Of a stretch of 64,000 nucleotides of DNA, positions 1 to 64,000 are shown in pieces; positions within the stretch are counted from its first letter, which is position 1; each line of letters opens with the position of its first letter. Source of the DNA: Streptantibioticus ferralitis (GTDB lineage: Bacteria; Actinomycetota; Actinomycetes; Streptomycetales; Streptomycetaceae). Below the pieces are notes generated by a model. The model was not told where the DNA came from and did not search any database. It saw only the letters and a program-made list of their open reading frames with translations. Location of the stretch: the NCBI RefSeq assembly GCF_029223525.1, contig NZ_JARHTQ010000002.1, positions 1-64,000 on the forward strand, written 5' to 3'. A program made the translations under genes and the position numbers.

Positions 1-96
1 GCCGCCGCCGAACTCAACAGCCGCCCACGCAAGACGCTCGGCTGGGAAACCCCAGCCGAGCGTCTGTCTAAACTTCTCGCCACCACACGTCAGTGA
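1..96 (+). CDS. IS30-family transposase, C-terminal end (partial)
   Basis: The frame open from base 1 to a TGA at 94-96 gives about 31 residues containing LNSRPRKTLGWETPAERL. This matches the characteristic last helix of IS30-family DDE transposases (family knowledge: N-x-R-P-R-K-x-L-G-W-x-T-P). The gene begins upstream of the window, so I cannot tell whether the element is intact. The 234 bases after it hold no gene I can support and probably include the right end of the element. Confidence 0.85.
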   Translation, partial: AAAELNSRPRKTLGWETPAERLSKLLATTRQ

Positions 97-330
97 TCAC
101 GTGTTGCGACGATCCCTGGAATTCGCCGGAGCAGGGGAGGGGCCCGAAACCGTGATCCACACACCCTCAGGGAGCGAGTGGGGAGATCCGACGCAGAGGG
201 ATTCACCCTGTGCGCAGTCCGCAGCAAGCCATGAGCCAGATTGACGGTTCGCGGCGTGCGCCGATTCCTTGGGCCAAGGCGGCGATCTCCTGGAGGGATC
301 GGCGACTGACGGGAGTCGACCGACCAAGGT

Positions 331-1317
331 TCAGCTCCGCTCCCCCCTGAAGGCGTCGAGGATGCGTTCCGCGGCTAGTGTGGCCGTTAGCTCACCGTTC
401 CTGACCTGCTGTTCCAGGGCAGGGGCGAGGGACCGGACCGCCGGATCGGAGTGCAGGCGGCCCAGCAGTTCGTCGCGGACCATGGTCCAGGTCCAGTCGA
501 CCTGCTGGTCGCGGCGCCGGGCGGCGAGGCGGCCGGTGGAGTCCAGCAGAGTGCGGTGCTGCTCCAGCCGCTCCCAGACGGTGTCCAGGCCGGTCGACTC
601 CCGTGCGCTGCAACTGAGCACGGGCGGCGTCCAGAAGGCGTCCTTGCCGTGCATCAGCCGCAGCGCACCTGTCAGTTCACGCGCCGCCGCGCGGGCGTCG
701 CGTTCGTGTGGACCGTCCGCCTTGTTGACGGCGATCACGTCGGCCAGTTCCAGGACGCCCTTCTTGATGCCCTGCAACTGGTCTCCGGTGCGGGCCAGGG
801 TGAGCAGAAGGAAGGAGTCGACCATGTTCGCGACGGCTGTCTCGGACTGGCCGACGCCGACCGTCTCCACCAGTACCACGTCGTAGCCGGCGGCTTCCAT
901 CACCACGATCGACTCGCGGGTGGCCTTGGCGACACCGCCGAGCGTGCCGGCGCTGGGGGAGGGCCGGACGAAGGCCGCCGGGTCGACGGCCAGGCGCTCC
1001 ATCCGGGTCTTGTCGCCGAGGATCGAGCCGCCGGTCCGGGTGGAGGACGGGTCGACGGCGAGCACGGCCACCCGGTGCCCGAGCCCGGTCAGCAGTGTGC
1101 CGAAGGCGTCGATGAACGTCGACTTGCCCACGCCCGGTACTCCACTGATCCCGATCCGCCGGGAGTTCCCGCTGTGCGGCAGCAGCTCGGTCAGCAACTC
1201 CTGGGCAAGTGCCCGGTGCTGGGGGCGGGTGGACTCGACGAGGGTGATCGCGCGGGCGACGACCGCCCGCTTACCGTCGAGGACGCCCTTGACGTACGCG
1301 TCGAGGTCGATGGCCAT
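331..1317 (-). CDS. meaB: methylmalonyl-CoA mutase-associated GTPase MeaB
   Basis: A 328-residue G3E-family GTPase of the MeaB/ArgK type that chaperones methylmalonyl-CoA mutase: it gates adenosylcobalamin loading and protects or replaces damaged cofactor. The P-loop GVPGVGKST lies near residue 60, followed by a Mg-binding segment [18 protein letters not shown], a switch ETVGVGQSE and the guanine motif NKADG. Length is normal for the family. It is the last gene of the mutA-mutB-meaB operon, 12 bases after mutB, as in many actinobacteria. Cytoplasmic. Confidence 0.95.
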
Positions 1318-1329
1318 GGACTCACGGCC

Positions 1330-3507
1330 TCACAGGTCGCCGTGTCCGAGATCGGCCGCCAGCCGCGAAACCAGGTCGTGGGCGGCGTCCGGGATCACCG
1401 TGCCGGGCGGGAACACGGCCGCCGCGCCCATCTCCAGCAGCGTCGGCACGTCCTGCGGCGGGATCACTCCGCCGACCACGATCATGATGTCCGCGCGCCC
1501 CTCCTCGGCGAGTTGTTCGCGCAGCGCCGGTACGAGGGTGAGGTGCCCGGCGGCCAGCGACGACACCCCGACGATGTGCACGTCCGCCTCGACGGCCTGG
1601 CGGGCCACCTCGGCCGGGGTCTGGAACAGCGGGCCGACGTCCACGTCGAAGCCGAGGTCGGCGAAGGCGGTGGCGATCACCTTCTGCCCGCGGTCGTGGC
1701 CGTCCTGGCCCATCTTGGCGACCAGGATGCGCGGTCGGCGGCCCTCGGCCTCGGCGAAGGCGTCGACGAGACCACGGGTGCGGTCCACGGACGGGGACTC
1801 ACCTGCTTCGTTGCGGTACACACCCGAGATGGTACGGATCTGGCCCGCGTGCCGTCCGTACACCTTCTCCAGGGCGTATGAGATCTCCCCGACGGTCGCC
1901 TTCGCCCGGGCCGCGCGCACCGCCAGCTCCAGCAGGTTCCCCTCACCGCCCGCCGCCCGGGTCAGGGCGTCCAGCGCGTCCTGGCAGGCGGTCTCGTCCC
2001 GCTCCTCGCGCAGCCGCCGCAACTTGGCGATCTGCTGGGCGCGCACCGAGGAGTTGTCGACCTTGAGCACCTCGATCTGCTCGTCGGAGTCCACCCGGTA
2101 CTTGTTCACGCCGATCACCGGCTGCCGCCCGGAGTCGATGCGGGCCTGGGTGCGGGCCGCGGCCTCCTCGACCCGCAGCTTGGGGATGCCCGCGTCGATG
2201 GCCTGCGCCATGCCGCCCGCCCGCTCGACCTCCTGGATGTGCTGCCAGGCCCGGCGGGCAAGGTCGTACGTCAGCCGTTCCACGTACGCGCTGCCGCCCC
2301 ACGGGTCGATCACGCGCGTCGTGCCGGACTCCTGCTGGATCAGCAACTGGGTGTTGCGGGCGATGCGGGCGGAGAAGTCGGTGGGCAGCGCGAGCGCCTC
2401 GTCGAGGGCGTTGGTGTGCAGCGACTGGGTGTGGCCCTGGGTCGCCGCCATCGCCTCCACGCAGGTGCGCGTGACGTTGTTGAACACGTCCTGCGCGGTC
2501 AGCGACCAGCCCGAGGTCTGCGAATGAGTGCGCAGGGACAGCGACTTGGTGTTCTTCGGCTCGAACTGCTTGACCAGCTTGGCCCACAGCAGCCGGGCCG
2601 CGCGCAACTTGGCCACCTCCATGAAGAAGTTCATGCCGATCGCCCAGAAGAACGACAGCCGGGGCGCGAACGCGTCGACGTCCAGGCCCGCGTCCCGCCC
2701 GGCCCGGATGTACTCCACGCCGTCGGCGAGGGTGTAGGCCAGCTCCAGGTCGGCCGTGGCGCCCGCCTCCTGGATGTGGTAGCCGGAAATGGAGATGGAG
2801 TTGTAGCGGGGCATCCGCTGCGAGGTGAACGCGAAGATGTCGGAGATGATCCGCATCGACGGCTTCGGCGGATAGATGTAGGTGTTGCGGACCATGAACT
2901 CCTTGAGGATGTCGTTCTGGATGGTCCCGGCCAACTTCTCGGCTGGTACGCCCTGTTCCTCCGCCGCCACGATGTACAGCGCGAGCACCGGCAGCACCGC
3001 GCCGTTCATCGTCATCGACACCGTCATCCGGTCCAGCGGGATGCCGTCGAACAGCTGCCGCATGTCGTAGATCGAGTCGATCGCCACGCCCGCCATGCCG
3101 ACGTCACCGGTCACCCGCGGGTGGTCGCTGTCGTAACCGCGGTGGGTGGGCAGGTCGAAGGCGACCGACAGGCCCTTCTGACCCGCCGCCAGGTTGCGCC
3201 GGTAGAAGGCGTTGGACTCCTCGGCGGTGGAGAAGCCCGCGTACTGGCGGATCGTCCAGGGCTGGTTGACGTACATCGTCGGGTACGGGCCGCGCAGGTA
3301 GGGCGCGATGCCCGGGTAGGTGCCCAGGAAGTCCAGCCCCTCCAGGTCCTGCCCGGTGTAGAGCGGCTTGACCGTGATGCCCTCGGGCGTCTCCCAGAGC
3401 AGGTCGGCGCCGTCGGCCGCCCTCTTCACGGACGTACGCCACTCGTCGGGACCGCCGTCGGCGGCCGGGGTCCCCAGCTCGATCGCCGAGAAGTCGGGGA
3501 TGGACAT
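1330..3507 (-). CDS. mutB: methylmalonyl-CoA mutase, large (catalytic) subunit
   Basis: A 725-residue B12-dependent mutase that interconverts (R)-methylmalonyl-CoA and succinyl-CoA, linking propionate and branched-chain catabolism (and polyketide extender supply) to the TCA cycle. The N-terminal TIM-barrel domain (to about residue 560) contains the substrate-channel segment [16 protein letters not shown]. The C-terminal Rossmann-like cobalamin domain has the DxHxxG signature as [11 protein letters not shown] near residue 603, which supplies the lower axial histidine. The ATG overlaps the TGA of mutA by one base, so the subunits are translationally coupled. The gene looks intact. Confidence 0.97.
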
Positions 3508-5318
3508 CAGGACACTCCCATGCGGTCGAGCGTGGCGGAGAGTACGGCGATAGCGTCGCAGCCGGTGAAGACGTAGGTGTCGACCCCCGCGTACGTTGCG
3601 GGACGGCCCGCGAGGAACACGTGCCGCGCGCCCGCCGCCCGCAGCGTCTGTGCGGTGGCCTCGGCCTGTTCCTCGTACACCGCGTCACTGGAGCACAGGC
3701 AGACCTCCCGCGCCCCGCTCTCCTCCAACGTGCCCTCGGTGACGGGCTCGATGCCGCCCGCCTGGAAGAGGTTGGCGGCGAAGGCGAGCCGCGCGGTGTG
3801 CGCGGCGGCCGGGCCCAGAGCGGTCAGATGGACGCGGGGCCGGGCGCCGGTCGCGGCCAGATGGGCGTCGGAACGGGCGCGCAGCGCCTCGAACGCCTCG
3901 TCCCGCCGCACCCGGGGCAGGCCCCCGGACGGCGGCTCGGGCGCGGGCGTGCGGACGACCGGCTTCTCGGCCAGGTGCGGGAACTCGCTGACTCCGGTGA
4001 CCGGTTCACGCCGTTTGGCGAGCTTCGCGCTGCGCACGGACCAGGTGTCGGCCAGCCGATCGCGCACCATGCCGGAGCGCAGGGCAGCCGCCTGCCCGCC
4101 CGTCCGCTCGATCTCCTGGAAGAACTCCCAAGCCGCGTGCGCGATTTCGTCCGTCAACTTCTCCACGTACCAGGAGCCGCCCGCCGGGTCTATCACCCGG
4201 GACAGGTGCGACTCCTCGATGAGGATGGTGGAGGTGTTGCGGGCGATGCGGCGCGCGAACGCGTCCGGCAGACCCAGCGCGTGGTCGAAGGGCAGCACCG
4301 TCACGGCGTCGGCGCCCCCCACCCCGGCGGCCAGTGTCGCGACCGTGGTGCGCAGCATGTTCACCCACGGGTCGCGGCGCGTCATCATCACCGGCGAGGT
4401 CACGGCGTGCTGGAGCTGCGCGCCCGCCTGCGGTGCCCCGCAAGCCTCGGCCACCCGAGCCCACAGCCGGCGCGCCGCGCGCAGTTTGGCGACGGTCAGG
4501 AACTGGTCGGCGGTCGCGGCGTACCGGAACTCCAGTTGGGCACAAGCCTGCTCGACGCTCAGCCCCGCCCCGGTCAGCCCGCGCAGATAGGCGACACCCG
4601 TCGCCAGAGAGCAGCCCAGCTCCTGCGCCGCCGAACCCCCTGCCTCGTGGTACGGCAGCACGTCCACGGTCAGCGCCCGCAGCCCCGGATACCGCGCGGC
4701 GCACAGCTGGGCCAGCTCGGCCACGGGCGCGAAGTCGTACGACCGCCCGGTGCGGGCCTCGTGGCCCAGCGGGTCGGCGCCCAGGTTGCCGCGCGCCGCG
4801 TCCGCCGCGACGCCCCGTTCCTCGTACAGCCGCAGCAACCGCCGCGCGGCCGGCTCGACTTCGACACCCGCGTCCAGGACGACGGGCGCCAGGTCGAGGT
4901 AGACGCCGTCGAGGGCGCGGTCGAGCGACGGGACGGGGATGGCAGCGGACTCGCCGACGGCCAGCCACAGGGAGGTGACGCCGTTCTCCAGGTCGGCCAG
5001 GACCGAGCCGGCGTCAGCGACCGTGTGCTGCTGGCGCACGTCCCAGCCGCCGGCCGTGTTGCCCTCGGCCCGGCCGCCGCGCACGAAGGGAGCGAAGCCG
5101 GGCAGGCCGGGGTCGGGCGCGGTGTCGCGCGCGGTGTACAGAGGCAGGGTGCGCAGCCCGTCCTCCAGCGCGGTGGACAGGGCGTGCTCCGCCTCGGCGT
5201 CCGAGACTTCCTTGCCCGACTTGCGTAGAACACCCGCTACCAGGTGCTGCCACTGCTCATGTGTCGCGTCAGGGAAATCGGCTGCCAGGGAGAGCCCGTC
5301 GTCAGGCAGGACCGTCAT
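3507..5318 (-). CDS. mutA: methylmalonyl-CoA mutase, small subunit
   Basis: A 603-residue partner of MutB in the alpha-beta heterodimer. It shares the mutase barrel fold ([17 protein letters not shown] matches the large-subunit [12 protein letters not shown] segment). Its C-terminal cobalamin-like domain lacks the DxHxxG motif, as is typical of the non-catalytic subunit. It is the first gene of the operon. The start at 5318 is followed upstream by about 115 bases to the next gene, leaving room for the promoter. I see no riboswitch here, in contrast to metE. Confidence 0.95.
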
Positions 5319-5433
5319 GCCCGGATGCTAGGGCAGGTCGACAGACGAGCGGCAGGGGGCGCGGTTGTGACCTTGTTCTCGTCTCAAGCGTGAGACGTGC
5401 ACCGCGCACATGCCGGGATATGGCGCCCGGCCC

Positions 5434-6012
5434 TCACCACGGAGCGGCCGACGCGTCCGCGAGCGCTGGATGGCGCGGCGCGAGAAGGACGACCTGCGCA
5501 CGCTCGTCGGAGGGATTGCCGGGAGACGGGAAGACGGTCTGACGCCAGCCCTGACAGCGGAAGAAGACCAGCGTGGCCCGGTCGCCCGGATCGGCGGCCA
5601 CCCAGGCCCGGTCGTCCAGCGCGGGCAGCAGCAGGACGTCCAGCAGCCTCGTGCGGACACCCCTGCCCCGGGCCACGGGCGCAACCGTCAGGTCCGTGAT
5701 CTGCATCGCGTCCGCCGGCCACTGGTGCGGGAGCCAGGCGTCCGGCGCGGGATGCGCAGGAACGGGGTCCGTCGACCGCACGGCCGTACCGAAGCCGCAC
5801 AGCCGACTGCCGATGCGCGCCGTCACAGCCAGGAAGCCCGGTTTGCGGGCGTCCTGGGCGAGCCGGTCGCGCATGCCACCGATTTGCTGTTCGACGCGCT
5901 GCGGGGAGTGGCCCTGCGATGACAGACGCCGCAGATGCACGAACTCCTCGACGATCGTGAGCGCCGATTCACCGGGATAGACGGTGGTGGTGACGGCGTG
6001 GGTGACGTCCAT
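5434..6012 (-). CDS. GNAT-family N-acetyltransferase
   Basis: I chose the ATG at 6012 because GGAGGAAAC precedes it directly, giving 192 residues. Motif A, VAPVARGRGVRTRLLD (Q/R-x-x-G-x-G/A type), lies about two-thirds along and is the acetyl-CoA pyrophosphate-binding loop. The C-terminal half (VFFRCQGW) matches the usual GNAT beta6-beta7 region. Substrate unknown. It lies downstream of the remnant methylisocitrate lyase and upstream of mutA on the same strand, 115 bases away, so it could be cotranscribed, but nothing ties it functionally to the mutase. Confidence 0.8.
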   Translation of the reverse strand: MDVTHAVTTTVYPGESALTIVEEFVHLRRLSSQGHSPQRVEQQIGGMRDRLAQDARKPGFLAVTARIGSRLCGFGTAVRSTDPVPAHPAPDAWLPHQWPADAMQITDLTVAPVARGRGVRTRLLDVLLLPALDDRAWVAADPGDRATLVFFRCQGWRQTVFPSPGNPSDERAQVVLLAPRHPALADASAAPW

Positions 6013-6154
6013 GTTTCCTCCGGCGGGATGGTCGCCCATGGCGCTGTGCCGCGTCAATCGGACCCCATGTGTCCGCCTGGCGCGGCAGCGTGTCAACGAG
6101 GCGCGGGAACGGGCGTTCTTCCGGTGCACGCCGGGGAACTCGGGCGACGCGCGC

Positions 6155-6555
6155 TCCGGCGCCGTCCTCGCCGCCGACCTGGGCCTGCCCGACATCGGAC
6201 TGACCACCTCCACCGAGATCGCCGCCCGCGCCCAGCAGACCACCCGCGTCACCGATCTGCCCGTCCTCATCGACGCCGACACCGGCTTCGGCGAGCCGAT
6301 GAACGCCGCCCGTACCGTCCAGCTGATGGAGGACGCGGGCCTGGCCGGTCTCCACTTGGAGGACCAGGTCAACCCCAAGCGCTGCGGCCACCTCGACGAC
6401 AAGTCGGTCGTACCCCGCGAGGAGATGGCCCGTCGTATCCGGGCCGCCGTCGACGCCCGCCGCGACCCGGACTTCCTGCTGATGGCCCGCACCGACACCC
6501 GCGCCGTCGAGGGCCTCGGCGCGGCGATCGACCGGGCGAAGGCTTACGTCGACAC
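6155..6555 (+). pseudogene. remnant of 2-methylisocitrate lyase / PEP mutase family (PrpB-like)
   Basis: About 130 residues match the core of methylisocitrate lyases: SGAVLAADLGLPDIGLTT, then DADTGFGEPMN (Mg/substrate loop), EDQVNPKRCGHLD (the KRCGH active-site loop with the catalytic cysteine) and MARTDTRAVEGL. The first roughly 45 residues are replaced by unrelated sequence, and similarity stops abruptly after KAYVD. About half of the roughly 300-residue family length is missing, so this is a decayed gene. The following 180 bases, read on the minus strand, encode a short stretch (VLVDGVRMVAVPARDFEGLL) that may be another fragment I cannot name. Confidence 0.85.
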
Positions 6556-6736
6556 CGCGAGGAGGCCCTCGAAGTCACGTGCGGGCACGGCGACCATGCG
6601 CACGCCGTCCACCAAGACCTGCTGCGGTTCGTGCTTCACCGGCTGGCCGCCTTCGTGCCACTGTCGCGGCTGCACCGCTGGTAGACGGCGGGGGCCGGGA
6701 CGCGCGAGGCGCCCCGGCCCTTCAGGGGCGTCCGGG

Positions 6737-9055
6737 TCAGGACGGGTGCAGCTCAGCGCGAACCGTGCGGGCCGCTGCGACCAGATTCTCCAAGGAGGCA
6801 CGGGTCTCCGGCCAACCGCGGGTCTTCAGGCCGCAGTCGGGATTGACCCACAGGCGTTCGGCGGGGATGGCCTTCAGGCCGGTGCGCAGCAGATCGGCCG
6901 CCTCCACGGCGCTCGGCACGCGCGGTGAGTGGATGTCGTACACGCCGGGTCCGGCCTCACGCGGGTAGCCGTGGGCGGCCAGTTCGCAGGCCACCTGCAT
7001 GTGGGAGCGGGCGGCTTCCATGCTGATGACGTCGGCGTCGAGGTCGTCGATGGCCTGGATGATGTCGCCGAACTCGACGTAGCACATGTGGGTGTGGATC
7101 TGGGTGTCCGGGCGCACCCCGCTGGTCGTGAGCCGGAACGCCTCCGTGGCCCAGGCCAGGTAGGCGGGGCGGTCGGCGGCGCGCAGCGGCAGGGTCTCGC
7201 GCAGCGCGGGCTCGTCCACCTGGATGACCGAAGTGCCGGCCGACTCAAGGCCGTTGACCTCGTCCCGCAGGGCGAGGGCGACCTGGCGGGCGGTCTCGGC
7301 CCGGGGCTGGTCGTCGCGGACGAAGGACCAGGCGAGCATGGTGACCGGACCGGTCAGCATGCCCTTGACGGGCCGGTCGGTGAGTGACTGGGCGTACGTC
7401 GTCCAGCGCACCGTCATCGGCTCCGGCCGTGAGATGTCGCCCGCGAGGATCGGCGGGCGGACGTAGCGGGTGCCGTAGGACTGCACCCAGCCGTGCTGGG
7501 TGGCGAGGTAGCCGGTGAGCCGCTCGGCGAAGTACTGCACCATGTCGTTGCGTTCGGCCTCGCCGTGCACCAACACGTCCAGGCCGGTCTTCTCCTGGAA
7601 GGAGACCACGTCCTGGATCTCGGCCCTGATGCGTTCCTCGTAGCCGGCCGTGTCGATCCGGCCCGCCCGCAAGTCGGCGCGCGCGGTGCGCAGTTCGCCC
7701 GTCTGCGGGAAGGAGCCGACCGTGGTGGTCGGCAGCAGTGGCAGGTTGAGGTGGGCGCGCTGTGCGGCGGACCGCTGCGGGTACGGCTGGGAGCGGCGGG
7801 CATCGGCGTCCGTGACGGCGGAGGCGCGGGCCCGTACGGCGGGATCGTGGGTGATGGGAGAGCTGCTGCGGGAGGCCAGGTCGGTCCGGTTGGCGGCGAG
7901 TTCTGCGGCGATGGCGTCGGTGCCGTGGGTGAGGCCCTTGGCGAGGGTGACGACCTCGGCGGCCTTCTGGCGGGCGAAAGCGAGCCAGTGCAGGATCTGC
8001 GGCTCGATGTCCCGCTCGGCGGTCGCGTCGAGCGGGACGTGCAGCAGCGAGCAGGAGGCGGCCACGTCGACCCGGTCGGCCAGACTCAGCAGGGTGCCGA
8101 GCGTGGCCAGGGACTTCCCCAGGTCGTTGACCCAGATGTTGCGGCCGCTGACCACGCCTGCGACCAGGCGTTTGCCGGGCAGTCCGCCGACGGAGGCGAG
8201 TGCCTCCAGGTTGGCGGCCGCGGTCTCCGTGAAGTCCAGGGCGAGCCCGTCGACCGGGGCCTTGGCCAGTATCGGCAGGGCATCGCCGAGCCGGTCGAAG
8301 TAGGAGGCGACCAGCAGCTTGGGCCGGTCGGCGAGCGTGCCGAGGGTGCGGTAGGCGCGCCGGGCGGCGTTCAGTTCGGCCGGGGTGCGGTCCTGGACCA
8401 GTGCGGGCTCATCGAGCTGCACCCACTGGGCGCCCGCGGCCCGCAGGTCGGCGAGGACCTCGGCGTACACCGGCAGCAGCCGGTCCAGGAGCGTCAGCGG
8501 GTCGAAGTCGGCGGCCACGCCGGGCGCGGGCTTGGCCAGCAGGAGATAGGTGACGGGTCCGACGAGGACGGGCCGGGGCGTCAGGCCCAGGGCGAGGGCC
8601 TCCTTGAACTCCGTGACCTGCTTGGCCGAGTCGGCGGTGAACACCGTGTCCGGGCCCAACTCCGGGACGAGATAGTGGTAGTTGGTGTCGAACCACTTGG
8701 TCATCTCCAGCGGCGCCACGTCCTGGGTGCCGCGGGCCATCGGGAAGTAGCCGTCCAGGGCGCCCGCTTCGACGGCGGCGCGATGGCGTTCGGGGATCGC
8801 ACCGACCATGACGGTGGTGTCCAGGACGTGGTCGTAGTAGGAGAAGTCGCCGGTCGGTACCTCGTGGATGCCGGTTCCGGCCAGCTCCTGCCAGTTCGTC
8901 CGGCGTAGTTCGGCTGCGGTGGCGCGGAGGTCGGCGGCGGTGACGCGGCCCTTCCAGTAGCCCTCGATGGCCTTCTTCAGCTCCCGGCCCAGCCCCTGAC
9001 GGGGGTAGCCGTACACGGTGGCCCGTGCTGCCGCGGCTGCGGACTTGGTGGTCAC
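6737..9055 (-). CDS. metE: cobalamin-independent methionine synthase
   Basis: A 772-residue 5-methyltetrahydropteroyltriglutamate-homocysteine S-methyltransferase, the last step of methionine synthesis without B12. Two (beta-alpha)8 barrels: the N-terminal half from about residue 5 (ARATVYGYPRQGLGRELKKA), the catalytic C-terminal barrel from about residue 430 (LPLLPTTTVGSFPQT). The zinc ligands are visible as HTHMCY and NPDCGLKTRGW. The GTG start at 9055 follows GAAGGAGATCTCC. The frame stays open further upstream, but that stretch runs back towards the riboswitch and is not part of the family. A cobalamin riboswitch precedes it, so B12 should repress it. Confidence 0.96.
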   Translation of the reverse strand: MTTKSAAAAARATVYGYPRQGLGRELKKAIEGYWKGRVTAADLRATAAELRRTNWQELAGTGIHEVPTGDFSYYDHVLDTTVMVGAIPERHRAAVEAGALDGYFPMARGTQDVAPLEMTKWFDTNYHYLVPELGPDTVFTADSAKQVTEFKEALALGLTPRPVLVGPVTYLLLAKPAPGVAADFDPLTLLDRLLPVYAEVLADLRAAGAQWVQLDEPALVQDRTPAELNAARRAYRTLGTLADRPKLLVASYFDRLGDALPILAKAPVDGLALDFTETAAANLEALASVGGLPGKRLVAGVVSGRNIWVNDLGKSLATLGTLLSLADRVDVAASCSLLHVPLDATAERDIEPQILHWLAFARQKAAEVVTLAKGLTHGTDAIAAELAANRTDLASRSSSPITHDPAVRARASAVTDADARRSQPYPQRSAAQRAHLNLPLLPTTTVGSFPQTGELRTARADLRAGRIDTAGYEERIRAEIQDVVSFQEKTGLDVLVHGEAERNDMVQYFAERLTGYLATQHGWVQSYGTRYVRPPILAGDISRPEPMTVRWTTYAQSLTDRPVKGMLTGPVTMLAWSFVRDDQPRAETARQVALALRDEVNGLESAGTSVIQVDEPALRETLPLRAADRPAYLAWATEAFRLTTSGVRPDTQIHTHMCYVEFGDIIQAIDDLDADVISMEAARSHMQVACELAAHGYPREAGPGVYDIHSPRVPSAVEAADLLRTGLKAIPAERLWVNPDCGLKTRGWPETRASLENLVAAARTVRAELHPS

Positions 9056-9227
9056 GGAGATCTCCTTCGCGAGATGAATCCCATGAGATCCCGGAGACGG
9101 GACGAGAACGCGAAGGGGAGACGAACCGGACGGCACGACCTCGCGCGGCACAGCGCGGTCTTCCGTCTGGTGTGTACGCCGACCCGCCCTCGAGGCCACC
9201 GGGATGTCCGCACGCGAGGGTTCGCGC

Positions 9228-9430
9228 GCGGGCAGCGGGCAGGTCTTCGGACTCGCGGGCACGTCTCGTACGAGACACCTACTGGCCGTCGCTTCCCAGG
9301 CCCGGCTGGGCCCAGTGCGTATGACGGCGGTCGTTCCCGCTCACCGCTGCGGGGCAGTCCCGGATTCCCACCGGGTTCCCTCTTACGACGCTCCCGCCTG
9401 GCGGACGGGGCGAACCAGCTGCTGAGGTCA
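9228..9430 (-). promoter_or_regulatory. cobalamin riboswitch in the metE leader
   Basis: Read on the minus strand, the leader has the conserved cobalamin aptamer landmarks in order: GGGAACCCGGTGGGAATCC, then GGGACTGCCCCGCAGCGGTGA, then a variable peripheral arm, and finally GCGAGTCCGAAGACCTGCC, the classic 3' end. It ends about 170 bases before the metE start. Its expected action is to turn metE off when adenosyl- or methylcobalamin is plentiful and the B12-dependent synthase can be used. The roughly 295 bases between the aptamer and the ArsR gene show no gene; the metE promoter should lie there. Confidence 0.92.
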
Positions 9431-9725
9431 GCGTAGAGGGCCGGGCGTCGTATCGGTGGGTTTCGTCCACCATTCGGATGGTGAGGTGGGACACGCGGTC
9501 CGTGACCGCTGGACGCACTCAGGGCGGGAAGCGCCGCGGCCCAGCGCGCCGCGCCACCCCTTGGTCGCGCCCAGCGGATCGACCAGAACGCCAGCACGTT
9601 CGTTCCGTACCCGGTGAATGGTCAGCTGGCTGACCGAACCCGAGGTGCGACGAGATCAACCCTCCCATCGTTTCCCGTTGCCGTGGCCTGACGCACTGGC
9701 GGAACCGGGGGCGGAGCGGGCTTCG

Positions 9726-10109
9726 TCAGGTGGGCGATGGCGCCGTGGCGGCTGGGGGAATGGCCTTGAGGAGACGCGCGATCTCGGGGTCGCGGAGGCT
9801 GTAGCGGACGATGCGGCCGTCCTTGTCGGCCTGGACTGCGCCGGAGGCGCGGAGTAGCCGCAGTGCTTGGGAGACCGCGGTGTCGCGGATGCCGGTGGCG
9901 AGTGCCAGGTCGGAGACCGCGATGGGGCCGGCCTTGTGCACGGCGAGGAGTAGTGAGAGGCGGCCGGGGTCGGCGAGCAGGGCGAAACGCTCGGCCCAGG
10001 TGCGCACGTGCTGGGGGTCGCCGATCCCCTCGATCGCATGGCACACGGTGTGTTCGTCAATGGCGCGTTGATGCGCGCGGTCCGCAGGAACCAAGTGCAT
10101 GCGCCCCAT
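9726..10109 (-). CDS. ArsR/SmtB-family transcriptional regulator, probable metal sensor
   Basis: About 127 residues. A winged helix-turn-helix of the ArsR type fills the middle: LADPGRLSLLLAVHKAGPIAVSDLALATGIRDTAVSQALRLLRASGAVQADKDGRIVRYSLRD, quoted by its ends LADPGRL and RIVRYSLRD. The His/Cys-bearing N-terminus (AHQRAIDEHTVCHAIE) could carry metal ligands, as in several actinobacterial Ni/Co sensors; that is inference. It is transcribed away from the cobalt/nickel permease gene, separated by the second cobalamin riboswitch, which makes that permease its likely target. The start is uncertain among GTG 10115, ATG 10109 and ATG 10100. Confidence 0.85.
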   Translation of the reverse strand: MGRMHLVPADRAHQRAIDEHTVCHAIEGIGDPQHVRTWAERFALLADPGRLSLLLAVHKAGPIAVSDLALATGIRDTAVSQALRLLRASGAVQADKDGRIVRYSLRDPEIARLLKAIPPAATAPSPT

Positions 10110-10171
10110 TCTCACCGCATTTCACCTTGGTAACCAAGACACCTGCGTACCTTCGCAGACTTGTAGCCACA

Positions 10172-10379
10172 GTGGCCGGACCTCTACCGTGGTCCCGCCG
10201 TGGTGCTCGGGAAGACCGGTGACAGCCCCTGACAGGGGCTGAAGTCCGGAGCGGCCCTCGCCACTGTGATCGGGGAGTGGGCATACCTCCGCCACCAGGC
10301 GGTTGCCACTGGAGGCCTTCGGGTCGCCGGGAAGGTCGGGTACGTCGGCGTTTGACCCGTCAGCCAGGAGACCGGCCAC
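10172..10379 (+). promoter_or_regulatory. cobalamin riboswitch in the cobalt permease leader
   Basis: The landmarks on the plus strand are GGGAAGACCGGTGAC, then AAGTCCGGAGCGGCCCTCGCCACTGTGA, GCCACTGGAGGCC, GCCGGGAAGG and the 3' end AGCCAGGAGACCGG. The closing P1 helix is perfect: GTGGCCGG at 10172-10179 pairs with CCGGCCAC at 10372-10379. A self-complementary insert (CAGCCCCTGACAGGGGCTG) sits between the two halves of the conserved CCGG helix. The permease ATG is 48 bases further on. B12 should repress uptake of its own metal. Confidence 0.9.
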
Positions 10380-10427
10380 GGCACCGCACAAGTCCCCGTC
10401 CACGAGGTGCTGGAGAGGCTCCCTGAG

Positions 10428-11555
10428 ATGACCCTGTCTGAAAACTCCCCCACATCCGCCGCAGAAGTGGTGATTCCAGCCACGCCGCTGATCCGCTGGG
10501 AGCGCAAGGACTGGATACGCACCGGCGGACTGCTGGCCGCGATAGCCGCACTGCACGTCGTCGCCTTCGCGATCCTGGTGACGATGGTCGCCCCGCACCA
10601 CTACGCCGTCGGCAAGCAGGTCTTCGGCCTCGGCCTGGGCGTCACCGCCTACACCCTGGGCATGCGGCACGCCTTCGACGCCGACCACATAGCCGCCATC
10701 GACAACACCACCCGCAAGCTGATGGCCGACGGCAAGCGTCCCATCTCGGTGGGCTTCTGGTTCGCCCTCGGCCACTCCACCATCGTGATCGTCCTCGCCG
10801 GGGGCATCGCTGCCGGAGCGCGTTTCGCCACCACCTTGACCAACGACAACTCTGGCACCCGCCAGACCCTCGGCGTGGTCGGCACCAGCGTCTCGGGGGG
10901 CTTCCTCTACCTGATCGCCGCCCTCAACCTGCTCTCCCTGGCCGGGATCTACCGGGTCTTCAAGGCCATGCGGGCAGGCCAGTTCGACGAGCACGAACTG
11001 GAAAAGCACCTGGACTCCCGCGGCTTCATGAACCGCATCCTGGGACGGCTGACCAAGTCCATCACCCGCCCCGGCCAGATGTACCCCGTCGGCCTGCTGT
11101 TCGGCATCGGCTTCGACACCGCCACCGAGGTCGCCTTGATGGTGATGGCGGGCTCGGGTGCGGCCGCCGGACTGCCCTGGTACGCGATCCTGTGCCTGCC
11201 GCTGCTGTTCGCCGCCGGAATGAGCCTGTTCGACACCCTGGACGGCACCTTCATGAACTTCGCCTACCACTGGGCGTTCTCCAACCCGGTGCGCAAGGTC
11301 TACTACAACCTCACCATCACCGGCCTGTCCATCGCGGTCGCCTTCCTCATCGGCACCATCGAACTGGTCGGCGTGCTGCACGACCAGCTCAACCTGAACG
11401 ACGCCGTCACCAACTGGATCTCCGGCATCGACCTGAACAACGTGGGCTTCATCATCGTCGGCCTGTTCGTGGTGGTCTGGGCCTGCGCCCTGGGCTACTG
11501 GCGACTGGCCAAGGTCGAACACCGCTGGAAGCCAAAGGCCGCGGAACCCAACTGA
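10428..11555 (+). CDS. NiCoT-family cobalt/nickel permease
   Basis: A 375-residue inner-membrane transporter with about eight predicted helices. It has the NiCoT signature GMRHAFDADHIAAIDN in helix II, LGHSTIVI, GFDTATEV and GMSLFDTLDG. Family members (HoxN, NixA, NhlF) import Ni2+ or Co2+. The cobalamin riboswitch upstream argues for cobalt delivery to B12 synthesis. I chose the ATG at 10428, ten bases after GGAGAGG, over an upstream GTG at 10407. The neighbouring divergent ArsR regulator may add metal control. Confidence 0.93.
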   Translation: MTLSENSPTSAAEVVIPATPLIRWERKDWIRTGGLLAAIAALHVVAFAILVTMVAPHHYAVGKQVFGLGLGVTAYTLGMRHAFDADHIAAIDNTTRKLMADGKRPISVGFWFALGHSTIVIVLAGGIAAGARFATTLTNDNSGTRQTLGVVGTSVSGGFLYLIAALNLLSLAGIYRVFKAMRAGQFDEHELEKHLDSRGFMNRILGRLTKSITRPGQMYPVGLLFGIGFDTATEVALMVMAGSGAAAGLPWYAILCLPLLFAAGMSLFDTLDGTFMNFAYHWAFSNPVRKVYYNLTITGLSIAVAFLIGTIELVGVLHDQLNLNDAVTNWISGIDLNNVGFIIVGLFVVVWACALGYWRLAKVEHRWKPKAAEPN

Positions 11556-11633
11556 TCCTGCGGTCCGGTCGCTCAGCGGACTTGCTCCGATGACGGGTGA
11601 AGGCTCGGCGTTGAGCGGCACAAGGTGAACCGT

Positions 11634-11671
11634 CGCTTGGCGCCTGGGCCTTGGGAGCCCGGCGCCAAGCG
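11634..11671. terminator. bidirectional hairpin between convergent genes
   Basis: CGCTTGGCGCC at 11634-11644 is perfectly complementary to GGCGCCAAGCG at 11661-11671. It sits between the ends of the permease and enoyl-CoA hydratase genes, which converge. No T-run follows, which is usual for high-GC actinobacteria. Confidence 0.75.
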
Positions 11672-11683
11672 GTGGTTCGGAGC

Positions 11684-12361
11684 TCACCGGTGGGAGAACT
11701 CCGGTTGCCGCTTCTCCACGAAGGCCGCCATGCCCTCTTTTTGATCGGCTGTCGCGAACAGGGCGTGGAACAGGCGCCGTTCGAAACGCACGCCTTCCGT
11801 GAGCGAGGTCTCGAAGGCGCGATTGACGGCTTCCTTCGCCATCATGGCGACCGGTGCGGACATGCCTGCCACGGTCTTGGCGACCGCGAGGGCCTCGGTG
11901 AGCAGAGCGTCGGCGGGGACGATCCGGGAGACCAGGCCCGCCCGTTCCGCTTCCTCTCCGTCCATGGTGCGGCCGGTCAGGCACAGCTCCATGGCCTTGG
12001 CTTCGCCCACGGCGTGGGTGAGGCGCTGGGAGCCGCCGATGCCGGGGATGACGCCGAGTTTGATCTCGGGCTGGCCGAAGACCGCGGTGTCGGCAGCGAG
12101 CAGGATGTCGCACAGCATGGCGAGTTCGCATCCGCCGCCGAGCGCGTAACCGGCGACGGCTGCGACCGTGGGGGTACGTAGCTGACCCAGCCGGTCCCAG
12201 GCGGTGAACCAGTCGCTGGGATACATGTCCATATAGCCCTGCGGCTTCATCTCTTCGATGTCCGCCCCGGCGGCGAAGGCCTTCTCCGAGCCGGTGATGA
12301 CGATGCAGCCGACGTCGGGGTCGCGGTCGAGCGCCTCCGTCGCCGCCACGATCTCGTTCAT
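11684..12361 (-). CDS. enoyl-CoA hydratase/isomerase family protein, N-terminus incomplete
   Basis: The ATG-initiated frame gives 225 residues of a crotonase-fold enzyme, which adds water to enoyl-CoA in beta-oxidation. The oxyanion-hole segment [11 protein letters not shown] and both catalytic glutamates, [11 protein letters not shown] and [12 protein letters not shown], are present. Family similarity clearly continues upstream of the ATG as [20 protein letters not shown] (to about 12433), but no start codon is found in that frame before a stop at 12500. The first ten or so residues of a normal 255-260 residue enzyme are therefore lost or shifted. It may be a pseudogene, or start weakly. Confidence 0.8.
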
Positions 12362-12508
12362 GACCTGGAGATTGAGCGCGTTGAGCGCCGCGGGCCGGTT
12401 GAGAGTGACGAGCGCGGTACGACCCTTGCGGCTGTGCCCGATGTCAGGCGAACAGCGAACCCCAACAAGAAACGATCTTGCCGGGATTAAACGCCAAGCT
12501 TAGCTTCG

Positions 12509-14047
12509 TCAGGGCGGAGTTCCAGGCCTGAGGATGACGGAGGTGTAGTGGTTGGCGAAGAAATATGCGTAGGACAGGCCTTCGTCGATATTGCCGAACT
12601 GGTCGCTCATCATGGTCATCAGCGCCGTAGTGCGGGTGCCGTCGCCGGCGTAGGCGGTGAACTGCTGGTTGGGTGGCATGCCAGTGGCGCCGATGTCGAC
12701 TTCGTCGATGCCGGGGAGTGCCCGGATCAGGGCCGTGCCCCGGCCGGAGCTACCGAGGACGCGCAGGGCGAGGTTCTGCGTGCGCATGCCCAGACCTTGC
12801 CGGCCCAGGTTGAGTGTGCTGGTGGCAGGAGTGCTGCGCGCCACGTACACCAGCCCCATCGGCGACTGGCCGATGCGGAGGGTCGTGATCACCGACATCC
12901 TTTGCGTGTCGATGACGTCGACCGCGTCGGAGTTCTGCAGGGCGACGTAGACCCTGGTGTTGTCCGGGCTCGGCCAGATGCCGTGGGAACCGTAGCCGTG
13001 GTTGTGAATGACCTTCACCAGCGTGGGCGGCGCACCGTTGGGCGACCGGCGGTACACCAAGGTCTCGTTCAGTCCGCCCACGGTCTGATAGGCGTAGTCG
13101 ACGCCGCCGACCGTGACGAAGTTGGGGTGGTTGGTGCGCGGCCCCGTGCGCAGCACCGCCTCCACACGGTAGGTGCGTGCATTGAGCACAGCGGTGGTCC
13201 GGCCGTTGGTGGGCATGCCGAGCCAGATCTCCCGGCCGTCGGGTGAGACAGCCTCGTCGGAGGACCCACCCGCCTGCTCGGGGATCGGCACGCGCCTGAT
13301 GATCCGGCGGGAGGCCACGTCGATCACGTCCAGCACCAAGGCGCGCAGGTGGTTGACGTAGGCGAGTTTGCCGTCTGGGCTGAAGACCACCTTCGACGGC
13401 CCGTCCTCGGTGTGGATCCGGTCGACCTCCCTGCCGGCCCGCCAGTCGATCACCGAGACGTAGTCCTGGCCGCGCACCGCCACCCACAGCCGCGTGCCGT
13501 CGGGCGAGAAGAATCCCTCGTGCGGCGCCCGCCCGACGTACACGGTGCGCACTACTCGGTTGGTCGCGGTGTCAATGACATGGACGGCGTTGGTGGTCAC
13601 GTCGATCACGTCGAGCCACTTCCCGTCCCGGGAAAAGCCCAGGCCGTGCACGTCGATCTGCCCGTCGTACATCGCCCCCAGCACGTCCGCGCCGGGGCTC
13701 AACCGCGGCTTGCCCAGAGCGATCGTGCCCAGCACCGTGTTCGTCGCCGGATTGATGACACTGACCGTGTTGGAGTCCTGGTCGGCGGTGTACACCCGAT
13801 CGTTCCCCGAGATCGGCTGCGCCCCGGGCAGCGCCGGGGGTTCGATCGGCGTGCCATGCACTGGTTCAGAGAGCGGAACCGCTCTGTCCGTCTGCGAGGG
13901 GCCGTCGATTGACCCCACCGTGGGTCTCGGCACCGGACCGAGGTGGGAGGCCCACGGTTGCTGCGTTCTGGTTGTCGTGCAACCGGCGATCGACGCGTAC
14001 ACGACCGCCGCCACGATCGCGAGGGCCAAGCTGGGTTTCGCAGGCAT
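12509..14047 (-). CDS. exported YVTN beta-propeller repeat lipoprotein
   Basis: 512 residues from the ATG at 14047, which follows AAGGAG by six bases. A short signal peptide ends in the lipobox SIAGC (Cys23), so the protein should be lipidated and held at the outer face of the membrane. The body has repeated blades of the YVTN type: DSNTVSVINPATNTVLGTI, TNAVHVIDTATNRVVRTVYVG, DYVSVIDWRAGREVDRI and SDAVDVIDTQRMSVITTL, together forming a probable seven-bladed propeller. The function of such proteins is mostly unknown (surface binding or scaffold). It is a single gene with no obvious partners. Confidence 0.85.
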   Translation of the reverse strand: MPAKPSLALAIVAAVVYASIAGCTTTRTQQPWASHLGPVPRPTVGSIDGPSQTDRAVPLSEPVHGTPIEPPALPGAQPISGNDRVYTADQDSNTVSVINPATNTVLGTIALGKPRLSPGADVLGAMYDGQIDVHGLGFSRDGKWLDVIDVTTNAVHVIDTATNRVVRTVYVGRAPHEGFFSPDGTRLWVAVRGQDYVSVIDWRAGREVDRIHTEDGPSKVVFSPDGKLAYVNHLRALVLDVIDVASRRIIRRVPIPEQAGGSSDEAVSPDGREIWLGMPTNGRTTAVLNARTYRVEAVLRTGPRTNHPNFVTVGGVDYAYQTVGGLNETLVYRRSPNGAPPTLVKVIHNHGYGSHGIWPSPDNTRVYVALQNSDAVDVIDTQRMSVITTLRIGQSPMGLVYVARSTPATSTLNLGRQGLGMRTQNLALRVLGSSGRGTALIRALPGIDEVDIGATGMPPNQQFTAYAGDGTRTTALMTMMSDQFGNIDEGLSYAYFFANHYTSVILRPGTPP

Positions 14048-14231
14048 GGCCACTCCTTGTGGTCAGGTCGCCGACCGCGGATAACCCGCGTAGAAAGCTG
14101 CCACCGGGCTCTTGGCTTGTGGGGTCTGTGCCGCGTGGCGTGAGAGGTTGCGGCAGGGGCTGGCCGCTGCGTTCGTCAAAGGCCGCTGGCGAGAGCGGCG
14201 CCTGTCATCGCGGCGCCGAGGTCACCTCCTC

Positions 14232-14261
14232 CGAACGCGTTCACATATTCCCGAACGCGTT
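14232..14261. repeat. direct repeat of CGAACGCGTT, candidate operator
   Basis: CCGAACGCGTTCAC and CCGAACGCGTTACC occur 20 bases apart. Each contains the palindrome AACGCGTT. A two-turn spacing of palindromes is typical of a dimer-pair binding site. They lie about 190 bases upstream of the propeller lipoprotein gene. Confidence 0.45.
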
Positions 14262-14421
14262 ACCGGTGACGCCGGTAGCCCGAATCGTCGTCGAGTCATC
14301 ATGGAATCTAACGGACACTTTCGACGTGTTCACCTCGGCCGGAGGTTTCCACTCGGACGGCCCGTCTCGAACGGCGGAAAAGTGCACGGTCGTGCAGACT
14401 TCGTGCGGTGTCCGCCGAACG

Positions 14422-14449
14422 GGTTCACGCCGGTTCACGTCGGTTCACG
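14422..14449. repeat. three direct repeats of GGTTCACG at 10-base spacing
   Basis: GGTTCACG starts at 14422, 14432 and 14442, exactly one helical turn apart, followed at about 14461 by the palindrome CTTAACTTAAG. Phased direct repeats suggest cooperative binding of a regulator, but no regulator gene is adjacent. Confidence 0.45.
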
Positions 14450-14890
14450 GCGGGTCGACCTTAACTTAAGACCGGCGCCTCAGCCGTCGGTCGGGGCGAT
14501 TCCCGTGGGGCATGAGCCGCCCCGCTCGCCGTCGGATGGGTCACTCAGCCTTGACGTCCGTGCCGCCGAGGGTGTGCTGCTATGTGGCCTGAGTCGCTTA
14601 AGTCACCCGTTGCCAGGAAGGTCTTCGCTCTTTTCAAGGACGAGCACGGCGTTGGGTGGGAGAGTCATACCGATGACTGTGACGGCCGCTCACGTCGTGC
14701 TGCCACCAAAAGATTCAGCGTCTTTACAGCTGGGCGCGCACGAACGGGCGATGGGCGAAGTCCGCTGAGCGTGCCGATGGCCTCCCCCGGTGCGCGCTGT
14801 GGTGATGTTGAGGTCGCCCGTTTCCTTCAGCTTCCCGCAGGGGGTTCCGTGCGGCCCCAGCGAGGGGCGAACACACAGGTCCGAGCCACA

Positions 14891-14987
14891 GTCGGGCCAG
14901 TCAAGCCGATTGTCGCGAAGACATTCCCGCTCGAGTCCGCGGCGGAGGCCCTGCAGCACCTCGTGGAGGGCCGCCGTTCGTTCGGGT
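14891..14987 (+). pseudogene. C-terminal scrap of a zinc-type alcohol dehydrogenase
   Basis: The segment VKPIVAKTFPLESAAEALQH and the following LVEGRRSFG match the final helix region of medium-chain dehydrogenases (family pattern: V-I-D-R-T-F-P-L-x-E-A-A-E-A-H-R-x-L-E-x-G). Nothing upstream in frame belongs to that family. The scrap lies directly before an intact dehydrogenase of the same superfamily. Confidence 0.65.
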
Positions 14988-15069
14988 GCTCCTCGAGATC
15001 TTACGCGAAATCACGCCCGCCCTGCCGGCGCCGTCGCGGCCGGGCATGTCATCAGATGGGAGCGGAAAC

Positions 15070-16182
15070 ATGAAGCAGACTCAAAAGACTCCGAAGACGT
15101 TTCTCGGCGTCGGTTACACAAGAGACCGAGCTGGGCTGCCGCTGGAGGCGGTGCGTGTTCCCGTCCCGCAGCCGACGGCCGACCAGGTTCTGATCCGCGT
15201 CGCCGCCTCGTCGCTCAACCCGCTGGAGTACAAGCTGGCCGACCTCAATTTCATGGGACGGACGCCCCCCGTCGTTCTCGGTCTTGACCTCGCGGGCGTG
15301 GTGGTCGCCGTGGGCCATGGTGTGAGTGGCGTAGCCGTCGGCGACGCGGTGGCGGCCATGGCCGATTTGAACGGTGATGGCGGCTGGGCCGCAACGGGCG
15401 GGAGCGGAAGCGAAGGCGGCTATGCCGTCGCCCGCCAATTCCTCACCGCCCGCAAGCCGCCATCCCTGAGCTTCCGCGATGCGGCGGCGCTTCCGATGGC
15501 CTTCCTGTCCGCTTTCGCGAGTCTTTTCCGGGCCGTCCAGGACGGTGACACGGTCTATATCCCGGGCGGTGGCGGCGGCGTCGGGCATCTCGCCGTGCAG
15601 ATGGCGGCGCGTGCCCTGGGGGCCGGACTGGTCATCAGCAGCGGCAGTACGCCGCAATCGATCGAACTGGCCCGGCATTCCGGAGCCCAACACGTTTTCG
15701 ACTACAAGCGCGACGACATCCCGGCCGAAATCGCGAAGCTGACAAGCAGCCGGGGCGTTGACCTCGTCTTCGACGCCACCTACAGCGAGCAGGGCTTTGT
15801 CGAGACCGCGAAGACCGTCCGGCGGGGCGGCAGTTGGATCGTGCTCGGCGTCGGCCCCGGCAAGACGACACGCTTGGTCGATACGCACAGCCCGGTGGAT
15901 GCCATCCTGGCCGAGCGCGGCGCCCAGCATGTCAACGTCAATTTGCTGCGCTACTTCTCTGAACCCGCCACGCTCGACAGCGAGGCGCTTGCCCTTCTCC
16001 AACGCGGGATGGCTCTGGCGATGGAGTGGGCGACGCAGGGACTTGTGGTCCCGCACGTCAGCCAGACCATCGACAGCACCGTTGAGGCGATCAATGCAGG
16101 ACTGCAGTCGCTTAAGGCGGGCCGTGGCACACTAGGCAAGGTGGCGGTGATCGTGGATCGCGACCTGGCCGCAGCGAAGTGA
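15070..16182 (+). CDS. NAD(P)-dependent medium-chain dehydrogenase (quinone oxidoreductase-like)
   Basis: 370 residues. The N-terminal GroES-like domain includes PTADQVLIRVAASSLNPLEYK and LGLDLAGVVVAVGHGVSGVAVGD. The Rossmann nucleotide loop is IPGGGGGVGHLAVQMAARALGA near residue 165. There are no structural-zinc cysteines, which places it with the zinc-free NADPH:quinone oxidoreductase branch; the substrate is unknown. The ATG at 15070 was chosen because similarity begins there. The scrap of a related gene just upstream suggests past recombination between dehydrogenases. Confidence 0.85.
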   Translation: MKQTQKTPKTFLGVGYTRDRAGLPLEAVRVPVPQPTADQVLIRVAASSLNPLEYKLADLNFMGRTPPVVLGLDLAGVVVAVGHGVSGVAVGDAVAAMADLNGDGGWAATGGSGSEGGYAVARQFLTARKPPSLSFRDAAALPMAFLSAFASLFRAVQDGDTVYIPGGGGGVGHLAVQMAARALGAGLVISSGSTPQSIELARHSGAQHVFDYKRDDIPAEIAKLTSSRGVDLVFDATYSEQGFVETAKTVRRGGSWIVLGVGPGKTTRLVDTHSPVDAILAERGAQHVNVNLLRYFSEPATLDSEALALLQRGMALAMEWATQGLVVPHVSQTIDSTVEAINAGLQSLKAGRGTLGKVAVIVDRDLAAAK

Positions 16183-16219
16183 CGGGCAGACGCCTGTTCT
16201 CCCACGATGATGCGCGCAG

Positions 16220-16368
16220 GCGAGCGACGAGTTCGGTGGCGTGCGCACGCACACCATCCCCGAAGCCTTGGCGATATCGATCGCGGCGACCCGCTCGCCC
16301 CGCTCGGTGGCCTGCTCGCTCACCTCCGCCGTGCCCGCCTTGATGTCTTGCTGTCCAATGTGGGTCAA
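16220..16368 (-). pseudogene. IS110-family transposase, N-terminal scrap
   Basis: The minus-strand frame from a TTG at 16368 reads THIGQQDIKAGTAEVSEQAT then ERVAAIDIAKASGMVCVRTP. This is the beginning of the IS110 DEDD domain (family pattern A-A-I-D-V-A-K-x-S-G-M-V-C-T-R, where the Asp is the first catalytic residue). Similarity ends after about 45 residues, so the element is dead. Confidence 0.75.
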
Positions 16369-16391
16369 CCTCCCGTAGCGCGCTTCTCGGA

Positions 16392-16424
16392 AACGGCCCG
16401 ACGGATGACGACCGCCGGGCCGTT
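16392..16424. terminator. hairpin
   Basis: AACGGCCCG at 16392-16400 pairs perfectly with CGGGCCGTT at 16416-16424, with a 15-base loop. It lies between two gene remnants and may once have been a terminator. Confidence 0.5.
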
Positions 16425-16436
16425 GTCGTGCCGGGC

Positions 16437-16830
16437 CTAGCGCAGCGTCTCCGCTACACGGTCACGCAGCCGCTCATCGCTGAGGCTCGGCGTCTCCCGC
16501 CACGCAGCGTCCGTGACCTCCTCCGTCTGCAACTCGGCCACATCCGCGTCCGTGCGGGACAGGAACCGAAAGTCGATGTGCTGGTGATCCGCCTCGCCCT
16601 TGGCCCGGTCGGCGGGGATCGGGTGCCCATCGATGTGCACGGGCCGACCACCCGCCGCGGAGACGAGCGGCGACGGGGATGCCGGTCTCCTCCGTCAACT
16701 CCCGCAGCGCCGCGCCCAGCAGCGTGGCGTCATCGGCCTCCAGGTGGCCGCCCGGCAGTAGCCACTTGTCCAGCAATAACGAGGGCCGTCACCCGGTCGC
16801 TGTAGTACTCCCGGCCGCGCACGGGTAATT
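16437..16830 (-). pseudogene. Nudix hydrolase, frameshifted
   Basis: Three minus-strand frames must be joined. YYSDRVTALVIA (about 16790-16830) is followed in a second frame by the complete Nudix box, with PGGHLEADDATLLGAALREL then TEETGIP (pattern G-x5-E-x7-R-E-x-x-E-E-x-G). A third frame from about 16640 runs DGHPIPADRAKGEADHQHID to a stop at 16437. At least two frameshifts break the gene. A working version would hydrolyse a nucleoside diphosphate derivative. Confidence 0.8.
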
Positions 16831-16890
16831 CACCAGCCAGCCGCAGCGTGGCTTTCACCGATCGCTCCAACTCCAAGGCGACCGCCGCCG

Positions 16891-17150
16891 GCAGGCCAGT
16901 GAGCGTATCGAGGCCCTGGAGGCGGCCGGCTGCACGAAGATCTTCGCAGGAGAAGATCAGCACCCGGGTCAAGCACCGCCCCGAGATGGCGGCCGCGCTC
17001 AAGCTCGCGCACGACATCAAGGAGACCGCGCCGGACCAGGTGGTCATCCTGCCGTGCACGAGATGAAGCGCCTGGCCCGCAACGCGGCCGAGCTCATGCA
17101 GCTCTCCGCCGACCTGGGAGAAGACCGGCATCCTGCTCGAACTCCTCACC
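16891..17150 (+). pseudogene. serine recombinase (resolvase/invertase) N-terminal domain, frameshifted
   Basis: The pieces fit together only across frames: ASERIEALEAAGCTKIFA, then EKISTRVKHRPEMAAALKLA, then VHEMKRLARNAAELMQLSADL, then EKTGILLELLT. This order matches the resolvase catalytic domain (family pattern: L-x-x-A-G-C-x-x-I-F-x-E-K ... RPE ... L-x-R-L-A-R-N). At least three single-base shifts inactivate it. It overlaps no other gene. Confidence 0.8.
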
Positions 17151-17821
17151 GCCCGCCGGGCCCCCAGGAAGGTATGGAAAGGACGGGCGGGACGACGCCC
17201 AGGGTCCGGCCGGACCGCCGCCGAGCGGCTGGACGTTCACCTACACGGATGCGCTCGGGAAGAGCGCGACGTGCAACTGCACGCCGGACAGTCCTGGTTC
17301 GGCCCACCACGGCTGCACACCGGGATCCAGCTCAGGGCCCTTGTCATCGCCTGCTCTGGGTGGTTTGGGCGCGGTGACGCTGCTGCTGTCGGCCGCGTAC
17401 CGGCGGCTCGGCCCCCGTGTCGACTGATCTGCTGAGCTTGCCCCCGTCTGGCCTCACGGCCGGGCGGGGACGTTCTGCTGCGTCTATGTGGGCCGCACCC
17501 GCGTGTGGGTGACCTGCGGCCACGTTCGGGTGTGCGGCTGGTCGCCGTACGAGTGTGATCGCTCTTCGCTGGTGGCGTCGTGCCGCCGTTGCCGGTCTTC
17601 TACCGCAGCCGCCTGAAGTTGGCTCCGGTGGTGCTTGGCTGCATCCGGGGCGGCGCAATAGCTGATCAACGCGGCTGCGACCTGCGGGCGACGATAGCCG
17701 GTCGGCTTTCTGACGTGCTGCCGAGCTGTCGGCAGTTATCGGCCTTGGCCATTGGGTGCCCTTCCCCGTCGGCAGCTGGCCCGGGGAAGGGCACTCCTCG
17801 ATACACCGGCCCTCGCGCCTG
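17151..17821. other. region without a supported gene
   Basis: About 670 bases between the recombinase remnant and the secreted protein. A plus-strand frame at about 17220-17425 reads GWTFTYTDALGKSATCNCTP and continues to a hydrophobic stretch, but I do not recognise it. The rest shows only overlapping high-GC frames. Confidence 0.4.
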
Positions 17822-18703
17822 CTACGGAGCGGTCCCCGTGTCTGTTGGAGCAGCCCCGGACTGTGTTGAGGCAGCAGCCCCGGACTCACAGCCGCATGCG
17901 GCGGCCTGTTCGGGAGTAAGCCCTAGTACTCCCGCGGCTGCTGACGCGGCCCCAGGTGAGATGGTGGGCTGCGTGGTTTGCGGCGCACCGAACTCTGTCA
18001 GTGGAGACGCTAGAGGGCTTCCAGGAATCTTTCCGAGCGGAGACGCTAGAGGGTTTCCAGGAACGTTTGTCAGCTGTGAATAAGGTCCACTCTGCTGCGG
18101 CCTAGAAACACTTTCAGGCCCGGTCGCCGGCGGGGTGGTCGTTGCCGAGGGTGCGGTCGACTGTGCGCCGCCCTGCTGCGGAGCTGTCGCGGGCGCGGTA
18201 GTCGTTGCCGAGGGCGTGGTCGACTGTGTGCTGCCCTGCTGCGGAGCTGTCGCCGGCGCAGTAGTCGTTGCTGAGGGCCCGGAAGTAACTACGGCATGCG
18301 TTATTCCGTAGAGTCCGATATTTCCCAAAGATTTTGCTTCGTTGTAACCGAAACCGTACCCCTCGGCCTGACCACGGTACTTCCCAAGGTCGTATTGGGT
18401 CATATGCCCCGAGGGGGCTGGAACGGGCGTGTAGGACTTCCCGCTGTAATAGTCGGTCTTGCCTTGCTGTGCTCCAAGGTGGTAGCCATCAGCGAAGCCG
18501 CCGTTGTAGTCGTTGGGATTGGATTGGCCTCCTTGTCCGACGTAGTCGTGGATGGCCGGGGTTGCTACCAGTGCCTGCACTTGGGGCGGGGGAGCCTTTG
18601 CCAGCGCTGGGCTGACGCCGCCGAAGAGGGTGCCGGTCGCCAGCGCGGCGACTATGGCGGCACCGGCCGCTCGCTTGCGTTGCTTGGCGGACTTGCTGGA
18701 CAT
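17822..18703 (-). CDS. secreted low-complexity protein of unknown function
   Basis: 293 residues with a clear signal peptide (KQRKRAAG, then a hydrophobic core, ending PALA at about residue 35). The mature N-terminus contains two related glycine/tyrosine-rich units, DYNGGFADGYHLGAQQGKTD and DLGKYRGQAEGYGFGYNEAK. Next come three near-identical units of the PSATTTAPATAPQQG type, then PGNPLASPLGK and PGSPLASPLTE. The C-terminus has CGCE. The repeats are visible in the DNA as 57-60 base units (about 18120-18290) and as a 30-base duplication (about 18003-18066). The Thr/Pro-rich part looks like a wall-spanning stalk. I do not recognise a family. Confidence 0.7.
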   Translation of the reverse strand: MSSKSAKQRKRAAGAAIVAALATGTLFGGVSPALAKAPPPQVQALVATPAIHDYVGQGGQSNPNDYNGGFADGYHLGAQQGKTDYYSGKSYTPVPAPSGHMTQYDLGKYRGQAEGYGFGYNEAKSLGNIGLYGITHAVVTSGPSATTTAPATAPQQGSTQSTTPSATTTAPATAPQQGGAQSTAPSATTTPPATGPESVSRPQQSGPYSQLTNVPGNPLASPLGKIPGSPLASPLTEFGAPQTTQPTISPGAASAAAGVLGLTPEQAAACGCESGAAASTQSGAAPTDTGTAP

Positions 18704-18920
18704 TTCAACTTTTCCTTAACATTTCGACTCTCTTTTAATTGAGGCTACGGCGGGGTGTTGGTATCGCGAGGGGGTCGAACGGCCCATGGCGCGTGAGCCT
18801 GTCGGGCACCACATCTGCAGCGGGTTCACCCATGCCCTGTCCATCCGTGACAGCAGTACTAGATCGCCTGTGACGGCGCCCTGACGGGCTCCGCTATTCG
18901 ATCGTTTGTACGATTACGGC

Positions 18921-19034
18921 ATGGCTGAGGAGGGCATTTACGCGGGCGCCGGGCCGTGGGCGCGCGTGCAGCTGCCTCGCGGCCAGAACCTGCGGGTGGC
19001 CGTGACCGGGCGCCGCCGGGTGAAAGGCGGCTGA
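18921..19034 (+). CDS. possible 37-residue peptide
   Basis: ATG to TGA encodes MAEEGIYAGAGPWARVQLPR and 17 more residues. The frame is plausible in composition, but I see no strong ribosome binding site and recognise no family. It may be the start of a truncated gene upstream of the integrase remnant. Confidence 0.25.
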   Translation: MAEEGIYAGAGPWARVQLPRGQNLRVAVTGRRRVKGG

Positions 19035-19152
19035 TGGTACGAGTATCTCTACTTCGATCACCTTGTGAGGCACGTGAGTTGGTGCTGGCTTTCGGGCTGA
19101 ACATGGCTGGTATCAGTGATGTCCGGGCGGCATTGGCGTCGTTGGCCAGCTC

Positions 19153-19435
19153 GTGAGATTTCATGCCGAGCGGGCGGTCTTCCCGCGGGATGGTGCTGTT
19201 TCGTGGGTCGTAGTTGATGAGGGCTTTCAACTGCATCCGGGAGCCACGGCATTCTTGGCTGCGGTGCAGGGACGGGGCGGGTCGGCGAACACGGAGCGCG
19301 TGTACGCGGGCCGGGTTGCTCTCTATCTGATGTGGTGTTCAGAGCGGGGGGTGGATTGGACCCGGTCGGGATTTGAGAACCTGCTCCGGTTTCGGGAGCG
19401 GCCAGTCAGAGAGCCGGTGGTGACGCGCGCCAGTC
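19153..19435 (+). pseudogene. tyrosine recombinase/integrase, N-terminal (SAM-like) part only
   Basis: From a GTG at 19153 the frame reads MRFHAERAVFPRDGAVSWVV, then GFQLHPGATAFLAA, then SANTERVYAGRVALYLMWCSE. This is the core-binding domain of a family of actinobacterial integrases. Similarity is lost after about 95 residues (near VREP), before any catalytic R/H/Y residues. The sequence then changes into a hydrolase tail in another frame. Confidence 0.75.
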
Positions 19436-19439
19436 GGCC

Positions 19440-19874
19440 GCGTTTCCGCAAGCCGACTTTGCGCATCGAGCCGCCCTGCCCCAGACGACCCGCAAGGAGT
19501 ACCTCGCCGCGAACCTAGAGACCTGGCGCGTCCTGAACGGCGACGCCCTGCCCTTCGACGAGCCCGCCGCCCGCCGCTTCCTCGAAGCCTCCTACAACCG
19601 AACCCGCGACCTCGCCGCCGCTGACCACCACGACGTGGCCGCACGACAGATGACCGACGACCGCCTGGCCCCGCTGTCCTCGATCAAGGCCCCAACCCTG
19701 GTCATCCACGGCACAGAAGACCCACTGCGCCCGCTGCCGCACGGCCAGGCGCTCGCTGAGCAGATCTCGCACGCCCGCCTGAAGGTGATTCCCGGCATGG
19801 GACACTCACTGCTCTCCCCTGGACTGCCCCGACGGATCGGGGAGATCATCCTCGAGCACACGGCGTCACCGTGA
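19440..19874 (+). pseudogene. alpha/beta hydrolase, C-terminal half
   Basis: A frame with no start but a proper end: TRKEYLAANLETWRVLNG, EASYNRTRDLAAADHHD, then LAPLSSIKAPTLVIHGTEDP and PGMGHSLLSPGLPRRI. HGTEDP carries the catalytic acid and PGMGHS the catalytic histidine; the nucleophile elbow half of the enzyme is missing. The join to the integrase remnant at about 19435-19445 marks a deletion or insertion end. The 270 bases that follow contain one more unnamed scrap (ending TLLSGTALTVIDAELL). Confidence 0.8.
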
Positions 19875-20148
19875 GCACCTCAGCGCCTCGCAAGAGCGTG
19901 TTACAAACTCTCAGGGGAGATGAAGCCCCTGGAGCGCACCACCGGTCTTCAAGCTTCAGCTCGAAGCGGCCTGGTACGCACCGAACTGCGCGGTGACCGC
20001 ACGCTGCTGAGCGGGACAGCGCTCACCGTCATCGACGCCGAACTGCTCACTCCGGCGCCGTAAGTCAGCTGGTCCGGCTGACTGGTTACAACAAAACCGT
20101 TCCCGTGGCCCCCGGTGGCGGGCCGGTGGGCAAGGGGAATCCGAGGCG

Positions 20149-20823
20149 TCACCCCTGTCGGCTTGCTCTCTCCAGCCCGTCGAGGATCAGGTCGAGCCCG
20201 AATGCGAACTCGTCGCCGTAGTCGTAGCCGGGGTGCAGCACCTGCTCGGTCACCAGCTCGGCCATGTGCGGGTACTGGTCGGCGGGGGCCTGCGCCAGGA
20301 TGGCCTGCGCCAGCTCCGTGGCCGAGCCGGGAGTGTCGAACGGCAGGCTGCGCTCCTGCAGGGCGAACCCGTAGATGTAGCTGTCGAGGACCGAGTACGC
20401 GTGCGCGGCCAGTGCAACGGAGAAACCCGCCTTGCGAAGGCACCCGAGGACGGCGTCGTGATGGCGCAGCGTCGCCGGACCGGGTGAGCTCCGCGACTCC
20501 ATCAGGCCGATCGCCCATCGGTGGCGGGACAGGATCCGGCGAACCTCGACCGCCCGTTGCCGCATCGCTGTCTTCCAGTCGTCCTGAGGGGATGGCAGGT
20601 CGATCTCGCCGAAGATCAGGTCGACCATGCCGTCGAGGAGATCTTCCTTGTTGGCCACGTGCGTGTAGAGCGACATCGCCTCGACCCCGACCGCCTCGCC
20701 CAGCTTGCGCATGGTGAGCGCCTCGAGCCCGTTCTCGTCGGCCAGGGCGACAGCCGCGTGCAGCACTTTCTGGCGGCTGAGTGGGATGCGGGGCACTCGG
20801 TCGCGCGCGGGCCGCGGGGGCAT
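20149..20823 (-). CDS. TetR/AcrR-family repressor
   Basis: 224 residues. The N-terminal helix-turn-helix is typical: [18 protein letters not shown], then [20 protein letters not shown], and [10 protein letters not shown]. The remainder is a TetR_C-type ligand and dimer domain. It is divergent from the dehydrogenase gene at 20911. The 87 bases between contain two copies of a perfect palindrome, which should be its operators; a simple model is repression of itself and the dehydrogenase until a small hydrophobic or quinone-like ligand binds. Confidence 0.92.
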
Positions 20824-20852
20824 CTGGGTCCTCCTGTCGTCGACCTTGACAA

Positions 20853-20887
20853 CCTTACAGAGTAAGGATCAACCTTACGACGTAAGG
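20853..20887. promoter_or_regulatory. twin palindromic operator for the TetR regulator
   Basis: CCTTACAGAGTAAGG (20853-20867) and CCTTACGACGTAAGG (20873-20887) are two 15-base palindromes of the form CCTTAC-N3-GTAAGG, with centres 20 bases apart, so on the same face of the helix. TTGACA just before the first (20846-20851) could be a -35 element. Confidence 0.85.
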
Positions 20888-20910
20888 ACATCAGACTCTG
20901 GAGCGTCGCA

Positions 20911-21951
20911 ATGCAGCGCAAGCAGTTCGACAGCCCAACCCAGTCGGCGACTCTGGCCGCCGCGGGGACGACGATGAAGTCGATCGTCCAGGACCGGTAC
21001 GGGCCGGCGCCCGAGGACGTACTGCGGCTCGCGGAGATCGACACGCCCACGATTCGGCCAGACGAGGTCCTGGTCAGAGTGCACGCGGCCAGCGTGGACC
21101 GGGGTACATGGCATGTGATGGCCGGCCTGCCCTATCCCATCCGGATGGCAGGGTTCGGTCTGCGCAGACCCAAGAGCTCCAACCCGGGCCGCGCTCTCGC
21201 TGGAACGGTCCACACCGTCGGCGCCGGTGTGACCGGCTTCAAGCCGGGTGACAAGGTGTTCGGCATCGGCAGCGGCTCGTTCGCCGAGTACGCGCACGTG
21301 CGACCCGACAAGCTCTCCCTCAAGCCGGCAAACCTCTCCTTCGGCGAGGCGGCCGCCGTGCCCGTTTCCGGGATCACCGCCCTGCAGGCGGTGCGCGACC
21401 ACGGGCGAGTCCGGGCCGGACAGAAGGTGCTGATCGTCGGCGCATCCGGGGGCGTGGGTACCTTCGCCGTACAGATCGCCAAGGCATACGGAGCCGAAGT
21501 GACTGCCGTGAGCAGTACCTCGAAGCTCGACCTGGTCCGCGCCCTCGGTGCCGACCATGTCATCGACTACACGCGAGCGGACATCGCTGAAGGTCAGGGC
21601 TGCTACGACGTCATCCTCGATATCGGGGGCAACCGCCGACTGTCACATCTCCGCCGGGCCCTGACCCCGACGGGGCGACTCGTCATCGTCGGAGGCGAGA
21701 CCGACGGACGGTGGCTCGGCGGCATCGACCGTCAGCTCCGGGCTCATGCGCTGTCTCCGTTCGTCGGCCAGAACCTCGGCACCTTCGTCGCTTCGGAGAA
21801 CTCCGCAGACCTGACGGCCATCCGCGAGCTCATCGAGTCCGGCAAGGTCACACCCGCGATCGACCGGACCTACCCGCTCATCGAAGTCGCCGCAGCCATC
21901 CGTCACCTGCTGGACGGACGGACCCGCGGCAAGGTCGTGATCACCATCTAG
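20911..21951 (+). CDS. NAD(P)-dependent zinc-free alcohol dehydrogenase / quinone oxidoreductase
   Basis: 346 residues from the ATG at 20911. Family similarity starts at MKSIVQDRYG (ATG 20974), so the first 21 residues may be untranslated. GroES-like half: PDEVLVRVHAASVDRGTWH, then RALAGTVHTVGAGVTGFKPGD. Rossmann loop: VLIVGASGGVGTFAVQIAKA near residue 180. The C-terminus closes with PLIEVAAAIRHLLDGRTRGK. It is divergent from, and probably regulated by, the TetR gene. Substrate unknown. Confidence 0.88.
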   Translation: MQRKQFDSPTQSATLAAAGTTMKSIVQDRYGPAPEDVLRLAEIDTPTIRPDEVLVRVHAASVDRGTWHVMAGLPYPIRMAGFGLRRPKSSNPGRALAGTVHTVGAGVTGFKPGDKVFGIGSGSFAEYAHVRPDKLSLKPANLSFGEAAAVPVSGITALQAVRDHGRVRAGQKVLIVGASGGVGTFAVQIAKAYGAEVTAVSSTSKLDLVRALGADHVIDYTRADIAEGQGCYDVILDIGGNRRLSHLRRALTPTGRLVIVGGETDGRWLGGIDRQLRAHALSPFVGQNLGTFVASENSADLTAIRELIESGKVTPAIDRTYPLIEVAAAIRHLLDGRTRGKVVITI

Positions 21952-22089
21952 CTTGATCTTTAACCTCGAGTCTCGAACGATGCGTCGAACTTGATCACTC
22001 GCGTGGGTAACTGCCGTACACCCAGGCGGCCTTCGTCTGACCATGTGCTCCGACCAAGGAACGCACATCACCAGCACGAAGACCGTGGG

Positions 22090-22767
22090 ATGAGTCTGCA
22101 GCCCACCGAGGTGGCACCTTCGCGTGCGCCCGTCCGGCGGCGGTCCACGATCGCCGCGGGGGTCGTCGCCGTCGGCATCGTCGGCATGGCGGGCGCCGTG
22201 GCCGCCGCAGTCATGGCATCCGGGCACGACGGCCAGAAGGGCACAACCGATTCCCCCGCCTCCCAACGGCCCACCTCGGAGTCGACCGCGCCCGCCACAC
22301 CGTCGCCAACGAACGGAATCGACACCGGCGCCTGGTACGCGATCACCAACACCAACAGCGGCCAGTGCGTCGACGCCACCAACGCGGGCACCAGCAACGG
22401 CACCACCGTTCAGCAGTGGTCCTGCGGCAACGCCCAGGCCAACCAGGCGTGGAAGTTCATCCCTACCAGCGACGGCTACCACGCGGTCATCAACCGCAAC
22501 GCACCCTCGCTCGCCTTGGACGTCGCCGGTGGGCCGAGCGCGACCGCGAACGGCACACCGATTCAACTCCGGACCTACGGTGGCGTCATCAACCAGCTGT
22601 GGAAGCCGGTGCCGCTCGGAGATGGGAAGTGCGAGTTCATCGCCAAGAACAGTGGCTCGTGTCCGGACGTGACCAACCAGTCCACATCCAATGGCACGCA
22701 ACTCCAACAGTGGCAGTGCACAACCAACGACGGCGCCCAGACCTTCACGCTCAACCAGCGGTTCTGA
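22090..22767 (+). CDS. membrane-anchored ricin-type beta-trefoil lectin
   Basis: 225 residues. A cytoplasmic basic start (RAPVRRRST) precedes one membrane helix (residues about 19-40), then a Ser/Thr/Pro stalk, then a RicinB-like carbohydrate-binding domain from about residue 77. The beta-trefoil hallmarks are visible: SGQCVDATNAGTSNGTTVQQ, WSCGNAQANQAW and, in a later unit, NQSTSNGTQLQQWQC. The QxW motifs appear as QAW, QLW and QQW. It probably binds wall or external polysaccharide. It stands alone. The ATG at 22090 was chosen over an upstream frame with no features. Confidence 0.8.
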   Translation: MSLQPTEVAPSRAPVRRRSTIAAGVVAVGIVGMAGAVAAAVMASGHDGQKGTTDSPASQRPTSESTAPATPSPTNGIDTGAWYAITNTNSGQCVDATNAGTSNGTTVQQWSCGNAQANQAWKFIPTSDGYHAVINRNAPSLALDVAGGPSATANGTPIQLRTYGGVINQLWKPVPLGDGKCEFIAKNSGSCPDVTNQSTSNGTQLQQWQCTTNDGAQTFTLNQRF

Positions 22768-22814
22768 TCGCGTCCTTGGGCAGCGGTCCGCGTACCGCTG
22801 CCCATAGTGCGAGG

Positions 22815-24185
22815 TCAGCCGGAGCCCGTGTACTTCGTGCTGATCCGCTCCGCGAGTTCCTGGCTTTGCTGTAACGCGTCGTCGACGCTCATCCTTCCGG
22901 CGATTGCCGCGCTGATCCGTTGGGAAACCTCGTCACCCAGGCCGGAGAACTCCGGTATGTCGACGAATTGAACCCCGGTGGTCGGCCGCGGCTGAATGCC
23001 GGCGAAGTCGGGATTCACCGTGTTGATGGCGTTCAGGGTGGCGTTCGCGAATGCCGCGGCCACTTGGGCGTACTGAGAATTCCGATACGTGGAACCGCGT
23101 TTTCCTGCGGGGACCCTGGACCAACCCAGTGTGTTGCCAACGAGGTTCTCGTAGCCCTTGCTGGAGGCCCATGAGATGAACTTCCATGCGTCGTCCCGGC
23201 GTTGACTCGCCTTCTCCACGGCCCAGGCCCAGGTGTAGATCCATCCCGAGTCGGTCGTGTCCTCGACCGGAGCGGGTGCGTAGCCGATGTCTCCCTTGAC
23301 TGGGGAATCCGACTGCTCCAGCGTTCCCGCGGCCGCGGTGGAGTCGTACCACATGGCCGTTCTGCCATGCTCCATGTCGTTCAGGCACTCGGAGTAGCCG
23401 GCCTGCGCGGCTTTGGCTTCGCCATGCTGGCGGACCAGGTCGACATAGAAGCGCGTTGCCTGTTTGAACGGGTCGCTGGTCAGCTCCGCATTCCAGTCCG
23501 CGGCGAACCAGGTGCCGCCAAAGGTGTTCACCACCGTCGTCAACGGTGCGATCACCTCGCCCCAACCCGGCTGCCCGCGCAGACAGATGCCCTTCATGCC
23601 AGGCGCCGCGCCGTCCAACCGGGCCGCCATGCTGGCGACTTGGGCCCATGTCGGATGGGCCGGCATCGCAAGGTTCTTGGCGGCCAGGAGGTCCTTGCGG
23701 TACATCAGGAAGGACGACTCACCGTAGAAGGGTTCCGCGTAGACCTGGCGGGAAACGGTCAGGGACTCTTCCATGGGCGCGAGGATGTCGTTCTGGTCGA
23801 AGGACCTGTCATCCGCGGCGTAGCCGGTGAGTGGAGCGAGCCAACCCGCCTTGGCGTAGATGGGTACTTCGTAGTTGCTGAGGGAGGCAACGTCGTAACG
23901 GCCGGACTGGCGGGAGAAGTCCTTGTTGCCTTCGTCTCGTAAGTGATCCTCGGGCAGCACCGTGAAGTTGACTTTGATACCGGTGGCCTTGGTGAAGTAG
24001 GTCGCGGTCAGTCTCTCCAGGTCGAGCATCTGCGGGTTGTCGACCATCAGGACGTTGACGGTGTGGGGAGGCCGGTGGCTGCGGTCGCCCTGCGCCCCAC
24101 TGCACGCGGTGCTCGACAGGATGGTCGCGCATGCGACGGCAGTCGCGCTGACGGACATATGGTGGCCGGACGGACTGAACGACAT
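22815..24185 (-). CDS. orphan ABC-transporter solute-binding lipoprotein (sugar/polyol type)
   Basis: 456 residues. The ATG at 24185 follows AGGAGACGAACA. The signal peptide ends SSTAC (Cys28), giving a lipoprotein. The mature part is a family-1 extracellular solute-binding protein: VNVLMVDNPQMLDLERLT, FTVLPEDHLRDEGNKDFSRQ, YDVASLSNYEVPIYAKAGWL and a conserved GWIYTWAWAV. By family this resembles polyol or sugar binding proteins (SmoE-like). No permease or ATPase genes are nearby, so it must use a distant transporter or be a relic of a lost operon. Confidence 0.85.
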   Translation of the reverse strand: MSFSPSGHHMSVSATAVACATILSSTACSGAQGDRSHRPPHTVNVLMVDNPQMLDLERLTATYFTKATGIKVNFTVLPEDHLRDEGNKDFSRQSGRYDVASLSNYEVPIYAKAGWLAPLTGYAADDRSFDQNDILAPMEESLTVSRQVYAEPFYGESSFLMYRKDLLAAKNLAMPAHPTWAQVASMAARLDGAAPGMKGICLRGQPGWGEVIAPLTTVVNTFGGTWFAADWNAELTSDPFKQATRFYVDLVRQHGEAKAAQAGYSECLNDMEHGRTAMWYDSTAAAGTLEQSDSPVKGDIGYAPAPVEDTTDSGWIYTWAWAVEKASQRRDDAWKFISWASSKGYENLVGNTLGWSRVPAGKRGSTYRNSQYAQVAAAFANATLNAINTVNPDFAGIQPRPTTGVQFVDIPEFSGLGDEVSQRISAAIAGRMSVDDALQQSQELAERISTKYTGSG

Positions 24186-24358
24186 TGTTCGTCTCCTGTG
24201 GGATGAGTGAACTGGCACGTTGCGGCCCTGCCGTGACGGGGAATACCCGCGCGCCGACCGGCTACGCCCAACCGCGGCCAGCTGAGCCACCGCAGGGGCG
24301 AGCGCCGACGTCTGCCATGCCCCAGCACCACCACAACCAGGGCCACTGCGACGAGGAG

Positions 24359-24462
24359 CGGTTCGCCACGGTGATGCTTCTCGATGACGAGGACATCGCC
24401 CGCAGAGGCATGACGCTGACGCTCGCGGCGTCCCAGAACATCCGAGTCGTGGCCGAATCCCG
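24359..24462 (+). pseudogene. response-regulator receiver domain, N-terminal scrap
   Basis: RFATVMLLDDEDIARRGMTL then TLAASQNIRVVAES matches the first beta strand, acidic pocket (DDE) and first helix of a NarL-type receiver. The similarity ends before the phosphorylated aspartate. There is no continuation in another frame. Confidence 0.65.
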
Positions 24463-24830
24463 CGCGAGCCGGGCACCGCTGGTGCCGCAATCCGGGCGCC
24501 TCGCCCGAACTCACCCAGTCCGTCGCTGTGGAGGCGGTTCCGGTACCGGTGGACAAAGCGATGTGGTCACGCCGTATCACCGTGCAGACCTCCGAGAATC
24601 CAGGGTGGTGCGGCCCTGACAGGGGCACCTTCGACAGACCGCCCCGTGCCACGTTCCCCGCTATGGGGTTGACGAGGGACGGGGCGGCCTGCGCCGGTCT
24701 GCCCGCCCCAATCGGGCAGACCCTCACCGTCCCTCTGAGGGGGGAGAGACGGAGCTGTGCGGTCGGCCGTCCGCGCAGCGGGGCCGACGGTTGAGCAAGG
24801 TTCGGCGACGGGCTGTTGTCCTGTCTCCCG
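24463..24830. other. no gene seen
   Basis: About 370 bases between the receiver scrap and the next gene. I see no coding frame I can support. An inverted repeat around 24693-24720 (GGTCTGCCCGCCCCAATCGGGCAGACC-like) could be a terminator for the minus-strand hypothetical gene's neighbours or a relic. Confidence 0.4.
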
Positions 24831-25223
24831 TCACGGATTGCGACGCAATGCGCTCGCGTCCTTGACGGCGGCCCGTAAGTTCCCTACGTCGGTGATGAGT
24901 TGACGGTCAGCGGGGGAGAACAGCCAGTGCGGTCCTGGCCGTCTGACACGGTGCGTCGACGGCACGACCAAGTGATGCGTCACACCGAGTGGACGGGTTT
25001 CGGGGACATCCCACGCGGTGGCCGCACCCTTGCTCACGAACCAATAGAGGGCGGACCCGCACGGGTCCTCGATGACGGCGCCGCTGTGTCTCCCGAGAAT
25101 TCTCAGCACGTCCATGCCGATGGTGCGCGGCACGCGGATGGCGTCCCAGTCGACTCCGGCGGGCACCAACCGGCAGTCGGCCACGGTAGGCAGGGTCAAC
25201 GATCTGGATCTGTGACAGTGCAT
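24831..25223 (-). CDS. conserved small protein of unknown function
   Basis: 130 residues. Segments such as RLVPAGVDWDAIRVPRTIGM, GAVIEDPCGSALYWFVSKG and TRPLGVTHHLVVPS look like a protein family I have the impression is common in streptomycetes, but for which I know no function. No signal peptide or membrane helix. The ATG at 25223 is plausible. Cytoplasmic by appearance. Confidence 0.6.
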   Translation of the reverse strand: MHCHRSRSLTLPTVADCRLVPAGVDWDAIRVPRTIGMDVLRILGRHSGAVIEDPCGSALYWFVSKGAATAWDVPETRPLGVTHHLVVPSTHRVRRPGPHWLFSPADRQLITDVGNLRAAVKDASALRRNP

Positions 25224-25563
25224 GCGGCTCGGACTCCTCGTCGTCGTCCTCGGTGGACTCGTTCGACACGTCGAGCAGGCGTCTTGTCACAGCGTGAACG
25301 CTCGCGGGATCCGGCACAGCCTCAATGGGGGTGGCTTTCCGGGCAGTCGGCCCGCACGAAGGGGCTCCCGGGCGGTCGGCTGCCCCGTCACGAGGCCGGC
25401 ACGACCTCGGTCACCCGATCGTGCGCACCAAGCCGTCCCAGGCGCCGCGCCGATAGCCATTCGCAACGCCGTCCGGCGCGCGGATTCTGTGGTGAGCGAG
25501 CTGCCCACGTGCTCAACGGCAGCGAGCACCAGGCACATCACAGCACATCTCTGAGAGGATCCC
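25224..25563. other. upstream region of the choice-of-anchor gene, no gene seen
   Basis: 340 bases. A minus-strand open frame here contains an acidic run (ESTEDDDEESE), but it shows no family similarity. Promoters for both flanking divergent genes should lie here; GAGAGGATCCC directly precedes the ATG at 25564 as a ribosome binding site. Confidence 0.4.
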
Positions 25564-26223
25564 ATGTTGGCCTCACGCACCTACGTCACCGCCGTCACCG
25601 CGGCTGTCCTGCTCACCGGGACCACCGGCACGGCGCTGGCCGCCCCGGCGCACGGCGGTGGCCGGGCGAGCCACCTTGCCGCCGCTCCCAGCGCTGCCGC
25701 CCCCTTCAGCGACGGCAGCTTCGAGAACCCCAGGCTGGCACCGAACTCGATGCGGACCTTCACGACGGGGCAGTCCATAGGCCCGTGGAAGGTCACCCAG
25801 GCGACGGTCGATCTGGTCGACGGGCACTGGCAGGCGGCTGACGGACAGCAGACCGTGGACCTCAACGGCACCGAGCAGGACCTCCCCAACACCCACCCGG
25901 GGGCCGTGTCGCAGACCTTCGCCACGACCCCGGGGGCCACGTACACGGTGACGTACGCGCTCGCCGGAAACCACGAACGAGGACCGGCCGTGAAAACGGG
26001 CAAGGTCCTCGTCGACGGGCAGGACTTCCAGGACTTCTCCTTCGACACCACCGGAAAGTCCGCCACGGACATGGGCTGGGTGAAGCGGCAGGTGACCTTC
26101 GAGGCCACCGGCAGTTCGACGACCCTGACGTTCGCCAGTACCACCGCCCACACCCCGAGCGGACCGGTCATCGACGACGTCACGGTCCACCGCTGCAAGC
26201 CCTCGTGCTGCTGCTGCGGCTGA
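25564..26223 (+). CDS. secreted choice-of-anchor-C (DUF642-like) protein
   Basis: 219 residues. A signal peptide ends near TGTALAAP (about residue 27). From about residue 50 comes one choice-of-anchor-C / DUF642-like domain: FSDGSFENPRL, SIGPWKVTQATVDLV, QAADGQQTVDLNG and FSFDTTGKSATDMGW. Such galactose-binding-like beta-sandwiches occur in plants and bacteria and bind carbohydrate. The end, CKPSCCCCG, has five clustered cysteines and no membrane helix, so it is probably released or disulfide/metal-linked. Its domain is strikingly like the one fused to the sigma factor at 29286-31022. Confidence 0.85.
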   Translation: MLASRTYVTAVTAAVLLTGTTGTALAAPAHGGGRASHLAAAPSAAAPFSDGSFENPRLAPNSMRTFTTGQSIGPWKVTQATVDLVDGHWQAADGQQTVDLNGTEQDLPNTHPGAVSQTFATTPGATYTVTYALAGNHERGPAVKTGKVLVDGQDFQDFSFDTTGKSATDMGWVKRQVTFEATGSSTTLTFASTTAHTPSGPVIDDVTVHRCKPSCCCCG

Positions 26224-26276
26224 TGACGGCCAACGTGGCCGCTGCCTGACACCACCCCTTGCTCAGGCTCTCGACG

Positions 26277-26312
26277 TTGACAGTGGCCCGCCCGAGCGCG
26301 GGCCACTGTCAA
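26277..26312. terminator. strong hairpin terminator
   Basis: TTGACAGTGGCCCGC (26277-26291) and GCGGGCCACTGTCAA (26298-26312) are perfectly complementary over 15 bases with a 6-base loop. It lies 54 bases after the choice-of-anchor gene and separates it from the symporter gene. Confidence 0.9.
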
Positions 26313-26358
26313 CGCAGTCGGCGGGGCTCGTCCAGCTCCACCGTCAACGGAGAAACAG

Positions 26359-27885
26359 ATGGAACTACAGACCGCACCGGTATTGATCACTTTCGGGCTG
26401 TTCATGTTCGTGATGATCGGGATCGGTGTCCATCAGGAGACCGAGACTTTCGCCGACTTCGCCCTGGGCGGCCGTCGGCTCAACCCAGTGGTGGCGGCCC
26501 TGTCCGCGGAAGCAAGTGACATGTCCGGCTGGCTGTTCCTGGGCCTGCCCGGAGCCGTGTACGCCGGGGGGATCGGCGCTACCTGGATCGCGGTCGGCCT
26601 TGCCATCGGAACGTACCTGAACTGGCGGCTGGTCGCCCCCCGTCTGCGCACCTACACGGAACTGGCGAACAACGCGGTGACGCTCTCCGCGTACCTGGAA
26701 GAACGCTTCGAAGACCACGGAAGGACGTTGCGCACCATCTCGGCAACGGTCACCGTCGTGTTCTTCACCGTCTACGTGGCGAGCGGCTTCGTCGCCGGCG
26801 GCCTGCTGCTCAACCAGATATTCGACGTGGGATTCGGGTTCGGGGTCACCGTCTTCGCCGTCGTGATGGTCACCTACTCCGTGCTGGGCGGCTTTCGCGC
26901 CGTGAGCGCATCGCATCTGCTACAGGGCACGTTGATGCTTCTCGGGGCGTTCGCCGCTCCCGTGATCGGTGTCTGGCGGCTCGGGGGCCCGGGCGCGCTG
27001 CACCGCTCGCTGGCCCACGGGTCTCCGGCACTGCTCGACCTGGGGGCGCAGGCCAGCTTCGCCAACGGCCAATGGGATGCCGGCAAGCCGCTCGACGCCA
27101 CCGCGGTGATCTCCATGCTCGCCTGGGGGCTCGGCTACTTCGGACAGCCGCACATCCTGGCCCGCTTCATGGCCATCCAGAACCCACGCGACATTCCCAA
27201 AGCCCGGCGCATCAGCGCGGGTTGGGTGGTCCTCGCGCTGGCCGGCACCAGCCTGGCGGGACTCCTGGGCACCGTCCTGATCCACCAGCCGCTCACCGAT
27301 CCCGAGACGGTGTTCATCGCGCTGTCCACGCAGTTGGCCAACCCTTGGCTGGCGGGTGTCCTGCTGGTGGCCGTGCTCGCCGCGATCAAGTCCACCGCCG
27401 ACAGCCAGTTGCTGGTCACGGCGACATCCATCACCGAGGACTTCTTCCACGCATACGTACACCGACGCGCATCGGACGCGGCGTTGTTGTGGGTGGCACG
27501 TGCGGGCGTGATCGGGGTTGCGGCGGTCGCCTACCTGATCGCGTTGAGCGGCGGCGCCGTGTTGGACATCGTCTCCTATGCCTGGGCGGGTTTCGGCGCC
27601 GCCTTCGGGCCGGTGCTCCTGCTGTCGCTGTACTGGCCCCGGATGACGAAGGCCGGAGCGACAGCGGGCATCGTGACGGGTGCGCTCACCGTGCTCCTGT
27701 GGGGCCAGATCGATCCGCTCCTCGGCCCGTTCCGGACCGGTGTGTACGCGATGGTGCCGGGGGTGGTCGCCGCCACTGCCGCCGCGTTGTGCTTCGGCGC
27801 CTTCGCCGGCCGCCCTCCGCAGCAGCGGTATTGGGGCGACATGGGGCATTCAGTGGCGAAGCACCGCAGGCGCGACCATGCCTGA
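26359..27885 (+). CDS. putP: sodium:solute symporter, PutP (proline) type
   Basis: 508 residues, about 13 membrane helices. Family landmarks: FADFALGGRRLNPVVAALSA, ASDMSGWLFLGLPGAVYAGG (the Na+/proline site), YLEERFED and LAAIKSTADSQLLVTATSIT. This is the PutP branch of the SSS family, importing L-proline with Na+. GGAGAAACAG precedes the ATG. It shares direction with the SARP-like gene downstream (65 bases later). The proline assignment is by family only. Confidence 0.9.
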   Translation: MELQTAPVLITFGLFMFVMIGIGVHQETETFADFALGGRRLNPVVAALSAEASDMSGWLFLGLPGAVYAGGIGATWIAVGLAIGTYLNWRLVAPRLRTYTELANNAVTLSAYLEERFEDHGRTLRTISATVTVVFFTVYVASGFVAGGLLLNQIFDVGFGFGVTVFAVVMVTYSVLGGFRAVSASHLLQGTLMLLGAFAAPVIGVWRLGGPGALHRSLAHGSPALLDLGAQASFANGQWDAGKPLDATAVISMLAWGLGYFGQPHILARFMAIQNPRDIPKARRISAGWVVLALAGTSLAGLLGTVLIHQPLTDPETVFIALSTQLANPWLAGVLLVAVLAAIKSTADSQLLVTATSITEDFFHAYVHRRASDAALLWVARAGVIGVAAVAYLIALSGGAVLDIVSYAWAGFGAAFGPVLLLSLYWPRMTKAGATAGIVTGALTVLLWGQIDPLLGPFRTGVYAMVPGVVAATAAALCFGAFAGRPPQQRYWGDMGHSVAKHRRRDHA

Positions 27886-27950
27886 GTAGCCGTCAGAAGA
27901 TTCTTGTACTTCTTCCGTCATAGTCCGGCACCGGATCCCACTGTGTAGAC

Positions 27951-29228
27951 GTGGACACGAACGGTGAAGCACTGCGACGAGCGATGACGGTTGTCGATGC
28001 GCAAGGGGCCGAGACGCCCATACCCGGAAATGACAGCACCGGTGGCCCGAGGGGGTACCGCGGTACCGACCCGCGACGGGCCGAGGATTCAACGGTCGAC
28101 GTAGCGGAAGGGCTGTTGGGAATCGCCTCGCGTTTGGTCCAGGACGCCCAGGGGGGCGCGGACACCGCGCGGTTCGAACAGGTGGCAAGCAGCATTGGTT
28201 CGGTCACCACGGACTGGTTGCGGCGGGCGCTTCGCACCGCCTGGGCCGGCAGGTCTCAGGGAGCGGACACGCCAGAGGTGGAAGTCCTCCGTGTCTGGGT
28301 CCGCGCGTTCCTCACGCTGCTCGATGCCGACCAGGAACCGGCCAGGCAGGAACCCAAGGCCGCTCTGGACGCCGTACCCTTCCTCCCGACCAGTTGGCAG
28401 CATTTGGCCCAGCCGACATCCATGCATCTCACCCAGCACCAACCCAAAGTGTCGACCTGGTGTTTCGGCGGATTCCGGATGGCCGTCGGCGACCGGCTGA
28501 TCGACTGGACGAAGGTACGCCCGCGCGCCCGCGCCGCGCTACGACTGCTCGCCGTGCGCGCCGGGCAGCCAGTACACCGGGAGACCTTGATCGAGGCGCT
28601 CTGGCCCGACACGCCCGCCGAGTCGGCCACGGCCAACCTGCAGGTGGCCATCTCCAGCCTGCGCAGCCTGCTGGAACCGGACCGGGAGCGACGCAAGCCA
28701 CGGCTGGTGGTCCGCGACGGCGACGCATACCTGCTCAACCTTCCTGCCGACGCCTACCTCGATACTCTCGCGTTCCAGACCTCGTTGGCCTACGCACGGC
28801 GGGCGAGGTCCGCCGGGGACACCGCCATGACCCTGCAAGGCCTGCGGAACGCGCTCGCCGTATATCGCGGAGAACTGCTCCCCGAGGACGGACCGGCCGA
28901 ATGGCTGCAACAGGACCGGGAGATGTACCGGTACCAGGCGGCCAAAGCCGCCGCTGAACTCGCGGCCACGGAACTTGAGGTCGGTAACCCGCAGGAGGCG
29001 GTGACCGCGGCCGAGATGTGCCTGGCCGTCGACCCCTGCCATGACCAGGGTTGGCACCTGCTGATCAAGGCCTACGGACGCATCGGCGCCCCCGCCGCGG
29101 CGGAGCGGGCTCGGCGCCGCTACACCGACATGCTCGCCTCACTCGGCATCGGCACCGACCAGCCGGTCATAGCGTCACCGAAGGCTCCATCTCCCGCTGC
29201 ACACCGGGGAGTTGTGGCGAAGCGCTAG
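27951..29228 (+). CDS. SARP-like (AfsR/DnrI) transcriptional regulator with BTAD domain
   Basis: 425 residues. The first 165 residues are unassigned. They are followed by an OmpR-like winged helix (FGGFRMAVGDRLIDWTKVRP, ALRLLAVRAGQPVHRETLIE, ALWPDTPAESATANLQVAIS) and a bacterial transcriptional activation domain of TPR-like helices (about 255-405: LAYARRARSAGDTAMTLQGL, AEMCLAVDPCHDQGWHLLIK). SARPs activate secondary-metabolite clusters at direct repeats, but no such cluster is in this window. The GTG start has no clear ribosome binding site; ATG 27984 is an alternative. Confidence 0.85.
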   Translation: MDTNGEALRRAMTVVDAQGAETPIPGNDSTGGPRGYRGTDPRRAEDSTVDVAEGLLGIASRLVQDAQGGADTARFEQVASSIGSVTTDWLRRALRTAWAGRSQGADTPEVEVLRVWVRAFLTLLDADQEPARQEPKAALDAVPFLPTSWQHLAQPTSMHLTQHQPKVSTWCFGGFRMAVGDRLIDWTKVRPRARAALRLLAVRAGQPVHRETLIEALWPDTPAESATANLQVAISSLRSLLEPDRERRKPRLVVRDGDAYLLNLPADAYLDTLAFQTSLAYARRARSAGDTAMTLQGLRNALAVYRGELLPEDGPAEWLQQDREMYRYQAAKAAAELAATELEVGNPQEAVTAAEMCLAVDPCHDQGWHLLIKAYGRIGAPAAAERARRRYTDMLASLGIGTDQPVIASPKAPSPAAHRGVVAKR

Positions 29229-29246
29229 GTGGTTGGTTCGATGCCT

Positions 29247-29272
29247 CCGGCGGTGTCCACGGACACCGCCGG
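29247..29272. terminator. bidirectional hairpin terminator
   Basis: CCGGCGGTGTC and GACACCGCCGG form a perfect 11-base stem with a 4-base loop, midway between the convergent ends of the SARP-like gene and the fused sigma factor gene. Confidence 0.85.
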
Positions 29273-29285
29273 CACCGTCGGCGTG

Positions 29286-31022
29286 CTACGCCGGCACGAC
29301 CCTGACGGCGTCGATCGTCGGCCCGCATCTGCTGTTCGGGTCGGTGGTGCTGGTGAAGCGCACCGTGCTCCGGGCACCTGTCGCGGTGAACGGTACGGTC
29401 TCCGGCCGCCAGCCCATGTTGGTCGCGGAGCGTCCCGTGGTGTCGAAGGTGAAGTCCCTTGTGGTCTGGGCGGCTTGTACCGCCATGTGCTTGACCGCTG
29501 GCGCGCATGTGAAGTTACCGGCGAAGTAGAAACTGACGATGTACTGCTGACCGGCGGTGGTGTTGAAGGTCTGGGCGAGCGCCCCGTTGATGGGAGCGGG
29601 AGGGTCGCCGTTCAGGTCGATCGACTGCTGGCCGTCGGCGGCCTGATAGGCGTCCGAACGCGTGATGTTCACCGAGCCCTGAGTCACCTGCCATGGGCCG
29701 ATGAACTGGCCGGCACGGTAGAGGACCACGGGGGCGTTCGCCGCCGGCGCCTCGAAATCGCCGTCGGACACCAGTGGAGTGGGGTTGGGGGACTTGGACG
29801 CAGGCGCCGAGGGGCTCACGCCGGTCTGCGACGGCCTGGAGCTTTCCCTCGGGGCGCCCGGCGACGGGTTCGCATGCGGCCACCCCGGACCAGTGCTCGG
29901 CCGAGGCTCCAGGGGCCCACGCGGCGTCGTGCTGGGCGACACCGGCGACCGTGACGTGGGCACGGATGGCGATACGGGCCTGCGGCCCTCGGCGTGGGGG
30001 CGTGGGGCAGATCCCTCCGGCGGTAACACGGAAACGGCCACCGCGACCAGGAACAGACCAGATGCCACCGAGACGCCCATGGCACTGCCGGCCACCCTGG
30101 CCCCTTTGCCGCTTGCCAACCTCCACCAGGCCCAACCTCCGTCGTGTGGCTGGGGTGTTGGCCCTGCGCCGTCTGGCGATCCATGTGACGGCTCGGTGTC
30201 GACCAGCGAGGCGAAGTAGCCGGCGAACGCCGGGCCCAGGACCAGCGGGGCCAGAATGCCGCGCAGACCGTCGGAGACCTCGCGAAGTTCCAGCAGCAGT
30301 CCGGTACAGCGCTCGCATTGGGTGAGATGCTCCTCGACTCGGTCGCGATGCTGCTCCGCCAGGGAACCACGCAGGTAAGCGGCGAGTTTCGAGGCGCACT
30401 TGCGGCACTCGCGCTCCATGTCCAGCTCGGACAGATGCGCTTGCAGGTACTCCTTGCGCAGCCCTTCGCGAGCGCGACAGGCAAGTGCGGCAACGGCGTT
30501 GGCGGACAGTCCCAGTCGTGGCGCGACCTGGGCCGGGCTCTCCTCTTCCACCTCCGTGTGCCATAACACGGTCTGCCAGCGTTCGGGCAGCGCGGCGAAG
30601 GCCCGCCCGACGAGTGACGCCTCCAGATCGGCCAGCACCGGATCCTCGAAGGGGACCGCGGAGGCGTAGTCCTCCGGTTCCGGCGTCGGCGTGGACCGCC
30701 TTCCGCGCACCGCCGCGTTGGTGGCGATCCGTCGTACAACTGTCAGCAGATACGGCCGGAATGCCTGATTGGGTCCGCCACCGGCACGGATCGCGCCGAG
30801 TACCTGGGTGAACCCCTCGGAGGCTATGTCCTCCGCGTCCGCCGGACTGGGCGCGTAGAGGCGGGCCAGACAACAGGCTGGTCCGAGGTGCCGCTCGTAG
30901 AGAAGTCCGAAGGCGGCGTCGTCCCCCTTCCGGGCACGTTGGACGAGCTCCTCATCGGGCTGTTCCGCTGGTGCGCCGTCCCGCTGGCTCCCAAGCCCCT
31001 CGGGCCTCGGCCTGCCTGCCAT
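29286..31022 (-). CDS. ECF sigma factor fused to zinc finger, membrane helix and extracellular choice-of-anchor-C domain
   Basis: 578 residues from the ATG at 31022, eight bases after AGGAG. Domain order: sigma region 2 (about 29-95: DDAAFGLLYERHLGPACCLA, ADAEDIASEGFTQVLGAI), sigma region 4 (about 135-190: LPERWQTVLWHTEVEEESPA, GLSANAVAALACRAREGLRK), an anti-sigma-like zinc finger (C206-x2-C209, H232-x3-C236-x2-C239), a membrane helix (about 311-333), an 85-residue Pro/Ser/Thr linker, and a DUF642-like domain (about 418-578) ending VVPA. The C-terminus should be outside the cell and the sigma domains inside. Fused ECF groups with zinc finger, helix and outer sensor are known in actinobacteria; release by proteolysis or conformational change is inference. 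Confidence 0.9.
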   Translation of the reverse strand: MAGRPRPEGLGSQRDGAPAEQPDEELVQRARKGDDAAFGLLYERHLGPACCLARLYAPSPADAEDIASEGFTQVLGAIRAGGGPNQAFRPYLLTVVRRIATNAAVRGRRSTPTPEPEDYASAVPFEDPVLADLEASLVGRAFAALPERWQTVLWHTEVEEESPAQVAPRLGLSANAVAALACRAREGLRKEYLQAHLSELDMERECRKCASKLAAYLRGSLAEQHRDRVEEHLTQCERCTGLLLELREVSDGLRGILAPLVLGPAFAGYFASLVDTEPSHGSPDGAGPTPQPHDGGWAWWRLASGKGARVAGSAMGVSVASGLFLVAVAVSVLPPEGSAPRPHAEGRRPVSPSVPTSRSPVSPSTTPRGPLEPRPSTGPGWPHANPSPGAPRESSRPSQTGVSPSAPASKSPNPTPLVSDGDFEAPAANAPVVLYRAGQFIGPWQVTQGSVNITRSDAYQAADGQQSIDLNGDPPAPINGALAQTFNTTAGQQYIVSFYFAGNFTCAPAVKHMAVQAAQTTRDFTFDTTGRSATNMGWRPETVPFTATGARSTVRFTSTTDPNSRCGPTIDAVRVVPA

Positions 31023-31177
31023 CGCCCCCACTCCTCTGAACCCGCCATAGGTTCTGGCCGGTGGACGCTCGGGTCCCAACGACCTCGATGGCCTCCGAGG
31101 GAAGGAACACTAGCCGCCTCGCGCATCGACGTTCGCCGGTTCGGAGAATCGTGCTCACAACGATTGTCGTACGCCCG

Positions 31178-31801
31178 TCAGATCAGGCCATGACGCATGG
31201 CGTAGGCGACGGCATGGCAGCGGTTGCGGAGTTGATAGCGGTTCTGGATGTCGTGCAGGACCTGCTTGACCGTGCGCGGTGAGTAGGCCACCTTGGCCGC
31301 GATCTCGGCGGTGTCGAACCCCTCGGCGACCAGCCGCAGCACCTCGACCTCCCGGTCAGTGAGGTCGTTGAAGTTCAGCCCGCGCGGTCCCAGGACCTGC
31401 CGTTGCACACGGCCGACCCGACCGAGCAGTCCTCCCAACAGATCCGGCGGTACCGCCCCTTCTCCCGCCGCGGCCGACTTGACCACGGTGACCAGCCGTT
31501 CAGGGGTGGCCTCCCCGCGCCGAACCACCCCGACCACACCGGCCTCCGCCACCGACACGAGGTCGGACTCATCGATCTGCGCGGTGACGAGTACCAGCCG
31601 AGCCGCGCTCGCCTGAGCCACGGATCGCAGGACCCGCAGGCTGTCGTCGGACACCGCGCCAGTGACCACCAAGGCGACCTTCGCCTGGTCCAACTCCGCA
31701 TCAGCCAGTACCTCCACCTCCGGCCGGGGCCTGAGCGCCCCGGCCACACCGACCTGCGAGATGGGATCGTCCGCGCGAACGCAGACGGGAATGCGCTCCA
31801 T
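31178..31801 (-). CDS. LuxR-type regulator with degenerate receiver domain
   Basis: 207 residues from the ATG at 31801, preceded by GGAGGAGCACGG. The N-terminal 125 residues have a receiver-like fold (PISQVGVAGALRPRPEVEVL ... ALVVTGAVSDDSLRVLRSV), but no acidic triad or phosphorylatable Asp is evident. It is followed by a clear LuxR/FixJ helix-turn-helix: LTDREVEVLRLVAEGFDTAE, VAYSPRTVKQVLHDIQNRY. It lies 155 bases upstream of the fused sigma gene and points the same way, so it may be its regulator or cotranscribed. Confidence 0.85.
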   Translation of the reverse strand: MERIPVCVRADDPISQVGVAGALRPRPEVEVLADAELDQAKVALVVTGAVSDDSLRVLRSVAQASAARLVLVTAQIDESDLVSVAEAGVVGVVRRGEATPERLVTVVKSAAAGEGAVPPDLLGGLLGRVGRVQRQVLGPRGLNFNDLTDREVEVLRLVAEGFDTAEIAAKVAYSPRTVKQVLHDIQNRYQLRNRCHAVAYAMRHGLI

Positions 31802-32182
31802 CCGTGCTCCTCCCCAGCGCATTGACACCAACGAGGACATGGCGTCTCGCGAACAACTCTGCGGACCGCGCTGTGCGTGGACTGAACATGGACCTAACGC
31901 CCGTGCGCGTTCCCACGACGAGCGCTCAGGGCGGCCCCCGGGGCGGCCGAGTCGCGCGGAAGTGCGCCCGTTCGTCGGTTGCCGCCGGGCGCGCGCTCCC
32001 AGCGTCGCCGTGTGACCGTCCTCGACCGGCCTGGTCCACCGACCGAGGCGCGGTCCCGCCACGTCACATCGGATCCACAGCCAGGCCACCGAGGCGTTCC
32101 CCGTTGACGATCAGTTCGGCTCGCAGCATGCCGTCCCGCACGCCGTAGGCACGGGAGTTGACGGCAGGCGCTACCACTGCTT
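31802..32182. other. intergenic; possible C-terminal scrap at about 32064-32165
   Basis: Most of this stretch shows no coding signal. On the minus strand, 32165 to 32064 reads AVNSRAYGVRDGMLRAELIV then NGERLGGLAVDPM and a stop, which looks like a real protein end rather than a shadow, but I cannot assign it and it has no start. Confidence 0.4.
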
Positions 32183-32215
32183 GGTCTGAGGGCCTGATGG
32201 CCCGGCCCTCAGACC
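32183..32215. terminator. terminator after the liv operon
   Basis: GGTCTGAGGGCC (32183-32194) and GGCCCTCAGACC (32204-32215) form a perfect 12-base stem, 17 bases past the livF stop codon. Confidence 0.9.
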
Positions 32216-32231
32216 TGCCGCGTACAGAAGG

Positions 32232-32948
32232 TCAGTCCTCGCCCAGGTATGCCTTGCGAACGGATTCGTCGTGCAGGAGATCCTGCCCGGTGCCGGACAG
32301 TACGATCCTGCCGACCTCCATGACGTGGCCGTGGTCGGCGAGGGCGAGCGCGGCTTGGGCGTTCTGCTCGACGAGCAGGATCGTGGTGCCCTGTGCCTTG
32401 AGTTCGGCGACGGTGTCCATGATCTTCTGCATCATGATCGGGGACAGGCCCATGGACGGCTCGTCGAGCATCAGCAGTTCGGGCCGTGACATCAGTGCGC
32501 GTCCCATCGCCAGCATCTGCTGCTCCCCGCCCGACAGGGTGCCCGCGGCTTGCTTTCGCCGCTCCCCGAGGATGGGAAAGCGCTCGTAGGCGTGCTGGAC
32601 GTCCTTTTCGATGCCTTCGTGATCCTTGCGCAGGTAGGCGCCGAGGCGCAGGTTGTCCTCGATCGTCATCCTGGGGAAGATGTGCCGCCCCTCGGGGGAG
32701 TGGGCCAGCCCCAGTTCCACGATCTTGTGTGCGGGGACCTTGTCGAGTGGCTTGCCCTTGAACCTGATGTGGCCGCCGACCGGTTTCAAAAGTCCGCTCA
32801 GCGTGCGCAGCGTTGTTGTCTTGCCTGCACCGTTGATGCCGATGAGGGTGACCACTTGGCCTGCCTCGACGCTGAACGAGATGCCTTTGACGGCTTCGAT
32901 CCTGCCGTAGGCGACCCGCAGGTCCTCGACTTCGAGAAGAGCGGTCAC
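32232..32948 (-). CDS. livF: branched-chain amino acid ABC transporter, ATP-binding protein LivF
   Basis: 238 residues, one of two ATPases that power the Liv importer for Leu/Ile/Val. Walker A GINGAGKTTT, signature LSGGEQQMLAMGRAL, Walker B LLMLDEPSMGL and the H-loop region ILLVEQNA are all present. Its start overlaps the livG stop by four bases (ATGA), indicating coupling. It is the last gene of livKHMGF. Confidence 0.95.
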   Translation of the reverse strand: MTALLEVEDLRVAYGRIEAVKGISFSVEAGQVVTLIGINGAGKTTTLRTLSGLLKPVGGHIRFKGKPLDKVPAHKIVELGLAHSPEGRHIFPRMTIEDNLRLGAYLRKDHEGIEKDVQHAYERFPILGERRKQAAGTLSGGEQQMLAMGRALMSRPELLMLDEPSMGLSPIMMQKIMDTVAELKAQGTTILLVEQNAQAALALADHGHVMEVGRIVLSGTGQDLLHDESVRKAYLGED

Positions 32949-33841
32949 CGGTCTTCCTCCTCGCTGGTGGCTCCGTCGGCGGCGGCTTCGGCGGCCTGGA
33001 CTTCGGCGACTTCCTCGCTGCCCGGTGCGCCGTCGTAGGGGGTGCCGAGGTAGGCGGAGATGACGCGCTCATCGCTCTGCACGACTGCCGGGGTGCCCTC
33101 GACGAGTTTCTCGCCTTGGACGAGGCAGGCGACGCGGTCGCACAGGCTGAAGATGAAGCGCATGTCGTGTTCGATGACGAGGACGGCGATGCCCTGGTCG
33201 CGGATGGCGAAGACCAACTCCTGGGTGGCTCTGGTCTCCTGGGGGTTCATGCCCGCCGTGGGCTCGTCGAGCAGCAGCACGCCGGGGTCGCCGGCGAGGG
33301 CTCGGGCGATCTCCAACTTGCGCTGCTCGCCGTAGGGAAGGTTGCGGCTGAGCCGGTCGGCCTTGGCGGCGAGGCCGACGAAGTCCAGGATCTCCATGGC
33401 CCGCGTCCGCGCTTCCGCTTCGGCGCGCCGGTAGCCGGGGCCGCGCAGGAGGGCGGAGATGAGGCCTTCCTTGGTGCGGGTGTGGCGGCCGACGAGGACG
33501 TTCTCCAGGACCGTCATGTTGCTGAAGAGCCGGATGTTCTGGAAGGTGCGCGAGATTCCGGCCTGGGTGACCTTGTAGGGCTTGGGCGGCAGGACGGTGC
33601 CCTTGTAGGTGACTTGGCCTTCGGTGGGGACGTACAGGCCGGTCAGGCAGTTGAAAAAGGTGGTCTTGCCGGCGCCGTTGGGTCCGATGAGTCCGACGAT
33701 CTCGCCGCTGCCGACGGTGAGGTCGACGTTGCGTACGGCGGTGAGACCGCCGAAGCGCATGATCACGCCTTTGGCTTCCAGGAGCGTGGTGCTCGCGGCG
33801 GGCTCCGGCGCCGTGCTGTTTTCGGTGAGTGTGGTGGTCAT
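32945..33841 (-). CDS. livG: branched-chain amino acid ABC transporter, ATP-binding protein LivG
   Basis: 298 residues from the ATG at 33841; the open frame continues upstream inside livM but is not coding there. Walker A GPNGAGKTTF, LivG-specific RTFQNIRLF, signature LPYGEQRKLEIARAL, Walker B VLLLDEPTAGM and switch VIEHDM. The Glu/Ala-rich tail (about 35 residues, ending SEEEDR) is longer than usual. Five bases separate it from livM. Confidence 0.95.
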   Translation of the reverse strand: MTTTLTENSTAPEPAASTTLLEAKGVIMRFGGLTAVRNVDLTVGSGEIVGLIGPNGAGKTTFFNCLTGLYVPTEGQVTYKGTVLPPKPYKVTQAGISRTFQNIRLFSNMTVLENVLVGRHTRTKEGLISALLRGPGYRRAEAEARTRAMEILDFVGLAAKADRLSRNLPYGEQRKLEIARALAGDPGVLLLDEPTAGMNPQETRATQELVFAIRDQGIAVLVIEHDMRFIFSLCDRVACLVQGEKLVEGTPAVVQSDERVISAYLGTPYDGAPGSEEVAEVQAAEAAADGATSEEEDR

Positions 33842-33846
33842 CGCTT

Positions 33847-35631
33847 TCACGCCTTCGCCTTCGTGAGGCCGGCTTCTTCGGTGGTCTGAAGGATGGGCTG
33901 TTCGGCTTCGTGGAACTCCAGTTGACGTCGGCGGCTGGCGATGAGGCCTTCCGGCCGGAAGCGCATCAACAGGATCAGGGCGACACCGAAGGCGAGGAGT
34001 TGGTAGTCGTTGAGGAACTGGAGTTTGGCCGGGATGAGGTAGAGCAGGGCCGCGCCGACGAGCGGACCGCTGACCGTCCCCATGCCGCCGAGGACGACGG
34101 CGGCGAGCAGGAAGGCGGAGTTGGGCGGCACCGAGCCGGCGAACTGGTACGGATCGGGCACCACGCTGAAGGCCATGTGCGCCTGGACCATTCCGGCCAG
34201 TCCGGCGAGTCCGGCGCCGAGGGCGAACGCGAGGAGCTTGAAGCGGAAGCCGTTGATACCCATCGCGAGAGCGGCGGTCTCGTCCTCCCGGATGGCGATC
34301 CAAGCACGGCCGATGCGGGAGTCGCTGGCACGGGTGAAGACGAGCACCACGATCGCCGTGAACAGCAGCATCAGAAGGAAGTAGTTGGAGAAGCGGCCGA
34401 GGGTGAAGCCGCCGAGCGAGTGCGACTTGCCGAGGTCGATCCCGAAGACGGAGATGTCGGGGATGTTGGGAATGCCGTTGGGGCCGCCGGTGACGTTCGG
34501 GCCGGTGACGCCGTCGAAGTTGGAGACGGCGATCCGGAAGATCTCTCCGAAGCCGAGGGTCACGATGGCGAGGTAGTCCCCGCGCAACCGGAGGGTCGGG
34601 GCGCCGATGAGCAGGCCGAAGACCATGGACGCCACGGCACCGGTGAGGGCGGCCGCCCACCAGGGGAACACGATGTGGAGGGAGGAGGTGGCGGCGCCGG
34701 ACACCAGCGCCGCGGTGTAGGCGCCGACGCCGAGGAAGGCGACATAGCCGAGGTCGAGAAGGCCGGCGAGGCCGACGACGATGTTGAGGCCCAGGGCGAC
34801 GGTGGCGAAGATCAGTACGTTGACGCCGATGCTGGTGTACTGGTCGCTGCTCTGGGTGAAGGGGAAGGCGGCTGCCGCGGCGAACGCGCCGATGGCGGTG
34901 ACGGAGCGGTGCCGTGCGGTGATGGCGGACAACTGGTCGGTCAGGCCCGCGGAGTACAGGGCCCAGGCACCGAAGACAACGGTGATCAGGAAGCCGACGA
35001 ACAACTCGCCGTAGCCGGTGTCGATGCCGTAGGTGAACAGGCCGAGGCCGACGGCGAGCACGGCGGCGATGATCAGGATCTCGGCGTAGGCGGGCAGCGG
35101 CCGGGTCGGCTTGATGCTCGGGTGGTTTTTGATGTGCCGCCACAGGGCGCTGCCGCGGCTCGTAGCGCTGCCGGGCTCACCCTCGATAGGCAGGCCGAGC
35201 GCCCCTGCTACCGGTACGAGGGCCGCGATACCGGCGATCCATCCGCCGACCGTGAGGTTGACCAGGCCGCCGAGTTCGACGCTGATCGCGCCGAGGGTGA
35301 ACCAGGTGACGGCGAGGCCACCGACGGCCAGCAGCAGTTCGGCGGAGCTGCTGCCCGCTGGGTTGAGCCGGCGCAGTCCACGGATGCCGTGGCCTGCGAG
35401 GCCGAAGACGGCGGTGAGTACACCGGCGGCGAAGGTGAGCCACTGCAGGCCGCCGGGGTAGCCGTCGACGGTGAGGTCGCCGGGGAAGGCGGAGGTCCAG
35501 GTCCAGGACAGGAAGGCGGAGGCGGCGGTGAGGGCGCCGCCGATGATGATGAGGGCCCGCGCGGTGGTGATGGGAATGGGCAGGATGGCTCGGTGAACCG
35601 CGGACCGTGTGGTCTCTGTGGTGGTGGTCAT
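33847..35631 (-). CDS. livM: branched-chain amino acid ABC transporter, permease LivM (with N-terminal extension)
   Basis: 594 residues from the ATG at 35631. The conserved LivM core lies in the C-terminal 330 residues: LNIVVGLAGLLDLGYVAFLG, LRGDYLAIVTLGFGEIFRI, GRAWIAIREDETAALAMGIN and FRPEGL. Ahead of it are about 250 residues with several extra helices (a pair near 25-100, more near 105-150 and 185-265). Many LivM proteins are only 320-420 residues; longer forms are, to my knowledge, usual in streptomycetes. The start follows the ancestral livH stop by five bases. Confidence 0.9.
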   Translation of the reverse strand: MTTTTETTRSAVHRAILPIPITTARALIIIGGALTAASAFLSWTWTSAFPGDLTVDGYPGGLQWLTFAAGVLTAVFGLAGHGIRGLRRLNPAGSSSAELLLAVGGLAVTWFTLGAISVELGGLVNLTVGGWIAGIAALVPVAGALGLPIEGEPGSATSRGSALWRHIKNHPSIKPTRPLPAYAEILIIAAVLAVGLGLFTYGIDTGYGELFVGFLITVVFGAWALYSAGLTDQLSAITARHRSVTAIGAFAAAAAFPFTQSSDQYTSIGVNVLIFATVALGLNIVVGLAGLLDLGYVAFLGVGAYTAALVSGAATSSLHIVFPWWAAALTGAVASMVFGLLIGAPTLRLRGDYLAIVTLGFGEIFRIAVSNFDGVTGPNVTGGPNGIPNIPDISVFGIDLGKSHSLGGFTLGRFSNYFLLMLLFTAIVVLVFTRASDSRIGRAWIAIREDETAALAMGINGFRFKLLAFALGAGLAGLAGMVQAHMAFSVVPDPYQFAGSVPPNSAFLLAAVVLGGMGTVSGPLVGAALLYLIPAKLQFLNDYQLLAFGVALILLMRFRPEGLIASRRRQLEFHEAEQPILQTTEEAGLTKAKA

Positions 35632-35636
35632 GGTGA

Positions 35637-36569
35637 TCACGCCCTGTCCGCGACGCGCTCGCCGAGCAGGCCCTGAGGCCGCAACAGCAGTACGAGGATG
35701 AGGAGGACGAAGGCTCAGACGTCCTGCCAGGCGCCTCCGCCGAAGTGGCTCATGCCGGGGATGTGCTGGATGTAGGTGGCGGCCAGGGATTCGGCGACAC
35801 CGAGAACGAGACCGCCGAGCATGGCGCCGTAGATGTTGCCGATGCCGCCAAGGACGGCGGCGGTGAAGGCCTTCAGACCCGCGATGAAGCCCATGCGGAA
35901 GTCCACTTGGCCGTAGCGCAGGCCATGGGAGACTCCGGCGATGGCGGCGAATGCCGCACCGATGGCGAACGCGATGACGATGATGCGTTCGGTGTCGATG
36001 CCCATCAGCCTCGCGGTGTCCGGATCCTGGGCGGTTGCCTGCATGGCGCGGCCGGTGCGGGTGCGCATGACGAAGGTGGCCAGGAAGACCATCGACAGGG
36101 GAGCGGCGACGATCAGGAAGATGTCCGCAGGCTGGATCGTGACGGCTCCGAGGTGGAAGCCGCTTCCGCCGAACTGCGGGAAGAGCCGCTCCTTCTTGGC
36201 GCCCGGGTAGAAGGCCCAGACGAGTTGCTGGAGCGTCAGTGAGACGCCGATGGCGGTGATGAGGGGCGCTAGGCGAGGCGCGTTGCGCAGCGGCCGGTAG
36301 GCGAACCGCTCGGTGATCACCGCGACCGCGATGGAGACGATCATTCCGCCGATGATCATCAGCGGCAGGGCTATCCACAGGCTGGTGCCGTTGGGGAGTA
36401 TGTACGTGTAGATGGTGAGGGCCCCGAAGGCCCCGGTCATGAAGATCTCGCCGTGGGCGAAGTTGATGAGTTTGATGATGCCGTAGACCATCGTGTAACC
36501 GACGGCGATCAGCCCGTACATCGAGCCGAGCAACAGGCCGTTCACCAACTGTTGCGGCAGTTCGTGCAC
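35637..36569 (-). pseudogene. livH: branched-chain amino acid ABC transporter, permease LivH, interrupted by an in-frame TGA
   Basis: The ATG at 36569 gives 284 residues with typical LivH features: GLLLGSMYGLIAVGYTMVYG, LINFAHGEIFMTGAF, GRAMQATAQDPDTARLMGID, GLKAFTAAVLGGIGNIYGAM. A TGA at 35715-35717 stops it after GGGAWQDV. The same frame continues as AFVLLILVLLLRPQGLLGER then VADRA and a stop at 35637, exactly the conserved LivH end including the last membrane helix. The TGA stands where the family normally has Trp (TGG), so a single base change removed the final 26 residues. A real loss of function, an error in the sequence, or readthrough are all possible. Confidence 0.85.
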
Positions 36570-36646
36570 CGCAGGGCCTCCGTGTCGTTTCGTTCCCGGA
36601 TCTCGGGATCATGAGGCTTGGTTGTGGTTGTGCCCCCGATACGAGC

Positions 36647-36680
36647 GTGCGGAGGAACTGACCGTTCAGCTCCTCCGCAC
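36647..36680 (-). terminator. hairpin between livK and livH
   Basis: GTGCGGAGGAACTGA and TCAGCTCCTCCGCAC form a 15-base stem with one mismatch and a 4-base loop. Placed between the binding-protein gene and the permease genes, it probably lets livK be expressed above the rest, as is common for ABC binding proteins. Confidence 0.8.
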
Positions 36681-36711
36681 GGTCGCGTGCAAATCTGGTG
36701 GCCGAGCGGGG

Positions 36712-37941
36712 TCAGCCGTTGAAGGTGCCCGACTTCACCGCCGCCCACTGACCGTTCTTGACGGCGTACACGGTGAGTTGCTTGTTGGTGGCATCGCCGT
36801 ACTGGTCGAAGGCGACCTGGCCGGTCACTCCGTCGAAGGAGACCTTCGACATGGCGGCCTCCACCGCGGCGCGCGGGTTGGACGGCAGCTTGCCGCCGTT
36901 GCCGCTGACCACGGCCTTGACGGCTTCGATGATCGCCCAGGCACTGTCGTAGGAGTAGCCGCCGTAGGCCGCGTAGGGGTCCGAGTAGCCGGCTGCCTTG
37001 TAGTCGGCGACGAACTTCTTCGCCGAGTCGAGGGTCTCCACGGGTTGGCCGACCGAGGTGGCCAGGTCGCCGTTGGCCTGCGAGCCGGCCAGCTTGATGT
37101 AGGTCGGGTCGTAGATGCCGTCGCCGCCCATCAGCGGGATGTTGGCGCCGCCGCTCTTGAGCTGGGCGCTGAGCGGACCGGCCTCCGGGTACTGGCCGCC
37201 GTAGTAGACGATGTCGGCGCCCGAGGACTTGATGCGGGCGACGATGCTGGAGAAGTCCTTCTGCCCGCCGCTGACGTGGTCCTGGCCGACGACTGCGCCG
37301 CCGAGCTTGGTGAACTCGGTCTTGAAAGTTCCGACGAGGCCGACGCCGTAGGTCAGCTTGTCGTCGACGAGGAAGACCTTCTTCTTGCCTGCTGTGTTGT
37401 AGGCGTAGTCGGCGGCGAACGGGCCCTGGATGGCGTCGGTGGTCGCGGTGCGGAAGTACGACTTGAACTGTCGGACCTTCTTGCCCGTGGGCCAGTCGGC
37501 CCCCTGGGTGAGGCTCGGGTTGGTGTTGGCGGGGGAGACCTCGGTGAGGTTCGCCTCGTCGAACACCTTCTGCATGGACTGGGCGACGCTGGAGTTGAGC
37601 GGGCCTACGGCGCCGACGACACTGCTGTCGGCCACGAGCTTGGTGGCGTTCTGCTGGCCCGAGGAGGGCTGCGCCTGGTCGTCGAGGGCTTCGATCTTGA
37701 AGGTGACGCCGGGAACCTCGTTGTTCTTGTTGGCGTTCTTGGTCGCGAGGTCGACGGAGTTCTTGATGCCCTGGCCCAGGGCGGACAGCGGGCCGGTGAG
37801 CGGAGCGTCGACTCCGATGACCACGGTGGTGTTGCCGTTGGCACTGCTACCGCCTCCGCCGTTTCGCGATCCGCAGGCGGTGAGGGTGAGGGCCCCGGTG
37901 GTGAGCACGGAGGTCAGTATCAGCAAGGAACGGTGTCGCAC
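36712..37941 (-). CDS. livK: branched-chain amino acid ABC transporter, solute-binding lipoprotein LivK
   Basis: 409 residues. The GTG at 37941 follows AAAGGACTGATC. The signal peptide ends LTAC (Cys23), so it is a lipoprotein on the outer membrane face. The mature part is a type-1 periplasmic-binding fold of the Leu/Ile/Val family: VVIGVDAPLTGPLSALGQGI, GAVGPLNSSVAQSMQKVFDE, SGADIVYYGGQYPEAGPL and YDSAWAIIEAVKA. First gene of the liv operon. Confidence 0.95.
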   Translation of the reverse strand: MRHRSLLILTSVLTTGALTLTACGSRNGGGGSSANGNTTVVIGVDAPLTGPLSALGQGIKNSVDLATKNANKNNEVPGVTFKIEALDDQAQPSSGQQNATKLVADSSVVGAVGPLNSSVAQSMQKVFDEANLTEVSPANTNPSLTQGADWPTGKKVRQFKSYFRTATTDAIQGPFAADYAYNTAGKKKVFLVDDKLTYGVGLVGTFKTEFTKLGGAVVGQDHVSGGQKDFSSIVARIKSSGADIVYYGGQYPEAGPLSAQLKSGGANIPLMGGDGIYDPTYIKLAGSQANGDLATSVGQPVETLDSAKKFVADYKAAGYSDPYAAYGGYSYDSAWAIIEAVKAVVSGNGGKLPSNPRAAVEAAMSKVSFDGVTGQVAFDQYGDATNKQLTVYAVKNGQWAAVKSGTFNG

Positions 37942-38384
37942 GATCAGTCCTTTCCCCTGGCACGGCCGTCTCTGATGAGACACCGAGTCGCGCGCTTCGA
38001 CCGGCATGGGCTCGGAATCGGGGGGCGCGGTAACTGGCGGTGAATCTAAGCCGCGGGTTCAAGGTCCGGCAGAGGCGGATGCATACTGTGATTGTCTCGT
38101 TATGACGAGATGAAAATCAGACATTGTCCGCGCATCTTTGTGGCGGTATGTCCGCCTTGATTGGCATCTGCACTGCAAGAACACGCAGGTCAATCAACGA
38201 TGCGTAAGGCTTTGCAGTCATGTCTGGAAATGCGCGCCCAAGTGTGTTGGGCGGGGTCTGGTAGCGATGGTGCTCGGAATGGAGCCCCATCTGTGCACAG
38301 CCCGGGTGTTGCGCAGCGTCACGTCGAGTGTGGTGCTGGTGGATCACTGCCCGATGTGCCAACGAGGTTCCCCTGGGCGAGGCG
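37942..38384. other. livK upstream region
   Basis: About 440 bases with no supported gene. It should contain the liv promoter. A palindrome, TCTCGTTATGACGAGA, at 38095-38110 is a candidate operator about 155 bases before the livK start. Confidence 0.45.
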
Positions 38385-39743
38385 TCAGGACTCGTTGCCG
38401 ACAGACGCGTTGAGCGTCAGCACGGCGAGGTAGCGGCGGTGGACGTCCTCGCGGTCGGCTTGTTCCGGTACCGATTCGGTGCTCACCCGCTCGATCATCT
38501 CGGCCTGGGAGACGAGGACTTGGCGCTGTTCGGGGGATGTGGTCTCCGTCATGATCTCGGCGAGAGCGTCGAGTTGCCGGATCAGGATGGCCGGCATGCC
38601 ACGACCTGCCTGCCGGATCTTCTCGAACGCGCGCTGGACGAGTCGCTCGTAGCCGACTGGTACGGCCATTACCCGGATGTAGCCGGCCTCATCGCGGTGG
38701 ACCGGGTTGGGCTGCCACCGGGCCGCGATCCGGCACAGGCCTTCCCCGAGCCAGTCGATGCAGGTCAGGGCCGTGAAGGTGTCATTCACCGCGGGGGAGA
38801 GCGCACGGATGGCGATCTCGACCAACTGGTCGACCGCGAAGGCGATGTCCTGGGTGAGGGTCCGGGCGGGGCCCGTGATGTGCGCCTGGGCGAAGGTGCG
38901 CGCCACCTCGGGCGCCGCCTCGGGTGGCCAGACGGTGGCCAGCTGGTGTCCCTGGACCAGGAAGTGTCCGGGACGGTTTTCCAGACGGATGACTGCCTGG
39001 AGTTCGGTGGCGATGTGCACCAGTGTCCTGTGCCGGACGAACTGCAGATAGCCGCTGGCCGGTGCCAGCACCGGGCCGCCGCAGTCGTCCAACCGGGCGT
39101 GCAGCTCTGCGGCGGACGGCCCGCGTTCGACCCCGCCCGCCCACTCGGGTTCTCCCGCGCCGGTTTCGATCGCCTCGGACAGATCGGCGGCGATGCTCGC
39201 GATCACGTGCGGCAGCTGGATGGAGGTGGTGATGTGATGGATGAAGTAGATCAGCACCGCCAGGTCGGTCAGCACCAGTGCCATGCAGACCGTGATGGAC
39301 AGGTGTGGCACGAAGTCGCCGTGCGGGCCCGGGCTGATGGCGACGAGGGCGAGGATCGCGTACACGAACGTGGCGACGAAGGTCCCCAGCGTCAGCTGGG
39401 TGGTGCGGTCGCGGATGAAGGTGCGCAGCATCCGCGGTCCGAACTGGGTGGAGGCCAGCGTCAGGGTCACGATCATGATTGAGAACACCACGCCGACGAC
39501 GGTGATCAGGGCCGCCGCGATCGCGGCGAGGATCTGCCGAGCGGCGTCCGCTGTGCCGCTGATGACCCACGAGGGCAGCTCCAGTGAGCCCCGGTACGCC
39601 GCCCAGTCCAGCGCCCAGGTACCGAGGAAGAGTCCGGTCGCGAGGGCGACCTCCACAGTGGGCACCAGCCACAGGTTCGTCCGCAGCGCCTCCCTGCGCC
39701 ACTGTGACTCGATGTGGACCCGGCGTATCACGTTGCCCACCAC
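38385..39743 (-). CDS. DUF2254 membrane protein
   Basis: 452 residues. Four membrane helices lie in the first 180 residues (about 28-48, 70-92, 115-135, 150-172), with the conserved segments VVGVVFSIMIVTLTLASTQF and GPRMLRTFIRDRTTQLTLG between them. A large soluble C-terminal part contains VDQLVEIAIRALSPAVNDTF and TALTCIDWLGEGL, which are DUF2254 hallmarks. The function of this family is unknown; it is sometimes described as channel-like. Single gene. Confidence 0.85.
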   Translation of the reverse strand: MVGNVIRRVHIESQWRREALRTNLWLVPTVEVALATGLFLGTWALDWAAYRGSLELPSWVISGTADAARQILAAIAAALITVVGVVFSIMIVTLTLASTQFGPRMLRTFIRDRTTQLTLGTFVATFVYAILALVAISPGPHGDFVPHLSITVCMALVLTDLAVLIYFIHHITTSIQLPHVIASIAADLSEAIETGAGEPEWAGGVERGPSAAELHARLDDCGGPVLAPASGYLQFVRHRTLVHIATELQAVIRLENRPGHFLVQGHQLATVWPPEAAPEVARTFAQAHITGPARTLTQDIAFAVDQLVEIAIRALSPAVNDTFTALTCIDWLGEGLCRIAARWQPNPVHRDEAGYIRVMAVPVGYERLVQRAFEKIRQAGRGMPAILIRQLDALAEIMTETTSPEQRQVLVSQAEMIERVSTESVPEQADREDVHRRYLAVLTLNASVGNES

Positions 39744-40330
39744 CAGCGGCTGATCAGGCTTTCGGGCTCACCCATTCCACTTTACGTGTCGGCGCGGGGC
39801 GCAGTCGCGGTCACCCTGGACCACGGTGGTAACCACGGAGTGTCACTCCTGCCCTTCGATGATCGTCCGGACCGATCGGATGGCCGCGCGTGGTCTCGGC
39901 AGCCTTGGTGGAGAGCCTCCGACCGGCCTGGCCCTCGTCGGCGCCATGGTTCTCGTTTCCGCCGTCCTCGTGCTGATCGACAGAGGAGTGGAAGGCGCGT
40001 TGCCTGCGGATTCGGTGGGCCTGGAGGTCTGTGACTGTGGTCGCAGCGGACGGTCCGGTGATATCCGGAGGCGATGGTTGCGTGGGGTGTGGTCGGCCTC
40101 GAAGTACGCATAACGGCACCGGGCGGCGTGGTCAGCTCGCGCAGCAGCGCGATGACGGTGGACAGGCGTGTCGCGGGATCGTCCCGGACGCCGTGTGCCT
40201 GAAGGTCAGGACCAGCGCCGCGCCGCTGGATCCGTCCGCTGAGGGCGGCAATCATGGACGTGGTGCCCGCATTCTCCTCCGGGAGCGAGGCCAGAGCCGA
40301 CACGAACTCGCTGTGCGTCTTGATACTCGG
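39744..40330. other. degenerate region, no intact gene
   Basis: About 590 bases. On the plus strand at 39826-40113, GLALVGAMVLVSAVLVLIDR is a good membrane helix, but its context is not recognised (possibly a scrap of another DUF2254-like gene). On the minus strand at about 40118-40330, a frame reads VSALASLPEENAGTTSMIAA with no start or family. I see remnants, not genes. Confidence 0.4.
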
Positions 40331-40732
40331 TCAGGCCCCAGCGGGGACGGCGATCGGGTGCTGGTCATGAACGTCTGCGCCGGCGATCCGATCGACGACG
40401 GCCCGGATGGCCGCGTGTACGTCCTGGGCAGCGATGAACAGTGCCATGGTGTCGAGTTGAGTGCCGTTGTGAGTGATGAGCACCCTGTCCTCCCCGATGC
40501 CGTAGCCGAATCCTCCTCCGCCGCCGAGGGCGGTGGCATCCAGGTGCTCCAGCGCGTTGCGTACCCGGGTCACCGGCGCGACCTGCCTGTCGAAGTTGGC
40601 CATGGCCTGGCGCAAGGGGCCAGCGGGCAGTGCGCTCCCGCGCATTGGTTCGCACACCCTCTGCGGCCGCCGCAGCGAGAGCAGGAAGAAGTCGACATCG
40701 CTCAGGCCGCAGGTGATGTCCGCACGGGGCAC
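40331..40732 (-). CDS. hypothetical protein, possibly truncated
   Basis: 134 residues from a GTG at 40732 (the open frame extends to 40846 but then overlaps the LysR gene). Patterns such as DVDFFLLSLRRPQRV, VRNALEHLDATALGGGGGF and IGEDRVLITHNGTQLDTMAL resemble, as far as I recall, a small actinomycete family with a RDxxEHxDxYxLG-type core, of unknown function. The N-terminal part of such proteins may be missing. It follows the LysR gene on the same strand. Confidence 0.45.
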   Translation of the reverse strand: MPRADITCGLSDVDFFLLSLRRPQRVCEPMRGSALPAGPLRQAMANFDRQVAPVTRVRNALEHLDATALGGGGGFGYGIGEDRVLITHNGTQLDTMALFIAAQDVHAAIRAVVDRIAGADVHDQHPIAVPAGA

Positions 40733-40836
40733 GAATGTCAGCCCGGTACGAATGGGAGGCTCGGCAGAACGCGACGATGCGTTCGCACTGTTGCCCACGA
40801 TGTTGTTGGCGCTGGGCAAGGCGGTGGTCCCGACCA

Positions 40837-41763
40837 CTATGCCCATGTCGGTGTCCAGGTCTCGGCGTCAGAGTGGTCGAACTGCCCGGAGCAGAGGTGG
40901 TCGCGGAGCGCGACAAGTGTCGGGTGCGGGTTGGCGCGGTGCCATACCAGTGAGTGCGGGTAGACCGGTGCCGGGTCGCGCACGGAGATCCGCCGCAGGC
41001 CGTGGTCGGCGGGCCAGACGAGGCGTGTCTGCTCGCCGACGAAGGTCGCCAGTGACCGGGAGCCGGCGATGGTGTCCAGCAGGGGCTCGGTGCCGAAGTC
41101 GGGGCCGGTGATCTCGATGGTGAGCCCGAACGCGGCGGCGAGGGCATCGTAGTAGGCGGCCCACTCGGTTCCCGGAACGATGCCGGGCATCCAGATCCGG
41201 TGCCCGACAAGCTCGGTGGGCGTGACCGCGCGGGCGGCGGCGAGTTCGTGGGCCGGTCCAGTGAGAAGCTGGACGGGCTCGTCGAAGGCCCGGGCGACCC
41301 CGATGTCGTCGGGGAGCTGCCGGCCGGGCATGGTGACGGCGCGGAAGGACGCGTCGATCGTGCCGGAGCGGATAGCGTCGATGGCCGCGTCGGCGTCGAA
41401 GAGGGTCACGACATCAAGTTCGACCTCGGGGTGCGCGCGATGGAAGTCGCCCAGCAGCGCAGCCGGGGCGAGTCGTCGGCCGATCACGTCGACGCGCAGC
41501 GCGCGGCGGCCGGGACGAACGGAGGCGACTGCCCGCTCTTCGGCCCGTAGGAGGTCGCGGGCGTGGGGCAGGAACGCCTGCCCGTCGATGGTGAGCTTCG
41601 CTCCGCGCGCGGTCCGGGTGAACAGCCGCACGCCGAGGATCTTCTCCAGCGTGGCGATGCGTTTGGAGACGGCCTGCTGGGTGATCGACAATTCGGCGGC
41701 AGCGTCTTGGAACCGCCCCGCGTCCGCGGCGGCCACGAAGGTGCGCACAGCTGCGAGATCCAC
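40837..41763 (-). CDS. LysR-family transcriptional regulator
   Basis: 308 residues. N-terminal helix-turn-helix: VRTFVAAADAGRFQDAAAEL, SITQQAVSKRIATLEKILGV, RLFTRTARGAKLT. The rest is the two-lobed LysR substrate domain. It is divergent from the MFS transporter gene with a 134-base gap and is probably its regulator. Confidence 0.93.
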   Translation of the reverse strand: MDLAAVRTFVAAADAGRFQDAAAELSITQQAVSKRIATLEKILGVRLFTRTARGAKLTIDGQAFLPHARDLLRAEERAVASVRPGRRALRVDVIGRRLAPAALLGDFHRAHPEVELDVVTLFDADAAIDAIRSGTIDASFRAVTMPGRQLPDDIGVARAFDEPVQLLTGPAHELAAARAVTPTELVGHRIWMPGIVPGTEWAAYYDALAAAFGLTIEITGPDFGTEPLLDTIAGSRSLATFVGEQTRLVWPADHGLRRISVRDPAPVYPHSLVWHRANPHPTLVALRDHLCSGQFDHSDAETWTPTWA

Positions 41764-41897
41764 GCCGACCAGGGTATCGACACAACGAATGGTTGTGCTT
41801 GCATGGCGGATCGGTTGTTTGATCTCGCCATCTACAACTCGCTTTGATGCCGATGGTCAGCGTGTGGTTGTTCAGATCGGCGAGAGGTGCGTTGGGT

Positions 41898-43142
41898 ATG
41901 ACGGGTAGGCGGGCGCTGGGGCGGCGGTTCGGGTGGCTGTGGGCGGCGTATGCCGTCAGCTCATACGGCACATGGCTCGGGTTCGGTGCGTTCTCCTTGA
42001 TCGCGATCCGCGTGCTGCACTCCGGGCCGACCCAGGTGGCGGCGCTGTCTGCCGCGGGGCGGGCAGTGGGGGCCGTGGTGGCGGTGCCGCTCGGTCCGTG
42101 GGTGGAGTTCCGCCGTAAGCGGTCGGTCATGGTGGCGATGGACCTGACCCGGTTCGCGGCGTTGATGAGCGTCCCCGCCGCGTTCGCGCTCGGCTGGCTC
42201 AGCTTCGCCCAGCTCCTCGTCGTCTCCGTCGTCGTCGCCGCGGCCAACATCGCCTTCAACGCGGCCAGCGGTGCGTATCTGAAGGCGCTGGTGCCGCCGG
42301 AGGACCTGCTCGTCGCGAACGGCCGGTTCGAGTCCACGGCGTGGACCTCGTCTGTGGTCGGACCACCGCTCGGCGGGGCCGCGATCGGGCTGCTCGGCCC
42401 GATGACGACCGTGCTGGCCGATGCGGTCAGCTACCTGCTCTCGGCGCTCGGCATCCGCGCCATCGGCGGGACGGAACCGCGCCCCGCGCGGACCGGTGCA
42501 CCGCGGCTGCGGGCAGGCGATCTGCTCGAAGGATGGCGCCACATCCTCACCCACCCCGCGCTGCGCCCGCTGTTCTTCAACACGATCGTGGTCAACGGCC
42601 TGATCATGGCCTCCGAGCCGCTGCTCGCCGTACTCCTGCTGGGCCGCCTAGGGTTCGCACCCTGGCAGTACGGTCTCGTGTTCGCGGCCCCTTGCGTCGG
42701 TGGTCTCGTCGGCTCACGCCTGGCGCGCCGACTCGTGGCGCGGTTCGGGCAGCACAAGGTGATGCTCACCGCCGGGGTGCTGCGTGCGTGCTGGCCTGTC
42801 GGATTGGCGTTCGTCCGGCCCGGTGTCCCCGGGATCGTACTCATCATCGCGGTCCAACTCGGCCTGGTGACCTGCTGCGGTGTGTTCAGCCCAGTGCTGG
42901 CCACCTACCGGCTCGACCACACCGACCCCGACCGGGTCGCCCGCACCCTGTCCGCGTGGTCGGTCAGCAGCAGCGCCACCATCGCGGCCCTGACCGCCGT
43001 GTGGGGTTTGCTCGCCGCCATCACCAGCCCCCGCACCGCGATCGCGGTCGCAGGAGTCCTCCTCCTAACCACCCCGCTGCTGCTCCCGCGCCGCGAGAAC
43101 GCGCCCCAGAACACAAGGGAACAGGCCGCGAGCCTCACATGA
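41898..43142 (+). CDS. MFS transporter
   Basis: 414 residues from the ATG at 41898 (GAGAGGTG upstream). About 12 membrane helices. The conserved loop between helices 2 and 3 appears as GPWVEFRRKRSVMVAMDLTR. This is an MFS_3/TetA-like drug-exporter branch (SSYGTWLGFGAFSLIAIRVL near the start, DLLVANGRFESTAWTSSVVG mid-protein). Substrate unknown. It is divergent from the LysR gene and lies upstream of the rifamycin-resistance locus. Confidence 0.88.
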   Translation: MTGRRALGRRFGWLWAAYAVSSYGTWLGFGAFSLIAIRVLHSGPTQVAALSAAGRAVGAVVAVPLGPWVEFRRKRSVMVAMDLTRFAALMSVPAAFALGWLSFAQLLVVSVVVAAANIAFNAASGAYLKALVPPEDLLVANGRFESTAWTSSVVGPPLGGAAIGLLGPMTTVLADAVSYLLSALGIRAIGGTEPRPARTGAPRLRAGDLLEGWRHILTHPALRPLFFNTIVVNGLIMASEPLLAVLLLGRLGFAPWQYGLVFAAPCVGGLVGSRLARRLVARFGQHKVMLTAGVLRACWPVGLAFVRPGVPGIVLIIAVQLGLVTCCGVFSPVLATYRLDHTDPDRVARTLSAWSVSSSATIAALTAVWGLLAAITSPRTAIAVAGVLLLTTPLLLPRRENAPQNTREQAASLT

Positions 43143-43314
43143 CACGCCGCAGCTCGACACTGTTCCCTGAAGTCCGGCCTCGGGGATCAATGGAACCGTG
43201 GTTGGCGCTGAGATTGATCTTGGTCGTCCAGCGCAGGGGCGGCACACCGCGTCGGGTTTCCCCGGAGGATCGTTGGTCGCTGGCGAGGGCCCGGCTACCG
43301 TCCGCCGAGTGCCG
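43143..43314. other. degenerate sequence
   Basis: On the minus strand the DUF47 remnant runs on into unrelated sequence (GVPPLRWTTKINLSANHGSI). TTKINLSA vaguely resembles an IS5 motif, but too little is present to claim an element. Confidence 0.3.
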
Positions 43315-43443
43315 GATGGCCGCGCTCTCGACGACGTTCGAGCCAGCCTTGCCGACCGACGAGCCAGCCTTGCCGACGTTCGAGCCAGCCTTGCCGAAGA
43401 GGGTGAAGAACCTCTCGTTCCGCGGCTGTATCCGTAGGCCCAT
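43315..43443 (-). pseudogene. DUF47 (PhoU-like) protein, N-terminal fragment with internal triplication
   Basis: The frame starts at an ATG (43443) after CCAGGAGGATTTCC and reads MGLRIQPRNERFFTLF, then GKAGSNV-GKAGSSV-GKAGSNV, then VESAAI. DUF47 proteins begin in just this way but have the segment KAGSNV once, followed by VESAAILME. Similarity ends after VESAAI, so about 160 residues are lost. The family is associated with Pit-type phosphate transport. Confidence 0.75.
43333..43395 (-). repeat. 21-base tandem triplication
   Basis: Units at 43333-43353, 43354-43374 and 43375-43395. The outer two are identical; the middle one differs at three or four positions. Each encodes seven residues, so the frame of the DUF47 fragment is kept. 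Confidence 0.9.
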
Positions 43444-43585
43444 GGGAAATCCTCCTGGCCCGCCGGCATCGCCGTACGCGGCGCATCACCGCTTCGGGAG
43501 GAGCTTGTCCGTCCACAGCGGACCACAAAAAACAAAGGCAAGGAGGTTGCCCACTCCTTGCCACTCTCAACATATAGCGCACCGG

Positions 43586-43604
43586 GGGCCTTGCGGCAAG
43601 ACCC
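43586..43604 (+). promoter_or_regulatory. RAE-like (rifamycin-associated element) palindrome
   Basis: GGGCCTTGCGGCAAGACCC is a 19-base inverted repeat with one mismatch around a central G. From memory, the published rifamycin-associated element found upstream of rifamycin-inactivating genes in actinomycetes has this CTTGC-G-GCAAG core. It lies about 220 bases before rox and 67 before the glycosyltransferase remnant, consistent with rifamycin-inducible expression. Confidence 0.8.
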
Positions 43605-43670
43605 GGCTCGTGCTGCAGAATCTCCAGCCGAAGCCAGAGCCTGCGGAAATCATGGATTCGCGAAGTACAT

Positions 43671-43807
43671 GTGATTTTGACGGTGTATGGGTCTCACGGG
43701 ACGCGATCCGTCGGTGGGACTCGCGGTGCGGTTGCGGGCACTCGGCGCGGAGGTGCGGGTGCGCGCGCCGCCGGACTGCGCGGAGCAGCTGGCGAAACGC
43801 AACTTTG
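43671..43807 (+). pseudogene. glycosyltransferase N-terminal remnant (possibly rifamycin glycosyltransferase)
   Basis: From a GTG at 43671 the frame reads ILTVYGSHG; after a one-base shift it continues DPSVGLAVRLRALGAEVRVR and APPDCAEQLAK. This is the start of UGT-like GT1 enzymes (family pattern: G-S-R-G-D-V-x-P-x-V-G-L-A-x-x-L-R-A-L-G-A-E-V). About 45 of some 400 residues remain. Since rifamycin glycosyltransferase genes can also lie behind an RAE, it may be what is left of such a gene after a deletion joined its promoter to rox. Confidence 0.7.
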
Positions 43808-43811
43808 TTGA

Positions 43812-45251
<1,440 letters not shown>

Positions 45252-45259
45252 GCGCGCAG

Positions 45260-45616
45260 TTGTGGCTCGGGAGGTCCTGCCTTGGAACGGTGCTTCTGCT
45301 GGGCGTGAACCGTCCGGCATCCTGGCCGCTGTTCGCCGTCGCCACGACGGTGGCCGGGCTCGGCTGCGGCGTCTGCTCACCCGGCCTCAACGGCACCGCC
45401 CTCGCCGCGATCGCCGCCGAGTACGCCGGACTCGGCTCCGGCATCCTCAACACCGCCCGCCAGATCGGTATGGCCGTGGGTGTCGCCCTCCTCGGATCGT
45501 TCCTGGCGCTGCCCGACGGGCGCACCGGAATGCGCCTCGGGGCGGCTGCGGTGGCCGCGTGCTTCGCGGTGAGGACGGCGTTGACGCTGCGATATGTGGG
45601 GCGTGCCGGCGAGTAA
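45260..45616 (+). pseudogene. DHA2-type MFS drug exporter, C-terminal fragment
   Basis: About 115 residues, in part WPLFAVATTVAGLGCGVCSP, IAAEYAGLGSGILNTARQIG and MAVGVALLGSFLALP, match the last helices of EmrB/QacA-type transporters. The first 11 or so helices are absent. Its frame begins inside the end of rox, so the junction is a rearrangement. Confidence 0.75.
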
Positions 45617-45648
45617 CCGGGCACCGGCGGCCGTGCCTCGCTCTGCCG

Positions 45649-47046
45649 TCACGTCATCGCAGGCAGCGCGATCCGCAGCCGTACCCCCGGCGCCAGGGGT
45701 TCGGCGGTCACCGTGCCGCCGTGGCTCTCCGCGATCTGCCGCACGATCGAGAGCCCCAGACCGGAACCGGGCATGGCCCGCGCGGCGGGCGAGCGGTAGA
45801 AGCGGTCGAAGACGTACGGCAGGTCGGCCTCAGGGATCCCCGGTCCCTCGTCGGCCACCGAGACCGTCCCACGCGACTCCACCCGCACCACCACCCGGCC
45901 ACCGGCCGGGCTCCACTTGACCGCGTTGTCGACCAGGTTGCCGATCGCCCGTTCCACCGCGTCGGGATCGACGTGCACCAGGCACTCCTCAAGTTCGGTG
46001 CGGAACTCTACGCGCGCGGTGCGCCTCGTGGCCCGTTCCACCACCTGCTCGGCCAGCAGGTCGAGCCGGGCGTCCTGGGTGTGCAGCCGGGCCTGGCCGT
46101 AACGGGCCAGGTCCACCAGGTCGTTGACCAGTCCGGCGAGCTCCCCGGCCTGCCGGCGGGCGTCGGAGACCAGCACCGGCGCCTCCGGATCGGCCAGTCC
46201 CGCGCCGTCCGCCAGCAGTTCCAGGTTGGTGGTCAGGCTGGTCAGCGGGGTACGCAACTCGTGCGAGGCGTCGGCCACCAGGCGACGCTGGGTGGTTACC
46301 GAGTCGTCCAGGGCCGACATCATCGTGGCGAACGCCCCCGCGAGCCGGGCGATCTCGTCCCGGCCGCGTGCCTCGACCACCGTGCTCAGGTCTCCGGTCG
46401 CGGTGACGTGTTCGACGGACTCGGTCAGCCGCCGGACCGGGCCCAGCACGCGGCCCGCGGCGAGCCGCGCCCCCGCCGCGGCCAGCAGCATCCCACCCAC
46501 CACGATCCCGGCCAGCAGTATCCGCAACTGCCTCAGGGTGTCGCCCACTTCGGACTCGGGGACGGCGGCGCGAACCACCACCCCGGCGTACTGCGCGAGC
46601 GGTGCGGTGTACACGCGGTAGCGCACGCCGTCGTACGCCGCGTCGCTGAAGTACGCCGCATGGCGGCCGTCGGCCACCTCGGTGTCGGTCTGGGAGACCG
46701 CCAGGAAGCCGTCAGTGGGCCCGACCGAGACCGGCGGCAGCAGGAACTGCAAGCTCGTTCCGCCCACTTGGATCACCTTGGCGGGGATGGCCGGAACCGC
46801 GGTGCCCACGCCGGCGGCCGGGAGCGGACTGGTGGGGACCGCGGCCCGGCCGCCTTCGACGGCGGTCTTGCCGGTGGCGAAGGCGCCGAGCAGTTTGGGT
46901 GCCTGGTTGGCGGCGGCGACCAGCGCGGCGTCGTGCTGGGAGGTCAACTGCGCGCCCAGCACCGGGTAGATCACCAACGACGCGAGCAGCAACACAGCGA
47001 GGACCACCGCCCCGCCGGCCAATGCCACCCGGTTACGCAGGCTCAT
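45649..47046 (-). CDS. two-component sensor histidine kinase
   Basis: 465 residues. Two membrane helices (about 8-30 and 175-198) flank an extracellular sensor of about 145 residues. HAMP follows (VLGPVRRLTESVEHVTATGD), then the HisKA phosphoacceptor DASHELRTPLTSL, the N box DNAVKWSPAG and the G boxes VADEGPGIPEADL and GSGLGLSIV. The start overlaps the response regulator stop by four bases. Signal unknown. Confidence 0.93.
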   Translation of the reverse strand: MSLRNRVALAGGAVVLAVLLLASLVIYPVLGAQLTSQHDAALVAAANQAPKLLGAFATGKTAVEGGRAAVPTSPLPAAGVGTAVPAIPAKVIQVGGTSLQFLLPPVSVGPTDGFLAVSQTDTEVADGRHAAYFSDAAYDGVRYRVYTAPLAQYAGVVVRAAVPESEVGDTLRQLRILLAGIVVGGMLLAAAGARLAAGRVLGPVRRLTESVEHVTATGDLSTVVEARGRDEIARLAGAFATMMSALDDSVTTQRRLVADASHELRTPLTSLTTNLELLADGAGLADPEAPVLVSDARRQAGELAGLVNDLVDLARYGQARLHTQDARLDLLAEQVVERATRRTARVEFRTELEECLVHVDPDAVERAIGNLVDNAVKWSPAGGRVVVRVESRGTVSVADEGPGIPEADLPYVFDRFYRSPAARAMPGSGLGLSIVRQIAESHGGTVTAEPLAPGVRLRIALPAMT

Positions 47047-47714
47047 GGTTCTTCCCGCAGCACATAGCCGAGCCCCCGGACCGTCTGGATCACCCGGGGC
47101 TCACCGCCCCCCTCCAGTTTGGCACGCAGATAACTCATGTACACCCACAAGGAGTTGGACGACGGCCCGAAGTCGAAGCCCCAGACGGAGTCGAATATCA
47201 GGGTCCTGCTGAGCACCCGGCGCGGGTTGCGCAAGAACAGCTCCAGCAAGGCGTATTCCGTGCGGGTGAGGTCCAGGACGCGGTCACCGCGGCGCGCCCG
47301 GCACGCAGCGGTGTCCAGTTCGATGTCGGCGAAGGCGAGGAGTTCCCGGTCGGCTCCGCTGCGCCGCAGCAGCGCCCGGAGCCTGGCCCGCAGTTCGTCC
47401 AGGGCGAACGGCTTGACGAGGTAGTCGTCTGCTCCCGCGTCGAGCCCGGCGACCCGGTCCTCCACCAGGTCGCGGGCGGTCAACATGAGGATCGGCGTGC
47501 GGTCGCCGCGCCCACGCAACCGACGGCAGACTTCAAGACCGTTGGGGGCCGGCATCAGGATGTCGAGCACGATCGCGTCGTGCCGCACGCGGTTCAGTTG
47601 CTCCAGGGCCGAGTTGCCGTCTGCGGCCTTGGAGACCTCGAAGCCGTCCCTGCCGAGGGCGTGGGCCAGCGAACGCCGGACGTCCTCATCATCATCGACT
47701 ACCAGTACGCGCAT
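47043..47714 (-). CDS. OmpR-family response regulator
   Basis: 223 residues from the ATG at 47714. Receiver: VLVVDDDEDVRRSLAHAL, phosphorylated Asp in VLDILMPAPNGLEVC, conserved Thr in MLTARD, Lys in VKPFALDEL. The C-terminal winged helix includes LTRTEYALLELFLRNPRRVL and YMSYLRAKLEGGGEPRVIQT. It is transcribed before its kinase. The frame extends further upstream, but that part is the 9-base repeat tract, not protein. Confidence 0.93.
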   Translation of the reverse strand: MRVLVVDDDEDVRRSLAHALGRDGFEVSKAADGNSALEQLNRVRHDAIVLDILMPAPNGLEVCRRLRGRGDRTPILMLTARDLVEDRVAGLDAGADDYLVKPFALDELRARLRALLRRSGADRELLAFADIELDTAACRARRGDRVLDLTRTEYALLELFLRNPRRVLSRTLIFDSVWGFDFGPSSNSLWVYMSYLRAKLEGGGEPRVIQTVRGLGYVLREEP

Positions 47715-47753
47715 AGATGAACGTTCTCTCACCAACATGAGAGCCGTTCTCAT

Positions 47754-47890
47754 GGAACGGCTGGAACGGCTGGAGCGACGGGACGGGCTGCAACGGCCGG
47801 AACAACTGGAACGACTGCAACGGCCGGAACGCCGGGAACAGCCGAAACGCTGGGAACGCCGAGAGCACCAAGAACGCGCGGAACACAGGG
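47754..47890. repeat. about 15 degenerate 9-base repeats of GGAACGGCT
   Basis: The unit (consensus GGAACGNCN) recurs every nine bases: GGAACGGCT twice, GGAGCGACG, GGACGGGCT, GCAACGGCC, GGAACAACT, GGAACGACT and so on. It lies in the leader of the response regulator gene. On the plus strand it reads as LERLERLERR-like peptide, but without a credible start context, so I regard it as non-coding. Confidence 0.85.
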
Positions 47891-47899
47891 GTATGGAAC

Positions 47900-47932
47900 G
47901 TGCCGGGTCCGTGCGCAGCACGGACCCGGCAC
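47900..47932. terminator. perfect 15-base hairpin terminator
   Basis: GTGCCGGGTCCGTGC and GCACGGACCCGGCAC with a 3-base loop, starting ten bases after the end of the minus-strand secreted-repeat gene. Confidence 0.9.
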
Positions 47933-47942
47933 TGGTTCGGCG

Positions 47943-48590
47943 TCAGCCGCGGCCGCGCACCGCGCCCGGCAGCGGGACCATCTGACCGGGCCGGGTGACG
48001 ACGACGGAGCCGCCGCCCTGGCCGTGACCACCGACAGCGCACCACACGGTGGTGCTCCTGTCGCCGTTGGTCGCCTTGATCGGGGTCACTGTCTTGCCCG
48101 GCTTGGCGCCCTTGATCGGTCCGCTGACGGGCGTTCCCTTGATCGGGATCACTGTCTTCCCCGGCTTGGCACCCTCGACCGGCCCGCTAACCGGCGTTCC
48201 CTTGATCGGGTTCACTGTCTTGCCGGGCTTGGCGCCCTTGATCGGTCCGCTGACGGGCGTTCCCTTGATCGGGTTCACTGTCTTGCCGGGCTTGGCGCCC
48301 TTGATCGGTCCGCTGACGGGCGTTCCCTTGATCGGGTTCACTGTCTTGCCGGGCTTGGCGCCCTTGATCGGCCCGCTGACCGGCGTTCCCTTGATCGGGA
48401 TCACCGTCTTCCCCGGCTTGGCACCCTGGACCGGCCCGCTAACCGGCCCGCAGGGCAGAACGCCCTTCCCCGGCGCCGCGGTGACGGTCCGGGCGTGAGC
48501 CGGCGTCGCCGCCATCGCCATCGTGGTCCCGGCAACCCCCGTCGCCAATGCGAGGGCCGAGCCCACCGCCATACGCATCGTGAAACGCAT
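47943..48590 (-). CDS. secreted protein with six 21-residue tandem repeats
   Basis: 215 residues from the ATG at 48590, seven bases after AAGGAG. A signal peptide ends at about residue 35 (ATPAHA). Then come six copies of a 21-residue unit, consensus [20 protein letters not shown] plus S, rich in Lys, Pro and Gly with no acidic residues to speak of. A short tail with one Cys follows ([11 protein letters not shown]). The repeat would be a strongly basic extended chain, perhaps binding teichoic acid or other anionic wall polymer (inference). I know no named family. Confidence 0.75.
48070..48450 (-). repeat. 63-base tandem repeats inside the secreted protein gene
   Basis: Six units with exact 63-base spacing, visible as GGCGTTCCCTTGATCGGG at about 48131, 48194, 48257, 48320 and 48383. 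The inner units are almost identical in DNA, suggesting recent expansion or homogenisation. Confidence 0.9.
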
Positions 48591-48756
48591 GCGCATTCTC
48601 CTTCGGTCTGTGAGTCGTATGGCGCCGCCGAACGATCCTTTCGGCGCCTGGCCCTCACAAAACCGCGTCAACCTCATGAGAACTCTCGCGCAACCTTACG
48701 ATCGCCTTAGTGATCAAACCCCCGAGGCCCCCGAGGCGGAGATGCGCCCGCACGTG

Positions 48757-48900
48757 TCAGTCGGCTCGCACAATGGTCGCGAGTACGTCGTTGAACGCCT
48801 CGGTCGAGGTGGGGTGGGTGTGGACGGCGTCGTGCCGAAGGCGGGTGCTGAGGGGGCCGTAGCGTGCGTAGTAGGTGATCTCGGTCGGGTCGGTGATGCT
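48757..48900 (-). pseudogene. short C-terminal protein remnant (possibly pyridine nucleotide-disulfide oxidoreductase)
   Basis: The frame ending in TGA at 48757 reads ITDPTEITYYARYGPLSTRL then RHDAVHTHPTSTEAFNDVLA. HTHPTSTEAFNDV resembles the dimerisation-domain end of that family (HAHPTLSEA). No start and no other part of such an enzyme is nearby. Confidence 0.4.
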
Positions 48901-49067
48901 GCGGCGCAGTGGTCGAACACCTGGCGGCCCGCGTCACGAGCGCGCTCATCCTCTACAGCACCAATGTCGTGCTCTCCATCGTGACACCTGAAGCCGGAGG
49001 AACCTGGAGCCGATACGGGCGCGATGGCTTCGCCCGTGATCCGCCCGACAGTGCCTATGCTTCCGCC

Positions 49068-49598
49068 GTGAACGTCACCACACATGGCATACGGATCAGA
49101 CCAGGCAGCCTGGCCGACGCACCGGCCATTCTGGACATGCTCGACTCCGCGGTGGCCTGGATGAACGGTCGCGGCAACACCGAGCAGTGGGGCACGACAC
49201 CGTATTCGCAGAAGCCCGGCGGGGTGGCGCGGGTCGAGCGGTACACGACCGAAAACGCCCCGTACATCGCGGAGTTGGACGGAAAGCCTGTCGGAGCCCT
49301 GGTATTGGACTCCGGGCCAAGCCCGCAGATGCCGATCGCGCCGGTCGAGGAACCCGAGCGGTACGTCCGGCTGCTGGTCTCCGACCGACGGTACGCCGGG
49401 CTGGGCATCGGGGCGGCGCTGCTGGCCCATGCCGCCGAGGAGACTCGCCGGGCCGGTGTGGAACTGCTGCGGGTCGACTGCTGGGCGGGCGGCGGGGGCG
49501 AACTGGTCGCGTTCTACGAGCGCAACGGCTTCAACCCCACCGACCGCTTTCTGTCCGGGGACTGGCCGGGGCAGGCGCTGGCCCGGCGGGTCGGCTGA
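49068..49598 (+). CDS. GNAT-family N-acetyltransferase
   Basis: 176 residues from a GTG at 49068, where similarity begins (GIRIRPGSLADAPAILDMLD). Acetyl-CoA loop: LLVSDRRYAGLGIGAALLAH. The C-terminal VAFYERNGFNPTDRF closes the fold. The upstream open frame lacks family features. Substrate unknown; single gene. Confidence 0.85.
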   Translation: MNVTTHGIRIRPGSLADAPAILDMLDSAVAWMNGRGNTEQWGTTPYSQKPGGVARVERYTTENAPYIAELDGKPVGALVLDSGPSPQMPIAPVEEPERYVRLLVSDRRYAGLGIGAALLAHAAEETRRAGVELLRVDCWAGGGGELVAFYERNGFNPTDRFLSGDWPGQALARRVG

Positions 49599-50106
49599 CG
49601 GCGCGGGCGGGGCATCCGATCGCCGAACCGCCTCAACGCGCTCTTCGACGTCCGGTCTGGGCAGAGGCGCAGTGGGCGAGTCTCGGGGCAGGCACCCGCG
49701 CACCTTTGTCAGGTAGCCGCACAACGCATCCATCTCCGTGGGGCCCGCCGGATCCGACCGCGACTCCAGCGGCGAGTACGGCACCCCCTCACGGATCGTT
49801 GCGCATGGTCTTCCCGTAACAGCAGACCCATCACCCGGTCCCGCTCCCAGTCGCCCAGCCGGTGAAGGTCGTCCTGGCCCGCGAGTTGATCCATGAATGA
49901 CGGGCGGGCTCGCAATCGCGCCTCGTGGCCCCGTCCATCAGGCTTGATCGGGTGCAGACGTCCGGCCGGTCGCTGTGCCCACCACTGCCTGGAGAAGCGC
50001 GCCACCACAACGCAGGTACCAGCCTTCGGTGATGAGGCCGAAGGCCGGCGCCTTCGTCTTGAGCCGCGCGCCGAGTGTGGGGCGACTTGCGGCGGCTACG
50101 TCAGGG
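49599..50106. other. no intact gene
   Basis: About 510 bases. Minus-strand frames give LESRSDPAGPTEMDALCGYL (about 49725-49784) and SFMDQLAGQDDLHRLGDWER (about 49820-49900), which look like scraps of protein, but I cannot name them. Confidence 0.4.
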
Positions 50107-51127
50107 TCACGCTCCGATGTAGGTGTAGGCGCCGCCTGAGGCGGTTCCTCCTGGTGTGGTGACGACCACGTTCACCGTGGTGCTGGCGGTGCCTGCCGGG
50201 GTGGTGCCGGTGATGAGGATGCCGGTGTTGGAGGTGATGTTGGCTGTCGCCGTGCCGAACGTGACTGTGGCACCTGCCAGGTTCGTACCGCCGATGGTGA
50301 AGGGGGTGCCTCCGACGGAGGGCCCGCTGACCGGCTGGATCGTCACGGTTACGACCGGCGCCGCGGATAGATAGGTGAGGGTTCCGGCTGAGGCGGTTCC
50401 TCCTGGTGTGGTGACGGTCACGTTCACGGTGGTGCTGGCGGTGCCTGCCGGGATGGTGCCGGTGATGAGGGTGCCGGTGTTGGAGGTGATGGTGGCTGTC
50501 GTCGTGCCGAAGGTGACGGTGGCGCCTGTGAGGTTTGTGCCGGCGATGGTGAAGGTGCCGCCGCCTGCCGCCAGGCTGGTCGTGGGTTGCACGGTAACGG
50601 TTACGACTGGCGCTGCGGGCAGGTAGGTGAGGGTTCCGGCTGAGGTGGTTCCTCCTGGTGTGGTGACGGTCACGTTCACGGTGGTGCTGGCGGTGCCTGC
50701 TGGGATGGTGCCGGTGATGAGGGTGTCGGTGTTGGCGGTGATGGTGGCTGTCGTTGTGCCGAAGGTGACGGTGGCGCCTGTGAGGTTCGTGCCGACGATG
50801 GTGAAGGTGCCGCCGCCTGCCGCCAGGCTGGTCGTGGGTTGCACGGTAACGGTTACGACTGGCGCTGCGGGCAGGTAGGTGAGGGTTCCGGCTGAGGCGG
50901 TTCCTCCTGGTGTGGTGACGGTCACGTTCACCGTGGTGCTGGCGGTGCCTGCTGGGATGGTGCCGGTGATGAGGGTGTCGGTGTTGGCGGTGATGGTGGC
51001 TGTCGTCGTGCCGAAGGTGACGGTGGCGCCTGTGAGGTTCGTGCCGACGATGGTGAAGGTGCCGCCGCCTGCCGCCAGGCTGGTCGTGGGTTGCACGGTA
51101 ACGGTCACGACCGGCGCCGCGGGCAGG
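50107..51127 (-). repeat. four tandem 252-base units
   Basis: Units start at about 50130, 50382, 50634 and 50886 as judged by CTGAGGCGGTTCCTCCTGGT and its variants. The three inner units differ at only a few positions, implying recent duplication or gene conversion. Confidence 0.9.
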
Positions 51128-51699
51128 TAGGTGAAGCCGCCCAGTACCGTCACGCTGCCGCCTGCGGTGGTGACGACGACCGGTACGTTGCCAGTGGCGT
51201 GTGCCGGCGTGAGGCCGATGATCTGGGTGGGGCTGATGGACAGGACGGTGGCTGATGTCCCACCGAAGGTCACCGTGCCCCCGGTGAGGTTGGTTCCGCT
51301 GATCACGAACGGGGTGCTGCCGGTGGTCGGGCCCGAGGCGGGCGTAATGCTGGTCGCTGTGGGCGGGGGTGCGCCGATGTAGGTGTAGGGCACCGTATTG
51401 CTGGTGCCGCTCGGGGTAGTGACCGTCACCTGTACGGTTCCGGTTCCGGTTCCGGGCGGTGCGATGACCTGCAATGTGAAACCCAGGAAGTCGCCGCCGA
51501 CGATGGTCGCATGGCTGGTGCCGAAGAGAACCTGGGTTGCACCGTTGAGGCCCAGACCGACGAGGGTGACGAGGTTGCCTCCGGCGGCGGGGCCGAAGTT
51601 GGGCGCGTCGGCGACCAACACGGGTCCGAAAGGCCACGGCAGCGTTAGGCCTGGAAGGCCCAGGCCCGGAGCGCTCACTTGTGGGGCGGGGGCAGTCAT
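50107..51699 (-). CDS. IPT/TIG-domain repeat protein
   Basis: 530 residues from the ATG at 51699 (GGAGGAACAAGC upstream). Six immunoglobulin-like IPT/TIG domains: the first near residue 30-110 (NFGPAAGGNLVTLVGLGLNG), the second 115-190 (PASGPTTGSTPFVISGTNLT), then four nearly identical 84-residue units (SLAAGGGTFTIVGTNLTGAT, FGTTTATITANTDTLITGTI, PAGTASTTVNVTVTTPGGTA). There is no signal peptide, lipobox or membrane helix, yet such domains normally work outside the cell. Export by a non-classical route, or an N-terminus different from the one chosen, is needed. Confidence 0.85.
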   Translation of the reverse strand: MTAPAPQVSAPGLGLPGLTLPWPFGPVLVADAPNFGPAAGGNLVTLVGLGLNGATQVLFGTSHATIVGGDFLGFTLQVIAPPGTGTGTVQVTVTTPSGTSNTVPYTYIGAPPPTATSITPASGPTTGSTPFVISGTNLTGGTVTFGGTSATVLSISPTQIIGLTPAHATGNVPVVVTTAGGSVTVLGGFTYLPAAPVVTVTVQPTTSLAAGGGTFTIVGTNLTGATVTFGTTTATITANTDTLITGTIPAGTASTTVNVTVTTPGGTASAGTLTYLPAAPVVTVTVQPTTSLAAGGGTFTIVGTNLTGATVTFGTTTATITANTDTLITGTIPAGTASTTVNVTVTTPGGTTSAGTLTYLPAAPVVTVTVQPTTSLAAGGGTFTIAGTNLTGATVTFGTTTATITSNTGTLITGTIPAGTASTTVNVTVTTPGGTASAGTLTYLSAAPVVTVTIQPVSGPSVGGTPFTIGGTNLAGATVTFGTATANITSNTGILITGTTPAGTASTTVNVVVTTPGGTASGGAYTYIGA

Positions 51700-52222
51700 G
51701 CTTGTTCCTCCTTGCCAGATGGCGTTGATAGCGGTCCGGCACCGGCCTTCGCGGCGCGCCCGCGAGCGTGATGGCATGCCACGGCGGACAGGTCCAGGGG
51801 GCGGCCGGGCCGGTATGCCGGGTGATTGCGAGTGGCCCGGCAGCTTGGACCGATGCCCATGGGCCCGTGGCCGCGACATCCGTGGGCGCTCGCATACGTG
51901 ACGCTGGCCAGGGGCCCGCGCCATCAGTTGCCTGCTGCCCTCAAGGCGTCAGGCGACTGGCGGCATCCATGCCTTATCCAGGAGGCTGGTACGCGGATGC
52001 GGGGGCGCGACCAATGGCCCCCATGCACGGCTCATGAGGGCGGCGGAAACGGGCGGGCCGACTGCTGAGCTCCCCGGAAAGGATGGGCGGCCCACCGGTT
52101 CAGATGTATCCATTAACCCGATGGAGTGGCCATGCGTCTACCCCCTTTGACGTGCCGTCACCCAAACGGCTCAGCGGGCCGGCGGGCTGGCGCGGTGGCC
52201 GCACCGGCTCGCCGGGGGCGCG
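51700..52222. other. no gene seen
   Basis: About 520 bases upstream of the IPT/TIG gene and before the IS630 remnant. Only overlapping high-GC frames; the IPT/TIG promoter should be here. Confidence 0.4.
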
Positions 52223-52500
52223 GTGGCTGAGCCGGTCCGTGTGCGCAGGCTGACGGACCAGGAAGCGCAGCGGCTGCAGCAGATCGTGTGCCGCGGCATC
52301 ACGAGTTCGGTGCGCTACTGACGCGCGATGATGCGGCTGGCCTCGGCCGGCGGGAACAGGGTGCCGGTGATCGCCCAGCTGGTCCAGGCCGACGAGGACA
52401 CCGTCAGGGACCTCATCCACCGGTTCAAAGAGATCGGCCCGGCCTGCCCGGACCCCCGGCGGACGGGAGGCCGTCCCCGCCTGCTCAGCAGCCCGGCCAT
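52223..52500 (+). pseudogene. IS630-family transposase, N-terminal remnant
   Basis: A GTG at 52223 starts VAEPVRVRRLTDQEAQRLQQ, continues IVCRGITSSVRY, then meets TGA at 52319-52321 where CGA (Arg) is expected. The same frame carries on RAMMRLASAGGNRVPVIAQL and FKEIGPACPDPRRTGGRPRL. This is the paired helix-turn-helix of IS630 transposases. The DDE catalytic part is absent. Confidence 0.8.
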
Positions 52501-53171
52501 ACCCAGGGCCGGGACCACGCTTGCGTAGGTCAGTGGGTGCGGCCAACTGCGAGGTACCGAGTGGCCAACCAGCGCGCAGTCACACTTCGGCTGAGACTGC
52601 GCGCCGCGGTTGGCCACCTCACGTTCGGGGGCGTGGAAAGAGCGAACTGCTGGTGTCGCTTCCCAGTTACCGCTGCGCTCGGGCGCGCGAGGGTCCGCCT
52701 GCTGGCGCGGCCACGGTCGGTACGAGTCGGTGTGGCAACCGGCGGGTCACGGGCAGGACGGCGGCGCCGAGGGCGAATCCGTAGCAGGCCACCACGCCGT
52801 GCCCGTTGTCCTGGGCCAGCCACATCGCGAGCCCGGCGGCGGGCACACTCACCGTCTGCCTGTCCGGCTCAACTCTGTGGCCCCTGCCCACGGTTGCCGC
52901 AGGGGGACGCCGTGTCAGTTGTCAGGTGTGAGCAGTGATCGGGACACCGTCGCGGCATGCGAGCCGCAGCCGCACTATCGCGCCGTCCCCGTGGCACGCC
53001 GTAGCCGCCGTCCCGCGCGACGGGCGATGGATCACAGCAGGCGATCTCGGCGATCGGCGGGTAGAGTCGCCCCATGGACCCTGCCGTGTAGGGGGAGTGG
53101 CCATCGACGCCGTGTGACCCACCATGTGGCAGGTGGCCCGAGTCGCCGCCGCGTGACACGAGGAGTCTGCG
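52501..53171. other. no intact gene
   Basis: About 670 bases upstream of the hydroxylase gene. A minus-strand frame at 52667-52891 has a hydrophobic stretch (NGHGVVACYGFALGAAVLPV), but no family I know. The promoter of the hydroxylase should lie in the last part. Confidence 0.4.
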
Positions 53172-54812
53172 ATGTCCTCTGCAGTGCGTCGCGATACCGC
53201 CCGGTCTGCGGTGGAGAAGAACACCCTCGACTACGACGTGGCGATCGTCGGCTACGGGCCCGTGGGGCAGTTGGCGGCGATACTGCTGGGCGACAGAGGC
53301 TGGCGGGTTGGCGTTGTCGAGCGCCATCCGGAACCCTACAAGCTGCCTCGAGCCGTGCACTTCGACGACGAGGTTGCCCGGATTCTCGCCGCCGCCGGGC
53401 TCGTCGAACAAATCGGCGCGATCAGCGTTCCCGCGCCCGACTACGAGTGGCGCAACGCCGACGGCCAGACCCTGCTGCGCTTCGACCGGCAGCGGCCGGG
53501 CGCGTCGGGGTGGCCCCAGTCCAACAACTTCCATCAGCCCGATCTGGAACAGGTGTTGGACGCCAGGGTCCGTGAGCTGGCCCAGGTGGACGTGCGCCGT
53601 GGACACGAGGCGACCGAGCTGCTCGACCTCGGCGATCACGCCGAGGTGACCGTCCGTGACCCTTCCGGCGAGCAGTACGCGCTGCGCGCCGCGTACGTCA
53701 TCGGATGCGACGGCGCCAACAGCCTCGTGCGCGATCGGATGCGGACATCCGTCACCGACTTGGGGTTCTGCTACGACTGGCTGATCGTGGACGTCACTCC
53801 GCACCAGGCCTGGCCACCAGTGAACCTGCAGATCTGCGACCCGGCCCGGCCCACCACGGTCGTCTCCGGCGGGCCCGGTCGGCGCCGCTGGGAATTCATG
53901 CGTATGCCCGGTGAGACCATCGACGACCTCAACCGCCCGGAAACCGCCTGGCGGTTGCTGGCCTCCTGGAACATCACCCCCGACAACGCCACCTTCGAAC
54001 GCCACGCCGTCTACACCTTCCAGGCCCGCTGGGCCGACCGCTGGCGTGACGGCCGACTGCTGCTGGCCGGGGACGCCGCCCATCTGATGCCCCCGTTCGC
54101 CGGCCAGGGCATGTGCTCCGGCCTGCGGGACGCGGCGAACCTCGCCTGGAAGATCGACCTCGTCCTGGGTGGAACGGCCCACCCCGATCTGTTGGACACC
54201 TACACCAGCGAACGCTGCGCGCATGTACAGCACGCCATCGGCCTGTCCATAGCGCTCGGCAAGATCATCTGCGCCACGGATCCCGAGATCGTCGCCGCCC
54301 GCGACCAAGCGATGCTGGACGCCGGTGCCCGTCCCGAGAGCGCGCTTCCGAAGATCCCGCCACCCGTCCTCGGCCCCGGTCTGCTTCACCGCGGCCCCGA
54401 CGGATGGCCCGCGCGTCCGGCCGGACATCTTGCCGCTCAGGGACGGGCCCGCGCACCGGACGGGCGCACCGGACTGCTCGACGACCTCGTCGGCACCGGC
54501 TTCCGCATCGCGGCCATGGCCGACCCCCGCCCTTGCCTGTCCGCCCACCAGCTCGACTTCCTGGCCTCAATAGGCGCCCGCCTGGTCCGTATCGTCCCCG
54601 CCGACCAGCTCAGACCCGAGGCCGCGCAGGAGGATGGACTGCACACGATCGGCGACGTCGACACCTTCCTGCTGCCCCATCTGAAGGAAGTCGATCACGC
54701 CGCGGCCATCGTCCGTCCGGACTTCTACCTCTACGGCGCCGCGGACACTCTCACCGAACTGCCCGCGCTCGTCGACGAACTGCGCAGCGACCTCACCCGA
54801 CCGACCTTGTAG
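53172..54812 (+). CDS. class A flavin monooxygenase, MhpA-like (3-(3-hydroxyphenyl)propionate hydroxylase type)
   Basis: 546 residues. FAD loop VAIVGYGPVGQLAAILLGDR near residue 25, DG motif YVIGCDGANSLVRDRMR, GD motif [20 protein letters not shown], and MhpA-type patterns KLPRAVHFDDEVARI and RWEFMRMPGE. A thioredoxin-like C-terminal domain follows. MhpA hydroxylates phenylpropionates using NADH and O2. No ring-cleavage or hydrolase genes are adjacent, so the true substrate is open. ATG 53172 follows GAGGAGTCTGCG. Confidence 0.87.
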   Translation: MSSAVRRDTARSAVEKNTLDYDVAIVGYGPVGQLAAILLGDRGWRVGVVERHPEPYKLPRAVHFDDEVARILAAAGLVEQIGAISVPAPDYEWRNADGQTLLRFDRQRPGASGWPQSNNFHQPDLEQVLDARVRELAQVDVRRGHEATELLDLGDHAEVTVRDPSGEQYALRAAYVIGCDGANSLVRDRMRTSVTDLGFCYDWLIVDVTPHQAWPPVNLQICDPARPTTVVSGGPGRRRWEFMRMPGETIDDLNRPETAWRLLASWNITPDNATFERHAVYTFQARWADRWRDGRLLLAGDAAHLMPPFAGQGMCSGLRDAANLAWKIDLVLGGTAHPDLLDTYTSERCAHVQHAIGLSIALGKIICATDPEIVAARDQAMLDAGARPESALPKIPPPVLGPGLLHRGPDGWPARPAGHLAAQGRARAPDGRTGLLDDLVGTGFRIAAMADPRPCLSAHQLDFLASIGARLVRIVPADQLRPEAAQEDGLHTIGDVDTFLLPHLKEVDHAAAIVRPDFYLYGAADTLTELPALVDELRSDLTRPTL

Positions 54813-54938
54813 TTACGGCGGTACGCAAAGCCGAGCTCAGCCAAAACCCTGGTCCCCTGAATCGGTGTCGGCGACAGCGCGGTCAGCCTTCTGCCGTGCT
54901 CAGGTGCTGAGCGCGGACTCGCGTCCGCCGCCGGGGTG

Positions 54939-55652
54939 CTACTTGTGCTGGCCGTTCTTCGAGCCGTTCTTCTGGTCGATGCCCAGCGCCTGTTCGGCCG
55001 TCGTCCAGTCGTGCGCGATCGCCTGCTGAGCGGCGGCCAGGGTGACCTGGTTCTTGCAGATGGCGCTGTGCAGCCGGGCCTCGACCCGGTCCTTGTCGTT
55101 GTTGGGGCCGGAACCCGGGGTGTGCCCGGGCGACGGCGGTTCCACCCACAGGTTGCGGGCATCGTTCGGGTCGCCGCCGAGTTCCAGGCTGACCAGGTGG
55201 TCGTACTCCGCGTCGTGCAGGGACTGCGTGTATCCGTAGGACTTGGCGTTGGCGTCCTTCTCGCGGCTGGTGATGTTCAGCGGCGGGCGGATGTCGGAGG
55301 TGTAGCCGGACCGGCAGATGGTCGAGGCCAGCGTCGCCTGGGTGACCTTGGGGTTGAGCGCGCCCGGGGTGCAGGACGGATCGGGAAGCGGCTGATTCTG
55401 CTCGTACCGGTAGTGGCAGGACCCCGCGGGGGGCTGTTGCTGCACCCGGTAGGCGGGTTGCGGGCCGGGACCCGTCGGGAGCGAGCCGCCGGACGGCCCC
55501 GAGGATGAGCCACCGGCAGGGGCGGACGCGGGCGGCACGGCGCCCTTGTTGCCGTTGTCCTGATGGCCTGTTGAGCCCTTCGAGCTGGAACAGGACGTGA
55601 TCAGTAGCGCCGATGCCACGATCAGCAGGGCGCAGCGGGTGGTGTTGGGCAC
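54939..55652 (-). CDS. exported lipoprotein with HNH-like DH...N motif, paralogue A
   Basis: 237 residues. The GTG at 55652 follows GGAGGGAAG. The signal peptide ends ITSC (Cys21), a lipobox. A Gly/Ser/Pro linker to about residue 75 leads to a domain shared with the next gene: PLPDPSCTPGALNPKVTQAT, STICRSGYTSDIRPP, YDHLVSLELGGDPNDARNLW, NDKDRVEARLHSAICKN, IAHDWTTAEQALG. The DHLVxLELGG...NLW part resembles the core of ββα-Me/HNH nucleases, but no third catalytic His is evident. Secreted nuclease or binding protein; function unknown. Confidence 0.75.
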   Translation of the reverse strand: MPNTTRCALLIVASALLITSCSSSKGSTGHQDNGNKGAVPPASAPAGGSSSGPSGGSLPTGPGPQPAYRVQQQPPAGSCHYRYEQNQPLPDPSCTPGALNPKVTQATLASTICRSGYTSDIRPPLNITSREKDANAKSYGYTQSLHDAEYDHLVSLELGGDPNDARNLWVEPPSPGHTPGSGPNNDKDRVEARLHSAICKNQVTLAAAQQAIAHDWTTAEQALGIDQKNGSKNGQHK

Positions 55653-55777
55653 GGTGACTCTTCCCTCCGGGCCGGGCAGATCGGACCGCTCCAAGAATGC
55701 CCGGGTGCGGTTGGCCGGAACCGGCTGGTGCGACGCCGCGCCCCCGTACCGGCAACGCCGGGCAATCGTACGCCGGA

Positions 55778-55806
55778 GCCGCCCCCGCGTCAGGGGCGGG
55801 GGCGGC
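55778..55806. terminator. GC-rich hairpin
   Basis: GCCGCCCCCGC (55778-55788) pairs with GCGGGGGCGGC (55796-55806). It lies between paralogues B and A, 58 bases past the end of B. Confidence 0.8.
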
Positions 55807-55815
55807 CCAAGAGCC

Positions 55816-55860
55816 CTGACGTAGGTCAGGTGGATCGATCTGACGTAAGGTCAGGTGGAT
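55816..55860. repeat. two direct repeats each holding TGACGTA(A)GGTCA
   Basis: CTGACGTAGGTCAGGTGGAT and CTGACGTAAGGTCAGGTGGAT stand 24 bases apart just after paralogue B. Each contains an imperfect TGAC...GTCA palindrome. They could be an operator for paralogue A or part of a terminator. Confidence 0.6.
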
Positions 55861-55863
55861 GGG

Positions 55864-56409
55864 TCAGCTCAGTCCGAGCTGGGCCAGTGCGGTGGTCCAG
55901 TCGGTCGCGATGGCGCTGCGCGCGTCGTCAAGGTTGACCGTGCCGTTGCAGACCGCCCGCTTGAGCTTGTTCTCGACCTGGTCCTTGTTGCCCGCTGTAC
56001 CGCTGCCGTAACGCGGTTCGGGCCAAAGGTTGTTGGGGTCCTTGGGTGCGCCGCCGAGTTCCAGCGGTACGAGGTGGTCTTCCTCGTAGTCCGCGGTGTT
56101 GGTGTCGCTGTACCCGTACTCCGCGATCTGCTTGACCTTCAGGGCGTTGGTGTACGAGGCGGGCGGACGGACCGTGGAGGTCCAACCCGACACGCAGATC
56201 GTGGAGTTGATGGTGGACTGCGTGACGTCGGGGTTGTACGCGCCCGGGGTGCAGGACGGGTCGGGCAGTGGCAGGTTCGACTGTGAGCACGAGGTCGCGG
56301 CGTGCGCGGCGCCGGTGCCGGTGATCAGCCCTGCGGTGGCCAGCGCCACGGAGCAGGCGGCTACCGTGAGTTGGCGCGGTATTCGCCACGTGAGAGGCGG
56401 TCGGGACAT
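55864..56409 (-). CDS. secreted protein with HNH-like DH...N motif, paralogue B
   Basis: 181 residues from the ATG at 56409, after GGGAGACCCCAC. A signal peptide (WRIPRQLTVAACSVALATAG ... AHA) is cleaved near residue 38. The mature part is the same domain as in paralogue A, with hardly any linker: PLPDPSCTPGAYNPDVTQST, STICVSGWTSTVRPP, EDHLVPLELGGAPKDPNNLW, NKDQVENKLKRAVCNG, IATDWTTALAQLG. Four conserved cysteines (two near the N-terminus, STIC, and AVCNG) would form two disulfides. It lies 212 bases upstream of A on the same strand. Confidence 0.78.
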   Translation of the reverse strand: MSRPPLTWRIPRQLTVAACSVALATAGLITGTGAAHAATSCSQSNLPLPDPSCTPGAYNPDVTQSTINSTICVSGWTSTVRPPASYTNALKVKQIAEYGYSDTNTADYEEDHLVPLELGGAPKDPNNLWPEPRYGSGTAGNKDQVENKLKRAVCNGTVNLDDARSAIATDWTTALAQLGLS

Positions 56410-56572
56410 GTGGGGTCTCCCGAGGTGGTTATGAACTCGACGGGGTGCCGAGTAGGTGCGTACATGACACAACGCCGGTCGCTACGCGGGTAGACATGTG
56501 GTGTGAATTCCGGGCGACGGGAATGTGTGCGGGTGTCAACAGCGCATGTTCAGCCTGTGATGGGGTGCCCGG

Positions 56573-57352
56573 ATGACGAGGACCTACGGAGTACCGCGCC
56601 CTGACCGCGTCGCCTACCTCGACCAGGCCGCCGCCACCGCACCCGCCCGCGCCTACAAGGCCCGGCTGCTGACCGAACTGGAGCTGCGTTCCGGCCACAC
56701 CGTGCTGGACGTGGGCTGCGGCCCGGGCACGGACCTGGCGGCGATGGCGGCGGCGGTGGCGCCCGGCGGCAGGGTGATCGGCGTCGACCACGCCGACGAC
56801 ATGGTGCGGGAGGCGCGGCAGCGGCTGGCCGGTACACCCGGCGTCGAGGTGCGCGAGGGCGACGCCCACGACCTGCCGCTGGACACGTCGAGCGTGGACC
56901 GGGCCCGCGTCGACCGGGTGCTGATGCATGTCACCGACCCGGCCGAGGTGCTGGCCGAGCTACGCCGAGTGGTGCGGCCCGGGGGTCTGGTGGGGCTCGC
57001 GGAGCCGGACTGGGACACCCTGGTGGTGGACCCCGGCGATCCGGAGACGGTGCGGGCCTTCAACCGCTTCGTCACCGGGAACCAGGTCCGCAACGCCACC
57101 ATCGGGCGGCAGCTGGCCCGGCTGGGCGCCGCGGCGGGGTTCACGGTGCGCGACGTGACCGGGACCGCGCCCGTCTTCCGGGATCTCCCCGTCGCGGACC
57201 AGGTGCTGGGGCTGAGCCGGAACGCGGAACGCGCGGTGCGCGCCGGATACCTCGACCGCCGGGCGGCGGACCGCTGGATCGCCGCTCTCACCGAAGGACC
57301 GCTCCTGGCCACCTTCACCGTGTTCACAGTGGTGCTCGAACGCCCGTCCTGA
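56573..57352 (+). CDS. SAM-dependent class I methyltransferase
   Basis: 259 residues. Motif I VLDVGCGPGTDLAAMAAAV near residue 45, acidic motif II VIGVDHADDMVREARQRL, later VDRVLMHVTDPAEVLAELRR and VRPGGLVGLAEPDW. This is the Methyltransf_11/25 fold. The DWDTLVVDPGDPETVRAFNR loop is frequent in small-molecule methyltransferases. Substrate unknown. Single gene. Confidence 0.88.
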   Translation: MTRTYGVPRPDRVAYLDQAAATAPARAYKARLLTELELRSGHTVLDVGCGPGTDLAAMAAAVAPGGRVIGVDHADDMVREARQRLAGTPGVEVREGDAHDLPLDTSSVDRARVDRVLMHVTDPAEVLAELRRVVRPGGLVGLAEPDWDTLVVDPGDPETVRAFNRFVTGNQVRNATIGRQLARLGAAAGFTVRDVTGTAPVFRDLPVADQVLGLSRNAERAVRAGYLDRRAADRWIAALTEGPLLATFTVFTVVLERPS

Positions 57353-57570
57353 CGCCGTGGCGATGCCGCACGTCGTCCGACTGCCGCGGGGCGTGATCCG
57401 CACCCCGTGACGGACGGCCCTTGATCGGGCATACTCCAACCGCCACAAGCCGCTGATCAGCCAGGACCGTGACCCGGTGGGAGATCATCGGTTTTGGGTA
57501 ATCCATCGCGGCGACGTCGGCCACCCCCCTGCGTCCGCCGCCGACCCGCCCGACAGGGAGGAGCGCCGCC

Positions 57571-58743
57571 ATGCCATACGACGGCCCGCAGCCGGTCGAA
57601 CGACAACTGCCTACCGAGGAGGCCCGCGATCTTCTCGGACTCACCCGCGAGCTCGCCGCGCGGGAGATCCGGCCCAGGGCCGCCGAGGAGGAGGACGCGG
57701 GATGCTTCCCGCGGGACACCTTCGCCACCATCGGCGCCGCCGGTCTGCTCGGCCTGCCGTACCCGGACGAGTACGGCGGCGGTGAGCAGCCGTACGAGGT
57801 GTATCTGCAGGTACTCGAAGAGCTCGCGATGGCCCGGCTCACCGTGGGCCTGGGCACCAGCGTGCACACCCTGGCGTGCCATGCCGTCGCCGAGTTCGGC
57901 ACCAAGGAGCAGCGCGCCGAGCACCTTCCGGCGATGCTCGGCGGTTCACTCCTCGGCGCGTACTGCCTCTCGGAGCCGGCGTCCGGCTCCGACGCCGCGA
58001 GCCTGCGTACGCGTGCGGTACGCGACGGCGGCGACTGGGTGATCAACGGTACGAAGGCGTGGATCACCCACGGCGGGATGGCCGACTTCTACACCGTGCT
58101 GGCTCGCACCGGAGTCGAGGGGCCGCGTGGCATCACCGCCTTCCTCGTTCCCGGCGACGCGGAGGGGCTGAGCGCCGCCGCGCCGGAGCGGAAGATGGGG
58201 CTGAAGGGATCGCCCACCGCCCAGGTGCACTTCGACGGGGTGCGGGTGTCCGACGCCCGTCGCATCGGTGAGGAGGGCCAGGGCTTCACCATCGCCCTGT
58301 CCGCGCTCGACTCCGGCCGCCTCGGCATCGCGGCGTGTGCCATCGGCGTCGCACAGGCGGCACTTGACGAGGCGTTGGCGTTCACCGCGGAACGCCAGCA
58401 GTTCGGCCGTCCGCTGGCGGACTTCCAGGGCCTGCGGTTCATGCTCGCCGACATGGCGACCGGCATCGAGGCGGGCCGGGCACTGTACTTGGCCGCCGCC
58501 CGGCTGCGGGACTCCGGCCAGCCCTTCAGCAAGCAGGCCGCGATGGCCAAGCTGCACTGCACGGACACCGCGATGCGGGTCACCACCGACGCCGTCCAAC
58601 TTCTCGGCGGATACGGCTACACGGCCGACTTCCCGACCGAGCGCTACATGCGCGAGGCCAAGGTGCTGCAGATCGTGGAGGGCACCAACCAGATCCAACG
58701 CATGGTGATCGCCCGCCATTTGGCAGGTCCCGAAACCCACTAG
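57571..58743 (+). CDS. acyl-CoA dehydrogenase
   Basis: 390 residues, FAD-dependent alpha,beta-dehydrogenation of an acyl-CoA. FAD contacts YCLSEPASGSDAASLRT and WITHGGMADFY, the conserved RQQFGRPLADFQGLRF-type segment, and the catalytic Glu in LQIVEGTNQIQR. Full length. It ends with TAG at 58743, followed by a GC-rich repeat tract. It may feed the same kind of short or branched acyl-CoA pathways as the mutase operon far upstream, but nothing links them here. Confidence 0.93.
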   Translation: MPYDGPQPVERQLPTEEARDLLGLTRELAAREIRPRAAEEEDAGCFPRDTFATIGAAGLLGLPYPDEYGGGEQPYEVYLQVLEELAMARLTVGLGTSVHTLACHAVAEFGTKEQRAEHLPAMLGGSLLGAYCLSEPASGSDAASLRTRAVRDGGDWVINGTKAWITHGGMADFYTVLARTGVEGPRGITAFLVPGDAEGLSAAAPERKMGLKGSPTAQVHFDGVRVSDARRIGEEGQGFTIALSALDSGRLGIAACAIGVAQAALDEALAFTAERQQFGRPLADFQGLRFMLADMATGIEAGRALYLAAARLRDSGQPFSKQAAMAKLHCTDTAMRVTTDAVQLLGGYGYTADFPTERYMREAKVLQIVEGTNQIQRMVIARHLAGPETH

Positions 58744-58789
58744 CCGCCCTTCCGGCGGACCTTGACCGATCAGCACCGCCGCTACGCCG

Positions 58790-58990
58790 GCCGTCCAAGG
58801 CCCCACAGGGGCCAGGCCCTCGCAGAGGCCCAGGGCCCGCCGGACCCAGGGGGCGGCAGCCCTCAGGTGCAGAGGCCCAGGGGCCCGCCGGACCCGGGGG
58901 GCTTGCGGTGCCCCGGACCCGCAGGGGTCCAGGGGGCGGCAGCCCCCGGGCCGGGGGCCTGGGGGCCCGCAGGGCCCCCAGGGGCAACTC
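58790..58990. repeat. very GC-rich repeat tract with hairpins
   Basis: GGCCCGCCGGACCCAGGGGG and GGCCCGCCGGACCCGGGGGG are imperfect copies, and GGGGGCCTGGGGGCCCGCAG can fold on itself with the following GGGCCCCCAGGGG. It lies between the convergent acyl-CoA dehydrogenase and zinc-ribbon genes and probably ends transcription from both sides. Confidence 0.7.
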
Positions 58991-58992
58991 CC

Positions 58993-59406
58993 TTACCGCC
59001 AGGGGCTGCCAAGCCCTTGGCGGTTCGCATGGGAGAACGGCTGGGTGCGCCAGTCGAGCCCCTCGGGCAGCGTGAGCAGCGACGCCACGTCCTGCTCATC
59101 CGTGCCGTCCTCGCTGACCGGTGCCGCGTCCTCGACGGCACTGCCGGAACCCGCACACACCGTCAGCCCGAAGGGATTCCACGGGGTCGCGCACAGGGCG
59201 TGCTCCGGCAGCACGTCCTCGTCCGCGAGCAAGGCGATGGGACGGCCGCACTCCGGGCAGTGCACCCGGAAGATCCCGTAGACCTCGTCGTCCACATCCC
59301 CGGACGCCTCCACGGCGTCCCACTCCGCACCGTCGCCGTCGACGCTGTCCGTGACGTCGTCGGCGAAGTCCTCGTCGAGCACCGGTTGCCGCTTGCCTGC
59401 GCGCAT
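58993..59406 (-). CDS. small acidic zinc-ribbon protein, conserved hypothetical
   Basis: 137 residues from the ATG at 59406 (GGGGGAGATCCACC upstream). A rather acidic first third (FADDVTDSVDGDGAEWDAVE) precedes a treble of cysteines: HCPECGRPIALLADEDVLPE, then HALCATPWNPFGLTVCAG. CxxC...C...C would hold a zinc. I believe this kind of protein is conserved in streptomycetes; function unknown. Confidence 0.7.
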   Translation of the reverse strand: MRAGKRQPVLDEDFADDVTDSVDGDGAEWDAVEASGDVDDEVYGIFRVHCPECGRPIALLADEDVLPEHALCATPWNPFGLTVCAGSGSAVEDAAPVSEDGTDEQDVASLLTLPEGLDWRTQPFSHANRQGLGSPWR

Positions 59407-59619
59407 GGTGGATCTCCCCCTGTGACACCCTCTGGTGGGAAGGCCGGACTCGTGGCCACGACCTGAGCTGAGCATTTCCCGTCACGTCCGGCCGATAATC
59501 GCAACACTCGCGCCGAGCGGGGGCACAGGCTGTGGCGTTTATCACACGAGAGGGCGCACGGGGCGCATGCGTTCCGCTCGTTGTGCCGGAGCGGCGCGGT
59601 GGCAGTAGGTTGATCCGTC

Positions 59620-60060
59620 GTGGAGGAGTTGGACCGACGGATCGTGGAATTGCTCGTCGCCGATGGGCGGATGAGCTACACCGACCTGGGCAAGGCCACT
59701 GGCCTGTCCACGTCGGCGGTGCACCAGCGGGTGCGGCGGCTGGAACAGCGCGGAGTGATCCGCGGCTATGCGGCGATCGTCGACCCGGAAGGGGTAGGCC
59801 TGCCGCTGACCGCGTTCATCTCTGTGGCGCCGTTCGACCCCAGTGCGCCCGACGACATCGCGGACCGGCTCGCCGATGTTCCCGAGATCGAGGCCTGCCA
59901 CAGCGTCGCGGGCGAGGAGAACTACATACTCAAGGTGCGCGTCGCCACGCCCGGCGCCCTGGAGCACCTGCTGGCCCGCATCCGCAGTCTGGCCGGAGTG
60001 TCGACCCGTACCACCGTGGTGCTGTCCACTCCGTACGAGGCGCGCCCGCCGCATCTGTGA
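59620..60060 (+). CDS. Lrp/AsnC-family transcriptional regulator
   Basis: 146 residues from a GTG at 59620. Helix-turn-helix: LDRRIVELLVADGRMSYTDL, GKATGLSTSAVHQRVRRLEQ, RGVIRGYAAIVDPEGVG. The C-terminal RAM effector domain (EIEACHSVAGEENYILKVRV) binds amino acids or related ligands. It is 47 bases upstream of the amidohydrolase on the same strand and may be cotranscribed. Confidence 0.93.
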   Translation: MEELDRRIVELLVADGRMSYTDLGKATGLSTSAVHQRVRRLEQRGVIRGYAAIVDPEGVGLPLTAFISVAPFDPSAPDDIADRLADVPEIEACHSVAGEENYILKVRVATPGALEHLLARIRSLAGVSTRTTVVLSTPYEARPPHL

Positions 60061-60106
60061 CCACCCTGGCGCAGGCGCGCGGAGCACAGGCGCCAGACTG
60101 GTGACC

Positions 60107-61738
60107 ATGAACGAGCGCACCCCGGGCACCGTGCTGCTGCGCGGCGGCACCGTGTACAGCCCCGCCGACCCCTTCGCCACCGCCATGGTCGTGGACGGCG
60201 GCACCGTCGCCTGGATCGGTTCCGAAGGCGCGGCCGACGGCTTCGCCGACTCGGTGGACGAGGTCGTACGGCTGGACGGCGCACTCGTCACCCCGGCGTT
60301 CACCGACGCGCATGTGCACACCACGGCCACCGGTCTGGCGCTGACCGGCCTCGACCTGTCCGCCGCCCGCGACCTGGACGACGCCCTCGCCCGGGTCACC
60401 GCGTACGCCGCCGCGCACCCCGGACATCGGGTACTGCTCGGGCACGGCTGGGACGCGTCCCGCTGGCCCGAGTCGCGCACCCCGACCCGCGCTGAACTCG
60501 ACGCCGCCACCGGCGGGCGGCCGCTGTATCTGACCCGCGCGGACATGCACTCCGCCGTGGTGACCACCGCGATGCTCGACCTGGTTCCCGGGGTCGAGGC
60601 GTTGCCGGGCCACCACCCCGAGGGGCCGCTGACCCGCGACGCCCACCACGCGGTACGCCGCGCCGCGCAGGACGCCATCGCGCCCGGGCAGCGCCGTGAC
60701 GCCCAGCACGCAGCACTGCGCCACGCCGCCTCCCTCGGCATCGGTTCGCTGCACGAGTGCGCCGGGCCGCAGATCAGTGGCGAGGACGACCTGACCGCTC
60801 TCTTGCGGCTGGCCGCCGAGCAGCCCGGTCCGCGGGTCCTGGCCTACTGGGCGGAGGCCGCGGTGCCCGGCGCGGACGGCGTGCTCGACCGGGTGCGGGA
60901 CCTCGGCGCGCTCGGCGCGGCAGGCGACCTGTTCGCCGACGGGGCGCTGGGCTCGCATACCGCGTGCCTGCACCAGCCGTACGCGGACGCCGACCACACC
61001 GGCAGCGCCTATCTCACCGCGGGTCAGATCGCCTGGCATGTGGGCGCCTGCACCGAGGCCGGGCTGCAGGCCGGGTTCCACGCCATCGGGGATGCCGCCA
61101 TCACCGCCGTGATCGCGGGTGTGAGGGCCGCCGCCGAACGCCTCGGCATCGACCGGGTACGCGCGGCCCGGCACCGCGTCGAGCACGCCGAGATGCTGGA
61201 CCCGGACGCCATCGCGGCCTTCGCCGACCTCGGCCTTGTCGCCTCCGTGCAGCCCGCCTTCGACGCGACCTGGGGCGGTACGGACGGTATGTACGCCGCC
61301 CGGCTGGGCACCGAGCGGGCTCGCACCCTCAATCCGTACGCGGCGATGCTCAAGGCCGGGGTGCCGCTGGCGCTCGGCTCCGACAGTCCGGTCACCCCGC
61401 TCGACCCCTGGGGAACCGTGCGCGCCGCCGCCTTCCACCGCACCCTCCAGCACCGCGTCTCGGTCCGCGCCGCCTTCACCGCGCATACCCGCGGCGGGTG
61501 GCGCGCCGTCCGCCGTGATGACGCCGGCGTACTGGTACCGGGCGCCCCGGCCGACTACGCGGTCTGGCGGGCCGGTGAGCTGGTGGTCCAGGCCCCCGAC
61601 GAGCGGGTCGCGAACTGGTCGACCGACCCTCGCTCCGGCACTCCTGGCCTGCCCGATCTCACCCCGGGCGAGCCGCTGCCGCGCTGTGTGCGGACGGTTG
61701 TCGGCGGACTGACGATCTTCGAGGGTCCGAACGAGTGA
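60107..61738 (+). CDS. amidohydrolase, YtcJ-like (Amidohydro_3)
   Basis: 543 residues from the ATG at 60107. Metal ligands: HxH in FTDAHVHTTATGLALTGLDL, the GDAAI and RHRVEHAEMLDPDAIAAFA stretches, and the final Asp in LALGSDSPVTPLDPW. LFADGALGSHTACLHQPYAD is typical of YtcJ-type metal-dependent hydrolases, which act on N-acyl or formamide-like bonds. Substrate unknown. The AsnC regulator upstream may control it. Confidence 0.9.
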   Translation: MNERTPGTVLLRGGTVYSPADPFATAMVVDGGTVAWIGSEGAADGFADSVDEVVRLDGALVTPAFTDAHVHTTATGLALTGLDLSAARDLDDALARVTAYAAAHPGHRVLLGHGWDASRWPESRTPTRAELDAATGGRPLYLTRADMHSAVVTTAMLDLVPGVEALPGHHPEGPLTRDAHHAVRRAAQDAIAPGQRRDAQHAALRHAASLGIGSLHECAGPQISGEDDLTALLRLAAEQPGPRVLAYWAEAAVPGADGVLDRVRDLGALGAAGDLFADGALGSHTACLHQPYADADHTGSAYLTAGQIAWHVGACTEAGLQAGFHAIGDAAITAVIAGVRAAAERLGIDRVRAARHRVEHAEMLDPDAIAAFADLGLVASVQPAFDATWGGTDGMYAARLGTERARTLNPYAAMLKAGVPLALGSDSPVTPLDPWGTVRAAAFHRTLQHRVSVRAAFTAHTRGGWRAVRRDDAGVLVPGAPADYAVWRAGELVVQAPDERVANWSTDPRSGTPGLPDLTPGEPLPRCVRTVVGGLTIFEGPNE

Positions 61739-62440
61739 CGCCCCTCGCGGCCGTACCGCCGAACGATGCCCCCTCGGCCTGTCGCGTCCCGGCCGACGGT
61801 CCCGCACTGACCTGCTGATTTGCCGAATTGCCGCAGGTCACACGGGTGTTGACAGGCTGCGGTCGCGGGCGAGTAGGTTCGGCCGAGTCCACCAGGACGA
61901 CCGACCGGGATCCTCCGTGTCTTCCGTCTACCGCCGCTGGGCCATGGGGTGGCGCGCCGCATGGGCGCACCGCCGCTGGGAGCCAGGTCCAGCGCCCGCG
62001 GCACGGAACGCGGCCTGTCAGGGCCCCTCTCCGCTCGCGGGCGGGCCAGGGGGGAAGGGTGCCGCCCGGGCGGCAGGTGTGACCCGGGTGGGGCCCGGAC
62101 GTTCAGTAGACAACGGCTCTCGGTCGATCCGCAGCCAGCGGTTCCCAGGTCGGCCCGAAGGGCGTTCCGGTCCCCATCCGCAGTCCACCGCACCCCGCCG
62201 CCCGGCGCTCGGCCGTGTTGTGAAGAGCGCTGCTCGCGGCCCGCACGGAAACGCGGAGCGGAACGTTCCACTTGTCGCGGAAAGGGTCGGCAAAACCTGC
62301 CGTGCCCAAGGCTTTGCGTACCTGCGGCGACGGCGGGTGCCCAGTCGTTGTACGGTCACTGCACGACCATCGCGACTCAGCGTCCCCGGAAGCACTCCCG
62401 CTTCCCCTAGCCGCGGACGTCGCCCGTACGCAGAAGAGGA
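61739..62440. other. long upstream region of lnt
   Basis: About 700 bases without a gene I can support. A possible promoter is TTGACA at 61849-61854 with TAGGTT at 61874-61879 (spacing 19, rather long). From 61920 the plus strand has an open frame rich in Arg/Pro/Gly with no family similarity. Confidence 0.4.
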
Positions 62441-64000
62441 ATGGCCGCGACCGTGCCACCGCGACCCGACACCGCCACCGCTCAAACCGTGGATGGTGCC
62501 ATTGGCGTGCCCGAGCGGGCCCGCCCGGTGGAGCCGGAGCACCGGCCAGGACGACTGCGGCGGCTGGCCCGGGCGGGCCGCGCGGACTGGCGGCGCAGCG
62601 CCCTCGCGGCCGCCAGTGGTCTGGCGCTCACCGCCGCCTTCCCGCCCTACGGCCTGTGGCCGCTGTCGATCGCCGCGGTGGCCGCGCTCGCGCTGCTCAC
62701 CCATCGCCGTACCGCACGGCAGGCGGCATGGACCGGTTTCGCCTTCGGGCTGCCGTTCTTCGTCTGGCTGCTGCAGTGGCTGCATGTGGTCGGCTGGGAC
62801 GCGGTCATCGGGCTGTCCATCATCGAGGCGGTCTTCTTCGTCCCGCTCGGCGCCGCGCTGGCGCTGACCTCGCGGCTGCCCGGCTGGCCGCTGTGGGGCG
62901 GCTGCCTGTGGGTCGCCGAGGAACTGGTCAGGGACCGGCTGCCGTTCGGCGGCTTTCCGTGGGGGCGGCTGGCGTTCGCCAACTCCGCCTCGCCGTTCAC
63001 CCCGCTCGCCGCGCTCGGTGGCGCTCCGCTGGTCAGCTTCGGCGTCGCGCTGACCGGTGGACTGGTGGCGGCGGCCGTACTCGCCGGGTGGCGCTCACGC
63101 GGCCGGGGCAGGCAGGCGCTCATCGGGCTCGGCGCCGCCGTGCTCGCCGCCGCCGTGGCGGCCTGCGGCTACGCGGTGCCCGTGCCGACCAAGGCCGACG
63201 GCCAGCTGAAGGTCGCCGTGGTCCAGGGCAACGTCGCCCAGCCGGGCATGCACTTCCTCGGCCGCCCGATGATGATCCTCAACAACCATGTCGACGCCAC
63301 GCTGCAACTCGCCCGTGACATCAAGGCGGGCCGCGTCGCCAGGCCGGACCTGGTGATCTGGCCGGAGAACTCCTCCGACCTCGACCCGTTCACCTACCCG
63401 CAGGCGTACGACGCGATCACCCGCGCGGTGCGGACGATCGGTGTGCCGGTGCTCGTCGGTGCCCTGGTCGACGGGCCGGACGCCGACCATGTGCAGAACG
63501 AGGGCATCCTGTGGTCCCCGGTGACCGGTCCCGGCGCCTCGTACACCAAGCAGCACCCGGTGCCGTTCGGTGAGTACGTACCGTTCCGCAAGGAGCTCAC
63601 CAAGGTCATCCACCGCCTGGACGAGATCCAGCGCGACTTCTACCCGGGCAATCACACCGGTGTGATGACGATGGGCGGCGCCCGGCTCGGTGATGTGATC
63701 TGCTTCGAGGTCGCCTATGACGGGATCGTCCGCGACACCGTGAACGCGGGGGCCCGCGCCATCGTCGTACAGACCAACAACGCCACTTACGGGCGAACCG
63801 GTCAACCCGAGCAGCAGCTCGCCATGTACCAGCTGCGGGCCGTCGAGCACGGCCGGGCGGTGGTCGCGGCCGCAACCAGCGGTATCAGTGCGCTAGTTGA
63901 ACCCGACGGCACCGTCAAGCGGCAGAGCAAGGAATTCACCCGGGAGGTGCTCAATGTGCACCTGCCGCTACGCGATGGAACCACCGTTGCCGACAAGATC
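62441..64000 (+). CDS. lnt: apolipoprotein N-acyltransferase (partial at window end)
   Basis: 520 residues are visible; the gene runs off the window. It adds the third acyl chain to the N-terminal Cys of lipoproteins, on the outer membrane face. After an 45-residue cytoplasmic start come about six membrane helices (LAAASGLALTAAFPPYGLWP first), the conserved ELVRDRLPFGGFPWGRLAFA, and a nitrilase domain from about residue 250. Catalytic triad: Glu in DLVIWPENSSD, Lys in SYTKQHPVPFGEYVPFR, Cys in GDVICFEVAYD. GAAGAGGA precedes the ATG. In actinomycetes a polyprenol mannosyltransferase gene often follows. Confidence 0.95.
   Translation, partial: MAATVPPRPDTATAQTVDGAIGVPERARPVEPEHRPGRLRRLARAGRADWRRSALAAASGLALTAAFPPYGLWPLSIAAVAALALLTHRRTARQAAWTGFAFGLPFFVWLLQWLHVVGWDAVIGLSIIEAVFFVPLGAALALTSRLPGWPLWGGCLWVAEELVRDRLPFGGFPWGRLAFANSASPFTPLAALGGAPLVSFGVALTGGLVAAAVLAGWRSRGRGRQALIGLGAAVLAAAVAACGYAVPVPTKADGQLKVAVVQGNVAQPGMHFLGRPMMILNNHVDATLQLARDIKAGRVARPDLVIWPENSSDLDPFTYPQAYDAITRAVRTIGVPVLVGALVDGPDADHVQNEGILWSPVTGPGASYTKQHPVPFGEYVPFRKELTKVIHRLDEIQRDFYPGNHTGVMTMGGARLGDVICFEVAYDGIVRDTVNAGARAIVVQTNNATYGRTGQPEQQLAMYQLRAVEHGRAVVAAATSGISALVEPDGTVKRQSKEFTREVLNVHLPLRDGTTVADKI

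Follow-up and report, generated by a model that had tools for sequence, protein, structure and literature searches.

The 64,000-nucleotide stretch of Streptantibioticus ferralitis DNA analysed here (the window) raises the question whether a membrane-tethered sigma factor, a free copy of its predicted sensor domain and the genes around them form a signalling module, as an earlier note had proposed. The sigma factor is a membrane-tethered ECF protein fused to DUF642, encoded by a single open reading frame of 578 amino acids on the minus strand (29286..31022, start ATG at 31022), and this single-ORF plan is found in ten loci including that of the window. Four Pfam families match above their gathering scores: Sigma70_r2 (PF04542, residues 41-108) and Sigma70_r4_2 (PF08281, residues 138-186), together at 30465..30902, zf-HC2 (PF13490, residues 206-239, 30306..30407), which marks a Cys/His anti-sigma-like finger with the motif HxxxCxxC, and DUF642 (residues 417-575, 29298..29774), the predicted extracellular sensor domain. 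The NCBIfam model choice_anch_C TIGR04362 gives a further 133 bits (cut-off 120). The only hydrophobic stretch in the fusion is a membrane helix at about residues 315-333 (30024..30080, mean Kyte-Doolittle 2.29 over 19 residues), N-terminal of a stalk at about residues 340-410 (29793..30005) that is rich in Pro and Ser by composition. In all ten fusions the finger motif and a helix scoring at least 1.78 on the Kyte-Doolittle scale lie C-terminal of the sigma part, and the Pro and Ser fraction after the finger is 0.28-0.48. The domain order read earlier from the letters is thus confirmed by Pfam, TIGR04362 and hydropathy. The host of the tethered sigma factor is a soil bacterium.

The free protein (219 amino acids, 25564..26223, plus strand) has DUF642 and TIGR04362 matches spanning residues 48-208 (157 bits, cut-off 120). 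Its N-terminus, judged by eye, resembles a signal peptide and its C-terminus is a Cys-rich tail, CKPSCCCCG. Its description as a secreted-looking protein made mostly of the sensor domain stands. Over the matched part the fused and free domains are 48% identical. A model of the DUF642 domain (pLDDT 91.8) comes closest among solved folds to the CBM4-2 xylan/xyloglucan modules, at Z 14.7 and an rmsd of 2.3 across 142 residues, with Stig cyclases nearly as good (13.7). A search of PDB sequences using the DUF642 profile yielded no significant match (best E 0.14). A model of the whole fusion (pLDDT 39.6) was set aside. The modelling points to a CBM4-like jelly roll, a fold likeness that by itself is no proof of sugar binding.

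Eight of the ten fusion loci share LuxR, SARP (BTAD) and 130-aa genes beside the fusion; the fusions C38, from the same genome as the window, and G312 locus b have no LuxR neighbour. In the window the LuxR/NarL-type regulator (31178..31801, minus strand) lies upstream of the fusion and codirectional with it. It has a GerE/LuxR Pfam match, its N-terminal half lacks a Response_reg match in Pfam at E 0.05, and NCBIfam NarL-type models cover more of this half with scores below their cut-offs. The SARP-type regulator (Trans_reg_C and BTAD by Pfam, 27951..29228, plus strand) is convergent with the fusion and is matched in all eight LuxR-type loci, though the G399 match is partial and the one in Streptomyces sp. 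CT34 is split over two frames. A PutP-type sodium/proline symporter (26359..27885, plus strand, 530 bits against a cut-off of 515.5) occurs in six of the eight. These assignments bear out and refine the symporter, SARP-like gene and degenerate LuxR gene of the earlier note. The 130-aa protein (24831..25223, minus strand), which has no Pfam match, is conserved in 8/8 LuxR-type loci, in G399 as a 36-aa fragment only. Its gene and a direct repeat at 31882-31898 belong to the conserved unit and lie outside the span 25564-31801.

This repeat, GTTAGGTCCAT GTTCAG (31882..31898, minus strand), has an 11-bp period, lies 97 bp before the LuxR start and is a candidate AfsR/SARP-type box, with the neighbouring SARP as its candidate binder. 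In 8/8 LuxR-type loci an AfsR-like 11-bp direct repeat precedes the LuxR start by 97-101 bp, the pattern having been derived from the same eight loci in which it was counted. Finding the pattern once in 64 kb is in itself nothing unusual, and a relaxed pattern also matches away from LuxR genes (L078:4637, L008:11353 and position 9340 of the joined G399 stretch). No clear -10 element was identified at the repeat preceding the LuxR-sigma pair. An ECF-promoter-like pattern, GGnAAC-spacer-TARGKT, was dropped after a scan of ten stretches, in which it matched only in L019, G310 and G399 and nowhere in the window.

The survey, for which the query was the DUF642 profile, shows how closely the free gene follows the fusion. 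Four of the eight LuxR-type loci, namely the window, S. rubrisoli (G001), CT34 (L019, where the copy was located by tblastn) and G111 (L078), have an intact free copy no more than 10 kb from the fusion, with the order of the genes shuffled, and a fifth, G310, holds a decayed one. At the other five of the ten fusions (C38, G312a, G312b, G399 and S. coffeae) no free copy turned up nearby, whether intact or decayed, with 39 kb searched around G399, 40 kb around G312a and, in S. coffeae, a contig that ends about 3 kb beyond the fusion on one side. Conversely, of the 43 free copies 38 have no DUF642 fusion near them in the fetched DNA, which mostly comprised 9-10 kb per side (3.9 and 2.3 kb to the contig ends for G136, 4.8 kb on one side for G270, 6.6-6.9 kb for the C11 copy and 8 kb for two plasmid records). 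Three weak DUF642 matches (G066, G070, G113) were left out. With so many unlinked copies, the free protein must also work without the fusion. Hence the conserved cluster behind the module idea is real and the neighbourhood of fusion and free gene recurs in other genomes, while the free copy is not an obligatory part of it.

We then consider the kinship of the domains, on a tree from which the split copy of G144 and the remnant in G310 were excluded. The linked free copies cluster, with a mean pairwise distance of 0.450 versus 0.778 for random sets (p 0.0027); the test comprised four linked copies, two of them from the one genome G111, and the linked loci are not independent events since related genomes share ancestry. 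Their clade also contains the unlinked C11 copy from the same genome as the window (support 76, inner node 46). Nine fused DUF642 domains form one cluster (support 97), and two free copies, G080 and G180, group with the fused-domain clade (100). That the free copy arose by recent local duplication of the fused domain was rejected, as the linked free copies fall outside the cluster of nine fused domains. In the Streptomyces fusion G312b the chassis is sister to G310/CT34 (bootstrap 100) while its DUF642 domain is sister to a linked free copy of G111 (99). G312b is, by its phylogeny, a natural sensor swap that places a free-type domain on a sigma chassis, which fits a shared ligand class of free and fused domains.

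Taken together, we favour, with a probability of roughly 60%, a one-component membrane-tethered ECF52-type sigma factor with glycan sensing, a SARP-driven supply and the free protein as a ligand-shaping partner. The ligand of the outer CBM4-like DUF642 domain is most likely a polysaccharide, either from the wall or from the surroundings. By analogy with the proposal for SCO4117 and with RsgI, the cytoplasmic zinc finger would hold the sigma domains inactive, and altered ligand binding would lead to proteolysis that frees them. The cluster would set the supply of the sensor, with the neighbouring SARP probably activating a LuxR-fusion operon via the conserved 11-bp repeats. The free secreted protein may recognise the same ligand class as the tether and, as a separate wall- or matrix-bound partner, could shape the amount of ligand that reaches it. 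Judged from sequence, the free copy is kin to the fused sensor and a partner that a fusion locus can lack, with a putative role as competitor, presenter or output.

It is possible, if at less than even odds, that the sigma factor controls the free gene, whose product would then be an output: a member of the regulon that binds the same polysaccharide, in the way that parts of cellulosomes are described to share module families with RsgI sensors. The linked placement of the free gene, the CBM-like fold of the domain and the RsgI precedent as described all agree with it. However, no promoter motif common to the free gene and the LuxR/fusion pair, as the earlier note had envisaged, was seen in an alignment and two pattern scans, three of the six rows in the alignment of the DNA before the free genes being placed by approximate starts. 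The free gene could also be a passenger that encodes an ordinary secreted matrix protein and lies near the fusion by shared cluster history, without a signalling role. This would account for the many free copies without a fusion and for the five fusion loci without a free copy. We nevertheless consider it less likely than not: linkage is kept despite gene orders that differ among the window, CT34 and G111, the linked copies are close kin, the domain has been exchanged in G312b, and random placement (about 20 kb in 8 Mb) would by our estimate yield a linked pair with a chance near 0.25%.

We consider a bolder version of the ligand-shaping partnership rather unlikely: here the free protein would be a soluble counterpart of the sensor, competing for its ligand, presenting it or titrating it, and would double as a spare sensor cassette with which recombination between the free gene and the fusion could re-equip the receptor, as in G312b. 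If true, the sigma-factor receptor would have a soluble decoy that is both retained and swappable. We know of no identified ligand for any membrane-tethered ECF52-type sigma factor. A sensor found in two forms, on a tether and as a secreted single domain, lends itself to purification and to use as bait for its ligand, and with the exchange in G312b nature has already provided a domain-swap experiment. From the conserved SARP-type repeat follows a wiring scheme specific enough to be tested, in which an antibiotic-type regulator is connected to the sensing of the outside.

How new is the system? SCO4117 of Streptomyces coelicolor, in the actinobacterial group ECF52, is described with ECF domains, a zinc finger, a membrane helix, a proline-rich extension and an outer domain of sugar-binding type (PMC5826349), and truncation data and a proteolysis proposal are given for it (PMC5826349, PMC8999054). 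ECF52 and ECF53 proteins have predicted glycosyl hydrolase and carbohydrate-binding domains, which the account consulted describes as not experimentally validated (PMC10766802). The window fusion shares with SCO4117, as described, sigma regions 2 and 4, the zinc finger (PF13490) and, by hydropathy and composition, the helix and proline-rich extension, and the carbohydrate-binding feature may be present in a wide sense through the modelled CBM4-like fold. For the fusion itself, the claim of a system not yet described is therefore too strong. In contrast to SCO4117, whose outer domain is given as smart00776/NPCBM, the window fusion carries DUF642 without an NPCBM match and belongs to a LuxR/SARP/PutP cluster of its own, which in some loci includes a free DUF642 twin.

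It might be argued that the fusion is an ordinary ECF52 member in which DUF642 merely takes the place of NPCBM. The plan published for SCO4117 is the same, and related chassis, surveyed in 21 relatives, bear NPCBM (8 of the 11 non-DUF642 chassis that were run against Pfam), a bacterial Ig domain, a ricin-type lectin or nothing recognisable. We regard this reading as less likely than not. Against it, the DUF642 chassis make up a separate clade (86) apart from the NPCBM group, with a Nonomuraea fusion as sister (98; a deep node has only 34), and they have their own gene cluster and repeat. The counterpart of SCO4117 is likely located elsewhere in the genome, outside the window: the NPCBM paralogue C30 is adjoined by an AtrA-like TetR gene, and no AtrA-like gene was found in the 64-kb window with the AtrA-like protein of C30 as query (best tblastn E 0.03). 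Our literature searches found nothing on the subject for DUF642 with a sigma factor (one plant paper, off-subject by its abstract) and nothing for choice-of-anchor C with Streptomyces.

In the RsgI/SigI system of Clostridium thermocellum, as summarised in the source consulted, membrane proteins sense polysaccharide substrates and signal to the sigma factor by proteolysis. The likeness lies in this described function; sigma and anti-sigma are two separate proteins there, whereas the window fusion is a single chain. AfsR, a SARP regulator, is described together with the afs box of two 11-bp direct repeats (PMC10936776). The window cluster likewise has a SARP regulator and 11-bp direct repeats, but its repeat, a candidate site from sequence, precedes a LuxR-sigma gene pair. 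Thus, the plan of the fusion is already known from ECF52, and the DUF642 outer domain, the cluster of its own and the occasional free twin are a new variation on it.

In the single chain encoded at 29286-31022 (- strand), the two ECF sigma regions (2 and 4) are followed by a zf-HC2 finger, one hydrophobic helix, a Pro/Ser stalk and DUF642, which bears out the one-chain plan that the earlier note had proposed. The neighbours claimed there are also present: a LuxR-type gene (31178-31801, -) lies upstream of the fusion, and a PutP-type symporter (26359-27885, +) and a SARP-type (BTAD) regulator (27951-29228, +) sit between the fusion and a free DUF642 gene (25564-26223, +). The short product of the latter is nearly entirely DUF642 and has a signal-peptide-like N-terminus, as expected of the supposed secreted copy of the outer domain. 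A ricin-type lectin gene at 21991-22767, upstream of the cluster, encodes a protein with a hydrophobic segment at its N-terminus.

When the fused DUF642 domain was modelled alone (pLDDT 91.8, 48 sequences), the best solved folds among the re-examined Foldseek matches were CBM4-2 modules (Z 14.7, rmsd 2.3, 142 residues, 14% identity), followed by CBM61 (14.1) and Stig cyclases (13.7). Because of these matches a polysaccharide is the likely ligand, a fold being no proof of it.

DUF642 profile searches matched 22 of 121 family genomes (E 1e-8) and, at E 1e-30, 22 of 295 from Streptomyces; the latter search recovered all ten genomes matched in a smaller run on 121 from that genus. Six profile-matched genomes carry fusions (G000, G001, G111, G310, G312 and G399); Streptomyces sp. 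CT34 and S. coffeae bring the total to 10 fusion loci in 8 genomes. Eight loci of one type have in common the LuxR gene, the fusion, the BTAD gene and a 130-aa gene (24831-25223, -, in the window), with the BTAD gene only partial and the 130-aa gene reduced to a fragment in G399. The fusions on contig C38 of the own genome and at G312b, one of two fusion loci in G312, have no LuxR neighbour.

The module suggested in the earlier note is thus real in the sense of a conserved cluster, while its pairing with a free copy within 10 kb holds only in part. An intact free copy lies within this distance in four of the eight LuxR-type loci (window, G001, CT34 and, with two copies, G111), and G310 retains a decayed copy that has lost an internal segment, in the position and orientation seen in CT34. 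None was found within the 39-40 kb read at G312a and G399, up to the early contig end in S. coffeae, or near the C38 and G312b fusions. The position varies: in the window the free copy is past PutP, CT34 has it before LuxR, and in G111 the copies lie past both PutP and a partial alpha-L-rhamnosidase-like gene (L078:16081-17151). Of the 43 free copies counted the other way round, 5 (from 4 genomes) are near a DUF642 fusion and 38 are away. One of these 38 is separated by about 2 kb from an ECF52-like chassis (the sigma-bearing part) with a C-terminal ricin-type lectin, at L094:9661-14007 in G094.

The 52-domain tree places nine fused DUF642 domains in one clade (97), with the free copies of G080 and G180 as its sister (100). 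Recent duplication of the fused domain was rejected as the origin of the linked free copies, since these fall outside this clade. They cluster nonetheless (mean pairwise distance 0.450 vs 0.778 for random sets, p 0.0027, 20,000 draws, in which Streptantibioticus was represented by one of its two copies and G111 by both), with modest support (76, inner node 46) and an unlinked copy from contig C11 inside the group. The free copy is a repeated, related but non-obligatory partner. At L138:7315-9246 the G312b fusion has a chassis sister to G310 and CT34 (100) and a DUF642 domain sister to a linked free copy of G111 (99), indicating that a free-type domain replaced the fused one in what appears from the trees to be a natural sensor swap.

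At least two Cys occur within the last 14 residues of 41 of the 43 free proteins (26194-26220 in the window). No fused protein has such a tail (0/10, G312b included), the single Cys counted in five being part of the domain. The tails are possibly an anchor, a metal site or a cross-link. Inside the domain, a Cys pair is jointly present in 9 of 48 aligned sequences and never as one alone, which suggests a disulphide. The free protein may compete for the ligand, present it, or be an output of the sigma factor.

Upstream of LuxR, the alignment reveals GTTARGTSCRYGTTNRG, a pair of 11-bp-period repeats located 97-101 bp before the start in 8/8 loci, from which the pattern was itself derived; the flanks barely align. 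Exact matches occur in 10 of 151 loci scanned, all copies of the eight clusters. The pattern is found once in the window and at least once in 34 of 100 shuffles, two mismatches allowed. Its evidential weight lies in conserved position and not in match count. The relaxed pattern is confined in the window to the LuxR upstream region, and hence absent before the free gene and PutP. In G111 a second 11-bp direct repeat of the relaxed pattern (L078:4637) lies just before a secreted-looking gene at 4679. A conserved block upstream of the BTAD gene (before 27951 in the window; seven aligned loci) contains CGTCATAG. SARPs bind direct repeats with 11-bp spacing, and the afs box consists of two 11-bp repeats (PMC10936776), similar to the pair before LuxR; the obvious candidate to bind this pair is the SARP protein encoded in the cluster itself.

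Among the 31 sequences of the chassis tree, the ten DUF642 fusions group as a separate clade (86). Its sister is a Nonomuraea fusion (98) and it stands apart from the NPCBM group, though one deep node is weak (34). Pfam assigned a C-terminal NPCBM domain to 8 of 11 other chassis from relatives and the own genome, a bacterial Ig domain to one and nothing to two; the G094 lectin chassis is additional to these. In one NPCBM-type ECF52 relative (L101:7128-10103) a collagen-like repeat separates membrane region and sensor. ECF52 sigma factors are described as combining a zinc finger and a membrane region with a proline-rich extension and a carbohydrate-binding domain; their first studied member is SCO4117 of S. 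coelicolor, for which proteolytic release is proposed (PMC5826349, PMC8999054). The own genome has three ECF52-type proteins, namely the window fusion, the C38 fusion and an NPCBM-type protein on contig C30. The last is likely the SCO4117 counterpart and adjoins an AtrA-like TetR gene, whereas no such gene was found across the 64-kb window of the fusion. Calling the fusion itself undescribed would go too far: with DUF642 in place of the carbohydrate-binding outer domain of SCO4117, it is a new variant on the known ECF52-type plan.
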